DNA from: an uncultured Isosphaeraceae bacterium
Lineage (GTDB): Bacteria; Planctomycetota; Planctomycetia; Isosphaerales; Isosphaeraceae
Length of the DNA: 64,000 nucleotides
Assembly (NCBI GenBank): GCA_945957605.1
Contig: CAMFLR010000021.1
Coordinates: forward strand, 1 to 64,000
Direction of reading: 5' to 3'
Numbering within the stretch: position 1 is the first letter of the stretch; each line of letters begins with the position of its first letter. Under the pieces are notes generated by a model. That model saw nothing but the letters and a program-made list of their open reading frames with translations. It did not search any database and was not told the origin of the DNA. The translations under genes and the position numbers were made by a program. This document shows, piece after piece, positions 1 to 64,000 of the stretch.

Positions 1-35
1 GCGAAAGTCGGTCATCGCCGGATCCTTACACAAAA

Positions 36-80
36 CCCCACCGATCTCTTCCAAAGTGAGAGATCGGTGGGGCTTTTCTT
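36..80. terminator. Bidirectional intrinsic terminator
   Basis: A perfect 14-bp stem (36-49 paired with 59-72, arm CCCCACCGATCTCT) closes a 9-nt loop. It is flanked by A-rich sequence on the left and CTTTTCTTT on the right, so it could stop transcription on both strands. It lies just past the stop of the HdeD-like gene on the minus strand. Confidence 0.85.
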
Positions 81-97
81 TGCGCGCTGAGATTTGA

Positions 98-682
98 TCA
101 TGCCGCCGGGGTATGCGTGGTCTCGCGAGGCGTGGCTACGGTTTTGAGCGCAATTGAGAGCATAACCATTCCCCATCCGCGGAAGATCAGATCGATTGCG
201 ACGCAAATTCCCACGAATTGAAGGCCCGACCACGGCCAGCTCGCTTGAAGCGCGAGTGCGAGCGCAACGCCAATCAAACCACTGATTGCAGAAAAGACCC
301 AATTCGGGAAGCGAAGCACCACCGCATTAACGATGCGGAACAGTCCGCCCACGAAGAGAAAGACCGCGACGACGAGAGTGAATTCCATCGCGCCGAGGAC
401 TGGGCGTGTCACGAAGATGATACCAACGACCACGTCGAGTACCGCGCCAAGCAAATGGAGGAAGAACCCACTCCATGCCTTGGCCTGAAACGCGGCGACT
501 GCTTCGGCGATAGAGTTCACGAGAAGCAAGATGCCAAGAAAGAGCATCGACACGAGGGTGACGAGCACCGATTGCCCGAGCGCGACTACGCCCAGGATGA
601 TCGACAAAATGCCGAGCACCAGGAACCAGAACCAGTTGCGCGAAATCTCTTCGAGACCAACCAACGTCAATCCGGCTCTCAT
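98..682 (-). CDS. HdeD-like (DUF308) integral membrane protein
   Basis: The 194-residue protein is almost entirely hydrophobic, with about six predicted membrane helices grouped in pairs. The repeated pattern of a helix, a short GLI/GVALAL-type turn and another helix is typical of the HdeD/DUF308 family, linked in enterobacteria to acid resistance. The length matches the family. The ATG at 682 has a good GAGGAG ribosome site about seven bases upstream on the minus strand. It appears to be transcribed alone and ends at the strong hairpin at 36-80. Its role here is not shown by the sequence; family membership is the only functional clue. Confidence 0.82.
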   Translation of the reverse strand: MRAGLTLVGLEEISRNWFWFLVLGILSIILGVVALGQSVLVTLVSMLFLGILLLVNSIAEAVAAFQAKAWSGFFLHLLGAVLDVVVGIIFVTRPVLGAMEFTLVVAVFLFVGGLFRIVNAVVLRFPNWVFSAISGLIGVALALALQASWPWSGLQFVGICVAIDLIFRGWGMVMLSIALKTVATPRETTHTPAA

Positions 683-880
683 GGTTCACTCCTCATTGGG
701 GTTAGGTAGCTTGCGGTAGCCGCGAGACTTCGACCTGAAATTCATCGTACCAGAAATGACCGCGTGTCTTGTGATGTTCAAGCATCTCCGGAAGTGGCTC
801 GATGGTTGCGTTGCACCGTCATGTTTGCGAACGTGTTGCGATGCAGAAATCATTCCGAGTTATCGCGAAGGGGCGACAGC

Positions 881-2566
881 GTGAGCATGGTTGAGGAAGT
901 CGGGCAGGAGAAGAACGGGGATCGACGTTGGGCATGGAGGCTCTGCTGGCTTCTCTTCGCCTGTACTGTGCTCAACTACATGGATCGCCAGGCCGTATCG
1001 GTCGTTGGCGAACATATTCAGGCTGAGTTCAAGACAAACTCGGAACAGTTTGGCTGGATTGTCGCCGCATTCGGGCTTTCGTATGCGCTGTTTCAGGTGC
1101 CGGCGGGCTTTATCGCCGATCGCTCGGATGTTAGGCGCACATATGTGGCGGCGGTGATCTGGTGGTCGCTTTCGGCGATCGCGGTCGCATGGTCGCCGAC
1201 GCTTGGTGCACTCATGGCGTTTCGCGCTGTGCTCGGCCTGGGTGAATCATTCAACTGGCCCTGTGCATTAAGAGTCACGGCAACCGTTCTTCCGGCTGAG
1301 GACCGCGGCCTCGGCAATGGGATTTTCAATTCTGGTGCGGCAGTCGGCGCTGTGTTAACTCCGCTGGTTCTGACGCCGCTTACGATCTATCTTGGCTGGC
1401 GCTGGGCATTTGCGATCATTGGGGCGAGCGGGCTCGTCTGGGTGACGTTCTGGGTCAAAGCGACTTACGGCCCAGCTGCGCGGCTTTTTCAGACTCCCCC
1501 TCCTCGAAACACCAACGCGACCCCCATTCCCCCAGCAAGCCGCATCGCATTCCTTGCGCTCGGCTTGATCGCGATCATCGGCGGACTTGCCGGCTTCACA
1601 CACAAATCGACGGCGACGATCGTTGCTCCGACGGGCACGACAAACCTCATATCCTGGAAGGTTGCCGAAGGTGCGACGGTGCATCCCGGGGACGTCCTCG
1701 CGATTGTGCAGGGGCCGGGTACAACCGAATTGAAAGCGACCCGAGACGCTCAAATCGGCAAATTGATCGCAAAACCTGGAGACGCGATTCAGCCGGGTTC
1801 TCCCTTCGTGGAAACTCTCGTTCCTACACTCGGCCTCTCGGCGCTCTGGCTTGCGGTCGCATTCTTCATGGTCGGCCTGCTGTTGTTGGCCCTCGCAATT
1901 CCGCGAGAAAAGCTGGGAGATGGTCCACTCGGTAGCCTGGGTGATGTCGTGCGGCTTCGCAGATTCTGGGTGATGTGCGTCGTTGGAATATCGATCAACG
2001 TTTGCTGGCATTTTCTCGTGAACTGGCTGCCGACGATCCTCAAATCCGATCGTGGAATGGACTTCAAAACCGGGACGCTTCTCTCCGCCGTGCCATTCCT
2101 TGCGGCCGATGCCGGGAATATTCTAGGCGGCTGGGCCTCGCGCCAGCTCGGCCGGCGCAATATGCGAATCTCGGCCGCACGTGCAACTGTGTTGAGCGTT
2201 TGTGTGCTGCTCATCGCCCAGGGCGCACTCGTCGGCAGGGTTGAGAACAACACCGTCGTGGTGACAATGCTCGCGCTCATGGCGCTCGGCACCGCCGCGT
2301 TCATGGCCAATTACTTCGCCTACGCTCAGGATGTCTCGGCCCAGCATACTGGCCTGGTCGTCGGCATTCTGGGTGGCCTGGGAAACCTTTTTGCAGCGGG
2401 ATTTGCACCCGTCGCGGGCCGAATCAAGGATGTGTCGGGTAGCTTCAACGCCGTCTTTGTGATTGTTGGATTGCTGCCGTTCGTGGGACTTGCGGCGGTT
2501 TTGCTTGGGTGGGGAAGAGATCGCGAAAAGCTAGACTCGCCGTTTCGCCTAGACGAAGTTGGTTAA
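881..2566 (+). CDS. MFS transporter (ACS/hexuronate-type) with lipoyl-like domain in the central loop
   Basis: The N-terminal half is a normal major-facilitator half: a first helix followed by LNYMDRQAVSVV, then motif A (GFIADRSDVRR, about residues 76-86), as in the anion:cation symporter branch (ExuT/GarP-like). The C-terminal half resumes around REKLGDGPLGSL. Between them lie an extra hydrophobic helix, about 75 residues (roughly 243-317) resembling a biotinyl/lipoyl beta-hammerhead (KVAEGATVHPGDVLAIV and LIAKPGDAIQPGSPFVETL) and a second extra helix. The modified lysine of true lipoyl domains is not visible, so the insert is probably structural. I chose GTG at 881 because GAAGGGG lies just upstream; ATG at 887 is the alternative, and an open frame extends back to 764. 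Substrate unknown. Confidence 0.85.
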   Translation: MSMVEEVGQEKNGDRRWAWRLCWLLFACTVLNYMDRQAVSVVGEHIQAEFKTNSEQFGWIVAAFGLSYALFQVPAGFIADRSDVRRTYVAAVIWWSLSAIAVAWSPTLGALMAFRAVLGLGESFNWPCALRVTATVLPAEDRGLGNGIFNSGAAVGAVLTPLVLTPLTIYLGWRWAFAIIGASGLVWVTFWVKATYGPAARLFQTPPPRNTNATPIPPASRIAFLALGLIAIIGGLAGFTHKSTATIVAPTGTTNLISWKVAEGATVHPGDVLAIVQGPGTTELKATRDAQIGKLIAKPGDAIQPGSPFVETLVPTLGLSALWLAVAFFMVGLLLLALAIPREKLGDGPLGSLGDVVRLRRFWVMCVVGISINVCWHFLVNWLPTILKSDRGMDFKTGTLLSAVPFLAADAGNILGGWASRQLGRRNMRISAARATVLSVCVLLIAQGALVGRVENNTVVVTMLALMALGTAAFMANYFAYAQDVSAQHTGLVVGILGGLGNLFAAGFAPVAGRIKDVSGSFNAVFVIVGLLPFVGLAAVLLGWGRDREKLDSPFRLDEVG

Positions 2567-2703
2567 CTCTGGCATCATCCGCCGCGCGCCACAGTGCGGG
2601 GCGGATGCCCCCGTAAGCTTCTTGATTGAATGCTTGAATGTCGATCGAGAGGGTGGTGCGCAGGCGACATGCGCGTCGCTCCACCTTCGAGGAGCGAGAG
2701 TCG

Positions 2704-2967
2704 ATGAAACTCCTTCGCCTGCTACTTGGTGGCTTGACGTTGGCACTTGGTCTCGGTGTGCTTGGTTGCGAGAAGTGGCGCGAGCAAACGGTCCGGCACA
2801 ATCAGAAGGACGACTCCTTCCTGATCGATAAGGCGGACCCGTCCGCGCTTCCGACGAAGAAAATCGACGACCTTGATTCGTCCATCCCGCGCGGTGAACG
2901 ATCGAGCATCCGTAGCGGAATGTTCAGCGCTGAAGCACGCGAACTCGAGAGTCACTTCGATAGGTGA
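2704..2967 (+). CDS. Small lipoprotein, function unknown
   Basis: This 87-residue protein begins with a typical lipoprotein signal: two positive residues, a leucine-rich core and a lipobox LGVLGC with the acylated cysteine at residue 22. The mature part is polar and charged and contains no domain I recognise; the end reads SAEARELESHFDR. A GAGGAGCGAGAG ribosome site precedes the ATG at 2704, which is better than the in-frame ATG at 2638. It sits between the transporter and yraN and ends six bases before the yraN start, so the two are probably cotranscribed. Confidence 0.7.
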   Translation: MKLLRLLLGGLTLALGLGVLGCEKWREQTVRHNQKDDSFLIDKADPSALPTKKIDDLDSSIPRGERSSIRSGMFSAEARELESHFDR

Positions 2968-2973
2968 GCCATC

Positions 2974-3387
2974 GTGGATAAACCGGCCCAGAATCGTGTG
3001 CTTCGCGCGTTTCTGAGCCGGCTGTTCGGCGCCCGCGCAGAACGACTTGCGGAAAAGACGCTCAAAAAGCGTGGACTACGCATCATCACGCGGCAATACA
3101 GCACGCCGCATGGTGAGATCGATCTTATTGCGCGCGACGGCGACACGGTGGTTTTCGTCGAAGTGAAGGCGCGTCGCCGCGGTGATCCTGCCGAGGCCGT
3201 CACCCAGGAAAAGCAGCGACGATTGACGCTCGCTGCGCTTCAATTTCTCAAACGATACAAGCTGCTCGAAACCGCCTGCCGATTTGACGTCGTGGCAATT
3301 GTCTGGCCTGATGACCGCTCGGAACCGACGATCGAGCATATTCGAGCGGCGTTTGAAGCAGTTGGCAGGGGACAGATGTTCCGATAG
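2974..3387 (+). CDS. yraN: YraN/UPF0102 family nuclease-fold protein
   Basis: The 137-residue protein has the UPF0102 core: a helical start with KTLKKRGLRIITRQY, then GEID (residues 47-50) and FVEVKAR (61-67). Asp50, Glu63 and Lys65 form the restriction-endonuclease-like D...ExK pattern of the family. The biochemical role is unsettled; a nucleic-acid-related role is usual speculation. Translation starts at GTG 2974, a few bases after the preceding lipoprotein. The length matches the family (about 120 residues) with a short extra C-terminus. Confidence 0.9.
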   Translation: MDKPAQNRVLRAFLSRLFGARAERLAEKTLKKRGLRIITRQYSTPHGEIDLIARDGDTVVFVEVKARRRGDPAEAVTQEKQRRLTLAALQFLKRYKLLETACRFDVVAIVWPDDRSEPTIEHIRAAFEAVGRGQMFR

Positions 3388-3690
3388 CGGATCGTCGCCG
3401 GGTTGCGCACGCGTCTTCCTCGCTATCGTCGAAGTGCCGTTTCTGACCGGGCTCAGCTAAGAAATTGGCCTCATTGATGGTTAAAGTGGGAAGGCTACAC
3501 AGAACATGCATTGAAGTTCAAAGATAGATCGAATCATGGCATTGAGGTTGCATCGTCGCTGATCCGAGTCGACGGGCGGAACGGCTGATCGGATCAGCCG
3601 GTGAATTCGTTCGCGAGAAATCGACTAGCAAGAACTTCGAGCTGCGCGGGAGCGGGCCGGGTTAATGCTGGTTCGTCAAGGAGATTTGCG
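3388..3690. other. Intergenic region with a 19-bp perfect palindrome
   Basis: About 300 bases without a convincing gene separate yraN from the EF-hand gene. The notable element is a perfect palindrome at 3582-3600, arm CGGCTGATC around a single central G, 91 bases upstream of the EF-hand start codon. It could be an operator for a dimeric regulator or a small hairpin. A ribosome site AAGGAGA at 3678-3684 belongs to the following gene. Confidence 0.5.
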
Positions 3691-4596
3691 ATGTTGAAGA
3701 CATGGTTGCGCGGCGCTTCGTTGATTGGTATTGCCCTTGCCTCGAGCTCGGGCGCATTCGGGGCGGACGCACTGACAACTCCCGGACAGTTGCTGGAAAA
3801 CGCTCAGGAAGGCGGCCGGGTCCTCTTCAAGCTGGCCGACGAAAATAACGATGGCCAGATTTCGCAGAAGGAAGCGATCGACGCGGGCAACCTGCTCGTC
3901 GGCGGTTTCTTCTTCCGGGCCGACGCGAATGGCGACGGTATGCTGTCGAAGGACGAGGCCGATACGGCCCGCGATAACTTCCTGGCGATGCACCCCGTGC
4001 TTCGCGTTGTATTTGAAAAGAACCGCAATGTGCCGACCTCGACAGGCACGAATCCGGTTGCAACCGTGAAGACGCTCATCGACACCAACCAGGACGGAAA
4101 CCTTCAGGCCACTGAGGTCCGGCAGTTTGTACAAACCGGTGTGACGGCGTTCTTCGCGTCGGCCGACACCGACCGCAACGGCAATCTCAGCCCGAGCGAA
4201 GTGAACGCGGCGATCGTCGGTGTCGCCAATGCCATGGCGCAGGCTGCGTTCGAGACCGCGGACACCGATCACAACGGCCAGATCAGCGCTGCTGAGTTCG
4301 ACAAAGCGATCCAGGAACCGGCGCGAGCGGTATTCCGGGCGGTCGATGTGAACAACGATGGCCAGATCTCGCAGCAAGAAGCGCAGGCCGCTCGCCAGAC
4401 CGTGATGTCGCAGATGCGTGCTCTGCGCACGCCGGAGCCCGCCAATTCGCCGCGTAACCTGATTCGTAGCGGTACGGCCCCGTCTGAAGCAGCGCCCATT
4501 CCGCGCATCGATCTCCCCCGCAGTAACAACCAGCCGGCAGCCCCCGCACCCGCTCCGGCGCCCGCACAGCCGGGTACGAATCCGCCTGGTCAGTAA
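3691..4596 (+). CDS. Secreted protein with six EF-hand calcium-binding loops
   Basis: The 301-residue protein has a signal peptide (residues 1 to about 24, ending AFGA). Six canonical 12-residue EF-hand loops start at residues 50, 78, 131, 159, 191 and 219, for example DENNDGQISQKE and DTDHNGQISAAE. Each has Asp at positions 1, 3 or 5, Gly at 6 and Glu/Phe-flanked Glu at 12. The C-terminal 60 residues are Pro/Ala-rich (PAPAPAPAQPG) and likely unstructured. It is probably a periplasmic or surface calcium-binding protein. The ATG at 3691 has AAGGAGA seven bases upstream; the open frame runs back to 3601 but that part lacks a signal-like sequence. A terminator follows at 4629. Confidence 0.88.
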   Translation: MLKTWLRGASLIGIALASSSGAFGADALTTPGQLLENAQEGGRVLFKLADENNDGQISQKEAIDAGNLLVGGFFFRADANGDGMLSKDEADTARDNFLAMHPVLRVVFEKNRNVPTSTGTNPVATVKTLIDTNQDGNLQATEVRQFVQTGVTAFFASADTDRNGNLSPSEVNAAIVGVANAMAQAAFETADTDHNGQISAAEFDKAIQEPARAVFRAVDVNNDGQISQQEAQAARQTVMSQMRALRTPEPANSPRNLIRSGTAPSEAAPIPRIDLPRSNNQPAAPAPAPAPAQPGTNPPGQ

Positions 4597-4628
4597 GTAA
4601 GCCGTCTGGCTTAGAAATCGATCAACGC

Positions 4629-4674
4629 AAACCCCGTGGTCCGGGCCAATGGCTCAGACGGCGGGGTTTTTTGT
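4629..4674 (+). terminator. Intrinsic terminator after the EF-hand gene
   Basis: AAACCCCG (4629-4636) pairs with CGGGGTTT (4662-4669) and runs directly into TTTTTTG. The loop contains a second imperfect pairing. It lies 33 bases after the stop codon at 4596. Confidence 0.85.
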
Positions 4675-4827
4675 TCTTGCCGGGACGACCTACTTAAATT
4701 CGCGTGCAGGATGTTTTAGCGACTTGTTGCAATTCGTGACCGCCAAGATAACGTATCTCGTGGAGACCCGTGCGACGTCGCTAACGCTTCCATCGTGTGA
4801 GCACTGTTTAAAATGACGGAGCCTGCC

Positions 4828-6954
4828 ATGACGAAAAAGTGGGCGATTCTGGCGGTACACGGCGTCGGCGAGACGGGGCCGGGGTCGACTGTCGATAGCC
4901 TGGTTTCGTCGCTTGCAGTGAATCGTCCCAACCTCAAGTTTGATGGCGTCGTCGAGATTCGCGCAGCCGAAGACATGCGCGCGCCCGACGAGGAAACTAA
5001 GCCCGAACTTCCCACTTTCCCCGTGCATATTCGTCGCGCGAAGATTTTGACCGACGACCCCAACGCACCTCAGGAAGCGGTTTTCGCCGAGGTGTACTGG
5101 GCCGATCTCTCGAACACACGCGATGGTGCGGTCGGCTTGTTTTGGGGCTTCATGCAGACTGTGTTTTCGCTGCGGTTCTTTACGGATCAGGCAGCGATCA
5201 TGCCCGTGCCTACCACTCCGCGCGAGGCGTATGTCAGCCAAATTGCACGTGTGATTCGCTTCGTGCTCCAGTTCGCCGGGCGCATTCTGTGCGGTCCCAT
5301 TGCGGCGCTATGCACTCTGCTGGCGATCGTCCTGCTTGCCGAAGTTTTCTTCTTCTTCCCGCTTTATCCCAAAGCCGACCGAAGCATCAACGGTCCCACG
5401 CAAAACGGTATGATCGCGTTGATGTGGATCTGTGCTGCGCTGGGAATTCAAGGGTGGCGTGTCTGCCGTTATTCAAAAGACGCCAGTAACGCGTGGAAAC
5501 GCTACTGGATCTGGTTCGCAATAACGAATGTTTTGTTTGCTTTGTTTCTCGTCTTCAAGGACCACTCCACGATCAGTGAGAGAACGTGGGGCGAATTCAT
5601 GCACATGATTTCGGCGCAGTTGCGTCTATCGCCTTCACATATCAGGGATATTCCCTGGGTTGCGTCGATCATTCTGTTTGTGATCCAGTCGGTCTTCTGC
5701 TTTCTTGCGTTCACCCTGCTCGTTGCGGGAGTCCTTTGGATTCCCGCCTTCGTGCTGGCTCCTCGTAGCTGGCGCTCGGCTCTTTCGGCGTCGATTGGGA
5801 CCTCATTCGCCCAGCTCGGGCTCTGGCTGCTGATCGTCCCGCCCGTCACAATTCTGGCGATTCGCTATGCTCTCACGGTCGGCCGACCTGCGTCGTGGCT
5901 CGAGGAGCTTCTGACAAACGTGCGGCTACACTTCGTCACGCACCTGGTGTTTTCCGCGTTTCTCGGCATGGTAGGCGCGTTCATTATCAGCAGACGCTTC
6001 GCCTGGATTCGCCAGGCGAACGTCAATCTCGGCAAGGCGGGGCCGTCTGGCTATCCTTACCCTTACCTGGCCGACAAGCAACGCAATATCACGCGATTGA
6101 TCGTGCATGAGCTGATCCTCGGCGCGATTCTCTTTATTGCCACCGCTGCGTGCAGTTACGCGGTGATCGGGTTCTATCTTCGATTTCACTCCGGCCGCGT
6201 CGTTTCGTTCATGGGATACCTCTGGAATCCCCGCGCACCGCTTTCATCAGTCACCATTGGTCAGATCGACGCGATCACATCGCTCGTGATTTCGGTTTTC
6301 GTGCTCGGCTCAACGATGTTTGCCAAGGTTCTGCGAATCGGCCTGCACGTTCTTTCCGACGTCATAAACCACTTCGCGCGCCGGCACGACGACTACGCTT
6401 GGCCCTGGCGACAGAGTGACGATGACGAAAAGAACCGCGTTTTCGACATCCAGCGCAGAATTGCGCACCGCTTCCAAAAGGTGCTCGACACGACCCTGGG
6501 ATTCCAGGACATCTCACACCTGACGATCATCTCGCACAGCCAGGGCACGATGATCGCCATCGACGCGTTCAGCATGATTAATTGCGAGGTGGAGCAGAAA
6601 TGCATGCTCCCGAACCGCCTCGATCAGCTCGACCAGTTTCACTTCGTGACGATGGGATCGCCGTTCACGCACCTCTATCAGCACTACTTCCCGTTCCGAT
6701 ATCCCGATCTGGCTCACAATCAGTGGACCGGGCTCAAGTCGACATTACGTCAGTGGGTGAATGTTTTCCGCATCGATGACTATATCGGCACCCATGTTAC
6801 GCCCGATCCCGATTGGAAAACCACCAATCCCATCACCGGCAATCAAGAGCCCGCGCTCCTCAATGTGCCAATCGACAAGGGGGGACACGTCGGCTACTGG
6901 CGCCAGCCCGACGTGTTTCAGTTTGAACCGGTGAAACGTGCACTCCCTCAGTAG
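4828..6954 (+). CDS. Membrane-embedded alpha/beta hydrolase with a split catalytic domain
   Basis: The N-terminus reads WAILAVHGVGE (His11), the oxyanion-type HG motif after the first strand of an alpha/beta-hydrolase fold. The nucleophile elbow SHSQG appears only at about residue 571 (serine codon at 6538), followed by VTMGSPFTHLYQHYFP and a late GGHVGYW that could supply the catalytic His. Between the two lie several hydrophobic segments from about residue 145 to 500, so the catalytic fold seems interrupted by a large membrane domain. The ATG at 4828 has ACGGAG six bases upstream; ATG 4813 is possible. The gene stands alone and converges on the cyclase gene at 6964. Substrate unknown; lipid or ester hydrolysis is inferred. 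Confidence 0.7.
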   Translation: MTKKWAILAVHGVGETGPGSTVDSLVSSLAVNRPNLKFDGVVEIRAAEDMRAPDEETKPELPTFPVHIRRAKILTDDPNAPQEAVFAEVYWADLSNTRDGAVGLFWGFMQTVFSLRFFTDQAAIMPVPTTPREAYVSQIARVIRFVLQFAGRILCGPIAALCTLLAIVLLAEVFFFFPLYPKADRSINGPTQNGMIALMWICAALGIQGWRVCRYSKDASNAWKRYWIWFAITNVLFALFLVFKDHSTISERTWGEFMHMISAQLRLSPSHIRDIPWVASIILFVIQSVFCFLAFTLLVAGVLWIPAFVLAPRSWRSALSASIGTSFAQLGLWLLIVPPVTILAIRYALTVGRPASWLEELLTNVRLHFVTHLVFSAFLGMVGAFIISRRFAWIRQANVNLGKAGPSGYPYPYLADKQRNITRLIVHELILGAILFIATAACSYAVIGFYLRFHSGRVVSFMGYLWNPRAPLSSVTIGQIDAITSLVISVFVLGSTMFAKVLRIGLHVLSDVINHFARRHDDYAWPWRQSDDDEKNRVFDIQRRIAHRFQKVLDTTLGFQDISHLTIISHSQGTMIAIDAFSMINCEVEQKCMLPNRLDQLDQFHFVTMGSPFTHLYQHYFPFRYPDLAHNQWTGLKSTLRQWVNVFRIDDYIGTHVTPDPDWKTTNPITGNQEPALLNVPIDKGGHVGYWRQPDVFQFEPVKRALPQ

Positions 6955-6963
6955 GGGATCACA

Positions 6964-8775
6964 TTATTTGGATTCAAATGTGATGACGCCGTTCCATTCG
7001 GGAGGTGGTCCCTTGGGACGGTCGTCCATGAACTTCTGCAGCAGCTTGCTCGGGCCGTCTTTCTGAAGCGTATGCAGCTTGCGCTTGGCGATATCCCACG
7101 ATCCGGTGTCGAAGTGTGCGAGCGCCACAGCGTAGTCGTCGCGAAAGTCTTCCGCCATGCTCAGCGATGCGTCGCGATCGAAAAGTTCGTGGACGGTGAG
7201 CGGGTGCTTCAGGCCGTAGGGGCAAATCTTCGCGAGCTTGCGAATTGAACCTGAGTAAAAGGTCTTCGACAGGCTGGTGGCACTCGTATCGTCGATGACG
7301 ATCGGCACGCCGAAGGTCTTTGTGAGCGATTCGAGCCGCGACGCCAGATTCACGGGCGGACCGTAAACACTGATCTTGAATTGCTCATGAGTGCCGAGTG
7401 CGCCGGCCACGGCACGGCCTTGCGCGATGCCAATTCCGCAGGCGAATTCGCGAAGCGGGTGGCCGGGTTGATCGGCCACGGCGTGAAATCCGCGTCGAAT
7501 CGAAAGAGCCGCCCGCGCTGCCCGTTCAACCTGGTCGGGCGTGTCGAGTGGCCAGCCCCAGAAGCCCATCGCCGCATCGCCCTGAAAATCACCAATAACG
7601 CCGTCGTGGTCGACGATCGCACCCGTCATGATGCCGAGCGCGCCACTGATTCGCCGCCAGAGGCCGTTCAGGTCATCGGCACTTTCTTCGGAGATGCGTG
7701 TCGAACCGCGAAGGTCGCAGAACAGAACGGTAACCGTCACCTCGCGCTCGCGAAGGGCCTCTGCAATTTCCCTGTGCCCGAGCGCTTGCCGAAGCGCGGG
7801 GGAGAGGAATCGTGCGAGGGCGTCGCCCGTGCGCTGCAGTGTCGCAACGCGGCGGTGCGAGGCATAAACCTTGGAAATCAGCTCGGCGTACTTGAGGTCG
7901 CGATGGACGCGGCCGTCGAGTTCCTTTTCGTCCTCGGATAGCTTCGACGGAAAATGACCGGTCACATACAGCCCCATGCGGTCTCCGCCGTGGGCAGCGA
8001 TGGGGACGCAGAAGGCCCAGTCATACGGTGTTTCGGGCGAGCCGCGACCAGACGATTCGGGCGGTTTCATCAGCCCTGAATGTCCCGCGTCCCACGTGTG
8101 AATCACCGGGTCCTTGAACGTGTGAATCGCGTCAATGATAAGGCTTGAACTGGGCTGGAAAGGCTTCTCATCGGGGGACCGCATCTGCGTATGCACGACG
8201 CGGACTTCGAGCTTCGTCTGATCGCGTGGCGGCAGCGAGACGACGCAACACGCTTCGGCGGCGGCGATTCCCTTGAACAACGCCTTGATCACTTCAGCGT
8301 CGAGCACGTCGTCGGTCGCGTCGCGAATCGCTGAGTGGAAGTCGGAAATCGCCCCCAGGCGAATCTCGGCGTCGACGAACGGAATGAGCTGAAGGTCGCT
8401 CGCGCGCACCGTTTTCGACACGCTTGGCGCGGGGCCGTCGACGGGCTGAGGTACTTCTTCCTCGAAGACAAAATACGTTTCGTGAATCGCGAACCGTTCG
8501 CCCGGCTTGAGGATAAAGCTCGAACCGGGCGCGTATGCGTGACCGTGAAAGCTCAGAGGATTGGTTGCGGCGTCGATCACCTCGACGTGGAGCTGCCCCT
8601 CCTTGTAACGCAAAAGCGCGTGCCGGCGCGAGAGGCTTGCCTCCCAGTCCGCAATCCAGTCGCTTTTCTCGGTTCGACCCAACGCAACGGGCGAGTCTTC
8701 TGGAAGCGCTTTCGTCCAACGTGGTGCTGAACCAAGCGCGGCGTCGGTTGTAAGAAACGCGAGCAATTTAGCCAT
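6964..8775 (-). CDS. FHA-GAF class III adenylate/guanylate cyclase
   Basis: The 603-residue protein opens with an FHA domain (about 20-106; Arg34, SRRH at 49-52), which binds phosphothreonine. A GAF-like region spans about 140-300 and a linker leads to a class III cyclase domain (about 345-520). Metal ligands are visible as FCDLRGST (Asp354) and GDFQGDAAMGFWG (Asp400). The lysine that normally selects ATP, three residues before the GD pair, appears to be Asp397, so nucleotide preference is uncertain. The ATG overlaps the end of the receptor kinase gene by eight bases (8768-8775), implying coupled synthesis. The kinase is the likely source of the phosphothreonine signal. Confidence 0.88.
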   Translation of the reverse strand: MAKLLAFLTTDAALGSAPRWTKALPEDSPVALGRTEKSDWIADWEASLSRRHALLRYKEGQLHVEVIDAATNPLSFHGHAYAPGSSFILKPGERFAIHETYFVFEEEVPQPVDGPAPSVSKTVRASDLQLIPFVDAEIRLGAISDFHSAIRDATDDVLDAEVIKALFKGIAAAEACCVVSLPPRDQTKLEVRVVHTQMRSPDEKPFQPSSSLIIDAIHTFKDPVIHTWDAGHSGLMKPPESSGRGSPETPYDWAFCVPIAAHGGDRMGLYVTGHFPSKLSEDEKELDGRVHRDLKYAELISKVYASHRRVATLQRTGDALARFLSPALRQALGHREIAEALREREVTVTVLFCDLRGSTRISEESADDLNGLWRRISGALGIMTGAIVDHDGVIGDFQGDAAMGFWGWPLDTPDQVERAARAALSIRRGFHAVADQPGHPLREFACGIGIAQGRAVAGALGTHEQFKISVYGPPVNLASRLESLTKTFGVPIVIDDTSATSLSKTFYSGSIRKLAKICPYGLKHPLTVHELFDRDASLSMAEDFRDDYAVALAHFDTGSWDIAKRKLHTLQKDGPSKLLQKFMDDRPKGPPPEWNGVITFESK

Positions 8776-10975
8776 TGAGGAAACGCGCCTCCCGATGCCG
8801 CCGTCGCAATATCATCGACCAGAGCCACGTCAGCAGGCCGACACCTGCGAGATAGCTAAACCAGCCGATCAAGTAAATGTATGTTTCGAACCGCAAGAAG
8901 AGCTCGAGCGCGGCGTGCAATTCGTGCTGCACCATCACACCCCAACCGGAACGCGGCAGATAGCAAAAACTCACAAGATAATGTTGGCGATTGACGGGAT
9001 CGACAAAATCATCCAATTGCTCGATCTGCGATTCTTCCCGTTTGGCGTTCTCGACCAGCGGCTTGTACTCGTCGTGCGTTTTAACGATGTATCGTTTGAG
9101 ATGATCGGGAGGTTCCCGCATTTCGATCGCGCCGTCTTCGCACTTGGTGGGAAACTTTTCCTCGCCAAGCGGGATCAACTCTCTGCGATCGGATTCCACG
9201 ATTGAGCCGTGAATGATCAGGTGTGTGTCGCGATCGACCACGGCGACCAGACCGTTCTTGAGCAACTGGGGGTCGCGTGACCAGCGGAACATCGACTCGG
9301 GTCGCGCTGCGAGGACCAGCACACCGCGTTTGAGATGGTTCTCGTCGCCGGGTAAATCCAAGGGCGCACTGAACGACACACGCACTTCGCTCTTGCTGCC
9401 GTCGGGGACGAGTCCGCGATATGGCGAAGATATCGACGGGCGCGAAACGGGAGGGTAGGGGGTCACGAGCGGCGGTTGGTCGTTGCCCATGCCATTGAAC
9501 CAGTCACGCCACGACCAAACGACCGACGTTACATCGTTCGATAAACCTCGAGTGCGCAGAAGTTTGTCATTTTCAACGAGCACCTGCGCGAGGCATACCC
9601 CTTCATGATCATAGATCGCCGCTGCGCGAATGGCCGAATTGCTACAATCTGGCCCAGTATTGCGCGACTGCGCGAACACGAAGTCGAACAGAAGCGTCTC
9701 GAGCATCTGGCAGTCGCGTTTTTGATACGCCTCAACAATGACCGGAGCCTGCGCCCAGTTTTGTGCCAGCGTGAGCGAATCGTCGATTGAATCCTGCACG
9801 AAATCGCCCGCGAGGCGCGCTGTGTTGAAGTCGCGGTGGAGCGATTCCTGCAGATAGGTCGTCCGGAATTCACGCATCAGCATGGGCAGAACGGCCGCCA
9901 GCATGACCAGCATCGCGACCAGAATCGCCACGGTCATCATCAATGTACGGTTAAGCACGGGCCGCCAGGCCAGCCAGCGTTCTCTCAGGTCCAGGGCGGC
10001 GATCAACGCTGCCCCATCACCAAACCGTTTTTCGGGATCGATCTGCAAACACTTGTCGACAATCGTCCGCAGCGGAATATCGAGCTCATCGAGCCTGATG
10101 TGCGTCATCGGGTCGGGCGCGTTGACGATCGCCTGACGATACGCTTCAAACACTTCCTCGGTACTGATTTTTCGGGCGATGATCTCGTTGTGATTCGTGT
10201 TGAACCTGGGCGGTTCGCCGACGACCATCTCGTAAAAAATAGCCCCAAGCGCGTAGATATCAGTCGCCGTCTCGGTGTGAGAGCCGGACGCAGACATTTG
10301 CTCGGGGGCCATGTAGTACCAGGTTCCGGGGTTCGGCCTTCCGCGCCCCTTGAACCGAGCCTGGCCGAAATCTGCAACGAGCGGCCGCCCATCCTCGCTG
10401 AGGAGGATGTTATCCGGCTTCAAATCGCAGTGAATGATCCCCTTGGAATGCAGCGTTCGAAGCGCTTCCGCCACATGCCGCAAGATCGGCAGCGCCTCTT
10501 GCGGCGACATCCGACCCTGCGAGCGCAGGCGTTGCCCCAGCGAGCCGCCGGGGGCGTAATCCATCGTGAAATAAGGCGGGTCGCTTGTCGTCTCGACGTG
10601 ATGCACGCCGATCACGCCGCGATCGTGCCCCACCTCGCCGAGTTTCTCTACTTCGTCGAGCAGTTCGGCGACTGCGCCCCGGCCGAGGGCGTCGCCGTGG
10701 AGGAACTTGATCGCGACCTTGCGGAGCAGGCGTTCGTTGACCCATTCCTCGGCCAGCCAGACTTCGCCGAAGCTTCCTTCGCCGAGTTTCCGTTCGGGAC
10801 GGAAGTTGCCGTTAACGTGCGGCATTCCCACGCTGGTTCGCAGCGAACGCTTGATCCCGGTCGCGTCGAGAATCGGCGTCCCTGGGCCGTCGCTGGTGCG
10901 TGGTGGTGCCGGGGCCGGCGATCCGCCCGCGCCTGGGCCTGCGAGCGAGACGTCGTTCACACCCGGTTCGGGCAT
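8768..10975 (-). CDS. Transmembrane Ser/Thr protein kinase with extracytoplasmic Cache-like sensor
   Basis: The kinase domain spans about residues 61-330: glycine loop GEGSFGEV (65-72), Lys90, catalytic HCDLKPDN (182-189), DFG (202-204) and APEQMS. A transmembrane helix follows at about 344-367. Then comes a roughly 330-residue extracytoplasmic region with Cache-like features, and a second helix near 697-722 followed by an Arg-rich cytoplasmic end. This matches a Hanks-type receptor kinase (PknB/StkP-like), with the sensor held between two helices. I chose ATG 10975; an in-frame TTG at 11029 directly follows the terminator-like stem and is less likely. The downstream FHA-cyclase overlaps it, so the two probably form one signalling unit. 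Confidence 0.88.
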   Translation of the reverse strand: MPEPGVNDVSLAGPGAGGSPAPAPPRTSDGPGTPILDATGIKRSLRTSVGMPHVNGNFRPERKLGEGSFGEVWLAEEWVNERLLRKVAIKFLHGDALGRGAVAELLDEVEKLGEVGHDRGVIGVHHVETTSDPPYFTMDYAPGGSLGQRLRSQGRMSPQEALPILRHVAEALRTLHSKGIIHCDLKPDNILLSEDGRPLVADFGQARFKGRGRPNPGTWYYMAPEQMSASGSHTETATDIYALGAIFYEMVVGEPPRFNTNHNEIIARKISTEEVFEAYRQAIVNAPDPMTHIRLDELDIPLRTIVDKCLQIDPEKRFGDGAALIAALDLRERWLAWRPVLNRTLMMTVAILVAMLVMLAAVLPMLMREFRTTYLQESLHRDFNTARLAGDFVQDSIDDSLTLAQNWAQAPVIVEAYQKRDCQMLETLLFDFVFAQSRNTGPDCSNSAIRAAAIYDHEGVCLAQVLVENDKLLRTRGLSNDVTSVVWSWRDWFNGMGNDQPPLVTPYPPVSRPSISSPYRGLVPDGSKSEVRVSFSAPLDLPGDENHLKRGVLVLAARPESMFRWSRDPQLLKNGLVAVVDRDTHLIIHGSIVESDRRELIPLGEEKFPTKCEDGAIEMREPPDHLKRYIVKTHDEYKPLVENAKREESQIEQLDDFVDPVNRQHYLVSFCYLPRSGWGVMVQHELHAALELFLRFETYIYLIGWFSYLAGVGLLTWLWSMILRRRHREARFLNG

Positions 10976-11036
10976 CGGCGGGATCTCGTAACGGCGAGGG
11001 TGCGACACAGCAGCAAGGGGGAACCGCAAACTCTCG

Positions 11037-11076
11037 CGCCGCCTTCGCGGATCTTCAGCGACACGCGAAGGCGGCG
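11037..11076 (-). terminator. Hairpin between rpsA and the kinase gene
   Basis: A perfect 13-bp stem pairs 11037-11049 (CGCCGCCTTCGCG) with 11064-11076. It lies eleven bases past the rpsA stop on the minus strand. No strong T run follows, so it may be a weak terminator or an mRNA 3'-end stabiliser. Confidence 0.55.
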
Positions 11077-11086
11077 AGATCCGGAA

Positions 11087-12403
11087 TTAGCCGAGCCCAC
11101 CCTTGAGCGGAATCTTCCGTTCGGGCTTGGGCGCGGGCGGTGTGTCGTCCTCTTCCTCCTCCTCTTCTTCCTCGACCGCGGGTGCGGCCTGGGGAAGAGG
11201 CTTGAGGCTGAGCGCGATCTTCTTTGCTTCGGGTTCGATCTTGAGGATCCGAACCTCGACTTCTTGTTCGGCTTTCACAATGTCGGACACCCGGCGCACG
11301 CGGTTGGGCGAAAGCTCCGAGATGTGAACCAGCCCTTCGATTCCCGGCTCGAGCTCGACGAACGCGCCGAAGTCCATCAGGCGAGTGACCTTGCCTTTGA
11401 ACGTCTGGCCGCGGCCGTACTTGCCTTCGACGAGATCCCACGGGCTCGGCATAAGCTGCTTGAGACCGAGGCTCACCTTCTGGGTCGTGCGGTCGATCTT
11501 GAGAACCTTGACCTCGACTTCCTGGCCAGGTTTCACCGTGTCGCCGACATCCTTGAGGCGGCTCCAGCTCATGTCGCCGATATGCAGCAGACCGTCGACG
11601 CCGCCAAGGTCGACGAACGCGCCGAATTCCTTGACCGTGCGAATGACACCCTTTCGCACCTGGCCTTCTTCGAGCTCTTTCCAGGTCTTCTCGCGGGCTT
11701 CCGCGCGTTCTTGTTCGAGCAAGTCGCGGCGGGAGACGACGAGATTCTTCTCGCGAGCATTTGCCTCGGTGACGATCACCCGGAACTTGTGCGTCACATA
11801 GATCGACGCATCTTCAACGCGGTTGATGTCGATCTGGCCGATCGGCAAGAAGCCGCGAATGCCGTCGACCTCAACGTCGAGCCCGCCCTTGTTCACCTTG
11901 GTGACGCGTGCCTCGACGATCAGGCCCTTCTTGAGGTTTTCCCAGTTCGCCTCGACCGCCGCACCCTTGAGACTGAGGATGAGCAAACCTTCCGACGTGT
12001 CGAAGTGATCGACGCGAACTTCGATCATCGAGCCGGGCGCGGGCAGGTTTTCACCGAATTGATCGACCGGCACGACGCCTTCGCTCTTCGCGCCGAGATC
12101 AACAAACACACTCTTGCCGCGAATCGCAATGACCTTGCCCATCTGCGGGCCGTTGCGCGATTCCTGGCCGACGCCTCCCTTGGGAACGTTGGCGCGATCG
12201 GCAGCGCGGGTTCGTGGCCCTTTGTTCCCGGGATAGAGATCGTCGGCATCAAAGCCCGACATTGCCGCTTCAAGTTCGGCATCGAGTTCGGCGTCCCACT
12301 GCCGCTTGAAGCTGATCTCACCCGTCTTCGGGGCATCGACCGCTTTCTTGAGCGCGGCGTCGATTTGGTCGTCAACAGGATTGGGCCGGGTGAAGTCAGA
12401 CAT
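11087..12403 (-). CDS. rpsA: 30S ribosomal protein S1
   Basis: The 438-residue protein carries four S1 (OB-fold) repeats at about 82-146, 158-226, 247-315 and 333-401. The last two have the strongest consensus, KEFGAFVDLGGVDGLLHIG and MDFGAFVELEPGIEGLVHI. The N-terminal 80 residues are charged linker and the C-terminus is a long Glu run ending in a basic tail. E. coli S1 has six repeats; four is common in other phyla. It delivers mRNA to the 30S subunit. I chose ATG 12403 (MSDFTRP) rather than an open extension to 12463. No clear Shine-Dalgarno sequence precedes it, as is also true of E. coli rpsA. Confidence 0.92.
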   Translation of the reverse strand: MSDFTRPNPVDDQIDAALKKAVDAPKTGEISFKRQWDAELDAELEAAMSGFDADDLYPGNKGPRTRAADRANVPKGGVGQESRNGPQMGKVIAIRGKSVFVDLGAKSEGVVPVDQFGENLPAPGSMIEVRVDHFDTSEGLLILSLKGAAVEANWENLKKGLIVEARVTKVNKGGLDVEVDGIRGFLPIGQIDINRVEDASIYVTHKFRVIVTEANAREKNLVVSRRDLLEQERAEAREKTWKELEEGQVRKGVIRTVKEFGAFVDLGGVDGLLHIGDMSWSRLKDVGDTVKPGQEVEVKVLKIDRTTQKVSLGLKQLMPSPWDLVEGKYGRGQTFKGKVTRLMDFGAFVELEPGIEGLVHISELSPNRVRRVSDIVKAEQEVEVRILKIEPEAKKIALSLKPLPQAAPAVEEEEEEEEDDTPPAPKPERKIPLKGGLG

Positions 12404-12767
12404 GGTCAGGCAATCCGTCCAGGAAATCGGGCGATGGAAACGCGGTCGCGCGACGAGAATCATTCCCCGGCGATCCGACTCAAATCGAACTTTATTTTAC
12501 CGAACCGGGTTCCGCCGGTCGACCGCCTCGCTGGCCCGGCTCGACCAGGCTGGCGAGTTTCAGCCAACCGCAGAGCAACCAGCGTTGCGATCGGTTTTTC
12601 AAGTCCGAGATGCGATTCCCACCATCATCCAGCGCCGCCAATCGCGGCGTCAATCCATAACGCGCGGTGAGATGCATTGCCGTCCCCTACGACCGTCCAT
12701 TCCCGCTCGCATCCCAGCGGAATCTCGCCATAGATGACCGGGCGTCTCGCACTTGATGGCGGACTGT

Positions 12768-13619
12768 TCAGGTCGTCGCCGCGGCTTTTTGTGCTGGGTT
12801 AATGGTCCCACCAGCGGCAGTAAGCGGTTTTCGGGCCAGGAATTGTTGCCATGGGAAAGCCCATTGCACGGCCGGAGCGGCCCAGGCCAGCGGGCGGAGC
12901 TTGGAGCTACGGCTCATCCGGTAACGGCCGAGCGGCACGAAATCGCAGCCTTTGAGCATCTGCTTGACCGCGGTCGGACGGCTCGACCAGGGGAAGCCGG
13001 GCCGGCGCCTGAAGTTACCGAGCGGACGCTTGGAGTGGTATTCGCGCAGGGAATACGGGGTCGGTGTGGCGAGGAAAATGTGCCCGCCCGGGCGAAGGAC
13101 GCGGAGGAATTCTGCGAGGAATTTTTGCCTCAGCTCGTGCGTGCCGACGAACTCGAGCACCGAAATGCACGTGATCAGGTCGAACGACTCGCTCTCAAAC
13201 GGCAGACTCGAACCGGCGGGAAGATGACGGAAATCGACGCGATCGGTTCCGAGTTGGTATCCCTGCGCCCGGCATCGAGCGGCTTCGAGCACATTGGCGT
13301 TTGCATCGATGCCGATCACCTCGCTCGCATCGAGCTTGGAAAGCGCGATCGCGACCGTCGTTCCGCCGCTCCCACAGCCGACGTCGAGGATTTTATCTGC
13401 TTTGCCGACATGGGCGAGCAAGGTGGGTACTAGGCTACGACTATGCTGCGCGACGCGCCCGACCTCGCGTTCCACGAACGCTTCGGAAGCGCGGGACGCC
13501 TCGCAATCAAATTTCCCAGCCCCCGAGGAATCGTGCATATCTCGCGCAGCGGCGCCAGCTCTGATAAGCTCGCGAAATTTCTGTGCGTATGGTTCTTCCA
13601 CGGAGGACTCACCCCGCAT
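12768..13619 (-). CDS. Class I SAM-dependent methyltransferase
   Basis: Motif I is clear as ILDVGCGSGG (residues 77-86), with acidic Asp105 after VIGI closing strand 2. Later segments read FDLITCISVLEF and EFLRVLRPGGHIFLATPTP, as in UbiE/COQ5-type (Methyltransf_11) enzymes. The C-terminal 80 residues, with SRPTAVKQMLKGCDF, are a family-specific cap. The acceptor substrate cannot be read from the sequence. The chosen ATG at 13619 has a GAAGAA ribosome site; the open frame continues to 13706 but reads as non-coding. A possible promoter lies just upstream. Confidence 0.85.
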   Translation of the reverse strand: MRGESSVEEPYAQKFRELIRAGAAARDMHDSSGAGKFDCEASRASEAFVEREVGRVAQHSRSLVPTLLAHVGKADKILDVGCGSGGTTVAIALSKLDASEVIGIDANANVLEAARCRAQGYQLGTDRVDFRHLPAGSSLPFESESFDLITCISVLEFVGTHELRQKFLAEFLRVLRPGGHIFLATPTPYSLREYHSKRPLGNFRRRPGFPWSSRPTAVKQMLKGCDFVPLGRYRMSRSSKLRPLAWAAPAVQWAFPWQQFLARKPLTAAGGTINPAQKAAATT

Positions 13620-14163
13620 GAATTCTTCAAATAGTGAATAACAACTTGACTCTACAATCCTAGAACAATGCATGAGGAAGAGCAACTCGATTGTTTTTGT
13701 GATCAAATGAACGCATGAGCGTTTTAGCGTTAGAGATGATTTGTTGTAAGGTTCACAAATGGCGGAATACGATCATATTCAAGAGCGTTGCGCATGCAGC
13801 AGTTGGCCCGAAATTTCGGGGATTTCGGTGATTTTTGACCATGGTGTTTATCCTTGTTGGCAGCGAACTGTTTCCGCAAAGCGATCGGTATAAGCTGCGT
13901 CAAGTTCACGATGCTCATTGAATCATCCTCATGATGATTCACTCATATTCGACGCATGCTAACCGAATTGTGTGATCGCTTCTGTGCGCGCACAAATACA
14001 TCATTGGTGACAAATCATTAGCCGGACCAAAACGACACCCGGCCAAAGCGTTCGTCACTCAACTGGTTTTTCTTCGCCTCGGCGCACACCATGCGCCGGA
14101 CGCGGCAATTTGCTTCAAGTTACGTGCCACCGACGGAAAACATGCGCTCTTTTTGCTAAATTT
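13620..14163. other. Gene-poor, AT-richer intergenic region
   Basis: About 540 bases upstream of the methyltransferase show lower GC than the flanks and no convincing coding frame. A 70-codon minus-strand frame at 13730-13942 has no family resemblance and poor codon quality. Beyond the candidate promoter at 13657-13685 I see no structured element. Confidence 0.4.
13657..13685 (-). promoter_or_regulatory. Possible sigma70-type promoter of the methyltransferase gene
   Basis: On the minus strand TTGCTC (13680-13685) and TAGGAT (13657-13662) are separated by 17 bases, 38 bases upstream of the start codon. The match is partial and is offered as a candidate only. Confidence 0.3.
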
Positions 14164-14826
14164 TCACTTATCGACCAGTTCGAGCGTGCTCCAGAGGCTT
14201 GGATCTTCGCCAATCGGAAAGTCGCGACCGATCGTGAGGAAACAATCTTCGCGTTCCAGGTCGGTTACCTGATAGGTTAGGCCCAGGCGGCGGTTGGTTT
14301 CAGGGTCGAAACCGTGGAGCGTGGATGCAGGGAAGAACACCTCGAGCCGCCAGCCGTTGCGAATGAGATCGGCCCGCGTGAGGATATCGTCGCCGTCGGC
14401 CATTGGTGCATCGGCCATGGCGCGTGCGATCGGCTTCTGGCTCGTAACGATGCTTAGATTCTTTGCGGAGGGTTTTAAAAAGAAGCCAAATCGATGACAG
14501 AACTTCGACGCCCGGTGGATCGTGCGAGTGTCGCGCGTGTCGATCCAGAGTTGCAAACCTTCACCCTGCACCAGGCCAAGTGGGTCTTTCGTGATCGGCC
14601 CGATTTTGCCCGTGACCTCGACCGAAAAAGCGAGGCCGCCCGGATTCCAGGCGGCACGAACGTCGGCCCAGGTTGGTGCACTATCGAGCGCGGCGGTGTC
14701 GGGAAGACGGCAGGATTCGGGGAGGTCGAGCAACCTTCCCTTTTCGCGCGGAAGGGGTTCGATGCGTTGGCACGGAATCGCGAGTCGAAACCAGAACGCC
14801 TGAGGAAGAAGGTTCGATCGACTCAT
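14164..14826 (-). CDS. CBM9/DOMON-like beta-sandwich protein
   Basis: The 220-residue protein lacks a signal peptide. It has a pattern seen in family 9 carbohydrate-binding modules and DOMON-like folds: WADVRAAWNPGGLAFSVEV, then GEGLQLWIDTRDTR, NGWRLEVFFPASTLHGFDP and LGLTYQVTDLERED. The W..D...L.WI.TR arrangement fits CBM9-like domains common in planctomycetes. A sugar-binding role is inferred only. ATG 14826 was chosen; the open frame upstream to 15003 overlaps the neighbouring gene in another frame. It follows the small membrane protein by 26 bases and is probably in the same transcript. Confidence 0.65.
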   Translation of the reverse strand: MSRSNLLPQAFWFRLAIPCQRIEPLPREKGRLLDLPESCRLPDTAALDSAPTWADVRAAWNPGGLAFSVEVTGKIGPITKDPLGLVQGEGLQLWIDTRDTRTIHRASKFCHRFGFFLKPSAKNLSIVTSQKPIARAMADAPMADGDDILTRADLIRNGWRLEVFFPASTLHGFDPETNRRLGLTYQVTDLEREDCFLTIGRDFPIGEDPSLWSTLELVDK

Positions 14827-14852
14827 GAATCCGTGCCTGAGGTCGTGGGATG

Positions 14853-15197
14853 TCAGTCGAGGTAGCCGTCGCTCGGCGGTTCGGGCTTGGCGTTGCGGTT
14901 GACCGGACGGTACATGCCGAAGTTGCGCAGGCCCATCGAAATCAGCATGCCTGCGCCCGCGATGATGAACAGCGCCCCGACATTGAAATGGAGCGATGCC
15001 CAAACGCCCAGGCCGATCAGCGCCGCAGCGCTTTCAAAATCGCCGCGCGATCGGGGCTGGTAGAGCGACCGAATGAGCATGATGCCGCCGCATAGGAAGA
15101 GAATGCCCGGCCAGAACCCAAAGTAGAACAGACATCCTAGGCCGATCAAAAAGACGGCACCGGTCATTTCATCAAGATGTCGTCGGTTCATGGACAT
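14853..15197 (-). CDS. Small membrane protein, LiaF-TM/DUF5668-like
   Basis: The 114-residue protein has about four short hydrophobic segments in two pairs: AVFLIGLGCLFYFGFWPGI, LFLCGGIMLIRSL, ALIGLGVWASLHF and ALFIIAGAGMLI. The repeated G-x-W-P/G-x-x-L-x-x-G-x-x-L pattern resembles the transmembrane module found in LiaF and in DUF5668 proteins. The function is unknown. ATG 15197 has GAGG six bases upstream; ATG 15191 also fits. Confidence 0.6.
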   Translation of the reverse strand: MSMNRRHLDEMTGAVFLIGLGCLFYFGFWPGILFLCGGIMLIRSLYQPRSRGDFESAAALIGLGVWASLHFNVGALFIIAGAGMLISMGLRNFGMYRPVNRNAKPEPPSDGYLD

Positions 15198-15290
15198 GGT
15201 CGGCCTCGCTCGATTCAAAAGCGCTCAAATCTGCGCGATCTCATCAAGCAATTCGCTTCCGCCCGGCGAATATTAGCTACCTGTGCAAGT

Positions 15291-15785
15291 TTACACGAAG
15301 CGTGTAGGGAATGTCACCCCGCCGCCGATCTGATTGAGCAAATTGACCATCTCAATCGCTGCCATCGCCGCCTCGCCGCCCTTGTTTCCGCCCTTGAGGC
15401 CCGAACGATTGAGCGCCTGCTCAACCGTTTCGGTCGTAAGCACGCCGAAAATGACCGGAACGCCTGTATTCAGACCCGCTTGCATCACGCCGCTCGCCGC
15501 TTGACCGGCAACGTGATCGTAATGCCCGGTTTCGCCGCGAATCACGCAGCCCAGGCAGATGATGCCGACGTAATTTCCAGTTTCGGCGAGCCGACGCGCA
15601 ACGATGGGGATCTCGAACGAACCCGGAACCCAGGCGACGTCGATGCGGTCTTCGGGCACGCCGTGACGAACGAAGCCATCGGTGCAACCGGCGAGCAGGG
15701 CACGCGTGACCGTTTCGTTGAAGCGGGCGACGACGATCGCAAACCGACCGGCCGGGGGAGAAAAATCACCTTCAAAGCGCGTCAT
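15291..15785 (-). CDS. ribH: 6,7-dimethyl-8-ribityllumazine synthase
   Basis: The 164-residue protein matches lumazine synthase throughout. [14 protein letters not shown] supplies the substrate-binding Phe/Asn, VPGSFEIP recognises the ribityl chain, [14 protein letters not shown] contains the catalytic histidine, and [15 protein letters not shown] closes the fold. It condenses the ribityl-aminouracil with dihydroxybutanone phosphate, the penultimate step of riboflavin synthesis, as a pentamer or 60-mer. It lies alone among the riboflavin genes; ribB/A, ribD and ribE are not in this window. No FMN riboswitch is visible upstream. Confidence 0.95.
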
Positions 15786-15885
15786 GGCAAGTCAGTCCAG
15801 TTCACGAAGGCGTTCGAATTCGATCGGACAAAAGCGGCGAGACAATTATACACGGTTCGGACAGAGCATTCGCGGGCGAGTAACG

Positions 15886-16590
15886 TTATGAACTCGGCCT
15901 CAGTCGTTCGCCAATCCAGGTCCGAATCGTCGCCCGCCATTCCGATTCGATCAAACCGGTGCCTAACCGCAAAATCTCGGCAACAAGGCTGGGTGATAAC
16001 ATTGGCAGGGCGAGGCTGCGCTCGATCGATTCGTATTCGCCTTCGACAAGCTTGCCGAACCAGACGTTTCCCGTTTTGATCCGATACCGCCAAATCTCCG
16101 GAACACCTAGCGCGGCGTAGAGCGGCAGTTTTCCGGCGGAAGTCGCGCGGTTATCGACCTCAATCCACAGGTCGGGCGGTGGATCGCCGGCGTCGAGGTC
16201 GATCTCACGCTTACGAACGATCTTGGCCGCGTTTGCGAAGTAGAAACTTTGATCCGGTTCCTTACCAAAGCCTCGGTTACGCGCTTCACCTGCGATGCGA
16301 AACGTGGTCGATCCCGTCGCATGGTACGGCAGGCCGAATTCCTCACCGACCGTGCGAATTAGCACGCCGAGCCACTGAACCGTCAGTTCGTGCGCGTATT
16401 CCGGCGACATGATTTCGAGCGTTCCATCGTGGTATGTCAACCGCAGGCCGTGGTTGCCTGCGTGCTTGCGAATCGTCACATATTGCCGATAAGAAACTCC
16501 GCGCAATACCGTCGGCCCGGGTAACGAAAGAGACAACCCAGCGCCAGGCTGAGTTGTCTCTTGATCGGAATCAACAATGGGCGAACTCAT
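15886..16590 (-). CDS. Uma2 family (DUF820) putative endonuclease
   Basis: The 234-residue protein has the Uma2 layout: a YRQYVTIRK start, LEIMSPEYAHE, KEPDQSFY and PPDLWIEVDNRATSAGK, then LYAALGVPEIWRY. These place Asp, Glu and Lys of a PD-(D/E)xK nuclease fold. Uma2 proteins are hugely expanded in cyanobacteria and planctomycetes, but their role is unproven. The gene sits between rho and ribH on the same strand, 44 bases downstream of rho. Confidence 0.88.
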   Translation of the reverse strand: MSSPIVDSDQETTQPGAGLSLSLPGPTVLRGVSYRQYVTIRKHAGNHGLRLTYHDGTLEIMSPEYAHELTVQWLGVLIRTVGEEFGLPYHATGSTTFRIAGEARNRGFGKEPDQSFYFANAAKIVRKREIDLDAGDPPPDLWIEVDNRATSAGKLPLYAALGVPEIWRYRIKTGNVWFGKLVEGEYESIERSLALPMLSPSLVAEILRLGTGLIESEWRATIRTWIGERLRPSS

Positions 16591-16634
16591 GTGACGAATC
16601 CTCGCGGCTTCATCATGGCATGATGTCTGTCATC

Positions 16635-18386
<1,752 letters not shown>

Positions 18387-18526
18387 GGGGGTCCTGAACT
18401 CCTCGGTTCTTTGCGTATCGGTCCGGGCCGCTCGGGTAGGACGATCGTGATGAATTGGTCGGAAACGTATGTCTGCGATGAGAGAGTGCGAGGCGAATCA
18501 TCGTGAGGCGGATTGAAGATTGTCGA

Positions 18527-19309
18527 TCAGTCGCTCGACCGCCGGCCGCGCGGGGATCCGGGGCTGGGGCGAGGCTTCGCGGGACGCGACCGCGGCGGGA
18601 CTTCCGCGCTCGCTTTGAATTCGTTGTTCCACCAGGCGAGAACGGCCGTGCGAAATTCGTCGGGACTGCCGGAGTTCGTGAGCACAACATCGGCCCGCGA
18701 CTTCTTCGAGTCGAGACTCGCCTGTGCGGCCTCACGTGCCTCGAAATCTTCGGGTGACCAGTTCCGCTCGGCCGCGACACGCGCCATCCGGACGTCGGCA
18801 GGCGCATCGACGAAGATCACGGCGTCGCAAAGATCGTTCCAGCCAGCCTCAAAAAGGATCGCGGCGTCGAGCACGACACCAGGCAAATTGGAACGACCCG
18901 CGCGGGCGATCGCGCGTTCAAATGTCTTGCGCATCAACGGATGCATGATCGCTTCGAGATCGCGCCTGGCGTTCGGGTCATGAAACACCACGCGACCCAG
19001 GGCCCGCCGATCAACCACCGGCTCTGCTTCGGGCTCGGCGGGGTCTGCAGGTAAGAGGATCGCATTGCCAAACCGCTCGACGACCGCTTCTCGCGTTGGG
19101 CGCTGGGTCAGCAACGAGTGGCCGACTGCGTCGGCGTCGAGCCTGTGCAAGCCGAGCTGCGCCAGGGTTGCCGCGGCAAGACTCTTCCCCGAACCGATGC
19201 CGCCGACAATACCGATCACGGGCACAGGTCCGTTGGCCCAGGGGCCTCTCGGCTTGAGCGGACGGTGCATGCGATGGTGGCGGGGCTTGTGTCGCGAGGA
19301 GTGGGCCAT
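18527..19309 (-). CDS. coaE: Dephospho-CoA kinase
   Basis: Walker A is GGIGSGKS (residues 36-43), followed by LDADAVGHSL, HPLMRKTFE, VLDAAILFEAGWNDLCDAVIFV and RMARVAAERNWSPEDFEARE, the full CoaE signature. It phosphorylates dephospho-CoA to CoA. At 260 residues it is longer than usual (about 200): there is a basic N-terminal tail of about 28 residues and a Pro/Arg-rich C-terminus. It lies between polA and rho on the same strand. Confidence 0.93.
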   Translation of the reverse strand: MAHSSRHKPRHHRMHRPLKPRGPWANGPVPVIGIVGGIGSGKSLAAATLAQLGLHRLDADAVGHSLLTQRPTREAVVERFGNAILLPADPAEPEAEPVVDRRALGRVVFHDPNARRDLEAIMHPLMRKTFERAIARAGRSNLPGVVLDAAILFEAGWNDLCDAVIFVDAPADVRMARVAAERNWSPEDFEAREAAQASLDSKKSRADVVLTNSGSPDEFRTAVLAWWNNEFKASAEVPPRSRPAKPRPSPGSPRGRRSSD

Positions 19310-19835
19310 TGAGAATTTGTCGAGCGAGAACTTCGCCGCCGAGGCTTCGTGCGAAGGGGGCGAGAGAATGGGAAAGTGACGAAGTGGAAGGGGTTATTCC
19401 CAAAACCGACGACCCGGTCCTACGGGATGGCGGTCAAAACGGGCAACCGAAGATGAGGGTGGGGTGGTACGAGTGTGACCCGACTGCACATATCACGTTC
19501 TGCGATAGCGATCGGTCCGCGAAAAACCGGCCAACGGGGTACGTCGATGGCGAGGGCGAAGAAATGTCACGGATGTTGCGTGGGCTCGCAGGCGTTAAGA
19601 TTTGCGGACGGGCTTGGCAAAGCCGCCCAAAGAGGGCTGTCCAAGAGGACAGTAAGCCCGGCGGGTCGGGGCAATAAGGCCGGTCAGAAGGACGACGTGT
19701 GAGTCAGGAGAGCGACAGTGTCGTGCCGACAGATAAGGCCTCGAAAAGACCCTCATTCAATCTAGCGTTTCACCCCGCTCGTTGCAACCGAATTCACACG
19801 CTCGAAATTGTTTTTTCATCGCGGTTGGAGATGAA
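19310..19835. other. Unassigned region between polA and coaE with several hairpins
   Basis: About 525 bases hold no recognisable protein family. The stretch 19600-19740 is rich in short inverted repeats, such as GGCTTGGCAAAGCC and GTCC-AAGA-GGAC nested inside GGGCT/AGCCC. A 51-codon plus-strand frame at 19547-19702 (MARAKKCHGCC..., Lys/Arg-rich) follows GGGG but matches nothing I know. Either a structured RNA or a small basic protein is possible. Comparison by eye with RNase P, tmRNA and SRP RNA signatures was negative. Confidence 0.3.
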
Positions 19836-22538
19836 TCAAGACTCCTTCACGTCTTGAAGATCGAGCCAGTTCGGCCCAATCGCCATATCGACTCGGATCG
19901 GCACGCGAAGGTCGAGGGCGTTCGTCATCGCCTCGCGCACAAGGTGAGCGAGTGCCGGCATTTCCTCGTCAGGAGCCTCAAATACGAGTTCGTCGTGGAT
20001 TTGCAGCAAAAGCCGGGCCTGAAGGTTAGAGGCGTCGAGTGCCTCGTCGACGCGGATCATCGCCTTCTTGATCAAGTCGGCCGCCGAGCCCTGAATCACC
20101 GTGTTGAACGCTTCACGTTCGGGCTGATTCATATTCCGACCGGTGGTGTTCTTGATTCCGCTGATCGGCCGCCGCCTGCCCAGAATTGTCTCGACGCGGC
20201 CGTTTTTCGCGGCTCCTTCGAGCGTCTGAGTCATGAAAGCCTCAACCCCGGCGTATTCCTTGAAATAGGCGTCGATGAAGAGCGCAGCGTCACTCTGGGA
20301 GATTTTAAGGTTGCGGGCAAGACCGAACGGCGAGATGCCGTAAATGACGCCAAAGTTCACCGTCTTGGCAACGCGACGTTGGTTTGAATCAACATTTGCT
20401 TCAGGCACGTTGAAAATTCGCGCCGCGACGGCCGTGTGAATATCGTGATCCGCCGAGAACGCGCGAATGAGCGCAGGATCGTTCGTGTAATGAGCAAGTA
20501 CGCGCAACTCGATCTGCGAATAGTCGGCCGAAAGCAGCGACCAGCCTGGCCCCTTTGAAACAAACGCCTGGCGAATCTGTCCGCCCATTTCAGTGCGAAT
20601 CGGGATGTTTTGCAGGTTGGGGTCGCTAGAGCTAAGTCGCCCTGTCGCCGCAACGACCTGATTAAAAGAGGTATGCACGCGTCCTTCCGCGTCGGCCAGG
20701 CTGGCAAGCGCGTCGAGATACGTGCTTTTGAGCTTGGCGACCTGGCGGTGCTCAATAATATGCGCCGGCAGCGGATGCTTGGCCGCGAGGGCTTCGAGCA
20801 CTTCGACGTCGGTACTGGGCTCGCCCTTGGGGGTTTTCTTGATGACCGGCAGCTTGGCTTCTTCGAACAGCACCTGCCGAAGTTGGAGCAGCGAGCCAAT
20901 GTTGAACGGCCGGCCCGCCTCGCGATAGATTGCCTCTTCGAGCGCGACAAGCTTATCGGCAAACTCTTTGGAAAGCGCATTGAGCCGGGCGACGTCGACT
21001 TTAACGCCAGCCGACTCCATCTTGGCGAGGATGTGAATGAGCGGCCCCTCGAGATCGGCGTAGAGGGGCCAAAGCCCTTCCTTCTCCATCTTGGGTGTGA
21101 GGATCGACGCGATGCGCCAGGTGGCGTCGGCATCTTCTGCCGCGTAACGCGCGATCCTCTCGACCTCGACCTCCGCCATGCTGATCTGCTTCTTACCTTT
21201 GCCGATCAACTCGTCGATCGGGATCATCGTGTGATCGAGCAGGCGCTGCGAAAGCTGATCGAGGCTGTGGTTCCGCTCGCCTGATTCGAGCAGATAGCTC
21301 AGCACCATCGTGTCGACGATACGCCCTTTGATGTCGATCCCCGCGCGCTGAAGCACGAGCATGTCGTACTTCACATTCTGGCCGATTTTTTCGACGTTGG
21401 GATCGGTCAGAATCGGCTTGAGTGCTTCGAGCACGATGGCTTCGTCGAGCTTCTTATCCCAGACCGGCCCACGCACCGGGATGTAATAGCCTTCGCCTTC
21501 GTTCCACGAGAACGAAAGACCAACCAGATCGGCCCGGCTGGTGTCGAGGTCGGTCGTTTCGGTATCGAAGCAGAATCGCTTTTGTTGCTTCAGTAAAGCG
21601 ATGAATTCGTCGAGCTTTTCTGGCGTGTCGACGGTGACATAGTTGTAGTCCCACGGCTTTTCCGGCTCTTTCACATCGCCAATTTCGGCGAGGAACGAGT
21701 GAAAGCCCGACTCGATGCAAATCTCCTTGAGCGCCTTCGCATTGCCTTCGCTGAGCTTGAGCGAATCCCAGTCGAGGTTGAGCTCAAGATTGCAGTCGAG
21801 CGTGATCAGTTTTCGACCCAACGCCAGGCTGCCGCTATCGCGACAGGCAAGAATGCTCTCGCGCTTCTTCGCGCCTGCCACCTTGTCGATATTGGCGATC
21901 ATGTTGTCGATCGTCGTGAATTCTTGCAGCAGCGTTGTGGCGGTTTTCTGGCCGATCCCCGGGACGCCCGGCACGTTATCGACGGTGTCACCGGTGAGAG
22001 CGAGGAGATCGACGATCTGCTCTGGCGCAACGCCCCATTCGGCCTTCAACGCGTCGACATCCATGAATTTGCCGTTGCGCAAATTGAGGATGCGCACGTG
22101 TTCGTTGAGGAGCTGACGCGCATCTTTATCGGCGGTGCAAATCACGACGTCGAGACCACGCTCGACTGCGCGATGCGTGAGCGTGGCGATGATGTCGTCG
22201 GCCTCGGCCCCTTCTTGCATCAGCACAGGGACTTCAAACGCCTCGACGACGCGTTTGATGACAGGGATCTGAGTTTGCAGGTCTTGCGGCATCTCTGCGC
22301 GATTGGCTTTGTACGCCTCGAACCAATCGGAGCGAACGACGCGCCCCGCACCATCAAAGGCGGCGGCGAGATACTCAGGCTTGCGTTGCTTGGTCAAATT
22401 GAGGAAGTCGCGAAAAATCCCGAACACGGCATTGGTCGGCTGGCCGGTTGGGCTGCTCATCGTCTGCGGGACGGCGTGGAAGACCTGATAGATCAGCGAG
22501 TAGGCATCCAGAATGTAAATTGTCGGACGAGCAGCCAT
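19836..22538 (-). CDS. polA: DNA polymerase I with intact 5' nuclease and proofreading domains
   Basis: The 900-residue enzyme has a FEN-like 5' nuclease (about 1-285; FDGAGRVVR, QEGAEADDIIA, TGDTVDNVPG). A 3'-5' exonuclease follows with its catalytic residues present (FDTETTDLD, near residue 323). The family A polymerase has motif A SADYSQIELRVLA, motif B RRVAKTVNFGVIYG and motif C LLQIHDELVFE (near 849). It fills gaps and removes RNA primers. The ATG at 22538 (MAARPTIYILDAY) was chosen over a TTG at 22577. Its start region faces the secreted hydrolase gene at 22726, leaving 187 bases for divergent promoters. Confidence 0.96.
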   Translation of the reverse strand: MAARPTIYILDAYSLIYQVFHAVPQTMSSPTGQPTNAVFGIFRDFLNLTKQRKPEYLAAAFDGAGRVVRSDWFEAYKANRAEMPQDLQTQIPVIKRVVEAFEVPVLMQEGAEADDIIATLTHRAVERGLDVVICTADKDARQLLNEHVRILNLRNGKFMDVDALKAEWGVAPEQIVDLLALTGDTVDNVPGVPGIGQKTATTLLQEFTTIDNMIANIDKVAGAKKRESILACRDSGSLALGRKLITLDCNLELNLDWDSLKLSEGNAKALKEICIESGFHSFLAEIGDVKEPEKPWDYNYVTVDTPEKLDEFIALLKQQKRFCFDTETTDLDTSRADLVGLSFSWNEGEGYYIPVRGPVWDKKLDEAIVLEALKPILTDPNVEKIGQNVKYDMLVLQRAGIDIKGRIVDTMVLSYLLESGERNHSLDQLSQRLLDHTMIPIDELIGKGKKQISMAEVEVERIARYAAEDADATWRIASILTPKMEKEGLWPLYADLEGPLIHILAKMESAGVKVDVARLNALSKEFADKLVALEEAIYREAGRPFNIGSLLQLRQVLFEEAKLPVIKKTPKGEPSTDVEVLEALAAKHPLPAHIIEHRQVAKLKSTYLDALASLADAEGRVHTSFNQVVAATGRLSSSDPNLQNIPIRTEMGGQIRQAFVSKGPGWSLLSADYSQIELRVLAHYTNDPALIRAFSADHDIHTAVAARIFNVPEANVDSNQRRVAKTVNFGVIYGISPFGLARNLKISQSDAALFIDAYFKEYAGVEAFMTQTLEGAAKNGRVETILGRRRPISGIKNTTGRNMNQPEREAFNTVIQGSAADLIKKAMIRVDEALDASNLQARLLLQIHDELVFEAPDEEMPALAHLVREAMTNALDLRVPIRVDMAIGPNWLDLQDVKES

Positions 22539-22725
22539 GAATGGAGACGCCTGTCGCGTTTGAGAATTGGTTTTCAAGCCGTTCCGTGGTAATCGGCCCG
22601 AACGCCCGGTGTCAAGGGTTCGCGCGAGACTGGCACGCGAGCTTGGGGTTGGTTAGCCTGTCGACAATTGCTGGTCGCTCGCCCTTTCATAAGATTCGCC
22701 GATGATACCGCCGGGAGAAGGCCAA

Positions 22726-24405
22726 ATGCGTTGCCGATGCACGCTGCTGGGGCTGGTCGTGAGCTTGGGGTTGTCCTTGACGCTCGGCGCGAGTCTGACG
22801 TTCGCCGCCGATACACCGAAGCCGTGGACTCCTCCGAAAACGAAAGACGGATGGGCTGAGAAGCGAATCGAGCTGCGCAAGGCAATTGAAAATGCGCTTG
22901 GGTTTCCGCTGAGTGGCGATTCCGCCCGCGACTGGCCGCCCGGAGCGAAGCCCGGCGAGGCTTATCCGTCGAACGCGGGAGGTCGGACTCGTGGCCCGGT
23001 CGCGAGTGACGTCATTATGCTCAAGGGAATTGACGGACGACCGTTTCGCGTCTGGTTTGTACGTCGGGCGGAAGCCACTGGGCGGGAACCCGTCATGATT
23101 TACTTCGACGATAACCGCACACCTCCGTCCACGTTAGCAGTATCGCTTCCCAAGTCGCTCGACGGAGGTGTCGCCCCCGACGAGATCACTTACCGGCGCA
23201 TGGCGACTTATTGGATCGAATGCGACGGAAGTGTCGATCCTTGGGTGAATCCCGATCGCTGGCCGCAAATCGTCGCGAACGACAAAATCGCACTCGATTA
23301 TTTGCTCAGTCGCAAGGACGTCGACCCCACGCGTATCGGCGTGTTCGGTACCGGCCTGGGCGGCACGCGAGCCCTCTGGCTCATGGCTCTTGATGATCGC
23401 ATCAAGGTGGGAGCAATCGTCGGTGGGCTGACGCGTTTCACCGACTTCATCGCCAAACGCACCGAAACAAAACCGGTGCCGCCCTGGATGTCCAAGATCA
23501 TGAACGGTCTCGACGCCGAAGTGCTCGTCGCGCTTTGCGCCGGTCGGCACTTCGAGGCGTCCGTCGGCCAGCGCGATCCATCGACGCCGTTTGCAGGGGT
23601 CGACAAGGTTTACAGCGTCGGCAAGGCAATGGCGAATCTCCTGACAGGCGGCCAGGGATTCGGCGTCACCTACCAAAATCGCCAAGACGAGCATTACGGC
23701 CGGCTGCAGTGGATCTGGGCGCTCGAAATCTTTGACAAGGCATTTTTTCCTCAAGTCTCGAAGCCGCTCGGCCACACGTCAGAGCCCGAACCTGAGATCA
23801 CAAACGACTTCATCGACCTCGCCGCCACCGGTCTCGCCGGTTGGGTGAATGAGATGTCGCAGCGCCCGAGCACCTGGACCTGGAATGACGGAGTCATCAC
23901 CTGCAAACCCGGTCGCGACGAGTACGGCTGGCTCCGCGCTCCTGTCGAAGTCGGCGACTTCATCTTGTCGGTTGAATGGCGTGTGCCCAAGGGAGGCAAC
24001 TCGGGCATCTTTCTTCGCGCCAAGCCTGTCGAGTGGACCTTCCCGCCTGGCCCCGAATACAAACGTGTCGTCGGCAAACTCGCGCTCGACTGGCCTTCAC
24101 GCACCGGCCTCGAACTGCAAGCGCAGGACGACCACGGCCAGTCGGACAAGTACACCAGCGGCTCGCTTTATCGCCACGCCGCGACGGCCGCGAATCCAAC
24201 GCATCCTGCCGGTCAGTGGAACAAGTTCACGGTGAGGGCGCGAGGGACGCGCGTCGAGGTCTGGTCCAACGGCCAGCAGATCCTCGACGCCGATTTGAAA
24301 GACTGCGATCAAACGCTGGCGGTGCCACCGTTGCGAGGCTACATCGGCCTGCAAAATCACGGCTCGGCAGGCGATTATCGCAACGTCAAACTGAAGCGAC
24401 TTTGA
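22726..24405 (+). CDS. Secreted alpha/beta-hydrolase-like protein fused to a DUF1080 domain
   Basis: A signal peptide (about 1-28, LGASLTFAA) leads to an acetyl-xylan-esterase-like hydrolase region (about 60-340). Where the nucleophile elbow is expected the sequence reads VFGTGLGGTRALW, with Gly210 in place of serine, so this half may be inactive. The C-terminal 200 residues (about 360-559) are a DUF1080/3-keto-disaccharide hydrolase-like beta-sandwich: SVEWRVPKGGNSGIFLR, GLELQAQDDHGQ and GYIGLQNHGSAGDYRNVKL. ATG 22726 has GGGAGAAGG just upstream and is preferred to ATG 22702. The protein is presumably periplasmic or surface-exposed and acts on, or binds, carbohydrate. Confidence 0.82.
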   Translation: MRCRCTLLGLVVSLGLSLTLGASLTFAADTPKPWTPPKTKDGWAEKRIELRKAIENALGFPLSGDSARDWPPGAKPGEAYPSNAGGRTRGPVASDVIMLKGIDGRPFRVWFVRRAEATGREPVMIYFDDNRTPPSTLAVSLPKSLDGGVAPDEITYRRMATYWIECDGSVDPWVNPDRWPQIVANDKIALDYLLSRKDVDPTRIGVFGTGLGGTRALWLMALDDRIKVGAIVGGLTRFTDFIAKRTETKPVPPWMSKIMNGLDAEVLVALCAGRHFEASVGQRDPSTPFAGVDKVYSVGKAMANLLTGGQGFGVTYQNRQDEHYGRLQWIWALEIFDKAFFPQVSKPLGHTSEPEPEITNDFIDLAATGLAGWVNEMSQRPSTWTWNDGVITCKPGRDEYGWLRAPVEVGDFILSVEWRVPKGGNSGIFLRAKPVEWTFPPGPEYKRVVGKLALDWPSRTGLELQAQDDHGQSDKYTSGSLYRHAATAANPTHPAGQWNKFTVRARGTRVEVWSNGQQILDADLKDCDQTLAVPPLRGYIGLQNHGSAGDYRNVKLKRL

Positions 24406-26133
24406 TCACTCGATCGTAATCAAATGCACGCTTCCGCCCGCGCGATTCGACACCGCGAGTAAGTTTCGCTCGGGCGAGTAAGCGATGTTGAGCGGCCGTG
24501 TGGTGGCGAGATTGGCCGTGCCGCGAATCGGTAGTTGGCCGAGCGGCGTGTGCGCCTCGCCCGAAAGTACGGCGAGGCCGCTGCCTTTGGGAAGCGTCGC
24601 GAAAATTAGCCCGTGAACTTCGAGCAGATCGGCCACACCGCCATCGACGTCAACCGTGATCAACCGATCGCCAACCTGGCGGGCGTAGGCGTTCGACTCG
24701 GAGTCTCCTATGAGCAAGCTGCCATCCGCCGAAGCGGCGAGCGTTTCGGGAACGAATCGAGCGGGGGAGTCGAGCCGGTCGATGATTTTTGGTGCAGTCG
24801 GATCGGCAAGATCAAGTCGGGCGACGGTGTTCGAACCCCGAAGGCTGATGGCTGCCTTCTGATTCGGTAGGAGAATTAGCCGCTCGGGATCATCTTTCGG
24901 GCGATCGAACTCGACGCGATTGATCGGCCGCGGCGGGTTCGCGGTCAGGTCGAACGTGAGCAGCGCGGGGAGTGGGCGATTCGTCTCACCTTCCGCGCTT
25001 CCTGATGTGAGCACGTAGGCGAGTTTGCCGTCGGGTGAGAAGGCGATGTCGTCGGGATCCCAGCCGATCCGCAACTTCGAGCCGATCGGATTACCGTCGA
25101 AGTCGAACGTCTCCCACCAAGCTTCTTCAAGGTGGCGTGCGTCGCCGTGAGGACGCACGAGGACGTAAAGGCGATCGTTCGCGGTCGCTACAGTGACGGG
25201 ACGGCCGTCGAGTTTGATGTCCTTCTTGAGCGACAGCTCGGGTGAATCGCTGACGTCGGCAATGATCAGCCGCATGTAGCGTGGGCAGGTGAACGCGAGC
25301 GTTTTGCCGCCGTTGCAGAACGTGAGTCGTTCCGATCGTTGGTGCCCGACCGCAAGCCGCGAAACTTCAGCGAGCCGCTTGCCGCCGGCGACGACTTCAA
25401 ACCGTCGTGCGGCGTTGAGCGCGAGACCGGTTCCGGCCGTCATGGCGACGATGAGTAAAACGAGCCCGATGTGGACCTTGCCTTCCGGCTGCCGCTTCTT
25501 GCGAAGATTCACTTTCGGCTCCGTTCCCGCGCCGATTCGCGCGAGGTTTTTGCGGTGTCGAACAAAAAGCATGACGATCATCACCAGCACAAGTGCACTC
25601 ATCACGCGATATTCACGCGTGAATGGCTCGGGATGCTGCGTGAAGTAAACCCCGGCAAACGCCAACGCCCCTGCAAGTGACGCCAGCGAGACAAAACGCG
25701 AGATGAGCAGAAAAATCACGAATCCAAACACAGCGGCCAGACTGGCGACGGGCGCCAATGCTGTCACAGCGCCGAGCGTTGTGGCGACACCCTTGCCACC
25801 CTTGAATTTCAGGTAGATCGGAAAGTTGTGGCCGAGAATCGTTGCAAGTGCCAGCAGTGGTGCAAGGTCGGGCGCAGATTCACCAGTGAGCGAAGTGAGA
25901 AGACGAGGCAGGAAGAACGTGGGCAGAAACCCTTTTGCGGCGTCGAGCAGAAACACCAGCACGAAGAAGCGGAAACCGAGCGTGCGGCCGACATTCGTGG
26001 CGCCGATATTTCCCGAGCCGACGGTGCGAATATCGACACCGCCAATATACTTGGCGATCAAATAACCAGAGGGGATCGCCCCGATGAGATAGCTGGCTGC
26101 AATCGCCACGGTGCCAAGCAAGATCATGTTCAT
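24406..26133 (-). CDS. plsY: PlsY-type acyltransferase fused to a C-terminal beta-propeller-like domain
   Basis: Residues 1-205 are a complete PlsY (acyl-phosphate:glycerol-3-phosphate acyltransferase): GSGNIGATNVGR (39-50), GHNFPIYLKFKGGKGVAT (101-118) and RHRKNLARIGAGTE (192-205), with membrane helices. Normal PlsY ends here. This protein adds a basic linker, another helix (about 222-241) and about 330 residues with repeated WD40/YVTN-like blades such as FSPDGKLAYVLTSG, LAASADGSLLIGDSES and YSPERNLLAVSNRAGG. The reading frame is continuous. The start overlaps the upstream nucleotidyltransferase stop by ATGA at 26130-26133. The acyltransferase makes lysophosphatidate; the propeller's role is unknown. 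Confidence 0.88.
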   Translation of the reverse strand: MNMILLGTVAIAASYLIGAIPSGYLIAKYIGGVDIRTVGSGNIGATNVGRTLGFRFFVLVFLLDAAKGFLPTFFLPRLLTSLTGESAPDLAPLLALATILGHNFPIYLKFKGGKGVATTLGAVTALAPVASLAAVFGFVIFLLISRFVSLASLAGALAFAGVYFTQHPEPFTREYRVMSALVLVMIVMLFVRHRKNLARIGAGTEPKVNLRKKRQPEGKVHIGLVLLIVAMTAGTGLALNAARRFEVVAGGKRLAEVSRLAVGHQRSERLTFCNGGKTLAFTCPRYMRLIIADVSDSPELSLKKDIKLDGRPVTVATANDRLYVLVRPHGDARHLEEAWWETFDFDGNPIGSKLRIGWDPDDIAFSPDGKLAYVLTSGSAEGETNRPLPALLTFDLTANPPRPINRVEFDRPKDDPERLILLPNQKAAISLRGSNTVARLDLADPTAPKIIDRLDSPARFVPETLAASADGSLLIGDSESNAYARQVGDRLITVDVDGGVADLLEVHGLIFATLPKGSGLAVLSGEAHTPLGQLPIRGTANLATTRPLNIAYSPERNLLAVSNRAGGSVHLITIE

Positions 26134-26888
26134 TGATCGCGTCCCACGCGCACCTTCGGCTGCGTATCGGCATTTCCGAGGAATTGCGACCGGCGCGACT
26201 CGAAGATTTCGTTGGCCGTGGCGTAGTCGTCGTGTCGGCCGATGTCGAGCCAGTAGCACGTCTGTTTGAAGCAGTGCACCGGCTGACCCGAAAGCCGCAT
26301 CGTCTCGAGAAGCTCGGGCATCTGCAAGGGGACGCCGGGGCGGAGATATCCCCACGCCTGGGGCGAGAGGATGTAAAGACCCATGCTCACTTCAAACTTA
26401 AATTCTGGTTTTTCGCGATAACCTGTGAGGATATGCGGTTCCTTGGCGAAGTCCAGCACACCGAAGTCGATGCGCACTTCGCGCGGGTAAGAGGCAATCG
26501 TCGCCCCTGCGCCGCCGTTGACGTGGAACTTGTACATTTCAGCAAAGTTGAGCGTCGTCAGAATATCACCATTGAGCACAAGCACCGGCTCTTTGGGACG
26601 CTCAACAAGGTAAAGGCCGCCGGCGGTCCCGAGTGGCGTCACCTCGCGGCGATAGTCGACCTTCGTGCCGAATTTCTTGCCGTTGCCGACGAACGTTTCG
26701 ATGAACTCTCCCAGATAACCCGTGATGATCGTCACGTCATCGAAGCCGAAACGTCCGAGTTGCCGGAGCACGACCTCGAGAATCGGGACCGGGTTTTCTT
26801 CACCCAGCGGCATCAACGGCTTGGGGAAAACCGTCGTGAACGGTCGCAGCCGCGTCCCTTTTCCGCCCGCGAGAATGATCGCTTTCAT
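26130..26888 (-). CDS. Sugar-1-phosphate nucleotidyltransferase
   Basis: The signature LAGGKGTRLRPFT lies at residues 6-18, followed by FPKPLMPLG, VLVLNGDILTTLNF, REKPEFKFEVSMGLYIL and WLDIGRHDDYATA. This is the NTP_transferase fold of mannose-1-phosphate guanylyltransferases and glucose-1-phosphate thymidylyltransferases. Sugar and base specificity cannot be decided by eye. The short 252-residue form lacks a C-terminal hexapeptide domain. It overlaps its neighbours on both sides by four bases and belongs to the LPS-type block. Confidence 0.9.
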   Translation of the reverse strand: MKAIILAGGKGTRLRPFTTVFPKPLMPLGEENPVPILEVVLRQLGRFGFDDVTIITGYLGEFIETFVGNGKKFGTKVDYRREVTPLGTAGGLYLVERPKEPVLVLNGDILTTLNFAEMYKFHVNGGAGATIASYPREVRIDFGVLDFAKEPHILTGYREKPEFKFEVSMGLYILSPQAWGYLRPGVPLQMPELLETMRLSGQPVHCFKQTCYWLDIGRHDDYATANEIFESRRSQFLGNADTQPKVRVGRDQ

Positions 26889-28144
26889 GATCGTTCGCTC
26901 GATCCTCGGGCGACTCGGCCCGCTTCGGGAAAACTGGGACGAAAATGCGGCGCTGTTGTTTCTTTGCTTTGAGTTCGTTTTGCGGCAGCGACACGCTCGA
27001 ACACCGCGAGCAGGCTCGTCACATGGCGATCGAATGATTGCTCGCGTCCCAGCGCGGCGGCAGCGACGGACATTCGTGTGCGAGCAGCGTCATCAGTCAT
27101 CTGGTCGAGTGCACGAGCGATTTGATCGATCTTCGTCGGATGCTCGACGACGAACCCCTCGACGCCTTCCGTCATCACCTCGCCCGCACCGTTGCAAGTA
27201 GTCGTGATCACCGGCAGGCCGCACGCAAGTGCCTCGAAGACGACGAGCGAGCAGGGGTCGTAAAACGTGGGTGAGACGAAGAAATCGCTCGCCCAGAACG
27301 GCGGACGAATGTCGGGCTGGAAGCCGATGAGATGGACGTTGTTGCTAATTCCCAGCCGCTCGGCCATCGCCTGATACGGAGCGGTATCCGTCCCGCCGCA
27401 AACGACGAGATGAATCGGGCGATTCTCATGACCTCGCCGCGCCAAACCTTCGAGCAGCGGAGCGAGCCCCTTGAGTGCGTAATTGTGGCCGACGAAGAGG
27501 CCGACGAGATCATTTTCGTGAAGCCCGAGTTTGGCTCGGAAATCGGCCCTCACTTGCGTGCTGTTTTCAACCGCAAGCCGCGAGGTGTCGATCGCGTTGG
27601 GAATCACATCAACGCGTTCTGCCGACACTCCTTGATATTTTTGGAGGTGCCCACGCACCATCTTGCTCACGGCAACAATGCGCGTGCCGCGCTCAGGAGC
27701 GTATTGCTTTTGTTCGATCGCCCGGTAAATCAGGCGTTTGGGATTGATTGACTTTCCGGCGAGATATGCCAATCGGCGAACACCCGCAGGGAACCGAAGC
27801 GAGTTGGCGTGCAGGCTCGCGGCGTGCACTCCGCCTTGGGGAATGAGCACGTCTTGGTGCCAGGTGTTGATGAAACCAACCGTGCAATCGAGCGCGTGTT
27901 GATCGATTTGAAGCGCTTGCTCGGAGTTGCGGGCAAAGCTCCAGAGCTTCTGCCACTTCGTCAGACCGCTTACATCGACGCGTCTGGTCTTCAACTCTGC
28001 CGGCAATGCGGCTCCTGCCCACGAGTTCGCGTAGAGCGTCACATCGTGGCCACGAGCAATCAGTGCCGATGAAAGGTCGACGATGTATGTTTCAGCGCCG
28101 CCTTTGGACGGGTCGACACGCTGATAATTGAGGGCAATTCGCAT
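26885..28144 (-). CDS. Glycosyltransferase family 4, LPS-core type (WaaG-like)
   Basis: The 419-residue protein has the GT-B layout. The N-terminal half opens YQRVDPSKGGAETYIVDLS. The C-terminal half carries LVGLFVGHNYALKGLAPLLEG, HLIGFQPDIRPPFWASDFFV and the family signature YDPCSLVVFEALACGLPVI (with the EX7E-type glutamate), followed by GEVMTEGVEGFVV. This resembles lipopolysaccharide glucosyltransferase I. The last 40 residues are a charged tail. It ends in an ATGA overlap with the nucleotidyltransferase gene at 26885-26888. The sugar donor is not determinable. Confidence 0.88.
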   Translation of the reverse strand: MRIALNYQRVDPSKGGAETYIVDLSSALIARGHDVTLYANSWAGAALPAELKTRRVDVSGLTKWQKLWSFARNSEQALQIDQHALDCTVGFINTWHQDVLIPQGGVHAASLHANSLRFPAGVRRLAYLAGKSINPKRLIYRAIEQKQYAPERGTRIVAVSKMVRGHLQKYQGVSAERVDVIPNAIDTSRLAVENSTQVRADFRAKLGLHENDLVGLFVGHNYALKGLAPLLEGLARRGHENRPIHLVVCGGTDTAPYQAMAERLGISNNVHLIGFQPDIRPPFWASDFFVSPTFYDPCSLVVFEALACGLPVITTTCNGAGEVMTEGVEGFVVEHPTKIDQIARALDQMTDDAARTRMSVAAAALGREQSFDRHVTSLLAVFERVAAAKRTQSKETTAPHFRPSFPEAGRVARGSSERS

Positions 28145-28164
28145 GCTTGGAGCTTACCCTCGCG

Positions 28165-29004
28165 TCAGGAGTTGTGGGCCAGATAACGCGCGGCCTTGGC
28201 CTGCACGGCTTTGGCTTCGAGTCGCGGGTATCTGAGACGCATCAGCCGGCGATAGTGCATCCAGAACCGCAGGCAATCACGCGATTCGACACCAGGCACG
28301 CCATGCGTTGAGAAGAGCAATTGCCCCAGGTCCTTCCATCGCCAGCGATAAGAAAAGAGCCGGTGCTTCGCCAGGCGATGCAGGTCGATCAACGTCAAGC
28401 GCCCGCCGCGCGGTTGTGAAGCGTCGAGAAAGTAGTGGCAAAGATACAGGTCCTTATGAAAACACCGGTTCGCGTGCAGCTTCGCGGCGATCTCGGCCAT
28501 TTCGATCGCAATCTCGCGTTTGATCCGCGCGAATGACTGCACATCGAGCGTTTTTTGCAGCTCGGGAATTACGCGGTTGACCTCGTCGGCACCGATCAAT
28601 TCGGCGACCATCAAGAACCCGCGCAGCTTGCCCCACGGGCCAATTTCTTCGCCCGCCGCCACAACTTCCGGTACCGGAATTCCCAGGCTACGGGCCGATT
28701 CGAGGTGTCGCCACTCGGTGGTTGCTGGGGTGTGATTTCCGCCCGGATTTACCAAAGCCGCGATGCGCGATGGCCAGGGGAGACCGTCGTGCCGTTTGAG
28801 GAAGACGGAAATCGGGCCGCCGGGCGCGTCGAAGCGCACGCGTGCGGTTGTCCGCCCTTGCTTGGCGTGAAATCGGTCGCGCGAGTCGATCGACATCGCC
28901 GACTCGGCGAGGTCGCTTGGCAATCCCGCGCGATAACGCTCAGCGCTCCAGGCCCAGCGAATGCCGCGAGTCAGGCGATCGGCGAAGCGTCCGTGCTCGT
29001 TCAA
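28165..29004 (-). CDS. Kdo/WaaP-family lipopolysaccharide kinase
   Basis: The 279-residue protein has the WaaP/InaA kinase pattern: GRTTARVRFDAPGG, FLKRHDGLPW (the ATP-binding lysine region), EWRHLESARSLGIPVPEVVAAG, then the catalytic FHKDLYLCHYFLD and RLTLIDLHRLAKHRLFSYRW. Family members phosphorylate inner-core heptose or Kdo. It follows the membrane glycosyltransferase by an ATGA overlap (29001-29004) and precedes the GT4 gene, an arrangement expected for LPS core synthesis. Confidence 0.87.
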   Translation of the reverse strand: MNEHGRFADRLTRGIRWAWSAERYRAGLPSDLAESAMSIDSRDRFHAKQGRTTARVRFDAPGGPISVFLKRHDGLPWPSRIAALVNPGGNHTPATTEWRHLESARSLGIPVPEVVAAGEEIGPWGKLRGFLMVAELIGADEVNRVIPELQKTLDVQSFARIKREIAIEMAEIAAKLHANRCFHKDLYLCHYFLDASQPRGGRLTLIDLHRLAKHRLFSYRWRWKDLGQLLFSTHGVPGVESRDCLRFWMHYRRLMRLRYPRLEAKAVQAKAARYLAHNS

Positions 29005-30572
29005 CGCATCGCCTCCCAGTTCGCGTTTGGATTGAACTGGTACACCTTCACCGCGGTTTTCAGGCTTCCTGGTCGGTCGGGAAAGGACGAAACCTCGGTG
29101 CCAGCAAACGCGAGCATCGAGCGTAAGGTGGCGGCACGTTCGCTGTCTGCCTTCAACTCGTCGGTGCCGACGACCACGTATTTCAGGTTGGAGTCGTTCA
29201 TCGCCTGTTTGACGTGCCAGTAGTCATATCCACGCTCGCTGCCGCGGATGAAGTTCGCCCAGCCGCGCGTGTCGAGAACAGCGTCGTCCTCGCTCGCGTT
29301 TTCACGCAGCCAGTTGCCGGCGGCGAGATGTCCCCAGCGGCTGCCGTGCATGTCCTTGAACTGCGCGGTCACGCCAATCACAAGCAGCGTTCCGAGGCCG
29401 ACTGCGGCGAATCCTTTGGCCAGGCTTGGCCGCAGTCCTCGACGTTCGGGCAAGCCCCGTGCCCAGCCCCACATCCCCGCACCAATCCAGGGAGAAGTAG
29501 CCAGCACCAGAGTTAAAGCATGACGACCGGAAAGGTAGCCGAGCGATGTGGCGTGCCGTACGACCACCACCGAGAAAAGCAAAACATAAACGCCGACGAG
29601 CCAACGCCCTTGGTGTGATCCATCGAGACGCCGCGACATGATCACGCCAAGGACTACGAATGGCAGCATCATCCAACCGAGCCCTTCGGCCCATTGCTGT
29701 GCGAGTCGTAGACCTGCTGAACCAGGCGAATTTCGTAGCAGCCCATCGCCCGATTCTTCTTTCGCCGCGAAGTTCCAGCGAGTGTCGTCCAACCCCGCCG
29801 GTAGCGCGACGCGCGGTGTCACCGGTGCTCGCACCGAGGCTGGCATCGAGACGCCAGTTCGCAGCGAAAGCCGCTCCGAGACCTCACCCTTTACCAACGC
29901 ATAACTGCCGACAAGCACGAGCGTCGCGACGCCCATGCCGCCGACTTTGGTGAGATGGGCTCGCATCGAAACGAGCTGGCTTGTATTCACAAACCGCGCC
30001 AGTCCGGTGAGGACGACAGCAGTTGGCACGATGAGAATCTCGGGCCGCACGAGGTAGCCGATGCCTGAAATCAGACCTGTTCCGATCCACGCGCGTCGGC
30101 TGTCAGTTCGCAGCGCGATCTCGCCGAGACGCATGGCGTTGATGAAGAAGAGCAGGAAGAGGCTATCGCTTAGCGTATCTCGGCCAACGAGTGACGGCAC
30201 TGGCAACAGCACGTAAATAAATGTACTGAGCAGTGCGGCCTGTTCGCCAAAGAGCGATTTCGAGAAGTAATAAAGCGAGATGACCGTGCCCATCGCCGCG
30301 AGGACGGATACCACCTGCGCGGCGAGCCGCCAGGCGTCGGGTGAGTCACCAACGATTATGGCAACGACCGGCTCCACGAGTGCAATCGTGGCGGAGTAGA
30401 GCGGATGTTGATCCGAGCTGCGCACGACTTCGGGCCACGGTTTGTGACCAAACGCGCGAGCGATGCGAATGAATTTGAGCCCGTCCTGGGCGGGCAGGAG
30501 GGTGCGCGCGATGCCGACCGCGTTCAATACGAGGGCCAGTCCCGCAATTGCGAGCAGGAAGCGGCGGGCCAT
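29001..30572 (-). CDS. GT39/ArnT-like polytopic membrane glycosyltransferase
   Basis: The 523-residue protein has about ten membrane helices. Near the N-terminus SDQHPLYSATIALVEP, after the first helix, resembles the periplasmic loop of dolichyl-phosphate-mannose transferases and ArnT-type enzymes. The C-terminal 110 residues are a soluble domain (WLRENASEDDAVLDTRGWANFI) typical of membrane GT-C proteins. It probably moves a sugar from a lipid carrier to an envelope acceptor. Gene context suggests LPS; the substrate is not determined. Confidence 0.78.
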   Translation of the reverse strand: MARRFLLAIAGLALVLNAVGIARTLLPAQDGLKFIRIARAFGHKPWPEVVRSSDQHPLYSATIALVEPVVAIIVGDSPDAWRLAAQVVSVLAAMGTVISLYYFSKSLFGEQAALLSTFIYVLLPVPSLVGRDTLSDSLFLLFFINAMRLGEIALRTDSRRAWIGTGLISGIGYLVRPEILIVPTAVVLTGLARFVNTSQLVSMRAHLTKVGGMGVATLVLVGSYALVKGEVSERLSLRTGVSMPASVRAPVTPRVALPAGLDDTRWNFAAKEESGDGLLRNSPGSAGLRLAQQWAEGLGWMMLPFVVLGVIMSRRLDGSHQGRWLVGVYVLLFSVVVVRHATSLGYLSGRHALTLVLATSPWIGAGMWGWARGLPERRGLRPSLAKGFAAVGLGTLLVIGVTAQFKDMHGSRWGHLAAGNWLRENASEDDAVLDTRGWANFIRGSERGYDYWHVKQAMNDSNLKYVVVGTDELKADSERAATLRSMLAFAGTEVSSFPDRPGSLKTAVKVYQFNPNANWEAMR

Positions 30573-30656
30573 CGACCTTGATCCTCCCTGAAGCGCACGT
30601 AATGCCAGGACGAATCCTTCGTCGGCGGCCGCATCATAAGCATTAGTCAGGACCTG

Positions 30657-31556
30657 TCAACCGCGACCGGCGCGAAGCGATTTCCAGAGATCGGCCAGAC
30701 TTTGTTCCAGGGAAATCTCAGGCCGCCAGCCGGTTGCCGTTGTGAGCTTGCGGACATCGGCGCGAGAATCGGCCGGTCCGCTGGATCGTTGGACGTTTTG
30801 CTGAATGGTCACCGTGCGGCCGGAGAGTGATGAGAGGATGTCCAGGCCATCATTGATCGATCGTGATACGCTGGTACCGACGTGAAATAGGCCGGTTGCG
30901 GAAGATTCGGCAAGCAAGATGAGGGCGCGAGCGACGTCACGGGCGTCAACAAAATCGCGGCGCGGCGTCAGGTCCCCCACTTCGAGTTCGAGCGGTCCGT
31001 CGCCCTCGGCGAGCAATCGCGCGAATCGTCCAAATGCCTGGCCAGCCGGCATTCCGGGACCAGTCGGGTTGAACACGCGTGCAACCACCGGTGTGATTGG
31101 CGGTGGTGCGTTCAAGACGATTTGTGTCGCGGCGAACTTCGATCGGCCGTAGTCGGTTTCAGGGCAGGGGAGATAATCCTCGCCGACCGGCAAATCTTCG
31201 GTTGGGACAGGTCCAAGCTCGGCGGCTGAGCCGGTTGCGATCAGCCGTACCGGGCGCTCTATGTTTGCGAGTGCATCGACCAGATTTTGCGTGACCTGCA
31301 CGTTCGCGGCGTCGAGTTCCTCGCGCGTCGCCGGTGGCGTCTTGCCGGCGAGATGCAGCACGACGTCAGGCTGAATTGATCGCAAGATTTCAGCGAGTTC
31401 ATCGCTTTGCGAAAGGTCACAAACGACGTGGCGAACGTCATTGCGTTCGATTGGCGTCCGTCCCAAGGCTATCAATTGCAGGTCGCGGCCGGCGAGTGCA
31501 TCGAGGACGTGCTGGCCGATGAAACCCGATCCGCCAGTGATGACCCAGACGCTCAC
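30657..31556 (-). CDS. NAD-dependent epimerase/dehydratase (extended SDR)
   Basis: The 299-residue protein opens with the Rossmann motif GGSGFIGQHV (residues 8-17) and continues with DVVLHLAGKTPP. The catalytic YGRSK of the SDR Tyr-x3-Lys pair follows DYLPCPETD, and VARVFNPTGPGMPAGQ is further on. Such enzymes oxidise, epimerise or dehydrate nucleotide sugars; the pattern resembles GDP-6-deoxy-mannose reductase (RMD)-type proteins. It shares an ATGA overlap with the GT9 gene (31553-31556). Confidence 0.88.
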   Translation of the reverse strand: MSVWVITGGSGFIGQHVLDALAGRDLQLIALGRTPIERNDVRHVVCDLSQSDELAEILRSIQPDVVLHLAGKTPPATREELDAANVQVTQNLVDALANIERPVRLIATGSAAELGPVPTEDLPVGEDYLPCPETDYGRSKFAATQIVLNAPPPITPVVARVFNPTGPGMPAGQAFGRFARLLAEGDGPLELEVGDLTPRRDFVDARDVARALILLAESSATGLFHVGTSVSRSINDGLDILSSLSGRTVTIQQNVQRSSGPADSRADVRKLTTATGWRPEISLEQSLADLWKSLRAGRG

Positions 31557-32650
31557 TCGACATCACTCACGACTTGCACCGGAAATTTCAGATGCGGCCG
31601 AGGAATCGCCGATCGTACGGCGGGAAGCAGTCGAGTCGTGACATCGTACACGCCGTGCGGATCGAGGTCGCGCATGCAGGCGTGATGTCCTTCGGGGCAA
31701 ACTGGCTTCTGGCACGGCCCGCAGTCGACGGGATGCAGCACGTGGAGCGAAAGCGGGTGATGCGTGCGAGTCCAGGCGATGTGCGTCGGGCCGAAAAGAG
31801 TAACGGCCGGGACGTTGAACGCCGGCGCGAAGTGACGCGGGCCGGAGTCGGTTGTTACGAGCAGCGCACTTCGTTTCACGCACGCTTTTGAGAGTCCGAG
31901 GCTCAACGTTTGATCGGCGAGGCTCAAGACGCGAGGATTGTCGGCGAGTTGGACGATCGCGCGAGCGGGCTCGCGTTCGCTCGGGCCGCAGATCACGAGC
32001 ACGTCGACGTTCGACTCGTGGACGAGCCGATTCGCGAGCGTCGCAAAATGGTCGACTGGCCACGATTTCGCCGGTCCGAACGCGCCGCCGGTGTTGAGGC
32101 AGACGAACGGACGATCTGATCTCAAGCCGACATTCGCCAGCGCGAGGTCGGCGGCGGCTTCGTCGGCGGGAGTGGTTTGCAGTTCGGTTCGCACGTTGTC
32201 GACCGGGCAGTTCAAATGTTTTGCGAGCGCGAGGTAATAGTCGACGATCGGCGTTGGCACAAATCGTCCCCAGCGACCGCGTTGCGGAGTGAGGCGATCG
32301 GTGAGCAAGATCGACCGTCCGCCGCGCGCATAGCCGACGCGCCGTTTCGATCCCGCTTGCCAGGCGATGAGTGCCGAACGAAATGAGTTGGGCAATAGTA
32401 CGGCGATGTCGATGCCGATTTCGCGCAGTCGCGCAATAACAGCACGCGGATGGTGCGTGGCATTTTTCGAGCGATGGTCGAGAATGATGCGTTCGTCGAA
32501 CCAGGGGTTGCCGTCGAGGACGGACGAGACGCCTGGCTTGACCACGGCGAACATCCGCGCCTCGGGATAACCGGCGCGGAGGGCACGAAACGTCGGCGTG
32601 GCCATCACGGTATCGCCGATCAAGTTCGGGCAAAAAACGGCGATGTTCAT
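31553..32650 (-). CDS. waaF: Glycosyltransferase family 9 (heptosyltransferase II-like)
   Basis: The 365-residue protein begins FCPNLIGDTVMATPTFRALR, the donor-proximal motif of GT9 enzymes. It later shows FVCLNTGGAFGPAKSWP and the signature TTDSGPRHFAPAFNVPAVTLFG, followed by CGPCQKPVCPEGHHACM, a cysteine-rich end seen in WaaF. It should add ADP-heptose (or a related sugar) to the inner LPS core. It overlaps both neighbours by four bases. The symbol is given for family resemblance; sugar specificity is untested. Confidence 0.85.
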   Translation of the reverse strand: MNIAVFCPNLIGDTVMATPTFRALRAGYPEARMFAVVKPGVSSVLDGNPWFDERIILDHRSKNATHHPRAVIARLREIGIDIAVLLPNSFRSALIAWQAGSKRRVGYARGGRSILLTDRLTPQRGRWGRFVPTPIVDYYLALAKHLNCPVDNVRTELQTTPADEAAADLALANVGLRSDRPFVCLNTGGAFGPAKSWPVDHFATLANRLVHESNVDVLVICGPSEREPARAIVQLADNPRVLSLADQTLSLGLSKACVKRSALLVTTDSGPRHFAPAFNVPAVTLFGPTHIAWTRTHHPLSLHVLHPVDCGPCQKPVCPEGHHACMRDLDPHGVYDVTTRLLPAVRSAIPRPHLKFPVQVVSDVE

Positions 32651-33642
32651 CGCGGGGTCCGCGTGGTGCTCGTGAAGTGCGGCGCGTGGGAACGGTGTGC
32701 TGGTGCGGCATGCGGTAGCTTGGCGGCGACCGCGGCATGAAGTAATGGGATCATCAGTTCGTGATGACCCGTGAGTGCGATACCTTCTGCGCCCGGGCGT
32801 TGCAGGACGTTGAGCAGGCCGCGGTATTGCTGGTTGAAGTCGAGATTGGCGGTGGTGAGGCCGTCGAGCGAGTGGCCGAGGTTGCGAACGATTGAAACCG
32901 CCTTGAGGAAGACTTCGGGCAGCACGACGGCCGAGCCGAGATTGAGCCAGGCGCCGCCGCTCATGCCGGCGATCACACGCGTGAGCAGACGGAAGTCGTC
33001 GAGCGTCGCCGTTCCGAGGGCTGCACCGTCGAGCTCGCCGGTCATGTGAACGATGTCGGTGCCGACGGCAACGTGAACCGTCGCGGGAATTCCAGCGCGA
33101 TAGGCAGCCACGAGCAAGCTCGAATCAAGGCCGGGGCCGCCGTGATTAGTGATCACTTCGCCCAAGGCACGGCCAAGTCCGCCGCCGTTTTTCTGAGCCA
33201 GGTTGCAGGCATCGACGAACAGTTGCGACGTTTCGCGCGCAAACCCGAAGGTGCCGGCGATGAGTCGCGGGCCGACGTCTTCGCTAGTTCGGCCGGCGAC
33301 TGCCAGCTCCAGGTCGTGAATCGCGGCCGAGCCGTTCATGGCGACTCCGTTGAGCACGCCGCGATGGATCCAGTCGATGAGGTATGGCGCACAGCCGGTT
33401 TTGATGACGTGCCCACCGAGCGCGGCGACGATTGGCCGTTTCGCGGTGTGAGCGATCACGATCGCGTCGCGCAGCTTGCGCAGGTTTTTACCCGCGAGTT
33501 GCTGAGGGAGGGCGTCGATCCAGGCGTCGAGCGATGGGTTGGCGGGCAGGGGTTGCCCGAGGTCGCTGAGTGTGACCTTGCTCGGGCGGTCGGCGAGTGG
33601 CTCGAAGGTGAGGTCGTCGAGGTTGAGATCGGTCAGATCCAC
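32647..33642 (-). CDS. Deoxyhypusine-synthase-like protein in the LPS block
   Basis: The 331-residue protein shows a pattern resembling the deoxyhypusine synthase fold: PIVAALGGHVIKTGCAPYLI, GVLNGVAMNGSAAIHDLE, GTFGFARETSQLF and GIPATVHVAVGTDIVH. The NGSAAIHDLE segment parallels the NAD-binding region of DHS. Bacterial homologues of unknown function occur near LPS genes. Bacteria lack eIF5A, so hypusination is not implied. It ends in an ATGA overlap with the GT9 gene. The identification rests on motif memory and is moderate. Confidence 0.6.
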   Translation of the reverse strand: MDLTDLNLDDLTFEPLADRPSKVTLSDLGQPLPANPSLDAWIDALPQQLAGKNLRKLRDAIVIAHTAKRPIVAALGGHVIKTGCAPYLIDWIHRGVLNGVAMNGSAAIHDLELAVAGRTSEDVGPRLIAGTFGFARETSQLFVDACNLAQKNGGGLGRALGEVITNHGGPGLDSSLLVAAYRAGIPATVHVAVGTDIVHMTGELDGAALGTATLDDFRLLTRVIAGMSGGAWLNLGSAVVLPEVFLKAVSIVRNLGHSLDGLTTANLDFNQQYRGLLNVLQRPGAEGIALTGHHELMIPLLHAAVAAKLPHAAPAHRSHAPHFTSTTRTPR

Positions 33643-33677
33643 GGGACATCCTTTCCCGAGCGGACTGGGGCAAATGC

Positions 33678-33741
33678 CACTGGCTATGCCAGTGTTCTTA
33701 TTTGTTACGGTTCAACTCAAGAGCACTGGCATAGCCAGTGG
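33678..33741. repeat. Paired palindromic repeat (BIME-like)
   Basis: Two copies of a 17-bp palindrome face each other: 33678-33694 (CACTGGCTATGCCAGTG) and 33724-33740, its exact reverse complement. They are separated by 29 bases of AT-rich sequence. They lie between lpxK and the deoxyhypusine-synthase-like gene. The arrangement resembles REP/BIME elements. Confidence 0.75.
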
Positions 33742-33768
33742 AACCCGAATTTAGGCTTTGGCAAAGCA

Positions 33769-34866
33769 TTAGCTGTTGCGTGACGGCGGCGATACGCGTT
33801 CCAGGGAGTCGAGCACCGCACGCTCTCCCTCGATGAATTCGAGCCCAATGCGCAAAGCGCGCAGGGGGATCGGCCCCAGCGTCGCTGCGCGAAGTTTCAC
33901 CAAATCCTTCTGGGTGGTCAAGGCCAGCTCAGCACCGAGTGAATTGCACCAGGCGATCAGGTCGTTCACGTCGCGTGCGCTGTAAGGATGATGGTCGGGA
34001 AAAGGGCGGAAGCCGACCAGATTGACTCCCAGCTTTTCGAGTGTGCGTCTGAACCCGTCCGGGTTGCCAATGCCGCAAAACGCCGCAACGCGTTTGCCGA
34101 CGAGCGTTTCGAGCTGCTCATCAAATAGACCTTCGCCCATCAAATTGAGTGGAGCATGGCGGGCGACGGCGAACGGAACTCCTGGGGCGACTCGTTCAAC
34201 ACGTTGGCGGATGTCGGCTCGTTCTGCTTCCTTCACCAAATCGCCGCGGGACAGGACGACGACACCCGCACGCTTCAGGCTGCTAATAGGCTCGCGAAGC
34301 AGGCCGCGTGGGAAGATTCGGCTCAGGCCAAACGGGTCGAGGGCGTCGAGCAGGACAATGTCGAGGTCGCGGGCGAGGCGGCGATGTTGAAAGCCGTCGT
34401 CGAGGATCGCGAGTTCGCTTTCGAGTTCGTCGACGGCGATTCGTGCAAGCGCAGCACGGTCGCGGCCTTGAAGATGAGGAACGTCGGGCAGGTTTTCTTC
34501 GAGGACGCGACCTTCGTCGTTAAGGCCTTCGGTTTGACCGTAGCCCCGGCTGAGGATCGCAGCACGAAGGCCACGCTCGCGCGCCCAGCGGGCGATGTAT
34601 TCGACCATCGGCGTCTTGCCGGTACCGCCGAGCGTCAGGTTGCCGACGGAAACGACGGGGATGTCGGCTTTTTCGACCTTTTTCCAGCCGAGATCAAATG
34701 CCCGATTGCGGACGCCGACACCCAAGCGGTAAGCGACCGACGCGAGGGATAGGCCGGCGCGAAGGGCTGACGCGGCGATGCCGTGTGTTTCGCCTCGAAC
34801 CAGTTTCAGGAAGGCTGCTTCGTCCATGAGATAAGTTAGGGGCCGACGTAATTCTTCGGGTGCCAT
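33769..34866 (-). CDS. lpxK: Tetraacyldisaccharide 4'-kinase
   Basis: The protein (365 residues from ATG 34866) contains [18 protein letters not shown]-like sequence with the P-loop, then [33 protein letters not shown] and [18 protein letters not shown], the LpxK signature. It phosphorylates the 4' position of the lipid A precursor at the inner membrane. ATG 34866 has GGCGGAAG upstream but falls inside the left arm of a long inverted repeat. ATG 34827 ([13 protein letters not shown]) better matches the family N-terminus, so the true start is uncertain. It heads the LPS-type block. Confidence 0.92.
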
Positions 34867-34978
34867 GCTTCCGCCGAAAGGCGTAAGCATGCCGAACTCA
34901 CGAGCGGAGGGCGGAGTCGTGAAGTCTTTTGGAGAATCGCATGCTTACGCGTTCCGCGGAAGCATGGCACCCGGAGAA
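34852..34978. repeat. 127-bp near-perfect inverted repeat (MITE-like) over the lpxK start
   Basis: The left arm 34852-34891 and right arm 34940-34978 are inverted near-copies of about 40 bases, sharing the core GGGTGCCATGCTTCCGC. A 48-base centre contains a shorter inverted pair (CACGA/TCGTG). One arm covers the ATG at 34866 and its ribosome site. No transposase is encoded. It could be a small mobile palindromic element. Confidence 0.7.
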
Positions 34979-35004
34979 ATATTCTCCGACCATCCTGCAA
35001 TTGG

Positions 35005-35055
35005 AAATGGCCGCGGAGCGGCCGAAGATTCGCTCCCACGCAGGGCATGGGAGCG
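35005..35055. repeat. Repeat family C copy plus adjacent hairpin
   Basis: At 35005-35023 AAATGGCCGCGGAGCGGCC belongs to a motif seen again at 41160-41179 and, inverted, at 63651-63669. Next to it an 8-bp stem CGCTCCCA (35031-35038) pairs with 35048-35055. The pair lies 31 bases past the isocitrate dehydrogenase stop (minus strand) and may end its transcript. Confidence 0.6.
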
Positions 35056-35085
35056 AGGAAATCGGCTTTGCTACGGAATGGAACT

Positions 35086-36171
35086 TTAGGCGCCCATCGC
35101 CTTGATGATCGCCTGGGCCATTTCCTTCGTGCCGACGGCCGAAGGGTCGTTGCGGTCGGCCTTCATGTCGTAGGTCACGTCCTTGCCTTCGGCAATGACC
35201 TTCGCCACGGCCGCTTCGAGCCGCTTGGCGGCGTCGACTTCACCGAGGTAGTCGAGCATGAGCACGCCCGAGAGGATCAGGGCGGTGGGATTCATCTTCC
35301 ACTGGCCCTTGTACTTCGGGGCCGAGCCATGGGTCGCCTCGAAGACCGCGCCGGTTTCGCCGATGTTCGCACCAGGCGCAACGCCCAGGCCGCCGACAAG
35401 TCCCGCGCACAGGTCGGAAATGATGTCGCCATAAAGGTTGGGCAGCACCATCACGTCGTAAAGCTCGGGCTTTTGGACGAGCTGCATGCACATGTTGTCA
35501 ACAATGCGATCTTCGAACTCGATGTCCGGGTAGCTCTTGGCCACTTCGCGGCTGACTTCGAGGAAGAGGCCGTCGGAGTACTTGAGGATATTCGCCTTGT
35601 GAACGCTCGTTACCTTCTTACGGCCGTACTTGCGGGCGTATTCGAAGGCGTATTTGACGATGCGCTCGGTGCCGTAGACCGAGATCGGCTTGATCGAAAT
35701 GCCCGAGTCGGGGCGGATCGTCTTGCCGTTGAGCTTCTTGATGTCGGCGATCAGTTCGAGCGTTTCGGACTTGCCCTTCTCGAACTCGCAACCGAGATAG
35801 AGGTCTTCGGTATTCTCGCGAACGATGACGAGGTCGACCCTGTTGGTCATCGAGGTGCGGACGCCCGGGTATTGCTTGCAAGGGCGGACGCAGGCGTAGA
35901 GGTCGAGCGCCTGGCGGAGGTAGACGTTGACCGAGCGGAAACCGGTGCCGACCGGCGTGGTGATCGGCGCTTTGAGGGCGACCTTGGTGCGGCGGCACGA
36001 TTCGATCACGCTATCGGGAACCGGCGTACCGAGCCGGGCCATCACGTCGACGCCAGCCTCTTGAACGTCCCAGTCGATCGCGACGCCGGTGGCGTCGATG
36101 CACATCCGAGTGGCTTCCGCCAGTTCGGGGCCGACGCCGTCGCCAGTGATGAGGGTTACGGAATGAGCCAT
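35086..36171 (-). CDS. NAD-type isocitrate dehydrogenase (isocitrate/isopropylmalate family)
   Basis: The 361-residue protein has the beta-decarboxylating dehydrogenase pattern: [11 protein letters not shown] at the start, [17 protein letters not shown] with the substrate-binding arginines, and [17 protein letters not shown]. Then come [15 protein letters not shown] and the metal-binding [17 protein letters not shown], and [14 protein letters not shown] near the cofactor pocket. The ENTEDLY segment and its overall form match NAD-dependent isocitrate dehydrogenases rather than LeuB. It converts isocitrate to 2-oxoglutarate. It is upstream of the LPS block on the same strand but separated by repeats, so cotranscription is doubtful. 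Confidence 0.88.
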
Positions 36172-36395
36172 GTCGGTCGTCTCTCTTCAATCAGGCTGGT
36201 CAACGCGGCAAACGGTTGTCGTCTGGGCCGGATGACGTGCGATTACGTAAAGGGAATTCCAGGGTTGCGTCGCCCGAAGCTGCTCGGTTAAGCTTGTTTC
36301 TGGCTGAGACGCCAAGCTACCGATAGCCAGACCCCTCGTCAAGCTGCGCGATTACCCAGAACACCTACCGCGTTCGCATCCCAGGAGCTGTATCG

Positions 36396-36719
36396 ATGCT
36401 CTGTCCCCCCTTGCCGCCCGATCCTCTCGTTCAGGGGTGGCTCGCCAGGCATCAGGGACCGGTTAGCTTTACGCTCCATATGCTTGGGATCCCGCCGACG
36501 ATCATTGGCGTCCTCCTGCTACCGATTTACGTAGTTTTGATGTCGGTTACGCTGTTTCTCTTCGCACTTGTGCTCTTCGTGGGCGGCTACTTGATTCAAT
36601 TCCTGGGACACGCGCTCGAAGGGAGCGACCCGGGCGAGATCATTCTGATCAAGCGCAAACTTGGCCTTCCTTATGTCGAGGTTGCCCCTGGTCGCAAGGC
36701 CGGCCGCAGCATTGCCTGA
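36396..36719 (+). CDS. Mpo1-like (DUF962) membrane protein
   Basis: The 107-residue protein matches the DUF962 pattern: WLARHQGPVSFTLHMLGIPP, two adjacent membrane helices (about 33-70) and YLIQFLGHALEGSDPGE. The two His-bearing motifs are those used as metal ligands in yeast Mpo1, a dioxygenase acting on 2-hydroxy fatty acids. Whether the bacterial protein does this is unknown. AGGAG lies nine bases upstream of the ATG. The C-terminus is a short cytoplasmic tail. Confidence 0.75.
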   Translation: MLCPPLPPDPLVQGWLARHQGPVSFTLHMLGIPPTIIGVLLLPIYVVLMSVTLFLFALVLFVGGYLIQFLGHALEGSDPGEIILIKRKLGLPYVEVAPGRKAGRSIA

Positions 36720-37168
36720 AAAAACGCGCGAACACACAGGGAACAATTGATCCTTGGGCGTCCCTATTGGAAAGGCGTGCTCCGGGAATTCGGGGTGTAT
36801 CGCGCACGAGTTGGACTAGGCGGGTAAACGGACAATCCGTAGAATCCGCAAACTCACCTCAAGACGCACTTCCCTGCTGACCGATACCCTTTGAAGACGT
36901 TGAAATCTCAGGTCGATGACCCTGGCTACAGGGCGTTGTGAAGACCTGGGTGTCAACTCCGACGCCGTCGGGCCGACACTGACCCATGGATGGGGAGGAC
37001 GTGGCCATCGTGAGGTTCTCTGGATTAGAACGGCCCAGGACGGGCCAGGGCGAATCCGATCGAACGGGTTTGAATGCCCAGCGCAACGCGGGCCGCAAGC
37101 GGCGTCGCCGTTACGCGTCACCAGATGCCCCGCGTCCCATGGCGCTCTTAGTCAAGGATGGCTTGGCC
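36720..37168. other. Long leader region upstream of the TolC-like gene
   Basis: About 450 bases hold no gene I can support. An open frame continuous with the TolC-like gene extends to 36986, but the lipoprotein signal starts only at 37169. No clear terminator, promoter or riboswitch was recognised. Confidence 0.35.
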
Positions 37169-39487
37169 ATGCGATTGAACTATCTCGCGAACCGGTTGAA
37201 AATTGCCGCCGCTGTCACGGTGGTGGCGGCCTCTGCCGGTTGCCAGCGAATGCCTTATCTCGACGTCTCGAAGCCAGTGCCACATAACGCACTTAGCTCA
37301 ATCGACGAGGTCGATAAAGAGGTTCGCCAGGCCACCTTCACTGGCTCATCGCCTGTTCCACGACCCAAAGTTCATGCTCCGCGAACCACGAACGATCCCG
37401 AAGCGCAGGAGCTCTGGCAGCTTACGCTTCAGGATGCGATTCGCATTGGTCTCGATAACTCCGAAGTCGTCCGCGTGATCTCGCTTGGTGCCCAGGGTAT
37501 TCCGGTCGGCGGCTTCGAGCCGACGCCCTTGAATACGGGTGCCGGTGCAGGTATCGCGAGCTCGCTCGGTGCCGGTACGCTGAGCTCGGTTTACGACCCG
37601 GCCATTCAGGAAGCGCAGATCGCGCAGGCGTTGTCGACCTTCGACACCACCTTCACGACCAGCTTGCTCTGGGGCCACAGCGTTCAGCCGTTCAATAACG
37701 GTATCTCGGCCGGTACCATTCCGACCCAGAAGTTCCCGATCATCTTCGATCAGGATACGGGCCAGTTCACCACGCAGTTGCAGAAGCGCACGGCAACGGG
37801 CGGTCAGATGACTGTCGCCCATAACGTGAACTATCTGTACTCGAACAGCCCCGGTAACGTTTTCCCGTCGGCCTACACGACGAACCTTCAGTTGCAGTTC
37901 ACCCAGCCTTTGTTGGGCGGTACCGCACAGAACCCGTCGGGTCTTGAAGCCAACCGTGCCCCGATCGTCATCGCTCGCTTGAACGCTGACGCCGCGGTGT
38001 GGAACTTCAAGGCGGCCGTCATGGCCAACGTCCGCTCGGTCGAGCAGCAGTACTGGGCTCTCTCGCAGCAACAGATTCAGCTCTGGAGCCGTGAGACCGC
38101 TGTGAAGCTCGGCGAAGAAATCGTTCGTCGCGAACGTGCCGAACTCGAAGCGGGCAAGGGTACGCTGGCCGACGTCGCCGAGGCTCAGCAGAACCTCGAA
38201 CGATTCCAGCTTGCTTACATCACGGCCACCTCGGACGTAATCACGACCGAACGTCAGCTCCGCAATATTCTCGGTCTGCCGCCGGCGGATAACCGCCGAA
38301 TCATTCCGGTGACCGCGCCTATCGAAGCACGTATCGAACCGGACTGGGAAACCAGCATCGCCCAGATGCTTGCCTACCAGCCCGACATCGTGCAGCAGCA
38401 GCTTCTCGTCCGGTTGACCGAGCTTCAGCTCCTGATCGCTCGCAACCAGTTGCTGCCCCAGTTGAACTTGCAGACTCTCTATCAGCTCAACGGTTTGGGC
38501 CACCAACTCGACCAGGCTGAAGGCGTGATGACGGGTAACTCGCTCAAAGCGATCGACCCGCGCATCTCGGCGATGCAGCGTGCGGCCGGCTTGAACGCCA
38601 ACCCCGGCTTCTACCGCAACTTCGCCCAGTGGCAGATCGGTTTGCAGTTCATCGCACCACTCGGCTTCCGTAACGCACTCGCCACAACGCGAGCCGCACA
38701 GTACCAACTGCTGCGTCAGCGTGCGTTCCTGCAGCAAATCGTCCACCAGACGACGCACTCGCTCGCTCGCTTCTTCCTCGAAGTCGATGCGAACTACAAG
38801 CAGTTCAAGACGGCCCAGCGCTTGCGACAGGCCGCCCAGGTTCGTCTCGAATCGGCCCGTGCGTACTACGAAGAAGGCAAGACGGGCTTCACGATCGACC
38901 GCTTGCTCGACGCTGTGAGCCAGTACGCCGACGCGATTGCCCAGGAAGCCCAGTTCAAGACGAGCTACAACACCTCGATCGCTGCTCTTGAAGAAGCGAA
39001 GGGGACGTTGCTCGCCTACGACAACATCGCCGTCGCCGAAGGCCCGAGCCCCCGCAAGGCTTACTTGCAGGCTCGCGACCAGCAAGCGGCTCACCGCCAG
39101 TTCCGAATTCCGCACGACGGCCCGGCGAACCCCGAGCCTCGTACCGGTCTCGATGTAGCCGACCCGGTTCAGCCGATGGCTCCGCCCGAAGCTGGCGACG
39201 AGCAGCCCAAGGCCGACTTCCCGGCCCCGGTCGGTCCGCTTGGACCGCCGCCAACACCGGGTGCTCCGGCCTCGCCCGCCGGCGAGCATACCCCGGTGAC
39301 GAACAACGCCAAGCCCCGGCCGCTGTTCGACAATCGCCTGGTGCCCGCTTCGGGGGGCAATTCCGGCATGGGTGCCCCGGCGTCGCCGCCGAGCTACTCG
39401 AACACCGGACTGCCGCCGTCGGGTGAAACACCGGTCCGCGACATCCCGATCGACGTGCCCCTGCCGCCGCTGCCTCCGAAAGAGTAA
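37169..39487 (+). CDS. TolC-family outer-membrane efflux lipoprotein
   Basis: The 772-residue protein has a lipoprotein signal with a VVAASAGC lipobox (Cys at about 18). TolC-type repeats follow: QDAIRIGLDNSEVVR near the start, long helices (AVMANVRSVEQQYWALSQQQ, ERAELEAGKGTLADVAEAQ) and a second repeat (RARAYYEEGKTGFTIDRLLDA-like). Members form a trimeric outer-membrane channel with an RND or ABC pump and an adaptor, none of which is adjacent here. It is longer than TolC (about 470), with an inserted Gly/Thr-rich strand region at about 110-250 and a Pro-rich tail of about 130 residues. AAGGA precedes ATG 37169; ATG 37139 is possible. A strong terminator follows. Confidence 0.85.
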   Translation: MRLNYLANRLKIAAAVTVVAASAGCQRMPYLDVSKPVPHNALSSIDEVDKEVRQATFTGSSPVPRPKVHAPRTTNDPEAQELWQLTLQDAIRIGLDNSEVVRVISLGAQGIPVGGFEPTPLNTGAGAGIASSLGAGTLSSVYDPAIQEAQIAQALSTFDTTFTTSLLWGHSVQPFNNGISAGTIPTQKFPIIFDQDTGQFTTQLQKRTATGGQMTVAHNVNYLYSNSPGNVFPSAYTTNLQLQFTQPLLGGTAQNPSGLEANRAPIVIARLNADAAVWNFKAAVMANVRSVEQQYWALSQQQIQLWSRETAVKLGEEIVRRERAELEAGKGTLADVAEAQQNLERFQLAYITATSDVITTERQLRNILGLPPADNRRIIPVTAPIEARIEPDWETSIAQMLAYQPDIVQQQLLVRLTELQLLIARNQLLPQLNLQTLYQLNGLGHQLDQAEGVMTGNSLKAIDPRISAMQRAAGLNANPGFYRNFAQWQIGLQFIAPLGFRNALATTRAAQYQLLRQRAFLQQIVHQTTHSLARFFLEVDANYKQFKTAQRLRQAAQVRLESARAYYEEGKTGFTIDRLLDAVSQYADAIAQEAQFKTSYNTSIAALEEAKGTLLAYDNIAVAEGPSPRKAYLQARDQQAAHRQFRIPHDGPANPEPRTGLDVADPVQPMAPPEAGDEQPKADFPAPVGPLGPPPTPGAPASPAGEHTPVTNNAKPRPLFDNRLVPASGGNSGMGAPASPPSYSNTGLPPSGETPVRDIPIDVPLPPLPPKE

Positions 39488-39518
39488 GCGGTCGTAGAAA
39501 AAAGAAGTTCAAAAGTGA

Positions 39519-39566
39519 AACACCTCCGCTCGTCGGGCAACCGGCGGGCGGAGGTGTTGCTTTTTC
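39519..39566 (+). terminator. Intrinsic terminator of the TolC-like gene
   Basis: ACACCTCCGC (39520-39529) pairs with GCGGAGGTGT (39548-39557), followed by TGCTTTTTCT. It lies 32 bases after the stop codon. Confidence 0.88.
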
Positions 39567-39786
39567 TACGCAAAGCGAATGCGTCGCCGTTGCGTGTGGG
39601 GAAAACGAAACCGAATGGGTTGATCGTGTCATTCAAGGCTGCTGGCGTGCCGCGACTTTGTTAGAGGATTGTTGACCATTTGCATTGGGTATTGGAGAAT
39701 ACCGCGAGATGGGATAGGCGGAGCGTCGCCGAGCGTTCGGCGGGCGGAGTGCATTCCTCGGTTGGTCTCCCGGAGAGGTACGCGCA

Positions 39787-41004
39787 ATGGAAGGATGCAA
39801 CGGGGCTCGCGGCGGCAATCGTCGTCGATTCATGCAGACTACGGCAGCGGCAGGTGCCGCGCTCGCTTCGGCCAACACTCTCTTCGCCGACGACGTCAAA
39901 GCCGCGCCGGCAGTTCCTCTCGTAACCCTGGGCAAAACCGGCCAGAAGGTCACCAAGCTCGGCATGGGTACGAGCTGGGCGCTTTCGCCGAGCTTCGTGC
40001 AGCGCGCCATCGCCGCCGGCGTGCGCTATATCGACACCTCGGAAAGCTACGAAAACACCGTCGCCGAGAAGGTGCTTGGTGAGGTTCTCGACCGCACCGG
40101 CACTCGCAAAGATGTCTACCTCGTCACCAAGAACGCCGGCTTCCGCAATGCGAAGGGGCCAGGGGCGTCCAAAGTGTTCGAAGAACATCTCGAAGCCAGC
40201 CTCGGTCGCCTGAAGACCGACTATGTCGACGCCTATTACCTCCACGGCATCACCGGCGCCCAGGTTGGGCTGCTCAGTGATCCCGGTGTGATCGCCGCCT
40301 TTGCTGCGCTCAAGAAGGCAGGCAAGATCAAGTTTGCTGGCCTGAGCTGCCACGACGCTCAACTCGTCGAGATCCTCGATGAGGTCGCCAAGGTCGGTTG
40401 GATTGATCAGGTGATGATCAAGTACAACTTCCGCGACGTGGGCGGCAAGGACAAGCATGACGAACTTCAGCGCGTCATCGACAAGTGCTCGAAGGCGAAC
40501 GTTGGCCTCGTCGCGATGAAGACGCAGGGCGGTGCCGTCAACTTCCCGGACAAGATGAAGGCCCTGACCGACAAGGGCTTCAAGAAGGAAGTTGCGGCGA
40601 TCAAGAGCGTCTGGCAGGACACCCGCATGCAGGTGGTTGTCAGCGAAATGACGACCTTTAGCGACCTTCGCGAAAACATCGCCGCCAGCAAGGATGAAAT
40701 GACGCAGAAGGAAGCCCGCCTGCTCGAAGAACACCGCAAGGCGACAGCCAACCTCTACTGCCACGGCGATTGCGCCAAGCTCTGCGAATCGGCCTCGCGC
40801 GGCGTACCGGTTTCGACGGTCCTCCGCTACCTGCGCTACTACGAAGTCTACGGTAAGCGCGAAGCGGCCCGCGTTCTCTATCAAGCGCTGCCGAACATCT
40901 CGCGTCAGCTCGTCGACGCCAACCTGCTCGCCGCCGAAGCGGCCTGCCCGCACGGCCTGCCGGTCGTGAGCTTGCTGAAGCAGGCTGACAAGCGAATGAG
41001 CTGA
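39787..41004 (+). CDS. Tat-exported aldo/keto reductase with degenerate ferredoxin-like tail
   Basis: The N-terminus has a twin-arginine signal, RRRFMQ followed by a hydrophobic stretch ending near ANTLFA (about residues 12-34). The reductase barrel follows: TLGKTGQKVTKLGMGT, GVRYIDTSESYENT (Asp and Tyr of the catalytic tetrad), YLVTKNAG (Lys) and YVDAYYLHGI (His). The C-terminal part carries YCHGDCAKLC and later AACPHGLPV, a thinned version of the 4Fe-4S cluster motifs found in some reductases. It is therefore probably a periplasmic oxidoreductase folded with cofactor before export. GGAGAGG precedes the ATG. Substrate unknown. Confidence 0.87.
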   Translation: MEGCNGARGGNRRRFMQTTAAAGAALASANTLFADDVKAAPAVPLVTLGKTGQKVTKLGMGTSWALSPSFVQRAIAAGVRYIDTSESYENTVAEKVLGEVLDRTGTRKDVYLVTKNAGFRNAKGPGASKVFEEHLEASLGRLKTDYVDAYYLHGITGAQVGLLSDPGVIAAFAALKKAGKIKFAGLSCHDAQLVEILDEVAKVGWIDQVMIKYNFRDVGGKDKHDELQRVIDKCSKANVGLVAMKTQGGAVNFPDKMKALTDKGFKKEVAAIKSVWQDTRMQVVVSEMTTFSDLRENIAASKDEMTQKEARLLEEHRKATANLYCHGDCAKLCESASRGVPVSTVLRYLRYYEVYGKREAARVLYQALPNISRQLVDANLLAAEAACPHGLPVVSLLKQADKRMS

Positions 41005-41027
41005 TCGACGTTCGGTCAAACCTGAGA

Positions 41028-41078
41028 TTTTGGACTGTGTGGCTGGGGCTGGACTGAGCGAAGCGAAGGAAGCCCCAG
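41028..41078. repeat. Repeat family A, copy 1
   Basis: This 51-bp element lies 24 bases after the aldo/keto reductase stop. It shares its sequence, with about eight mismatches, with 63495-63545. The core GGAnTGAGCGAAGnGAA is flanked by CTGGGGCT and AGCCCCAG, which can pair as an 8-bp stem (41043-41050 with 41071-41078). Confidence 0.75.
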
Positions 41079-41099
41079 TTTTCCCACGACGAGATATTG

Positions 41100-41146
41100 A
41101 AAGCCCCCAGCGTCACCACTCAAGGGAGACGCTGGGGGCTTTTCTC
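41100..41146. terminator. Bidirectional terminator between convergent genes
   Basis: AAAGCCCCCAGCGTC (41100-41114) pairs perfectly with 41129-41143 apart from the loop ends, followed by a T run. It separates the aldo/keto reductase gene (plus) from yacG (minus). Confidence 0.85.
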
Positions 41147-41159
41147 GCGCCATACATGA

Positions 41160-41211
41160 AAATGGCCGCAGGAGCGCCCAAGGACGGGTGACGACGCGGA
41201 GCATCGTCACC
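41160..41211. repeat. Repeat families C and B, first cluster
   Basis: At 41160-41179 a copy of the AAATGGCCGC repeat (family C) is followed at 41187-41211 by a 25-bp palindrome (family B, arms GGTGACGA and TCGTCACC). A related 25-bp palindrome stands at 63746-63770. Confidence 0.6.
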
Positions 41212-41243
41212 AGGAGGAAATCCGCGCCTAGCAAGAGAAGGAG

Positions 41244-41444
41244 CTATTCCTCTTCGACATCCGCAGGCGCATCGGGCTCGGGCGGCGGTTCGACCACTTT
41301 CTCAGGCACGGAATAAGACCCGTCGATCCAGCGGCCGAGGTCGATCAGCTTGCAGCGGTCCGAGCAAAATGGAAAGCCCGGATGCGCATCCATTGATGGC
41401 GTCTCGAACGATTTGCCGCAAATGGGACAGCGCCCGCGAATCAT
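41244..41444 (-). CDS. yacG: DNA gyrase inhibitor YacG-like zinc protein
   Basis: The 66-residue protein has two cysteine pairs, CPICGKSF and FPFCSDRCKLIDLGRW, the exact YacG zinc-finger pattern. The C-terminal 20 residues are acidic and Pro-rich. In E. coli YacG binds GyrB and inhibits gyrase. It follows fmdB by four bases and is the last gene of the chaperone block. Confidence 0.9.
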   Translation of the reverse strand: MIRGRCPICGKSFETPSMDAHPGFPFCSDRCKLIDLGRWIDGSYSVPEKVVEPPPEPDAPADVEEE

Positions 41445-41447
41445 CGG

Positions 41448-41783
41448 TCAGCTTCCGGTCGATGGAGTCGATTTCGGTGCTTCGGTCTTGGGAGCCGGCG
41501 AGCTCGAAGCGGCGGGCGTCGATGACGAAGAACTCTCAGCCGACTTCGACGAGCTGCTTGAAGTCGAACTATCCGCTTTTTGCCCGGCCTTGTACGACTC
41601 GCTGCGGTAGTCGGTCTGATAGAAGCCGCTGCCCTTGAAAATCACGGCCGCGCCCGGACCGATCTTCCTGCGCAGCTTCGTTTCATGGCAGGTCGGGCAA
41701 ACGGTCTGCGGGTCGGCCTTGATCGACTCGAACGCCTCGAACTCGTGGCCGCACGCGTCGCAAATGTAGTCGTATGTGGGCAT
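41448..41783 (-). CDS. FmdB-family zinc ribbon protein
   Basis: The protein starts MPTYDYICDACGHEFEAF and has a second pair, TVCPTCHETKLRRKIGPG, the FmdB/CxxC_CXXC_SSSS zinc ribbon. The conserved core ends near GSGFYQTDYRSESYK. The remaining 45 residues are a Ser/Ala/Pro-rich tail. The function is not known; it may be a regulatory or nucleic-acid-associated protein. It lies between grpE and yacG and shares their direction. Confidence 0.92.
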   Translation of the reverse strand: MPTYDYICDACGHEFEAFESIKADPQTVCPTCHETKLRRKIGPGAAVIFKGSGFYQTDYRSESYKAGQKADSSTSSSSSKSAESSSSSTPAASSSPAPKTEAPKSTPSTGS

Positions 41784-41807
41784 GATTGGTTTTTATTGGC
41801 GATTGAG

Positions 41808-42320
41808 TTAGGGGCGAACTGAAACGGCGACCTTGGCCGGGCGCAACACGCGTTCGCGGAGCTTGTAGCCGCGAGCCAGTTCGTTGACGATCGTGCCTTC
41901 CGGCTTGGACGCGTCGGGCTGTTGCATGACGGCTTCGTGCTGGTTCGGGTCGAAAGGCTCACCTAACACCGACATGGGCTCGATGCCGTGCTTGCCCAGC
42001 GCGGAGATCAGTTGCTTGTGCACCATGTCGAGCCCTTCGACGATCGACGGCACATTGGCGGCACGGGCGGCATCTGTCGCGCGTTCGAAGTTATCGATCA
42101 CCGCAAGCACGTCGAGAGCCAGGCTACCGACAAGGTAGGCACGGTCGGCGTCGGCCTGGGTCTTCGATCGTTTTTGATAGTTCATGAACTCAGCGCGGGT
42201 GCGCTGAAGCTGATCGAGATACTCATCACGCTGGCGCTGGGCCTGAGTTAGCTCGTCGCCGCCGGCGGGTGCATCGGAATCGTGCGGCGGAATATCGTAA
42301 TTGGTGGGCTTGTCGCTCAT
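41808..42320 (-). CDS. grpE: GrpE, nucleotide exchange factor for DnaK
   Basis: The 170-residue protein has an acidic N-terminus and a long coiled coil (LTQAQRQRDEYLDQLQRTRAEFMNYQKRS). It ends in the beta-rich head PFDPNQHEAVMQQPDASKPEGTI and ELARGYKLRERVLRPAKV, the GrpE signature. It drives ADP release from DnaK. dnaK itself is not in this window. It lies 112 bases downstream of dnaJ on the same strand. Confidence 0.94.
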   Translation of the reverse strand: MSDKPTNYDIPPHDSDAPAGGDELTQAQRQRDEYLDQLQRTRAEFMNYQKRSKTQADADRAYLVGSLALDVLAVIDNFERATDAARAANVPSIVEGLDMVHKQLISALGKHGIEPMSVLGEPFDPNQHEAVMQQPDASKPEGTIVNELARGYKLRERVLRPAKVAVSVRP

Positions 42321-42432
42321 GGTATTTCGACCCTGACGAAAATCGGCGGATTAGCCGTCAAAACTCGGAGAAGTCTCGAAGCGATTTGTCGCTCTCGAGG
42401 CTTTGGAACAATCGAGCGGAAACGAATGGCAA

Positions 42433-43578
42433 TTAGCCTTCGCCTTCAGCCGGTTCTTCCTCAGTGAAATAGTCGCGCAATTTCTCGAAGAAGCTTTTAC
42501 GTTTCGGGCTGATCGACTGATGTTCGATCTCCGCCAGCTCGCGCAACAGCTCTTCCTGACGGGCGCTGAGGTGCTTGGGGGTTTCAACCATCACCTGAAC
42601 CAACTCGTCGCCTCGACCGCGACCGTTGATATCCGGCATGCCGCGGCCCTTGAGCTTGAGGATGTCTCCGCTCTGTGCTCCGCGAGGAACGTGCAAACGG
42701 TCGGGACCGTCGAGCGTGGGGACTTCGATCTCGCCGCCAAGTGCGGCCTGCGGGAAGCTGATCGGCACCTGGCAATGAAGATCGTTTTGAACGCGTTCGA
42801 AGAACGGATGCTTGCGAACGTGAATCTGGATCCGAAGATTTCCGCGCGGAGCACCCGGGTCGCCTGGCTCGCCCTGATTGCGAAGCTGGAGCCACATACC
42901 CGTCTCCACTCCCGGCGGAATGTCGACCTTGAGCTGAGCACTCGCCGCAACCCGGCCCGCGCCTCGGCAGTGGGTGCAAGGATCGGTGATCCTTACGCCT
43001 TCGCCGCTGCACGACGGGCAGGTGGTAGCGACCTGGAAGAAGCCGCGCGACGAGACGACCTGTCCCTGCCCGCCGCAGTAATTGCAGGTGGTCGCGACCG
43101 TGCCCTTTTTCGCGCCCGACCCCTTACATTCGCCGCAAATCTCTTGCCGATTGAGTTCGATCGTCTTCGTGGCACCTCGCGCGGCCTCGATCAGCTCGAT
43201 TTCGAGCTTCATCAAGAGGTCCTGGCCGGGGCGGGGACCACGGCGGCGCTGGTTAAAGAGGTCGCCGAACATGCCGCCGCCGAAGATGTCGGAGAAGGCG
43301 GACATGATGTCGTCGGCATTGCGGAAATCGTGCACGCCCGCGCCTTCGAGACCCGCGTGGCCGTAGCGATCGTAGCGCTGGCGCTTCGCCTGGTCCGACA
43401 GCACTTCGTAAGCTTCAGCGCCTTCTTTGAACCGGCGTTCGGCGTCGGCGTCGCCGGGATTTTTATCAGGATGGTTCTTCAGAGCGAGCTGGCGATACGC
43501 ACGCTTGATCTCGTCGGCGTCGGCATCTCTTTTGAGGCCGAGAATCTCGTAATAATCGCGCTTCGTTGCCATCGGCAC
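42433..43578 (-). CDS. dnaJ: Chaperone DnaJ (type I Hsp40)
   Basis: The J domain (about 1-72) includes [22 protein letters not shown] and the HPD motif in [11 protein letters not shown] Gly/Phe region with GGGMFGDLF follows. The zinc domain has four CxxCxGxG repeats ([24 protein letters not shown] and CTHCRGAG) before the client-binding C-terminal domains. It delivers clients to DnaK. It lies downstream of the second groEL, beyond a terminator, and upstream of grpE. Confidence 0.95.
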
Positions 43579-43834
43579 GGCGTCTCTATCGGGTCGATTT
43601 GGGTCGGTGCGTCGTCGCGATCATCGTATCAAAATGGCACGAAGCGTGCGACACCGGCCGGACCGCTCCCGCCTCATCATACGTTGTGGAGGAAAATGGA
43701 TTCTTATCGACAATTGATCAAGCCACGTCATTCCGGCACACGCTGACCGTCGATGCTTCGTCTCAGAGCATATTCATGAAACAGACGTTATGACATGCAA
43801 GTCCATTTGGTCGCGTGAGATGAAGGACTGAAAC

Positions 43835-43864
43835 AAGGGGCCGGCGCGTGTGCACCGGCCCCTT
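43835..43864 (-). terminator. Intrinsic terminator after the second groEL
   Basis: AAGGGGCCGG (43835-43844) pairs with CCGGCCCCTT (43855-43864). On the minus strand it lies 12 bases past the groEL stop and is followed by TTGTTTC. It probably limits readthrough into dnaJ. Confidence 0.75.
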
Positions 43865-43876
43865 GCGGAAGCTTGA

Positions 43877-45502
43877 TTAACGAACCGAACCTTCAACGCG
43901 AGGAGCGTGCTTCTCTTCGTCTTCCTTGATGTTCGTGATCATCGCTTCGGTCGTGAGCATGAGCCCAGCGATCGACGCGGCGTTCTGAAGCGCCGAGCGG
44001 GTGACCTTGGTCGGGTCGACGATGCCGGCAGCGAACATGTCGACATATTCGCCAGTGTTGGCGTTGAAGCCGTATGCGCCGGTCTGCGACTTGACCTCGT
44101 CGGCCACCACGCCACCGTCGTGACCGCCGTTGCCGGCGATGTGACGGGCGGGCTCTTCGAGAGCACGCAGGACGATCGAAGCGCCGAGCTGTTCGTCACC
44201 CTTGAGGGTGGCGAGGGCCTTCTCGACGGCCGGAATCGTGCGGATGAGGGCCGTGCCGCCGCCGGGGACGATTCCTTCTTCAGCCGCCGCGCGGGTGGCG
44301 TGCAGGGCGTCTTCGACGCGGGCCTTGAGTTCCTTCATCGACGCTTCGGTCGCAGCGCCGACGCTGATCAAGGCAACGCCGCCCGACATCTTGGCGAGAC
44401 GTTCCTGGAACTTTTCCTTGTCGTATTCGCTCTCGGTCTCTTCGATCTGGCGGCGAAGCTGGTCGATCCGCTTCTGGATGTCGGCCTTAACGCCGGCGCC
44501 GTTGATGATCGTCGTGCTGTCCTTGTTCACCTTGACCTGCTTGGCCTGGCCGAGCTGATCGATGGTGACGCTTTCCAGCTTGATACCGAGGTCTTCGCTG
44601 ATCACCGTGCCGCCGGTGAGCGTGGCGATGTCGCCAAGCATCGCCTTGCGGCGATCACCGAAGCCAGGAGCCTTGACGGCCGCGATGTTGAGGATGCCGC
44701 GGAGCTTGTTCACGACGAGGGTCGCGAGGGCTTCGCCGTCGACGTCTTCCGCAATGATCAAGAGCGGCTGGCCCGACTGGGCGACCTTCTCGAGCAAGGG
44801 GACGAGTTCGCGCAGGTTGCTGATCTTCTTCTCGTGGAGAAGAATGAGCGCGTCGTCGAAGATGACTTCCATCGTCGTCGGGCTGGTGACGAAATAGGGG
44901 CTCAGGTAGCCCTTATCGAACTGCATCCCTTCGACGAAGTCGAGCGTGGTTTCGGCGGTCTTGCCTTCTTCGACCGTGATCACACCGTCGCGACCAACGC
45001 GTTCGACGGCGTCGGCGAGAAGGTTGCCGATCGTCGCGTCGTTGTTGGCCGAGATCGCGCCGACCTGGGCGATTTCTTCCTTCTTCGACACCGGGCGGCT
45101 GATGTTCGAGTGCAGCTCGTTGATCGCCGCTTCGACCGCCTTCTCGATACCGCGGCGCACGGCCGTCGGGTTCGCACCCGAGGTGATGTTCCGCAGACCT
45201 TCGCGATAAATCGCGCGGGCAAGAATGGTGGCGGTCGTCGTGCCGTCGCCAGCGATGTCCGAGGTCTTCGAGGCGACCACGTTCACCAGCTTGGCGCCCA
45301 TGTTCTCGAACGGGTCTTCGAGCTCGATTTCCTTCGAGACCGTGACGCCGTCCTTCGTGACGGTGGGGCCGCCGAACGACTTGTTGATGATGACGTTACG
45401 CCCGGTCGGCCCGAGGGTCGTACCGACGGCTTTGGCCAGGGTATCGACACCGTCGAGCATCTTCCGTCGAGCGGCGTCGGAGAAAAGCAGTTGCTTGGGC
45501 AC
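43877..45502 (-). CDS. groEL: Chaperonin GroEL, paralogue without the GGM tail
   Basis: The 541-residue protein has all the GroEL landmarks: [20 protein letters not shown], the ATP-binding [37 protein letters not shown] and [15 protein letters not shown]. It ends in a charged tail, [11 protein letters not shown], instead of the Gly/Met-rich tail. Loss of that tail, along with many substitutions, suggests specialisation for other clients or stress conditions. It follows groES by 88 bases on the same strand. Confidence 0.96.
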
Positions 45503-45590
45503 GGGCTGACTCTCCAGCGGCTATGAAGTTTCGACGCGGCTCGACCCGGGATACCGAGGAGCACGCGTCGAATCTTCGGTGAGCAGGCGA

Positions 45591-45884
45591 TTACTTGACG
45601 ATCTTGGCCAGGATGTCGGTTTCGCGGAGGATCTTGATTTCCTCGCCGTCGACCTTGATGTCGGTTCCCGAGTACTTGCCGAAGAGGACTTCATCGCCTT
45701 CGACAACACCGATCGGGGCACGTTCGCCCGAGTCGAGAAGCTTGCCCGGGCCAACCGAGATCACGCGGCCGCGCTGGGGCTTTTCCTTGGCGGTGTCGGG
45801 AAGGACGATGCCGCCGGCGGTCTTTTCTTCGGCTTCGATCTGCTGGATCACAACGCGGTCTTCAAGCGGACGAATCTTCGCCAT
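45591..45884 (-). CDS. groES: Co-chaperonin GroES
   Basis: The 97-residue protein has the GroES fold: [45 protein letters not shown] and [17 protein letters not shown]. The mobile loop (TAGGIVLPD) that contacts GroEL is intact. It lies between two groEL genes on the same strand, an order of groEL-groES-groEL. One lid protein may therefore serve both chaperonins. Confidence 0.97.
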
Positions 45885-46006
45885 TGTCTCGATTCCTTGT
45901 CTCGTCTGACCGGCCGGATTCGTTCTGTGCGTGAACCCGGCCGGAGGTGTCTATGAATGATGAGGAGAGTGTATTGAAGTGAATTCGCGATCGTCGGGGG
46001 GACGAC

Positions 46007-47677
46007 TTACATCATCCCCATTCCGCCCATGCCACCCATGCCACCCATTCCGCCCATGCCTCCGCCATGATCGTGATGATCGTGGCCAGCAGCGGCGGCC
46101 TTCTTCTCTTTCTTCTCAACGATGATCGCTTCCGTCGTCAGCAGCAGGCCGGCGACCGAGGCGGCGTTTTGAAGGGCAGAGCGGGTGACCTTGGCGGGGT
46201 CGACAACGCCGAAAGCGAACATGTCGCCCCAGGTGTTGGCGTCGGCGTTGTAGCCGAAGTTGGCGTCGGTCGACTTCTGGATCTTCGAGACGACCACAGC
46301 GCCGTCGATGCCGGCGTTTTCGGCGATCGACCGGGCGGGCTGCTCGATGGCACGCTTGATGATCGCGACGCCAAGCGCCTCGTCACCCTTGGCGTCGATC
46401 GAGGCGAGCGCCTTCGAGGCACGAATGAGGGCCGTGCCGCCGCCGGGGACAATCCCTTCTTCGATTGCCGCGCGGGTGGCGTGAAGGGCGTCTTCGACGA
46501 GCGCCTTCCGCTCCTTCATTTCCGTTTCGGTCGCGGCGCCGACGTTGATCTGTGCCACACCGCCGGCGAGCTTCGCAAGACGCTCTTGGAGCTTCTCGCG
46601 ATCGTATTCGCTGTCGGTCTGGGTGATCTCGCGGCGAATCTGCTCGGTGCGACCCTTGATTTCGTCGGTCGTGCCGGCGCCTTCAACGATCGTGGTGTTC
46701 TCGCTGTCGATCGTCACCTTGCGAGCACGGCCAAGGTCGGTCAGCTCGACGCTTTCGAGCTCGACACCAAGATCCTTGAAGATCGCCTTGCCACCGGTCA
46801 GCGCGGCGATGTCGCCGAGCATCGCCTTGCGGCGATCGCCATAGCCGGGAGCTTTCACGGCGGCGACATTGAGGATGCCGCGGAGCTTGTTGACGACCAG
46901 GGTCGCCAGGGCTTCGCCATCGACGTCTTCCGCGATGATGAACAGCGGCTTGTTGGCCCGAGCGATCTTTTCCAGGACCGGAATCAAGATCTTGGGCGTG
47001 CTGATCTTCTCTTCGTAGATCAGGATGTAGGGATCTTCGAGGACGACTTCCGAGCGGTCCTGGTCGGTCACGAAGTGAGCCGAAAGGTAGCCGCGATCGA
47101 ACTGCATCCCCTCTACAACGTCAACCGACGTCTCGAAGCCCTTGCCTTCTTCAACGGTGATGACGCCGTCTTTACCAACGCGGTTGAACGCGTCGGCCAG
47201 CTTTTCACCGACCGAGCGGTCGTTGTTGGCTGCGATGGTGGCGACCTGGACGTAATCCTTCTCGGTGACCGGCCTCGACTGGCCCTTCACGTTTTCGACG
47301 ATGGCGGTAACCGCCTTGTCGATCCCGCGCTTGAGGGCCATGGCATCGGCACCGGCGGCGAGGGCTTTTAGCCCTTCCTTGAAGATCGCTTCGGCCAGCA
47401 CGGTCGCGGTGGTGGTACCGTCGCCCGCGGCGTCAGAGGTCTTCGAGGCGGCTTCCTTCACGAGCTGGGCGCCCATGTTCTCGTAGGCATCCGACAGCTC
47501 GATTTCTTCGGCCACCGTCACGCCGTCTTTGGTCACGGTCGGGCTGCCCCAGCCCTTATCAATCACCGCGTTCCGCCCGCGAGGACCGAGAGTGCTCCGG
47601 ACGGCACGCGCTAGCTTCGACACGCCACTGGCCAACTTTTGGCGTGCCTCCTCGTCGTAGGCCATCAACTTCGCCAC
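46007..47677 (-). CDS. groEL: Chaperonin GroEL, canonical copy with GGM tail
   Basis: The 556-residue protein carries [59 protein letters not shown] and [13 protein letters not shown]. It ends in a His/Gly/Met-rich tail ([14 protein letters not shown]...), longer than in E. coli and with an added histidine run that could bind metal. It is the first gene of the chaperone block. No CIRCE inverted repeat is visible upstream, so HrcA control is not indicated. Confidence 0.96.
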
Positions 47678-48200
47678 GGTGGAATCTCCTGCGAATCGAT
47701 CGTTGCAACGCCGCCGTCCTTTGATTGCGGACGACGGTCCGAGGGCTCATACATGCGTTCGGGACCCTCGCGAATCTCGCACCGCGTATTAGCAATCCTT
47801 GTGCCGTCTGTTGCGAATAGACTTAACTCGTTTGCAGGAAATTAGTTGGCAATTATGCCGGTGTCGACGTGCATCGTGAGTTCTGCCGTTTTGGCAGTTC
47901 TGCGTGGTACGCTGTCAGATCGTTCACCGGCGAGCGACACAGAACGACGGGATCGGTTGGTTCGTGTGAATTGCTATGAGTGCATATGACATCGTACGGA
48001 TGTCTGAGATTGTCTTTCATTGTCTGTCACATTTTCTGGTATGCTGCGTGTCACTTGTGATGCGCCGCGACTGACGATTGTCTGGTATCGCGTGCAGAAC
48101 CTACCAAGGCCGTTCGGCCAGTCGTGCAAGTCACCGTTTCGGTTCGAATCGAGGTGTGATTGAACTGACGTTCCCTTTGGACACGGTGGAGGGGCGAGCC
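47678..48200. other. Divergent promoter region between groEL and the zinc-ribbon gene
   Basis: About 520 bases separate divergent genes. ATTGTCT occurs at 48009-48015, 48019-48025 and 48077-48083, and TCTGGTAT twice (48034 and 48081 regions), giving a small direct-repeat cluster 120-190 bases upstream of the zinc-ribbon gene. No CIRCE element or consensus promoter was found. The GGAGGGG at 48188-48194 serves the next gene. Confidence 0.4.
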
Positions 48201-49340
48201 ATGGCGCGCGCGTCGACGGTGGGGTCGGGGTATCCTCTACCTACCATGGTGAAGTGCAAATGCGGCAAGAAGTTGCGGGCACGCCCGGAGTTCGTTGGCA
48301 GCGAAATTGTCTGTTGGAACTGTCACGCCAGCGTGCCAGTTCCCATTCACGTCGCTCCCGGATCATGGGTTGCCTGTCTGCTGCGCATGGGAGCGCGGCA
48401 GCTACTTGAAGCGAGAACGATCTCGCTCCTGGCCATTGGGGCCATCACAGTTACGTTTTCGCTTCGCATTCCGCAGTACGGAGTGTGGGGAGCGGCGGTC
48501 GCCCTTGCGCTTGTCATGGTCGGCTACGGTGAACTGTTAAGGCGGGGAAGTCAGGGAGACTGGACGAGTCCGCCGCGTGTGAGCGTTCTTATGCGCCTGT
48601 GGCGGGCATTGCTTTGCCTGGGCGCTGCCTCTGCACTCGCATTTCCGCTGATTCTGGCGTGGATTCGGCAGACAGCGCCACGGTTGTCGATCGTGGGAGT
48701 CGGAATCGCCGCGATTGGCTGCATGATCCTGCCGCTCGTCATGCTGGGAACGTACGCCCCTCAGGGATCAATTCGTGAACGAATCCGGATGATTGGCACG
48801 ATGATCGGCCGCCATCCGCTTGCCACGTTGTGCACGCTGCTCCTTCTGCCCACGACGTTACTCGCGGTTGAGGTCTGGCTGTACGAGGCGATTCGCTGGC
48901 AGGATTTGTTCCGCTACTTTGTTTTTGAGCTCTTCCCGCTCCCGGCGGACACGAAGTATTTCATGTCACGCATTTACGTGAAGGACATCGACTTTCTTGT
49001 AGTGCCGATGCCGTTGTTCGATGCGAGTTATGCGTCCGCGCTACGGCAGGGCTACACCTTCACTGGCTCGATTGCCGCTTCGCTCGCCCTGCCGATCTCG
49101 AACGGCATCGATCCAACGGTGCTTTACATTCGCGGCGAATCGTACCTGTATTGGCGGCTGGGCTTCACGGTTTTCACGGTGATGTGCATGCTGGCCGCGC
49201 TCGCCGTTCAGGCGCGTTGGCTGGGTTTGCTTTTAACTCTGGACTCCCGGCGCAACGAAGCAGAAGTCGCCGTCAGCGCTTCGACCTCCGCTACCATCGA
49301 GCAGCTTGTGCTTCCGTCAGATCAGAAACAACTTGCCTGA
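48201..49340 (+). CDS. Zinc-ribbon membrane protein, paralogue 1
   Basis: The 379-residue protein starts with a short zinc-ribbon-like segment, VKCKCGKKLRARPEFVG then VCWNCHASVPVP, with a Cys-x-Cys pair and a Cys-x2-Cys pair. About six membrane helices follow, with the recognisable [15 protein letters not shown] and [19 protein letters not shown] 48201 with GGAGGGG six bases upstream is much better than the frame's earlier start at 48078. I recognise no functional family. The tandem neighbour at 49732 is a close paralogue. Confidence 0.72.
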   Translation: MARASTVGSGYPLPTMVKCKCGKKLRARPEFVGSEIVCWNCHASVPVPIHVAPGSWVACLLRMGARQLLEARTISLLAIGAITVTFSLRIPQYGVWGAAVALALVMVGYGELLRRGSQGDWTSPPRVSVLMRLWRALLCLGAASALAFPLILAWIRQTAPRLSIVGVGIAAIGCMILPLVMLGTYAPQGSIRERIRMIGTMIGRHPLATLCTLLLLPTTLLAVEVWLYEAIRWQDLFRYFVFELFPLPADTKYFMSRIYVKDIDFLVVPMPLFDASYASALRQGYTFTGSIAASLALPISNGIDPTVLYIRGESYLYWRLGFTVFTVMCMLAALAVQARWLGLLLTLDSRRNEAEVAVSASTSATIEQLVLPSDQKQLA

Positions 49341-49731
49341 ATTGTGCAGTCGCACATTCCATCGTCCCGTGCCTGTGGCCCGGTTATTGCAGTGGATCTC
49401 CACTGTTCCGGGGGGTGCGGGACTCTTCATTGTCGATTCACAATTCGTTCACACAATTCGACATAAAGTGCTGCACCGCTTGGGGACATGATGAAGTGGA
49501 TGGATGTAATCGTAAACCATTTTTACGGTTGCGTTCAGTGTCACAAAACGAATTATGAACCGTCGGATTGTTGATCAATGCGCAACGCGTTCTAGGTTGT
49601 TCAAGTCGGGAACGATCTCTCAGAACGCTTCGATCTTCCCCTCGCGCAATATTCATCAACAAACTGAAATGGGTGAAGGGCCGGAAGTTCTTTCGGCCGG
49701 CGTTCCTTCATTGACTTCGGGGACTCAGGGC
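49341..49731. other. Intergenic region between the zinc-ribbon paralogues
   Basis: About 390 bases, AT-richer than the genes, separate the paralogues. An open frame continuous with the second gene begins at 49555, but its N-terminal part has no counterpart in paralogue 1. A weak hairpin CGTAAA/TTTACG lies at 49511-49527. The second gene probably has its own promoter here. Confidence 0.35.
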
Positions 49732-50874
49732 ATGGCGCGAAGTGCGTTGATGGCGGTGGGAATGCCTCTACCCACCATGGTCAAGTGCCGCTGTGGCAAA
49801 GTGTTACGGGCTCGTCCAGAATTCGCCGGCACTGATATTACGTGCTGGAGCTGTCATGAAGCCGTCGCGGTTCCCATTCACGTCGCCCCGGGCGACTGGG
49901 TGGCGAAGCTGCTCAAGATGGGCGCGAAGCAACTCCTTGAAGCGCAAACGGTTTCGCTGCTCGCCATCGGCGCGGCGCTCGTCGTCTTGTCGTTGCAGAT
50001 TCCCCAGTTTGGGGTATGGAGCGCAGCCTGCGCGCTCACAATTGTCATGATTGGGTATGGAGAATTGCTCCGTCGCGGCAGCCAGGGCGACTGGACCCGG
50101 CAACCGCATGTCACGATGAGAATGCGAGGCTGGCGCGCGGTTTTGTGCGTAACGTCGGCGATCGGCCTGACGCTTCCGCTGATTGTAGCTTGGGGGCACC
50201 AGGCGCAACCGCGTGTTACGACGCCGGGCTTGCTGATCGCTGGCGTGGCGTGCCTTGTCGTACCTCTTGTCATGCTCGGGACTTACGCGCCGACTGGTTC
50301 ACTCCAGGATCGCATGAAATTGATCGGTGCCATGGTGCGCCGGCACCCGTTTGCGACGCTTTGCTCGCTGCTGCTCTTGCCGGCCTCGCTCATCGCTGTC
50401 GAGCTGGTGACCCTCGAGACGCTTCGCTGGAACGAGTGGTTCCGTTACTTCGTGAGCGACCTGTTTCCCCTGCCCGCGGGCACAGTCCGTATCAACGGGC
50501 GCCTTTTCTTCGGGTCAGTCGATTTCATTTCGCTGCCTACTGGCGAATCCTTCGATCGCAGCTATGCCTCGGGGCTTCGGCACGGTTACACATTTACAGG
50601 CTCGATCGCTGCGTCACTCGCTTTGCCGATCACGAACAATCTGACTCCGTTCGCGGTATTCAAGCAGGCACATTACTACTTGTGGGTGCGCATCTTGTTC
50701 ACCTCGTTCACCGTCACGTGTATGCTGTCGGCACTCGCCGTCCAGGCGCGCTGGCTGGGCTTGCTCTCGACCTTGGATTCCCGACGAACCGAAGCTGAAG
50801 CCGCGATTTCGACTTCTTCGTCCGGGACAGCCAGGCAGCTTGTTCTTCTACCCCAACAGGGCAGTGCTGTATGA
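49732..50874 (+). CDS. Zinc-ribbon membrane protein, paralogue 2
   Basis: The 380-residue protein aligns end to end with paralogue 1: [74 protein letters not shown] and [16 protein letters not shown]. By eye well over half the residues are identical, the cysteines are conserved and the loop before GYTFTGS differs most. It ends in an ATGA overlap with the esterase gene (50871-50874), so translation of the two is probably coupled. The function is unknown. Confidence 0.72.
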
Positions 50875-51803
50875 GCCGTACCGTTGCACGTTGTCTCTCC
50901 CCCGTGCTGACAATTCTTGCGGTTACCATTTCGGGCTCAGCGGTCGTGAAGGCCGCCGAGCCCGAAGTCATTCCCCTCTGGCCCAAAGGTGCGCCAGGCG
51001 CACTCGGCACCGAGGCGGTCGACATCCCCACGTTAACGATCTTCAAGCCCGATCCCGCCAAGGCGACCGGCTCGGCGATCGTCATTTGCCCGGGCGGCGG
51101 CTACGGCTTCCTGGCTGTGGAGCACGAAGGTGCCGAAGTCGCGAAGTGGCTCAATTCGCTGGGAATCACCGGCGTGATGCTCAAGTACCGCCTCGCGCCC
51201 AAGTACCACCACCCCGCGATGATGAACGACGTGAACCGCGCGATCCGCACAGTTCGGGCACGTGCGTCTGAGTGGGGGCTCGATCCCAAACGGGTCGGCG
51301 TTCTCGGCTTCTCCGCTGGCGGCCACCTCGCCTCGACCGCGGCCACGCACTACGACGCTGGCAAGGCCGACGCCGAAGATCCGATCGAACGCGTGAGTTC
51401 ACGTCCCGATCGAGCGATTCTCGTCTATCCCGTGATCGCCTTGGCGACCCCGTTTGGCCACACCGGATCGCTCAACAACCTTCTGGGCAAAAATCCGCCC
51501 AAGGAACTGGTCGAAAGCCTGTCGAACGAAACCCAGGTGACGAAAGACACCCCGCCGACGTTCCTCGCACATACAAACGCCGATGCCGGAGTGCCGGCCG
51601 AGAACAGCTTGCTGTTCGCCCTTGCGCTGCGGAAGCACAAGGTGCCGGTCGAACTGCATCTGTTTGAGAAGGGCGTTCACGGACTTGGACTGGGAAGTGG
51701 CTGGGCCGGTCGCATTCCGCCCGAGCCGTCGTTCGAAGCATGGCCCGGCCTGTGCGCTACGTGGCTGAAGAACCAGGGCTTCCTTGACAAGAACGCGAAG
51801 TAA
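50871..51803 (+). CDS. Secreted alpha/beta hydrolase, xylan-esterase-like
   Basis: The 310-residue protein has a signal peptide (about 1-28) and the esterase fold of the BD-FAE/acetyl xylan esterase group. The oxyanion motif [10 protein letters not shown] is followed by MLKYRLAP, the nucleophile elbow [10 protein letters not shown] (Ser148), [14 protein letters not shown] with the catalytic Asp, and GVHGLGLG with the His. It probably deacetylates or hydrolyses plant-type polysaccharide esters in the periplasm. It is translationally coupled to the preceding membrane protein. Confidence 0.9.
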
Positions 51804-51899
51804 CTTCTCAGCCCGACGACCGGTGAACTGCGTTTCGACCTTCAAGGCGATCGCGTTTGCCGGTCTTTGGGCCGAGCAACGAATTCGGGGTGACCGTTG

Positions 51900-52457
51900 A
51901 TGCGTTGGCTCGCTCTAATGCTCATGATCGCAACCGTTGCGTCGTGTTCAAAACGCGAGGTCTCACTGTTTGCGCTGCCGGAAGACGCGCGGCTCATGTT
52001 ATTCGAAGGGCTTCCTCATCAGGGTTACGAGCCGACGGTCTTTGACGAGGAAAAAAAGAAACCGGCGGTCGAAATGGGCGGTTTTCTGTTCTACGAACAG
52101 CCACTTCCTCTGAACGACGCAGACGCTCACGAACTTCGTAGAATCGTTGTGGATCCGAGCACGTATGTACCGTTCTTTGCTGAAAAAAAGTGCGGCGGAT
52201 TTCATCCCGATTACGCCATCAAGGCGAAGTCCGCAACAGGTGAGACCGTCTACTTAATCTGCTTCGGATGCGGGGAAGCCAAGATTATCAGACCGGACGG
52301 ATCGATGACCCGCTATGAACTCGATAATAACTACACCTCTTTGCACAAAACGCTAAAACCCTATCGAAAGAACCGTCCTCGAATCCGGACAGGCTCACCA
52401 CTCAATCCGTTAATGGAGTATCGCGAGGAGCTAAACGTAAGAGCCACGAGATCATGA
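51900..52457 (+). CDS. Lipoprotein with conserved Cys motif, function unknown
   Basis: The 185-residue protein has a lipoprotein signal (MRWLALMLMIATVASC). The mature part includes KKCGGFHPDYAIKAKS and LICFGCGEAKII, a pattern seen in many uncharacterised bacterial proteins. The C-terminus is basic. The gene is AT-richer than its neighbours, with A runs in FDEEKKKP and AEKKCGG, possibly a sign of transfer. A GGGGTGACC ribosome site precedes ATG 51900; a TTG at 51897 is adjacent. The frame of the downstream vWA gene touches its stop. Confidence 0.65.
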   Translation: MRWLALMLMIATVASCSKREVSLFALPEDARLMLFEGLPHQGYEPTVFDEEKKKPAVEMGGFLFYEQPLPLNDADAHELRRIVVDPSTYVPFFAEKKCGGFHPDYAIKAKSATGETVYLICFGCGEAKIIRPDGSMTRYELDNNYTSLHKTLKPYRKNRPRIRTGSPLNPLMEYREELNVRATRS

Positions 52458-52588
52458 GGTTCAATCCGTGCTTGGTCGCTCCAGTGTTTTCGACTTCTCA
52501 AAGACTGCTCTCCTCTCACGCTTGCCCGCGCTTCCACGTTCCTAGTAACATGGATGGAGCGTGGTCTGGCCGAGTAGGGGAGCCCGTC

Positions 52589-54571
52589 TTGCGACGATTT
52601 CCAGCGCTCTATCGCATGCCCGTGTTCTACCTGCTGCTCATTGTGGCGGGCGGAACCGCCGCGTTTTTTCTTCGTGGCAACACACCAAAATCGCCGACAG
52701 GGAGTGCATCTCCCGTGGTCGCCGTGATTTCACGCGATCTCCTCCCGTCGCAATCCGCATCCGCAAACCATCCGACGACAAGTACGCCTCAGCCAGCGGT
52801 TGGCGTCGCTGAAGCACTGCCCGCAGACACCATCCTTCGCAACGACGATGGGCTTCGTAGAAAAGTCCTCATCACAACGCGTAACGTTTTCTTGCGAAAA
52901 ACAGCCGATGGCGAAGCGGTCGGCGACGAGTTACCGCTCTTCGCAACGCGTTATGTTTACGCCGAGTCGCCGACCATGTATCGCGTTGGTGCGACGCCGA
53001 ACGGGCCGGATGGCTGGCTCTCGCGCGATGATGCAGCGGGTTGGGATTCGCGACTCGTTGCGCGGCCGACGAATCGATCGAGCCGACCCAGCATCGAAAT
53101 GTTCGGCGATCAATCTTGTCTTGCCGCGGCAATCAGCGGACGAGTTTGCCCCAAGCATGGCGGACGTTGCCCCAGCGAGGTTGAAAGCCAGTCCGACGGC
53201 GCCACGTTTCCCCGATTCGGCTGGCCGATCGTGCGGTTGACAACCGTTCTAGGCAGTGATGGCTTGCCGCGTCCGGTTGACGAGGTAATCCCGCTCGCGA
53301 CCGAAACGATTCCGTCCGACGCCGAGCGTCTTGCACCATTACGCCAGGCACTTCGGCATGTGTACATCACGTTTGTGATGGATACGACCGCCTCGATGAA
53401 ACCGAACATTGAGGCAGCGCGGACGCTTGCGAATACCCTCGCGAAGGATGTTGGCAAGGCGTTTGGCGACGTGACGCTACACCTGGGCCTTGTCGAATAT
53501 CGCGACGATGCTCCCGGCCTCGGTTTCAAGGCACGCGTGGCGACGCCGTTCACCGATGCCGTGGGTTTTCGCGGAGTGATCAACTCGCTTGAGCCTGCGC
53601 TTCACGAGGATGTCACCTCGGGCGAGTCGGTCGTCGAAGGATTGATGCTGGCCCTTCCCGGAACTCCAGGTGGTCTGGATTGGCCAAGCGGTCGGGCGGG
53701 AGAACTTGCGACCAAGCTCATCGTATTGCTGGGCGACGCTCCCGACCACACGTCCGATATCGACAAGCTGAACGCCCTCGCGGCGCGTGCCCGAGGCGCG
53801 GGGATTTCGATCGCGACCGTCGCACTCGATCAGCCCAAAGCGCTTTCGCAGGCCGATCACGATCGGCTCGAAACACAGTGGAAGGCGTTGGCGGAAGGGG
53901 CGTATCGTCCGCCGGATCGCGTGAGCAAGTTCGCCAAGCCCCTTCCGGCGATTGCCGTCCGGCTTGATGAGGCGTCGAGTCTGGTTTCGGGACTGCATGA
54001 CCTCGTCCGGGATCGTGTCGAACACGCGCGTTGGCTTGCCGAGTTGGCGAGAGCGGAAGATGAAGGAAGTCTCGACGATTATCTTCGCGTTCGCGGTCTC
54101 ACGCGCACACAAGCGGCCCCGGTTCTCGAGGATTTGCGACGGGGAGATCCTGTACCGAAGCGAACCCGGCGCCGACTTCCTTCAGTCAGCCGAGGCTGGC
54201 TCGCCGAACGGATGGGAGACACGCAATTCGTGACGATGGGCGTGCTGCTCTCGCGAGACGAGCTAGATACTTTGATCGCCCGGCTGAATTCGGCCGCCGA
54301 CAATGCCGATGAGTTGCGAGCGGTTGTGAACGCGGCGGCAGCGGGCGAATTTGATTTTTTGACCGCCGACCTGCGAGGGCTGACGGCCGAAGCTCAGGTC
54401 AAGCGCCGTAAGGCATTTCCTGCCCCTCCTGCCAATGCGGCCGACATCAAGACGCGGATTTCGACGGCGGTTGAAGGGCTTTCAGGCCTGCGGAATGACA
54501 TTCGCTGGTCCAATGCGCAAGAACTGATCGACGGTCGCGCAGTTGTTTCGTTTGATCTTATGAATTTTTGA
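52589..54571 (+). CDS. Membrane-anchored SH3-like and vWA-domain protein
   Basis: An N-terminal helix (YLLLIVAGGTAAFFL, about 13-27) is followed by an SH3b-like region (RNVFLRKTADGEAVG to GPDGWLSRDDA). Then comes a vWA domain, ITFVMDTTASM with the MIDAS DxTxS at residue 265, and LGLVEYRDDAPG and LIVLLGDAPDHT further on. The C-terminal 200 residues are helical. I chose TTG 52589 because GGGGAG lies five bases upstream. The open frame reaches ATG 52454 (overlapping the previous stop), but residues before 52589 look non-coding. The next gene follows 29 bases later, so they form an operon. Confidence 0.75.
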   Translation: MRRFPALYRMPVFYLLLIVAGGTAAFFLRGNTPKSPTGSASPVVAVISRDLLPSQSASANHPTTSTPQPAVGVAEALPADTILRNDDGLRRKVLITTRNVFLRKTADGEAVGDELPLFATRYVYAESPTMYRVGATPNGPDGWLSRDDAAGWDSRLVARPTNRSSRPSIEMFGDQSCLAAAISGRVCPKHGGRCPSEVESQSDGATFPRFGWPIVRLTTVLGSDGLPRPVDEVIPLATETIPSDAERLAPLRQALRHVYITFVMDTTASMKPNIEAARTLANTLAKDVGKAFGDVTLHLGLVEYRDDAPGLGFKARVATPFTDAVGFRGVINSLEPALHEDVTSGESVVEGLMLALPGTPGGLDWPSGRAGELATKLIVLLGDAPDHTSDIDKLNALAARARGAGISIATVALDQPKALSQADHDRLETQWKALAEGAYRPPDRVSKFAKPLPAIAVRLDEASSLVSGLHDLVRDRVEHARWLAELARAEDEGSLDDYLRVRGLTRTQAAPVLEDLRRGDPVPKRTRRRLPSVSRGWLAERMGDTQFVTMGVLLSRDELDTLIARLNSAADNADELRAVVNAAAAGEFDFLTADLRGLTAEAQVKRRKAFPAPPANAADIKTRISTAVEGLSGLRNDIRWSNAQELIDGRAVVSFDLMNF

Positions 54572-54600
54572 ACACGTTGATTGGTCATTAAGGACGTCGG

Positions 54601-57600
54601 GTGTTCATGGAGCAAATCTATTACACCCAGTGTCCCATGGGGTATGGTCTCGGGGCGAGCAACGGGTTTCAAATCAAGCGGCGGAGCGAGGGATATCCCG
54701 TCTCGTCCGACTTTCGCCATCTCGGCCTGCGTGCCTACCCCGGCGGCGGCCGCGTACTTGCGCCCGCGACACTCCGTTACAAACATGACGATACTCGCTA
54801 CGAAATCGCCTTTCTCTCGCCACGCGCGTTTGAATACGAGACCGAGGGCGGCACAAGCGGCAGTCGGCTCTGGGGCCGGCCTGGCGGGCATTTCGCGCAT
54901 GGAATTTTGCTCGATCGCACCGAGTTCGACGCAATCGACCGCTGGCCCGCCGGCCTGTTCGATTCGGCAATCTGGATCAGAAGCGATCCCGTGCCAACGC
55001 TCACGCAGCCGGAAGGGCAACAGGGACCTGCACAGGTAACGCTGAGCCGCGAAGCGCTTCTCGACCGACGCACCGCCTGGCAAGCGTGTTCTGCCTTGTT
55101 ACCGCGTGCCGACCTTATCGCGGGATTGCTCACGGCGATCGCACAGGCGGCGCTCGAAAGCCGAACGCTTTTTCTCATCGACGAACCCGATCGCCTCGCC
55201 CCGCTGATCGAGTTGCTCACCTGGGTCTTTCCGCGTTCGCTTCGCGCCGACCTTACCTTTTCGACGTTTCACGACCGCCCCGAGGAACTTCCCGGTTATC
55301 GCATTCACGGCACAATCGCCACAGCGCGACCGAATCGGCAGATTTTGCTGACGCAGGGGTTCATCGCCGATGTGAAATCCGGGCAAATCGAGCCACCGAT
55401 CGAGCCGGCTTCGTGGGCGCGATTGGTCGCCGGCTGGCTTCAAACCGGCGAGTTTGAAACACTGACGCGCTGGGCAGCGATCGTCGAGGCTTCGGCTTCA
55501 CGGTACGGCGCAACACCGTGGATGGGCGAACGCCTCGTTCGCGCGGCCGAGTTTGTCGAGCTTGTCGGAACGGCTGCGCCGGCGGTTGAGTGGCCACGAT
55601 TTCGCAGCCTTGTCGATTGGATTCCCGAAGGCGCGCTGAGAAACGAATGGGCGAATGCTCATCCCCCGGAATGGTGGCTATCGGGCTCGAGCTTTGACGA
55701 AAGCGCGCGGGCGTCGCTGGTGAGGCAGGCGGGGTTTGCGGCATCTTGGAAGGGCGAAAAAGCCGCGGGATGGGGGAAAGTCGTTTCGCGCGTGTTTGCG
55801 AACGCGCCGGGATCGGAACGGTTGCAGGCGTCGCTGGTCTTCTGGAAGACCGCACCCAATGAAGGCGCACGCATCGCGTTTCTCAGGGCCGATCGCGAAC
55901 ATTCACCGCTCGCAATCTGGACGGCGATTCGCAAACGACTCGAAGCCGAGCTGCCGGCCGATTCCGAAACGCTGCTTGCGCTCGATACGGAAGAGGCCGT
56001 TGCAACGGCGTGCGAGGGGAAATTCGACTCGCTCGATCGTCTGATCGACCGATCACTCGCGACCGGCAAGCCTCCTGTGAATTTCCTGTCAGCAATTGCG
56101 GCCGAGATGCGATTGCATCAGGGATCGACCGATCGAATCGCAACGCGGTTAGGCAGACTGCTCGAAAGCCCGGACGCAGCGAACTGGGCGTTGCGACAAG
56201 ATGTGCCCGAAGCCTGGCTCGGTCCGCGATTGCGTCGGCTGTTTGCCGATGCCGACACACGCGACGAATGGAACTCGCTGATTCTGGCGACGCCCAGCGA
56301 TCACCTGCCGCAACTCGCCCGCACCGTGCTGGAGATTGCGTCCGAAAGCGGAATGGCGGATGAGGCATTTGTCTGGGGTGTTGAGGATATTTTGCTTCGA
56401 CTGCCCGAATCGCAGCGACCATCCGACAACCGCTGGCCGGGTACTTATCTCGATCGCATGCGTTCGGATTTGCGACTGATCGCCCGGCTACGCGGCAATG
56501 AATCGCCCAGCCCCGAAATCCGTCGCTGGTTCAAGGCTGCGAGCGAACGTGGCGAGTTGGACCGAACGCACAAGAAGCGGATCGAGCACGTCGGCACGCT
56601 GGCGAAAACTCTGGCGGCGCAAGCGCCCGCGCCGCTCGATGAACTCGAACTGGCGCGCATTCCGGCCGTGGATCGCGCGGAGGTTCTCAAACGCTGGCTC
56701 ACGCAAGGACGGCCCAATATCGAACAATTGCTCGAATCGTGTGGCGACGCGTGGGCCGAGAGCTTTCTCGCCGGCGCCGAGGAGATGCCCGAACTAGCAA
56801 AAGCGATCGCGGGCGCGCCGTTCCTTCGACATCACGTCGATCGCCCCGAACGCTGGCTGCAAAACGTGCTCGCGGTTTGTCGTCGGCTTCAACCGCAAGT
56901 CGATGAGACGACCGGCCTGAGCGAGGACAATCTCGTCTCACACGTCGTCGCGGCGACGGCCGATCCGGGAATTCGTACGCAGGCAACCTGGCGTTTGCTC
57001 GAATATCTCGTTACGCAGGAATTCACGAAGCGGACGATCGGCGAGGCATTTCGTGCCGATCTCGCCAGGCGTGATCCAGTGGCGAGTGCAGAAGTTGTTG
57101 AAGCCTGGGACAAGGCGACCACCAAGCTGCCGCCGGCAAATTCTTACTTCTGGGAAACGGTCCTGAACCTGTGCGATAGCCGGCGGCTCAAGGTTGTCGT
57201 TGGAACTCACGGCGTCTGGCTGGCGAACCAGAATCTCGTGCTGCCCTGGTGGGATCACGACCGCGTGCCGGGCAGCGTTAACGATATGCGCGATGCCTTC
57301 GCGCGATTGATCGCCTTTGCACCGATCGAAGGTGCGATGCTGGCGAATACGCGGACGTGGATGAACGGCGACGCCAAGGCGGGAACACGTCCCTGGCTGT
57401 CGCTCCGCGGACGGGCGCGATGGGATTGGATTTATCGCCTGAGTGACGAAGTGTTCAACGACAACATTACCGACAAGACCCGCGCCTGGAATGTGTTCAA
57501 CTGGCGGAACCTTGATCCCGATGATCTCACGCTCGACGAAAAGCACGCCCTCATCGCCTGGGTGATTTACAAGATCAAGGACCCGTCGGAGTTTCAGATT

Positions 57601-57780
57601 CCTCCGGTCGCCAAGTGGCTCGTCCGGTTGGGGCTGACGGAAGTGAATCGCGTGAAGGACTGGAAAAACGAGTTGCGCGGATTGGATGATGTTCCGATCA
57701 ACATCGTGCGCGATCGATCGCTGTTCGTGGAACGGTTGCGATCGGAGATGAATACGCTCCTTAAAGAGCAGCTTACCTGA
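54601..57780 (+). CDS. GAP1-like (GTPase-associated protein 1) large protein
   Basis: The 1059-residue protein has an N-terminal domain opening QIYYTQCPMGYGLGASNGFQ, like the GAP1-N2 domain described for GTPase-centred conflict systems. The region ending PRSLRADLTFSTFHDRP (about residues 205-225) resembles the GAP1 middle domain. The remaining 800 residues are mostly helical with no family I recognise; WWDHDRVPGSVNDMRDAFARL is a late conserved-looking patch. GTG 54601 has AAGGA six bases upstream; ATG 54607 is second choice. It follows the vWA gene. No GTPase lies in the window's neighbourhood. Assignment is by pattern memory only. Confidence 0.6.
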   Translation: MFMEQIYYTQCPMGYGLGASNGFQIKRRSEGYPVSSDFRHLGLRAYPGGGRVLAPATLRYKHDDTRYEIAFLSPRAFEYETEGGTSGSRLWGRPGGHFAHGILLDRTEFDAIDRWPAGLFDSAIWIRSDPVPTLTQPEGQQGPAQVTLSREALLDRRTAWQACSALLPRADLIAGLLTAIAQAALESRTLFLIDEPDRLAPLIELLTWVFPRSLRADLTFSTFHDRPEELPGYRIHGTIATARPNRQILLTQGFIADVKSGQIEPPIEPASWARLVAGWLQTGEFETLTRWAAIVEASASRYGATPWMGERLVRAAEFVELVGTAAPAVEWPRFRSLVDWIPEGALRNEWANAHPPEWWLSGSSFDESARASLVRQAGFAASWKGEKAAGWGKVVSRVFANAPGSERLQASLVFWKTAPNEGARIAFLRADREHSPLAIWTAIRKRLEAELPADSETLLALDTEEAVATACEGKFDSLDRLIDRSLATGKPPVNFLSAIAAEMRLHQGSTDRIATRLGRLLESPDAANWALRQDVPEAWLGPRLRRLFADADTRDEWNSLILATPSDHLPQLARTVLEIASESGMADEAFVWGVEDILLRLPESQRPSDNRWPGTYLDRMRSDLRLIARLRGNESPSPEIRRWFKAASERGELDRTHKKRIEHVGTLAKTLAAQAPAPLDELELARIPAVDRAEVLKRWLTQGRPNIEQLLESCGDAWAESFLAGAEEMPELAKAIAGAPFLRHHVDRPERWLQNVLAVCRRLQPQVDETTGLSEDNLVSHVVAATADPGIRTQATWRLLEYLVTQEFTKRTIGEAFRADLARRDPVASAEVVEAWDKATTKLPPANSYFWETVLNLCDSRRLKVVVGTHGVWLANQNLVLPWWDHDRVPGSVNDMRDAFARLIAFAPIEGAMLANTRTWMNGDAKAGTRPWLSLRGRARWDWIYRLSDEVFNDNITDKTRAWNVFNWRNLDPDDLTLDEKHALIAWVIYKIKDPSEFQIPPVAKWLVRLGLTEVNRVKDWKNELRGLDDVPINIVRDRSLFVERLRSEMNTLLKEQLT

Positions 57781-57893
57781 TGCGCCGTTTCGCGAGGCCG
57801 TTTGATCGAGTAGATTAGACTCCCAATAACCGTTCGGTCTGCCTGCGTTGGCGTGAGAGGCAGGACTGATTTTGGATCAGGGGGTGGTCGGTC

Positions 57894-58892
57894 ATGGCGG
57901 CACAGGCGAAGGGGCGGCCCGTTGTGGGCGTGGATCTCGGCGGCACGAAGATCCTCACGGGCGTGGTCGCCGACGGCAAGACCATTCTTAGCCGTGCCAA
58001 GCGCCCCACTCCGGCCCGCGAAGGCGCCGAGGCGATCTCTCGCGCCATCGTGGAAAGCGTCGATGAGGCAATCGCCAGCGCAGGACTCACGCGCGAAGCG
58101 ATTGCTGGCGTTGGCATCGGCTCTCCCGGCCCGCTCGACTCAGACACCGGCGTGATTCTCTTCAGCTCGAATCTGTCGGTCGAAAACTTCCCGATCGCAC
58201 CGGAGCTGGCCAAAACGCTCGACAAGCCGGTGTTTCTCTGGAACGACGTCCGCGTCGGCGGCTACGGCGAATATCGCCTGGGCGCAGGTGTGGGGCATCG
58301 CAACATCCTCTGCGCGTTCGTCGGCACCGGAGTCGGCGGCTGCCTGATCATTGACGGCAAGATCGTCAACGGCTCGACCGGCAACGCGGGTGAGATTGGA
58401 CACGTGGTCGTCAAGGCAGGCGGGCCGAGCTGCAATTGCGGTAATCGCGGCTGCCTCGAAGCCTATTCCAGCCGCACCGCCATCGCCAGGCGCATCGTCA
58501 AGGCGGTCCGCAAAGGACATTCGACGATTCTGGCGAGCAAGGTCGACAAGAAGTCGGGCCGACTCAAGAGTGGCGATCTCGCGGCCGCAGTCGCCGCGAA
58601 TGATCCCGTCGCGCTCAAAGAAGTGCAGCGGTCTGCACATTATCTAGGCATTGGTTTGGGTGGACTGGTCAACGTGTTCGGTCCCGAGATCGTTGTCATC
58701 GGCGGTGGCGTGACCGAAGCGCTCGGTCAGCCGTTCGTCGATCTCATCACGACATCGCTCCGAAAGATCGTTCTCGTCGATCCCAATCAGACGATCAAGA
58801 TCGTTCCCGCCTCGCTGGGAGACGACGCTGGAGTGCTGGGCGCAGCGCTTCTGGCCAAGGAAAAGATCGCGCATCTGGCCAAGGAAGGTTGA
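57894..58892 (+). CDS. ROK-family glucokinase
   Basis: The 332-residue protein has the ATP-binding DLGGTK (about 13-18), GVGIGSPGPLD and NDVRVGGYGEYRLGAG with the catalytic Asp. AFVGTGVGGCLIIDG and the ROK zinc-binding pair follow, the histidine in EIGHVVV and CNCGNRGCLE. It should phosphorylate glucose or a close sugar with ATP. It stands alone after the GAP1-like gene. Confidence 0.92.
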   Translation: MAAQAKGRPVVGVDLGGTKILTGVVADGKTILSRAKRPTPAREGAEAISRAIVESVDEAIASAGLTREAIAGVGIGSPGPLDSDTGVILFSSNLSVENFPIAPELAKTLDKPVFLWNDVRVGGYGEYRLGAGVGHRNILCAFVGTGVGGCLIIDGKIVNGSTGNAGEIGHVVVKAGGPSCNCGNRGCLEAYSSRTAIARRIVKAVRKGHSTILASKVDKKSGRLKSGDLAAAVAANDPVALKEVQRSAHYLGIGLGGLVNVFGPEIVVIGGGVTEALGQPFVDLITTSLRKIVLVDPNQTIKIVPASLGDDAGVLGAALLAKEKIAHLAKEG

Positions 58893-59181
58893 CGTAGCGA
58901 TCGCGCACGACGGATGCAGATCGACGCGATCTCTGATCGCTCAACGGTGATGATTTGACTTCGTGTTGATCATCGAATGGGGGATGCTGCGCGCAAATTC
59001 ACAGCACCTTCACGGTTTGGCACGCCATTCGATGTTAAGGAAGTGTGCCAGGACCCCGACAAGAAGTCGGTTCGCTCCGAACGAGCATGCCCTCTGCAGC
59101 GTAAGGAGGGTATGGACAGTTGGAGCGAGTGTGGTTACTCTCACGGCCGGTGGCAACATCTTCACCATGGAACACATCTCC

Positions 59182-59481
59182 ATGAAGAAGGTCAAACGCT
59201 TCCGCTTGCATTCGAAAGCAGCCCGTCTCGAACGACACCTCGAAATCTGCTTCGACACGCGAAAACCCCGACGCATTCGTACTCGATCAGCCCGATATGC
59301 CGCCGCACTTGGCGAGCAACTCGGGCTGATTTCGCGTCCAAGGGTTTGCGCCTGGTGCCGCAAGCGGGCGAGGCTGCAGAGACACCACTGGGACTACGAT
59401 GAACCCCTCAACGTGACGTTCTTATGCGTTGATTGTCACCCGATAGCCGACGATATGGTGCTCCACGCAACGTCGGCCTGA
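59182..59481 (+). CDS. Small HNH-like zinc protein
   Basis: The 99-residue protein is strongly basic. Its second half reads RVCAWCRKRARLQRHHWDYDEPLNV, then FLCVDCHPIAD. The two Cys pairs and the central HHWDYDEPL motif match compact HNH-type domains common in phages. ATG 59182 (MKKVKRF) is preferred; the frame opens back to 58963 without any family-like sequence. No clear ribosome site is visible, and whether it cuts DNA is unknown. Confidence 0.6.
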   Translation: MKKVKRFRLHSKAARLERHLEICFDTRKPRRIRTRSARYAAALGEQLGLISRPRVCAWCRKRARLQRHHWDYDEPLNVTFLCVDCHPIADDMVLHATSA

Positions 59482-59499
59482 CGTTGTTGTGGTGCGATT

Positions 59500-61491
59500 T
59501 CAGGCGGGAAGCGTGCGGTCGCTTCGCGGCGGCGCGTCGGATTCGTGCGTCGTCGAAACACTCGGCGGCGCGACGGCCGGGAACTTGAACGCGAACGTCG
59601 TACCGCCGGATACACTCGATTGCCACGAGATCTCGCCGCCGACCTTCTCGGCGAATCGCGAGGCGCGAGGCAAGCCGAGTCCGAGCCCGCGTCCCGCCTG
59701 TCGGCCGCAGAAAAACGGATCGAAAAGATGAGCGGCCTCATGCGCGACGAGGCCGCGTCCCGTGTCTTTCACGAGCCAGCGAATCTGCCGCTCATCGCCG
59801 AGCGAGCCGACGGTGATCTGCCCGCCACTCGGCGTCGCTTCGAGCGCATTGCGAATGAGGATATCGGCGACGTGACGAAGCGCCTCGGGATCGGCCCAGA
59901 TGCGCAGGCCGGTGCTTTGCCGCGGATCACCCAGCAGGCGAACTCCGCGTGACTCAGCCTCGGCCTGGGCGTCTCGCACTGATGCGCGTAGAACGTCATC
60001 CACAACGCAGAGACGCGGGCGCGGCTCGGGTGGACGCGCGACGTACATCAGGTCGCGTAGAATCCGATGCGCCCGCTGTGCCTGAGTGACGATCGCTCGC
60101 AACGATCGCAGACTTTCGGCATCGTTGGCGCGAGTGAGCAGTAATTGAGCGCGGCCAAGAATGACTGCGAGTGGGTTGTTCAACTCATGGCCCGCGCCTG
60201 CTGCGAATTCGCCGAGTGCATCGAGCTTGGCGCGATGTCGCTCGGCTTCTTCGGTCTCTGCGCGAGTTCGGAGCGTGTCGATTGCGAGATCAAGCTGCTT
60301 GCGCAACCGCGCACGGTCGGCAACGAGTGCGGCCCACGTATCCCACGCCGCGAGCGTTTCGGTGGGCTCGTCGAGTTGGTCGATGTGCCAGAGATGCACT
60401 TCCGCAACGGCGCGGCCAGGCGTTCCCAGCGGCAGTCGAGTCGTGGCTGGTCTTGCAGGGGAGGCTGGGGCTTCCTGGCTCGGCTTCTCTGTGGCTGACG
60501 CATTCTCGACCCAGGCGATCTTCGCCGCGCTTACACCTGGCGCATCGCACCAGCCGAGCGCAACCCGATCGGCCCAGACCTCGGGACGTTCGTGAGGCGG
60601 AGTGTTTGCTAGCGCGGCAATAAGGCGATCCTGGCTTTCCTGACCCGCTTTCAGCTTCGCGGTCTGGACACGGAGCGCGGCATTTTCGCGGGTCAACCGT
60701 TCCTCTCGCGCAGTCGCGTCAGCTTCGACAAATTCGGCACCGCATCGCGACTGCACTTCCGCCATTAATAGCCGGATGCGCGGTTCGAGAGGTCCTCCCT
60801 CGCGCACTGATGCGCCCGACAGTGCCCAGGGTGTTTGTTCTGCGTAGGCGTGAGCTTGTTGAATGAACCGAAGTCGTTCTGGCTCTTGCGCATGGGCCGC
60901 GAGCAGGCCGGCGTGATCGTTGAAGAGCCACGTCGCGTCTTCGAGCAGCGGCTCGCCACCAATTCGCGCGGCAATTTCGCGCCCGAGCGAACTGACTTCG
61001 GTGCCCAGCGTTTCTAATTCATAGGCGCGGCGTTTGGGGCCGTCGGGGATTGCGAGCCAGGCGGCTAATCGCTCGGGCTCGACAGCCACAAGTGCCCAGA
61101 GGCCAAAACGATAGAGCAGGGCGGCCCGTGCGACGGCTCCAGGATCGCGATCGTTCGCTTCGCGCGCCAGACGACGCGCAGCCAGCGAAACCGCGACCGA
61201 ATTGCGCCAGAGCCGGCCGACTGCTTCTGCGGTTGTCGCAGGCAGCTTCCACCAGGGGGCCTCGGCGACGATTTCGAGCGGATTGGCCAAGCCGCAGAAG
61301 CGGGCGAGGGCCCAGCCGGGATCGAAATCGGTGCAGAGGGGGGCGGAATGGGCGCCCGGTTCGTCGTGATCGAGGGGGGCGGAGTCGATCACGGCCCGCG
61401 CCGATGTTGGGCGCAGCGGAAGCCCGCTCAGCCGCTCGAGCGAGCGGCGAAGGTCGTTAGGATTCACACCACGAACGGACTTTTGTCGCAC
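59500..61491 (-). CDS. Sensor histidine kinase with N-terminal HDOD-like domain
   Basis: The first 230 residues resemble an HDOD/HD-type domain (LWRNSVAVSLAARRLAREAND, ALLYRFGLWAL). A coiled coil and variable linker follow. The HisKA segment AGAGHELNNPLAVILGRAQLLL has the phosphorylated His, and an ATPase domain carries IRNALEATPSGG (N box), VKDTGRGL (G1) and GLGLGLPRASRFAEKVGG (G2). There is no membrane helix, so it is probably cytoplasmic. GTG 61491 has GGAGCC upstream. It lies 113 bases downstream of the response regulator. Confidence 0.88.
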   Translation of the reverse strand: MRQKSVRGVNPNDLRRSLERLSGLPLRPTSARAVIDSAPLDHDEPGAHSAPLCTDFDPGWALARFCGLANPLEIVAEAPWWKLPATTAEAVGRLWRNSVAVSLAARRLAREANDRDPGAVARAALLYRFGLWALVAVEPERLAAWLAIPDGPKRRAYELETLGTEVSSLGREIAARIGGEPLLEDATWLFNDHAGLLAAHAQEPERLRFIQQAHAYAEQTPWALSGASVREGGPLEPRIRLLMAEVQSRCGAEFVEADATAREERLTRENAALRVQTAKLKAGQESQDRLIAALANTPPHERPEVWADRVALGWCDAPGVSAAKIAWVENASATEKPSQEAPASPARPATTRLPLGTPGRAVAEVHLWHIDQLDEPTETLAAWDTWAALVADRARLRKQLDLAIDTLRTRAETEEAERHRAKLDALGEFAAGAGHELNNPLAVILGRAQLLLTRANDAESLRSLRAIVTQAQRAHRILRDLMYVARPPEPRPRLCVVDDVLRASVRDAQAEAESRGVRLLGDPRQSTGLRIWADPEALRHVADILIRNALEATPSGGQITVGSLGDERQIRWLVKDTGRGLVAHEAAHLFDPFFCGRQAGRGLGLGLPRASRFAEKVGGEISWQSSVSGGTTFAFKFPAVAPPSVSTTHESDAPPRSDRTLPA

Positions 61492-61604
61492 CGAGCCGGG
61501 CTCCTTCCCGTCGGTCCCGGCCAGAACTCATCGGGGCGGGCTCGATTCCACCCGCCCCAACGCGGCGATTGCTCGCCTCTCGGGGTTGGACTGGAACGGT
61601 CCGC

Positions 61605-62186
61605 TCAGCCGGTGGGGCCGGTCTCTATATCTAAGAGTCGGCAAACGCGACGAATCAATTCATCGATGTCGAGCGGCTTGTTGAGAAAATCGTCCGCGCC
61701 TGACGCTTTGAGCTCGGCGATCTTGTCCTCTTCGATCATACCGGAGATACAGATGATCTTGATGTCGGACATCGTCGCGTCGGCCCGGATAAGCTCGCAA
61801 ACTGCCTGACCGTTAATGTCGGGCAGCATGACGTCGAGAATGATCAGGTCGGGGTGATATTCCTTCGCCAGCATCCCCGCGCCGAAGCCGTTATTCACGA
61901 CGCGGGTCTCGAAACGCGCGTCGTTGGCGAGGACATCGGAGATCAAATCGACGACGGCTTGATCGTCGTCAACAATAAGGATCCGCCGCCGCCCGCTTTC
62001 CAGGGCGTCGGTCGGGATGTTGTTTTCCTTCATGAATCGGTAGAGCGCCTCGCGCGGGATTCGCCGAAAGCGCGAGCCCGGGACGCGAAAGCCGCGGAGC
62101 TGCCCTGAGTCGAAGCAGCGAATGATCGTCTGCTGGCTGACCTTGCAAATCTTCGCTGCTTCACCGGTCGTAAACACGGTCTTCAT
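61605..62186 (-). CDS. Response regulator with N-terminal MerR/excisionase-type HTH
   Basis: The 193-residue protein places a helix-turn-helix of the excisionase/MerR type first (residues 4-55: TTGEAAKICKVSQQTIIRCF, GSRFRRIPREALYRFMKEN). A receiver domain follows (about 67-188) with DDDQAVVDLI, the phospho-acceptor in LIILDVMLPD, ICISGM and the Lys in FLNKPLD. Most response regulators have the opposite order. ATG 62186 (MKTVFTTGEAAK) is favoured over 62207. A consensus promoter lies about 230 bases upstream. It pairs with the downstream histidine kinase. Confidence 0.9.
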   Translation of the reverse strand: MKTVFTTGEAAKICKVSQQTIIRCFDSGQLRGFRVPGSRFRRIPREALYRFMKENNIPTDALESGRRRILIVDDDQAVVDLISDVLANDARFETRVVNNGFGAGMLAKEYHPDLIILDVMLPDINGQAVCELIRADATMSDIKIICISGMIEEDKIAELKASGADDFLNKPLDIDELIRRVCRLLDIETGPTG

Positions 62187-62705
62187 GGTCGGATACGCCC
62201 TCTCCAACGAGCGCCTGGGCCTGGTCGCTCCTCCGCCCCCGGCGAGCCCACCTCGGATGGGTCAAGCGCCGTGTGCCCGGTCATCCTCCGTAACGAGCCG
62301 GCTCCGAATAGAACAGATCGACCGGCCCGAGAAGCACGTCTCGGACCAAGTCAAGCGTTCTCGCGAACCAGAACCGGTAGATTTTACGGAACCTAACAGG
62401 TTTACCAGAATTGCCAACACGACGAATTATAATGCGCCTTCCCAGCCTGTCAACATAAATACGACACGCGTCAGGCACCCAGAGCGCGGGGATTTCGACA
62501 CCTCATCAATTGCCCCATAATCGCCGGACGTTGGGGCGACCTGGACGGTGTCGATCGAGTGGGTAATTCGTGTCAGGCGATATTTATCGGCGATCGTTGA
62601 TTTGTAAAGCATGCTCTGCTCCGCGTGCTTGCCTGTCGCTTCGGTGTCGTTAGACTGGTCGCACTGATCTTCCCGCCTTCACGAACCCCAGCAAGGACCC
62701 CGAAC
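62187..62705. other. Divergent intergenic region holding the regulator promoter
   Basis: About 520 bases separate the response regulator (minus) from the DUF1080 gene (plus). It holds the consensus promoter at 62426-62453 and, from it, a roughly 230-nt untranslated leader with no recognised riboswitch. An AAGGACC at 62692-62698 is the ribosome site of the DUF1080 gene. Confidence 0.5.
62426..62453 (-). promoter_or_regulatory. Consensus sigma70 promoter of the response regulator operon
   Basis: On the minus strand TTGACA (62448-62453) and TATAAT (62426-62431) are exact consensus hexamers with a 16-bp spacer. It points toward the response regulator start at 62186, with transcription expected to begin near 62419. 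Confidence 0.75.
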
Positions 62706-63389
62706 GTGCCCCACCTCTCTCGGCCCGCGCTCTTCCTTTCTCTCACGATCGCCACCGTCGCGTTCGGGCAGGACGTTAAACTGAGCGACGAGACGCTCGG
62801 CCAGAAGCCGCCCGACGGTGCCACCGTCCTCTTCGGCGACAGCATCAAAGGTTGGGTCAAGAAGGGAAGCGACGAACTTGCCACCTGGCCCGTCAAGGAC
62901 GGCATCCTCACAGTGAAGGGTGGCGACATCCAGACGAAAGAGAAGTTTGGAGACTTCCAACTTCACGTCGAATTTAACATCCCCTACATGCCAGACAAAA
63001 CCGGCCAGGCTCGCGGCAATAGCGGCGTTTATTTGGGCGGGATTCACGAGCTTCAGGTCCTCGACTCGTACGGCCTCAAGCTCCAGAGCAACGACTGCGG
63101 CGCCATTTACCAGCAGATCATTCCCAGCGTGAATGCTTGCAAGCCGCCGCTTCAGTGGCAGACCTACGACATCACGTTCCACGCAGCGAAGGTGAAGGAC
63201 GGCAAGGTCGAGAAGAAAGCCCGCCTCACCGTCATCCACAACGGCGTGAAGACGATCGACGACAAGGAAATCAACCCCACGCCCGGCGGCGTCGGCGGTC
63301 TCAAGCCCGGCGACAAGGGTCCGCTTATGCTGCAGGACCACGGCAACGCGGTGCAGTACCGCAACATCTGGATCAAACCGCTCGACTGA
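62706..63389 (+). CDS. Secreted DUF1080 (3-keto-disaccharide hydrolase-like) protein
   Basis: The 227-residue protein has a signal peptide (FLSLTIATVAFGQ, about 8-20). The DUF1080 beta-sandwich follows: GATVLFGDSIKGWVKKGSDELATWPVKDG-like start, LHVEFNIPY, GNSGVYLGGIHELQVLDSYG, WQTYDITFHAAK and PLMLQDHGNAVQYRNIWI. Members cleave 3-keto-glycosides or bind glycans. GTG 62706 with AAGGACC upstream was chosen; the frame is open back to 62625. Confidence 0.88.
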   Translation: MPHLSRPALFLSLTIATVAFGQDVKLSDETLGQKPPDGATVLFGDSIKGWVKKGSDELATWPVKDGILTVKGGDIQTKEKFGDFQLHVEFNIPYMPDKTGQARGNSGVYLGGIHELQVLDSYGLKLQSNDCGAIYQQIIPSVNACKPPLQWQTYDITFHAAKVKDGKVEKKARLTVIHNGVKTIDDKEINPTPGGVGGLKPGDKGPLMLQDHGNAVQYRNIWIKPLD

Positions 63390-63409
63390 GTTTGGCGGTA
63401 AAAGCAATG

Positions 63410-63460
63410 ATGGCCGGCTCGCTCCACGATCTTAGGTGGAGTGAGTCGGCCATGTGATTT
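63410..63460 (+). terminator. Hairpin after the DUF1080 gene
   Basis: ATGGCCGGCTCGCTCCAC (63410-63427) pairs with 63436-63453 with two G-T or mismatched positions, followed by TGATTTT. It lies 21 bases past the stop codon. Confidence 0.65.
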
Positions 63461-63494
63461 TGGCGACGGCGCATATGCTTTGTCGTACCAAAGA

Positions 63495-63545
63495 TCTTGG
63501 ATCGTGTGGCTGAGGCTGGAGTGAGCGAAGTGAATGAAGCCCCAG
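63495..63545. repeat. Repeat family A, copy 2
   Basis: A second copy of the 51-bp element at 41028-41078, in the same orientation relative to the preceding gene. It lies 106 bases past the DUF1080 stop. Confidence 0.75.
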
Positions 63546-63650
63546 GGTTAAGGCTTTCGCCCTTCAACCACGATCACTCTGTCGCGCACGGTAATCTACC
63601 GCTGGGCCCTCGATAACCTCGTAACTACGGACCTCGTCGTTGCGCGATTC

Positions 63651-63770
63651 GACCGCTCTGCGGCCATTTAACATTATAAGCGTGAATTCGCTTGTAGGTC
63701 TTCACGTACCAAATTGATAAGAATGACCGCGAAACGGTCGAATCGCGTGACAACGCAGAGCGTAGTCACG
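63651..63770. repeat. Repeat families C and B, second cluster
   Basis: 63651-63669 is the reverse complement form of the AAATGGCCGC motif also found at 35005 and 41160. 63746-63770 is a 25-bp palindrome (arms CGTGAC and GTCACG) related to 41187-41211. Confidence 0.55.
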
Positions 63771-63929
63771 AGTGACCCTCATAAGTACTATAGAGATCAA
63801 AATCTAAATTGAATATAAAATTTGAACAATTTTTCAAGTAATGAACGAGGCGGAGGCGTTCCGTCGCCGCCGCCCAACTTGATGCGGGTGGACGCTGGGG
63901 GGATTTGCCCGGTTAACTGGCTTGTCTGA

Positions 63930-64000
63930 TTAGACGGTAGCCTTGATGGCCGCCAGGGCTGCGTCGTAGTTCGGCTCGCTGGCGATTTCCGGAACGATCT
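63930..64000 (-). CDS. 3' end of a gene leaving the window
   Basis: On the minus strand the last 22 codons read toward ASEPNYDAALAAIKATV, followed by TAA at 63930-63932. The codon choice is that of a real gene. Too little is visible to name the product. Confidence 0.5.
   Translation of the reverse strand, partial: IVPEIASEPNYDAALAAIKATV

Follow-up and report, generated by a model that had tools for sequence, protein, structure and literature searches.

GTPase–GAP1 systems of bacteria have been predicted from gene neighbourhoods alone, and our literature search turned up no experimental study of them. For the GAP1-N2-type DO-GTPase systems, a role in biological conflict was predicted because their effectors vary and their neighbourhoods are mobile (Kaur, Burroughs, Iyer, Aravind 2020, PMC7159879). 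In firmicutes these systems include extracellular vWA proteins; among the partners named for planctomycetes are GYF proteins with trypsin or TM regions (PMC7159879).

We analysed a related locus from an uncultured Isosphaeraceae bacterium (G000, 8.8-Mb genome). The window comprises bases 1–64000 of contig C21 and contains three ORFs in line on the + strand, encoding a lipoprotein, a vWA protein and a GAP1-like protein, all of which are real (Table 1). Two of them belong to a module that represents a known kind of GTPase–GAP1 system in a lineage-specific form with unlinked genes. Like the published GAP1-N2 systems (PMC7159879), it has a planctomycete host, GAP1-M together with a diverged, sub-threshold match to GAP1-N2, a DO-GTPase2 with two N-terminal zinc ribbons and a vWA accessory protein; a GrpE-like gene found by the GTPase gene in several relatives matches their HSP70/GrpE theme. 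Major differences can also be observed. In most members the GTPase gene is not linked to that of GAP1, the GAP1 protein bears a long alpha-solenoid, and the chromosomal synteny is conserved rather than mobile. Neither an FNIII protein nor a variable effector was seen; FNIII-repeat proteins are absent from the 25 commonest Pfam families of the scanned neighbours. On balance, we consider the window to hold the GAP1 and vWA half of a dispersed GTPase–GAP1-N2 system, the GTPase of which is probably encoded in trans on contig C8.

Table 1 Features of the module and its immediate neighbours in the window.
Feature	Position	Strand	Basis
Orphan lipoprotein, 185 aa, AT-richer	51900..52457	+	Without Pfam/NCBIfam match above cut-off; GC
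vWA protein, 660 aa, one predicted N-terminal transmembrane segment	52589..54571	+	Pfam, alignment, synteny, co-occurrence, hydropathy
GAP1-like protein, 1057 aa	54607..57780	+	Pfam, 15-orthologue alignment, hhalign, AlphaFold2, hydropathy
ROK-family sugar kinase	57894..58892	+	Pfam, synteny; directly downstream of the GAP1-like gene

The GAP1-like protein and its upstream neighbours

The preliminary description proposed that the largest protein resembles GAP1, to be checked against the GAP1-N2 and GAP1-M profiles. A profile match exists: GAP1-M is detected at E 1e-8 and 35.7 bits, above the Pfam cut-off of 24, and was matched in all 15 orthologues scanned. The N2 half of the assignment is less clear. 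GAP1-N2 reaches E 0.0037 and 17.7 bits, which is under its Pfam cut-off of 24, and is found at E<0.01 in 9 of the 15 orthologues, with a best value of 5.8e-5. Alignment of the GAP1-like profile to 11 canonical GAP1 N2-M stretches with hhalign covered 182 columns (E 2.3e-5, probability 76). Judged by these profile comparisons, the protein is a GAP1 with a putative, diverged GAP1-N2 domain.

In the predicted layout, the diverged GAP1-N2 (residues ~1–140) and GAP1-M (~167–234) precede an all-helical alpha-solenoid of roughly 750 residues that extends from residue ~265 to the C-terminus. The AlphaFold2 model is confident for the solenoid and poor for the N-terminal 160 residues. Foldseek searches with this model returned generic helical-repeat proteins only, none at E<0.001, a sequence search of the PDB gave nothing meaningful, and the hydropathy profile contains no transmembrane segment. 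The alignment of 15 orthologues contains a nearly invariant N-terminal stretch, QIYYTQCPxGYGLGASNGFQxKR, which is among the most conserved parts of the protein and likely forms the GTPase contact. The gene starts at ATG 54607, with AAGGA ahead of the start codon.

The VWA domain of the upstream protein scores 24.6 bits against a Pfam cut-off of 23.8. The protein contains the MIDAS sequence DTTASM, a C-x9-C-x2-H-x3-C motif and one N-terminal hydrophobic segment, preceded by a short YRMP motif that is kept in the orthologues; the segment would anchor the protein in the membrane, and its topology is likewise a prediction from hydropathy. The most likely start is TTG 52589 and not ATG 52454, because the orthologues begin at (M)RRFPA[LI]YRMP or MPALYRMP. 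With this start, the gene no longer seems to overlap that of the lipoprotein. The vWA gene lies 35 nt upstream of the GAP1-like gene; the gap is 10–35 nt in G000, G001, G002 and G021, and the pair is found in tandem in three genera. The tandem arrangement and the single predicted transmembrane segment agree with the membrane-anchored vWA partner proposed earlier. An AlphaFold2 model of the vWA protein, calculated from three sequences, was unusable (mean pLDDT 47).

The three genes had been described as one cluster, of which the vWA–GAP1 tandem holds and the lipoprotein does not. The lipoprotein gene starts at ATG 51900, encodes a TVAS-C lipobox and is AT-richer, as noted before, with a GC content of 51% compared to 61–63% in the neighbouring genes. 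Its linkage to the vWA gene is not conserved in the loci fetched from relatives. Even in the same-genus genome G001 an esterase gene directly precedes the vWA gene and the lipoprotein is absent, and no homologue was found in any fetched relative locus or on plasmids. The lipoprotein is therefore an orphan beside the conserved module and outside it. PADLOC and NCBIfam scans of the three proteins gave nothing above cut-off.

Distribution, inheritance and the conflict hypothesis

We surveyed 59 genomes, 37 of them Isosphaeraceae. The GAP1-like gene is present in 16 and absent from 43, and all carriers are Isosphaeraceae (16/37); they include Singulisphaera acidiphila DSM 18658, Singulisphaera sp. 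GP187 and Tautonia sociabilis as well as Isosphaeraceae MAGs. When the best two candidates per genome were scored with the GAP1 profile across 392 genomes of the phylum, the only other match was G427, a planctomycete of another family. The patchy presence within Isosphaeraceae indicates that the gene is not strictly housekeeping, and conservation in all relatives, raised earlier as an alternative, does not apply. A ROK kinase gene adjoins the GAP1 gene in 13 of the 14 readable loci and is probably its stable neighbour. The synteny with ROK, an HDOD kinase and MnmG is stable across the loci, and GAP1 distances track those of MnmG and ROK. The ROK synteny and the shared distances point to vertical inheritance of the GAP1-like gene.

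It was proposed that the locus is a conflict system, which would mean that GTPase and GAP1 sense an invader and trigger a membrane effector. Gene neighbourhoods led to the definition of the family as a predicted conflict system (PMC7159879), the GAP1-like gene is patchily distributed in its host family, and a vWA partner at the membrane is reminiscent of the extracellular vWA proteins found in firmicute GAP1-N2 systems. However, neither variable effectors nor signalling genes are linked to the module in the 14 loci, where the neighbours resemble ordinary metabolic and regulatory genes and not a defence island. PADLOC models run against 76 neighbouring proteins produced two isolated matches only, the proteins of the module match no known defence system, and a plasmid search found no copies of its genes. 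The stable synteny with ROK, HDOD kinase and MnmG and the lack of any experimental study in the literature that we searched likewise speak against this reading. We regard a conflict role as possible but unsupported, and as unlikely overall.

A candidate cognate GTPase encoded in trans

The preliminary description stated correctly that the window contains no GTPase: a profile search of the contigs of the genome detected no DO-GTPase on C21. The same search with DO-GTPase2 gave one strong match, on C18, and a weak match each on C8 and C3. The C8 protein (C8:298461–299753) matches DO-GTPase2 at 6.9e-6 and 26.3 bits, slightly short of the 27-bit cut-off. Its GTPase motifs are intact (G1 GPQSVGKT, G3 DTAGED, G4 NKLD, G5 SALG), and it carries two N-terminal zinc ribbons, with CxxC/CxxH and CxxC/CxxC pairs at residues 62, 78, 146 and 158. 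The neighbourhood survey suggested earlier for the missing GTPase identified its counterpart in G004, where 20 nt separate the GAP1 orthologue from a downstream gene for a 433-aa DO-GTPase (DO-GTPase2 E 2.9e-10), which is followed by a GrpE-like gene. The C8 protein is an orthologue of the G004 GTPase, to which it is 62% identical. The earlier view of a reduced system without a GTPase is thereby overturned; a GTPase on C8 makes the locus a dispersed variant of the published GAP1-N2 systems.

Of the 16 genomes with the GAP1-like gene, 15 encode the GTPase, which shares 49–66% identity with the G004 protein; the 43 remaining genomes have no GTPase of comparable identity. The sole exception is G008, which is 74% complete. 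Orthologues of the vWA protein follow a similar pattern (14/16 and 0/43); none was found in genus g16, and in genus g3 (L119:8518–10608 and L120:1436–3574) DTTASM is replaced and the MIDAS lost, with GAP1 and GTPase kept. In G012, a diverged GTPase (32%) is located at the same kind of locus, with no partner detected. The two genes are adjacent in G004 and unlinked in the genome analysed here and in most members. They are separated by 11–18 kb in G010, G026 and G027, a spacing that suggests an ancestral neighbourhood which was later broken up. Adjacency searches overlook components of systems such as this one, whose parts are unlinked and yet travel together.

Since the GTPase is unlinked in this genome, its pairing with the GAP1-like protein rests on orthology and co-occurrence. 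The co-occurrence is clustered phylogenetically: it corresponds to ~5 changes on the best MnmG tree, of which well-supported branches require only one. An independent-pairs test on this tree had no power, with one pair on well-supported branches. More weight is therefore carried by the adjacency in G004 and G427 than by counting. A mirror-tree comparison gave a partial r of 0.61 for GAP1 and GTPase distances and 0.74 for the ROK kinase control; the correlation is thus unspecific and was not used.

The G427 cluster (L204:217–10641) encodes a multi-AAA protein, an HSP70-like protein, two proteins without assignment, a DO-GTPase2 and a GAP1-N2/M protein. As in the window module, a related GTPase is combined with GAP1-N2/M, here directly preceding a clear GAP1-N2/M gene. 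The G427 GTPase is related at 28% identity (E 8e-39), compared to 21% (5e-17) for the canonical GTPase. The cluster differs in its intact N2 domain (1e-37) and in the presence of the HSP70-like and multi-AAA genes. Taken together, the orthology, co-occurrence and adjacency make it very probable that the C8 protein is the cognate GTPase of the GAP1-like protein.

Two further GTPase loci are found in the same genome. A canonical GAP1-N2 system at C3:80484–about 90000 (L008:6485–15849) consists of a zinc-ribbon GTPase, a GAP1 with N2 and M domains, a 1001-aa protein, a 2xGYF membrane protein and a zinc-ribbon trypsin. Its GTPase and GAP1 belong to the same families as those of the window module. 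It differs in that GTPase and GAP1 are in tandem, the GAP1 has a clear N2 domain (5e-29) and a transmembrane segment, and the 2xGYF membrane and zinc-ribbon trypsin genes are added. The third pair, on C18 (L009:6943–10642), comprises a 774-aa DO-GTPase2 and a 454-aa protein; the latter has a membrane segment and matches GAP1-N2 weakly.

With both of these GTPases encoded in the genome, the GAP1-like protein could instead be the second partner of either of them. We find this improbable, as the C3 GTPase follows the canonical GAP1 in its distribution and has its own tandem GAP1, and the C18 type occurs in nearly all family members, with or without the window GAP1; the C18 GTPase, too, has a neighbour of its own, which matches GAP1-N2 weakly. 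A GTPase-less derivative in which GAP1 acts with the vWA protein alone would account for the tandem genes on a contig without a GTPase, but is slightly less credible still, given that a GTPase of the cognate type is kept in 15 of 16 genomes and adjacent in G004, and that the likely GTPase contact is among the most conserved parts of GAP1.

Proposed mechanism and further features of the window

In the dispersed system that we favour, the C8 GTPase would serve as the switch and the GAP1-like protein as its partner, with the N2 and M domains binding the GTPase and the alpha-solenoid acting as a scaffold that holds clients. The membrane-anchored vWA protein may capture peptides via its MIDAS and so bring the envelope side into the circuit. 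In this respect it resembles the MoxR–vWA chaperone pairs, in which a MIDAS-bearing vWA protein is likewise the likely peptide binder; unlike in those pairs, no MoxR ATPase gene was seen beside the vWA gene, and the vWA protein is predicted to be membrane-anchored. A GrpE-like exchange factor could tie the switch to Hsp70. Its gene is often located beside that of the GTPase (directly downstream in G003, G004, G009, G026 and G034), and roughly half of the family members that lack this GAP1 have it as well. The output is probably the chaperone-dependent assembly or remodelling of a membrane complex, triggered by an invader or by envelope stress. For the steps downstream of the GTPase pairing our confidence is much lower than for the pairing itself; we infer the interaction, the vWA topology and the output.

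A tentative extension of this scheme is a vertically inherited, dispersed GTPase–GAP1–vWA–GrpE circuit of Isosphaeraceae, in which a vWA receptor on the envelope side would be coupled to a chaperone-linked GTPase in the cytoplasm. A switch predicted to act in conflict may in this case have become, or originally have been, a regulator of envelope assembly or stress. Singulisphaera acidiphila and Tautonia sociabilis, both culturable planctomycetes, have the stable chromosomal version, which makes a conflict role and an envelope or chaperone role testable against each other; in S. acidiphila DSM 18658 every part of the system is present.

Several other genes of the window were noted. Tandem paralogues at 48078–49340 and 49555–50874 are 57% identical and contain an N-terminal zinc-ribbon-like CxCG...CWxCH pattern and several hydrophobic segments; Pfam gave neither of them a match above cut-off, and the GAP1 loci of other genomes have no relatives of them nearby. 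Two groEL genes are located near each other at 43877–45502 and 46007–47677, with dnaJ nearby at 42433–43578. A small protein encoded at 58963–59481 is conserved in several relatives, next to the same synteny block. It has a C-terminal CxxC...HH...CxxCH pattern that, by eye only, resembles an HNH-like zinc motif.
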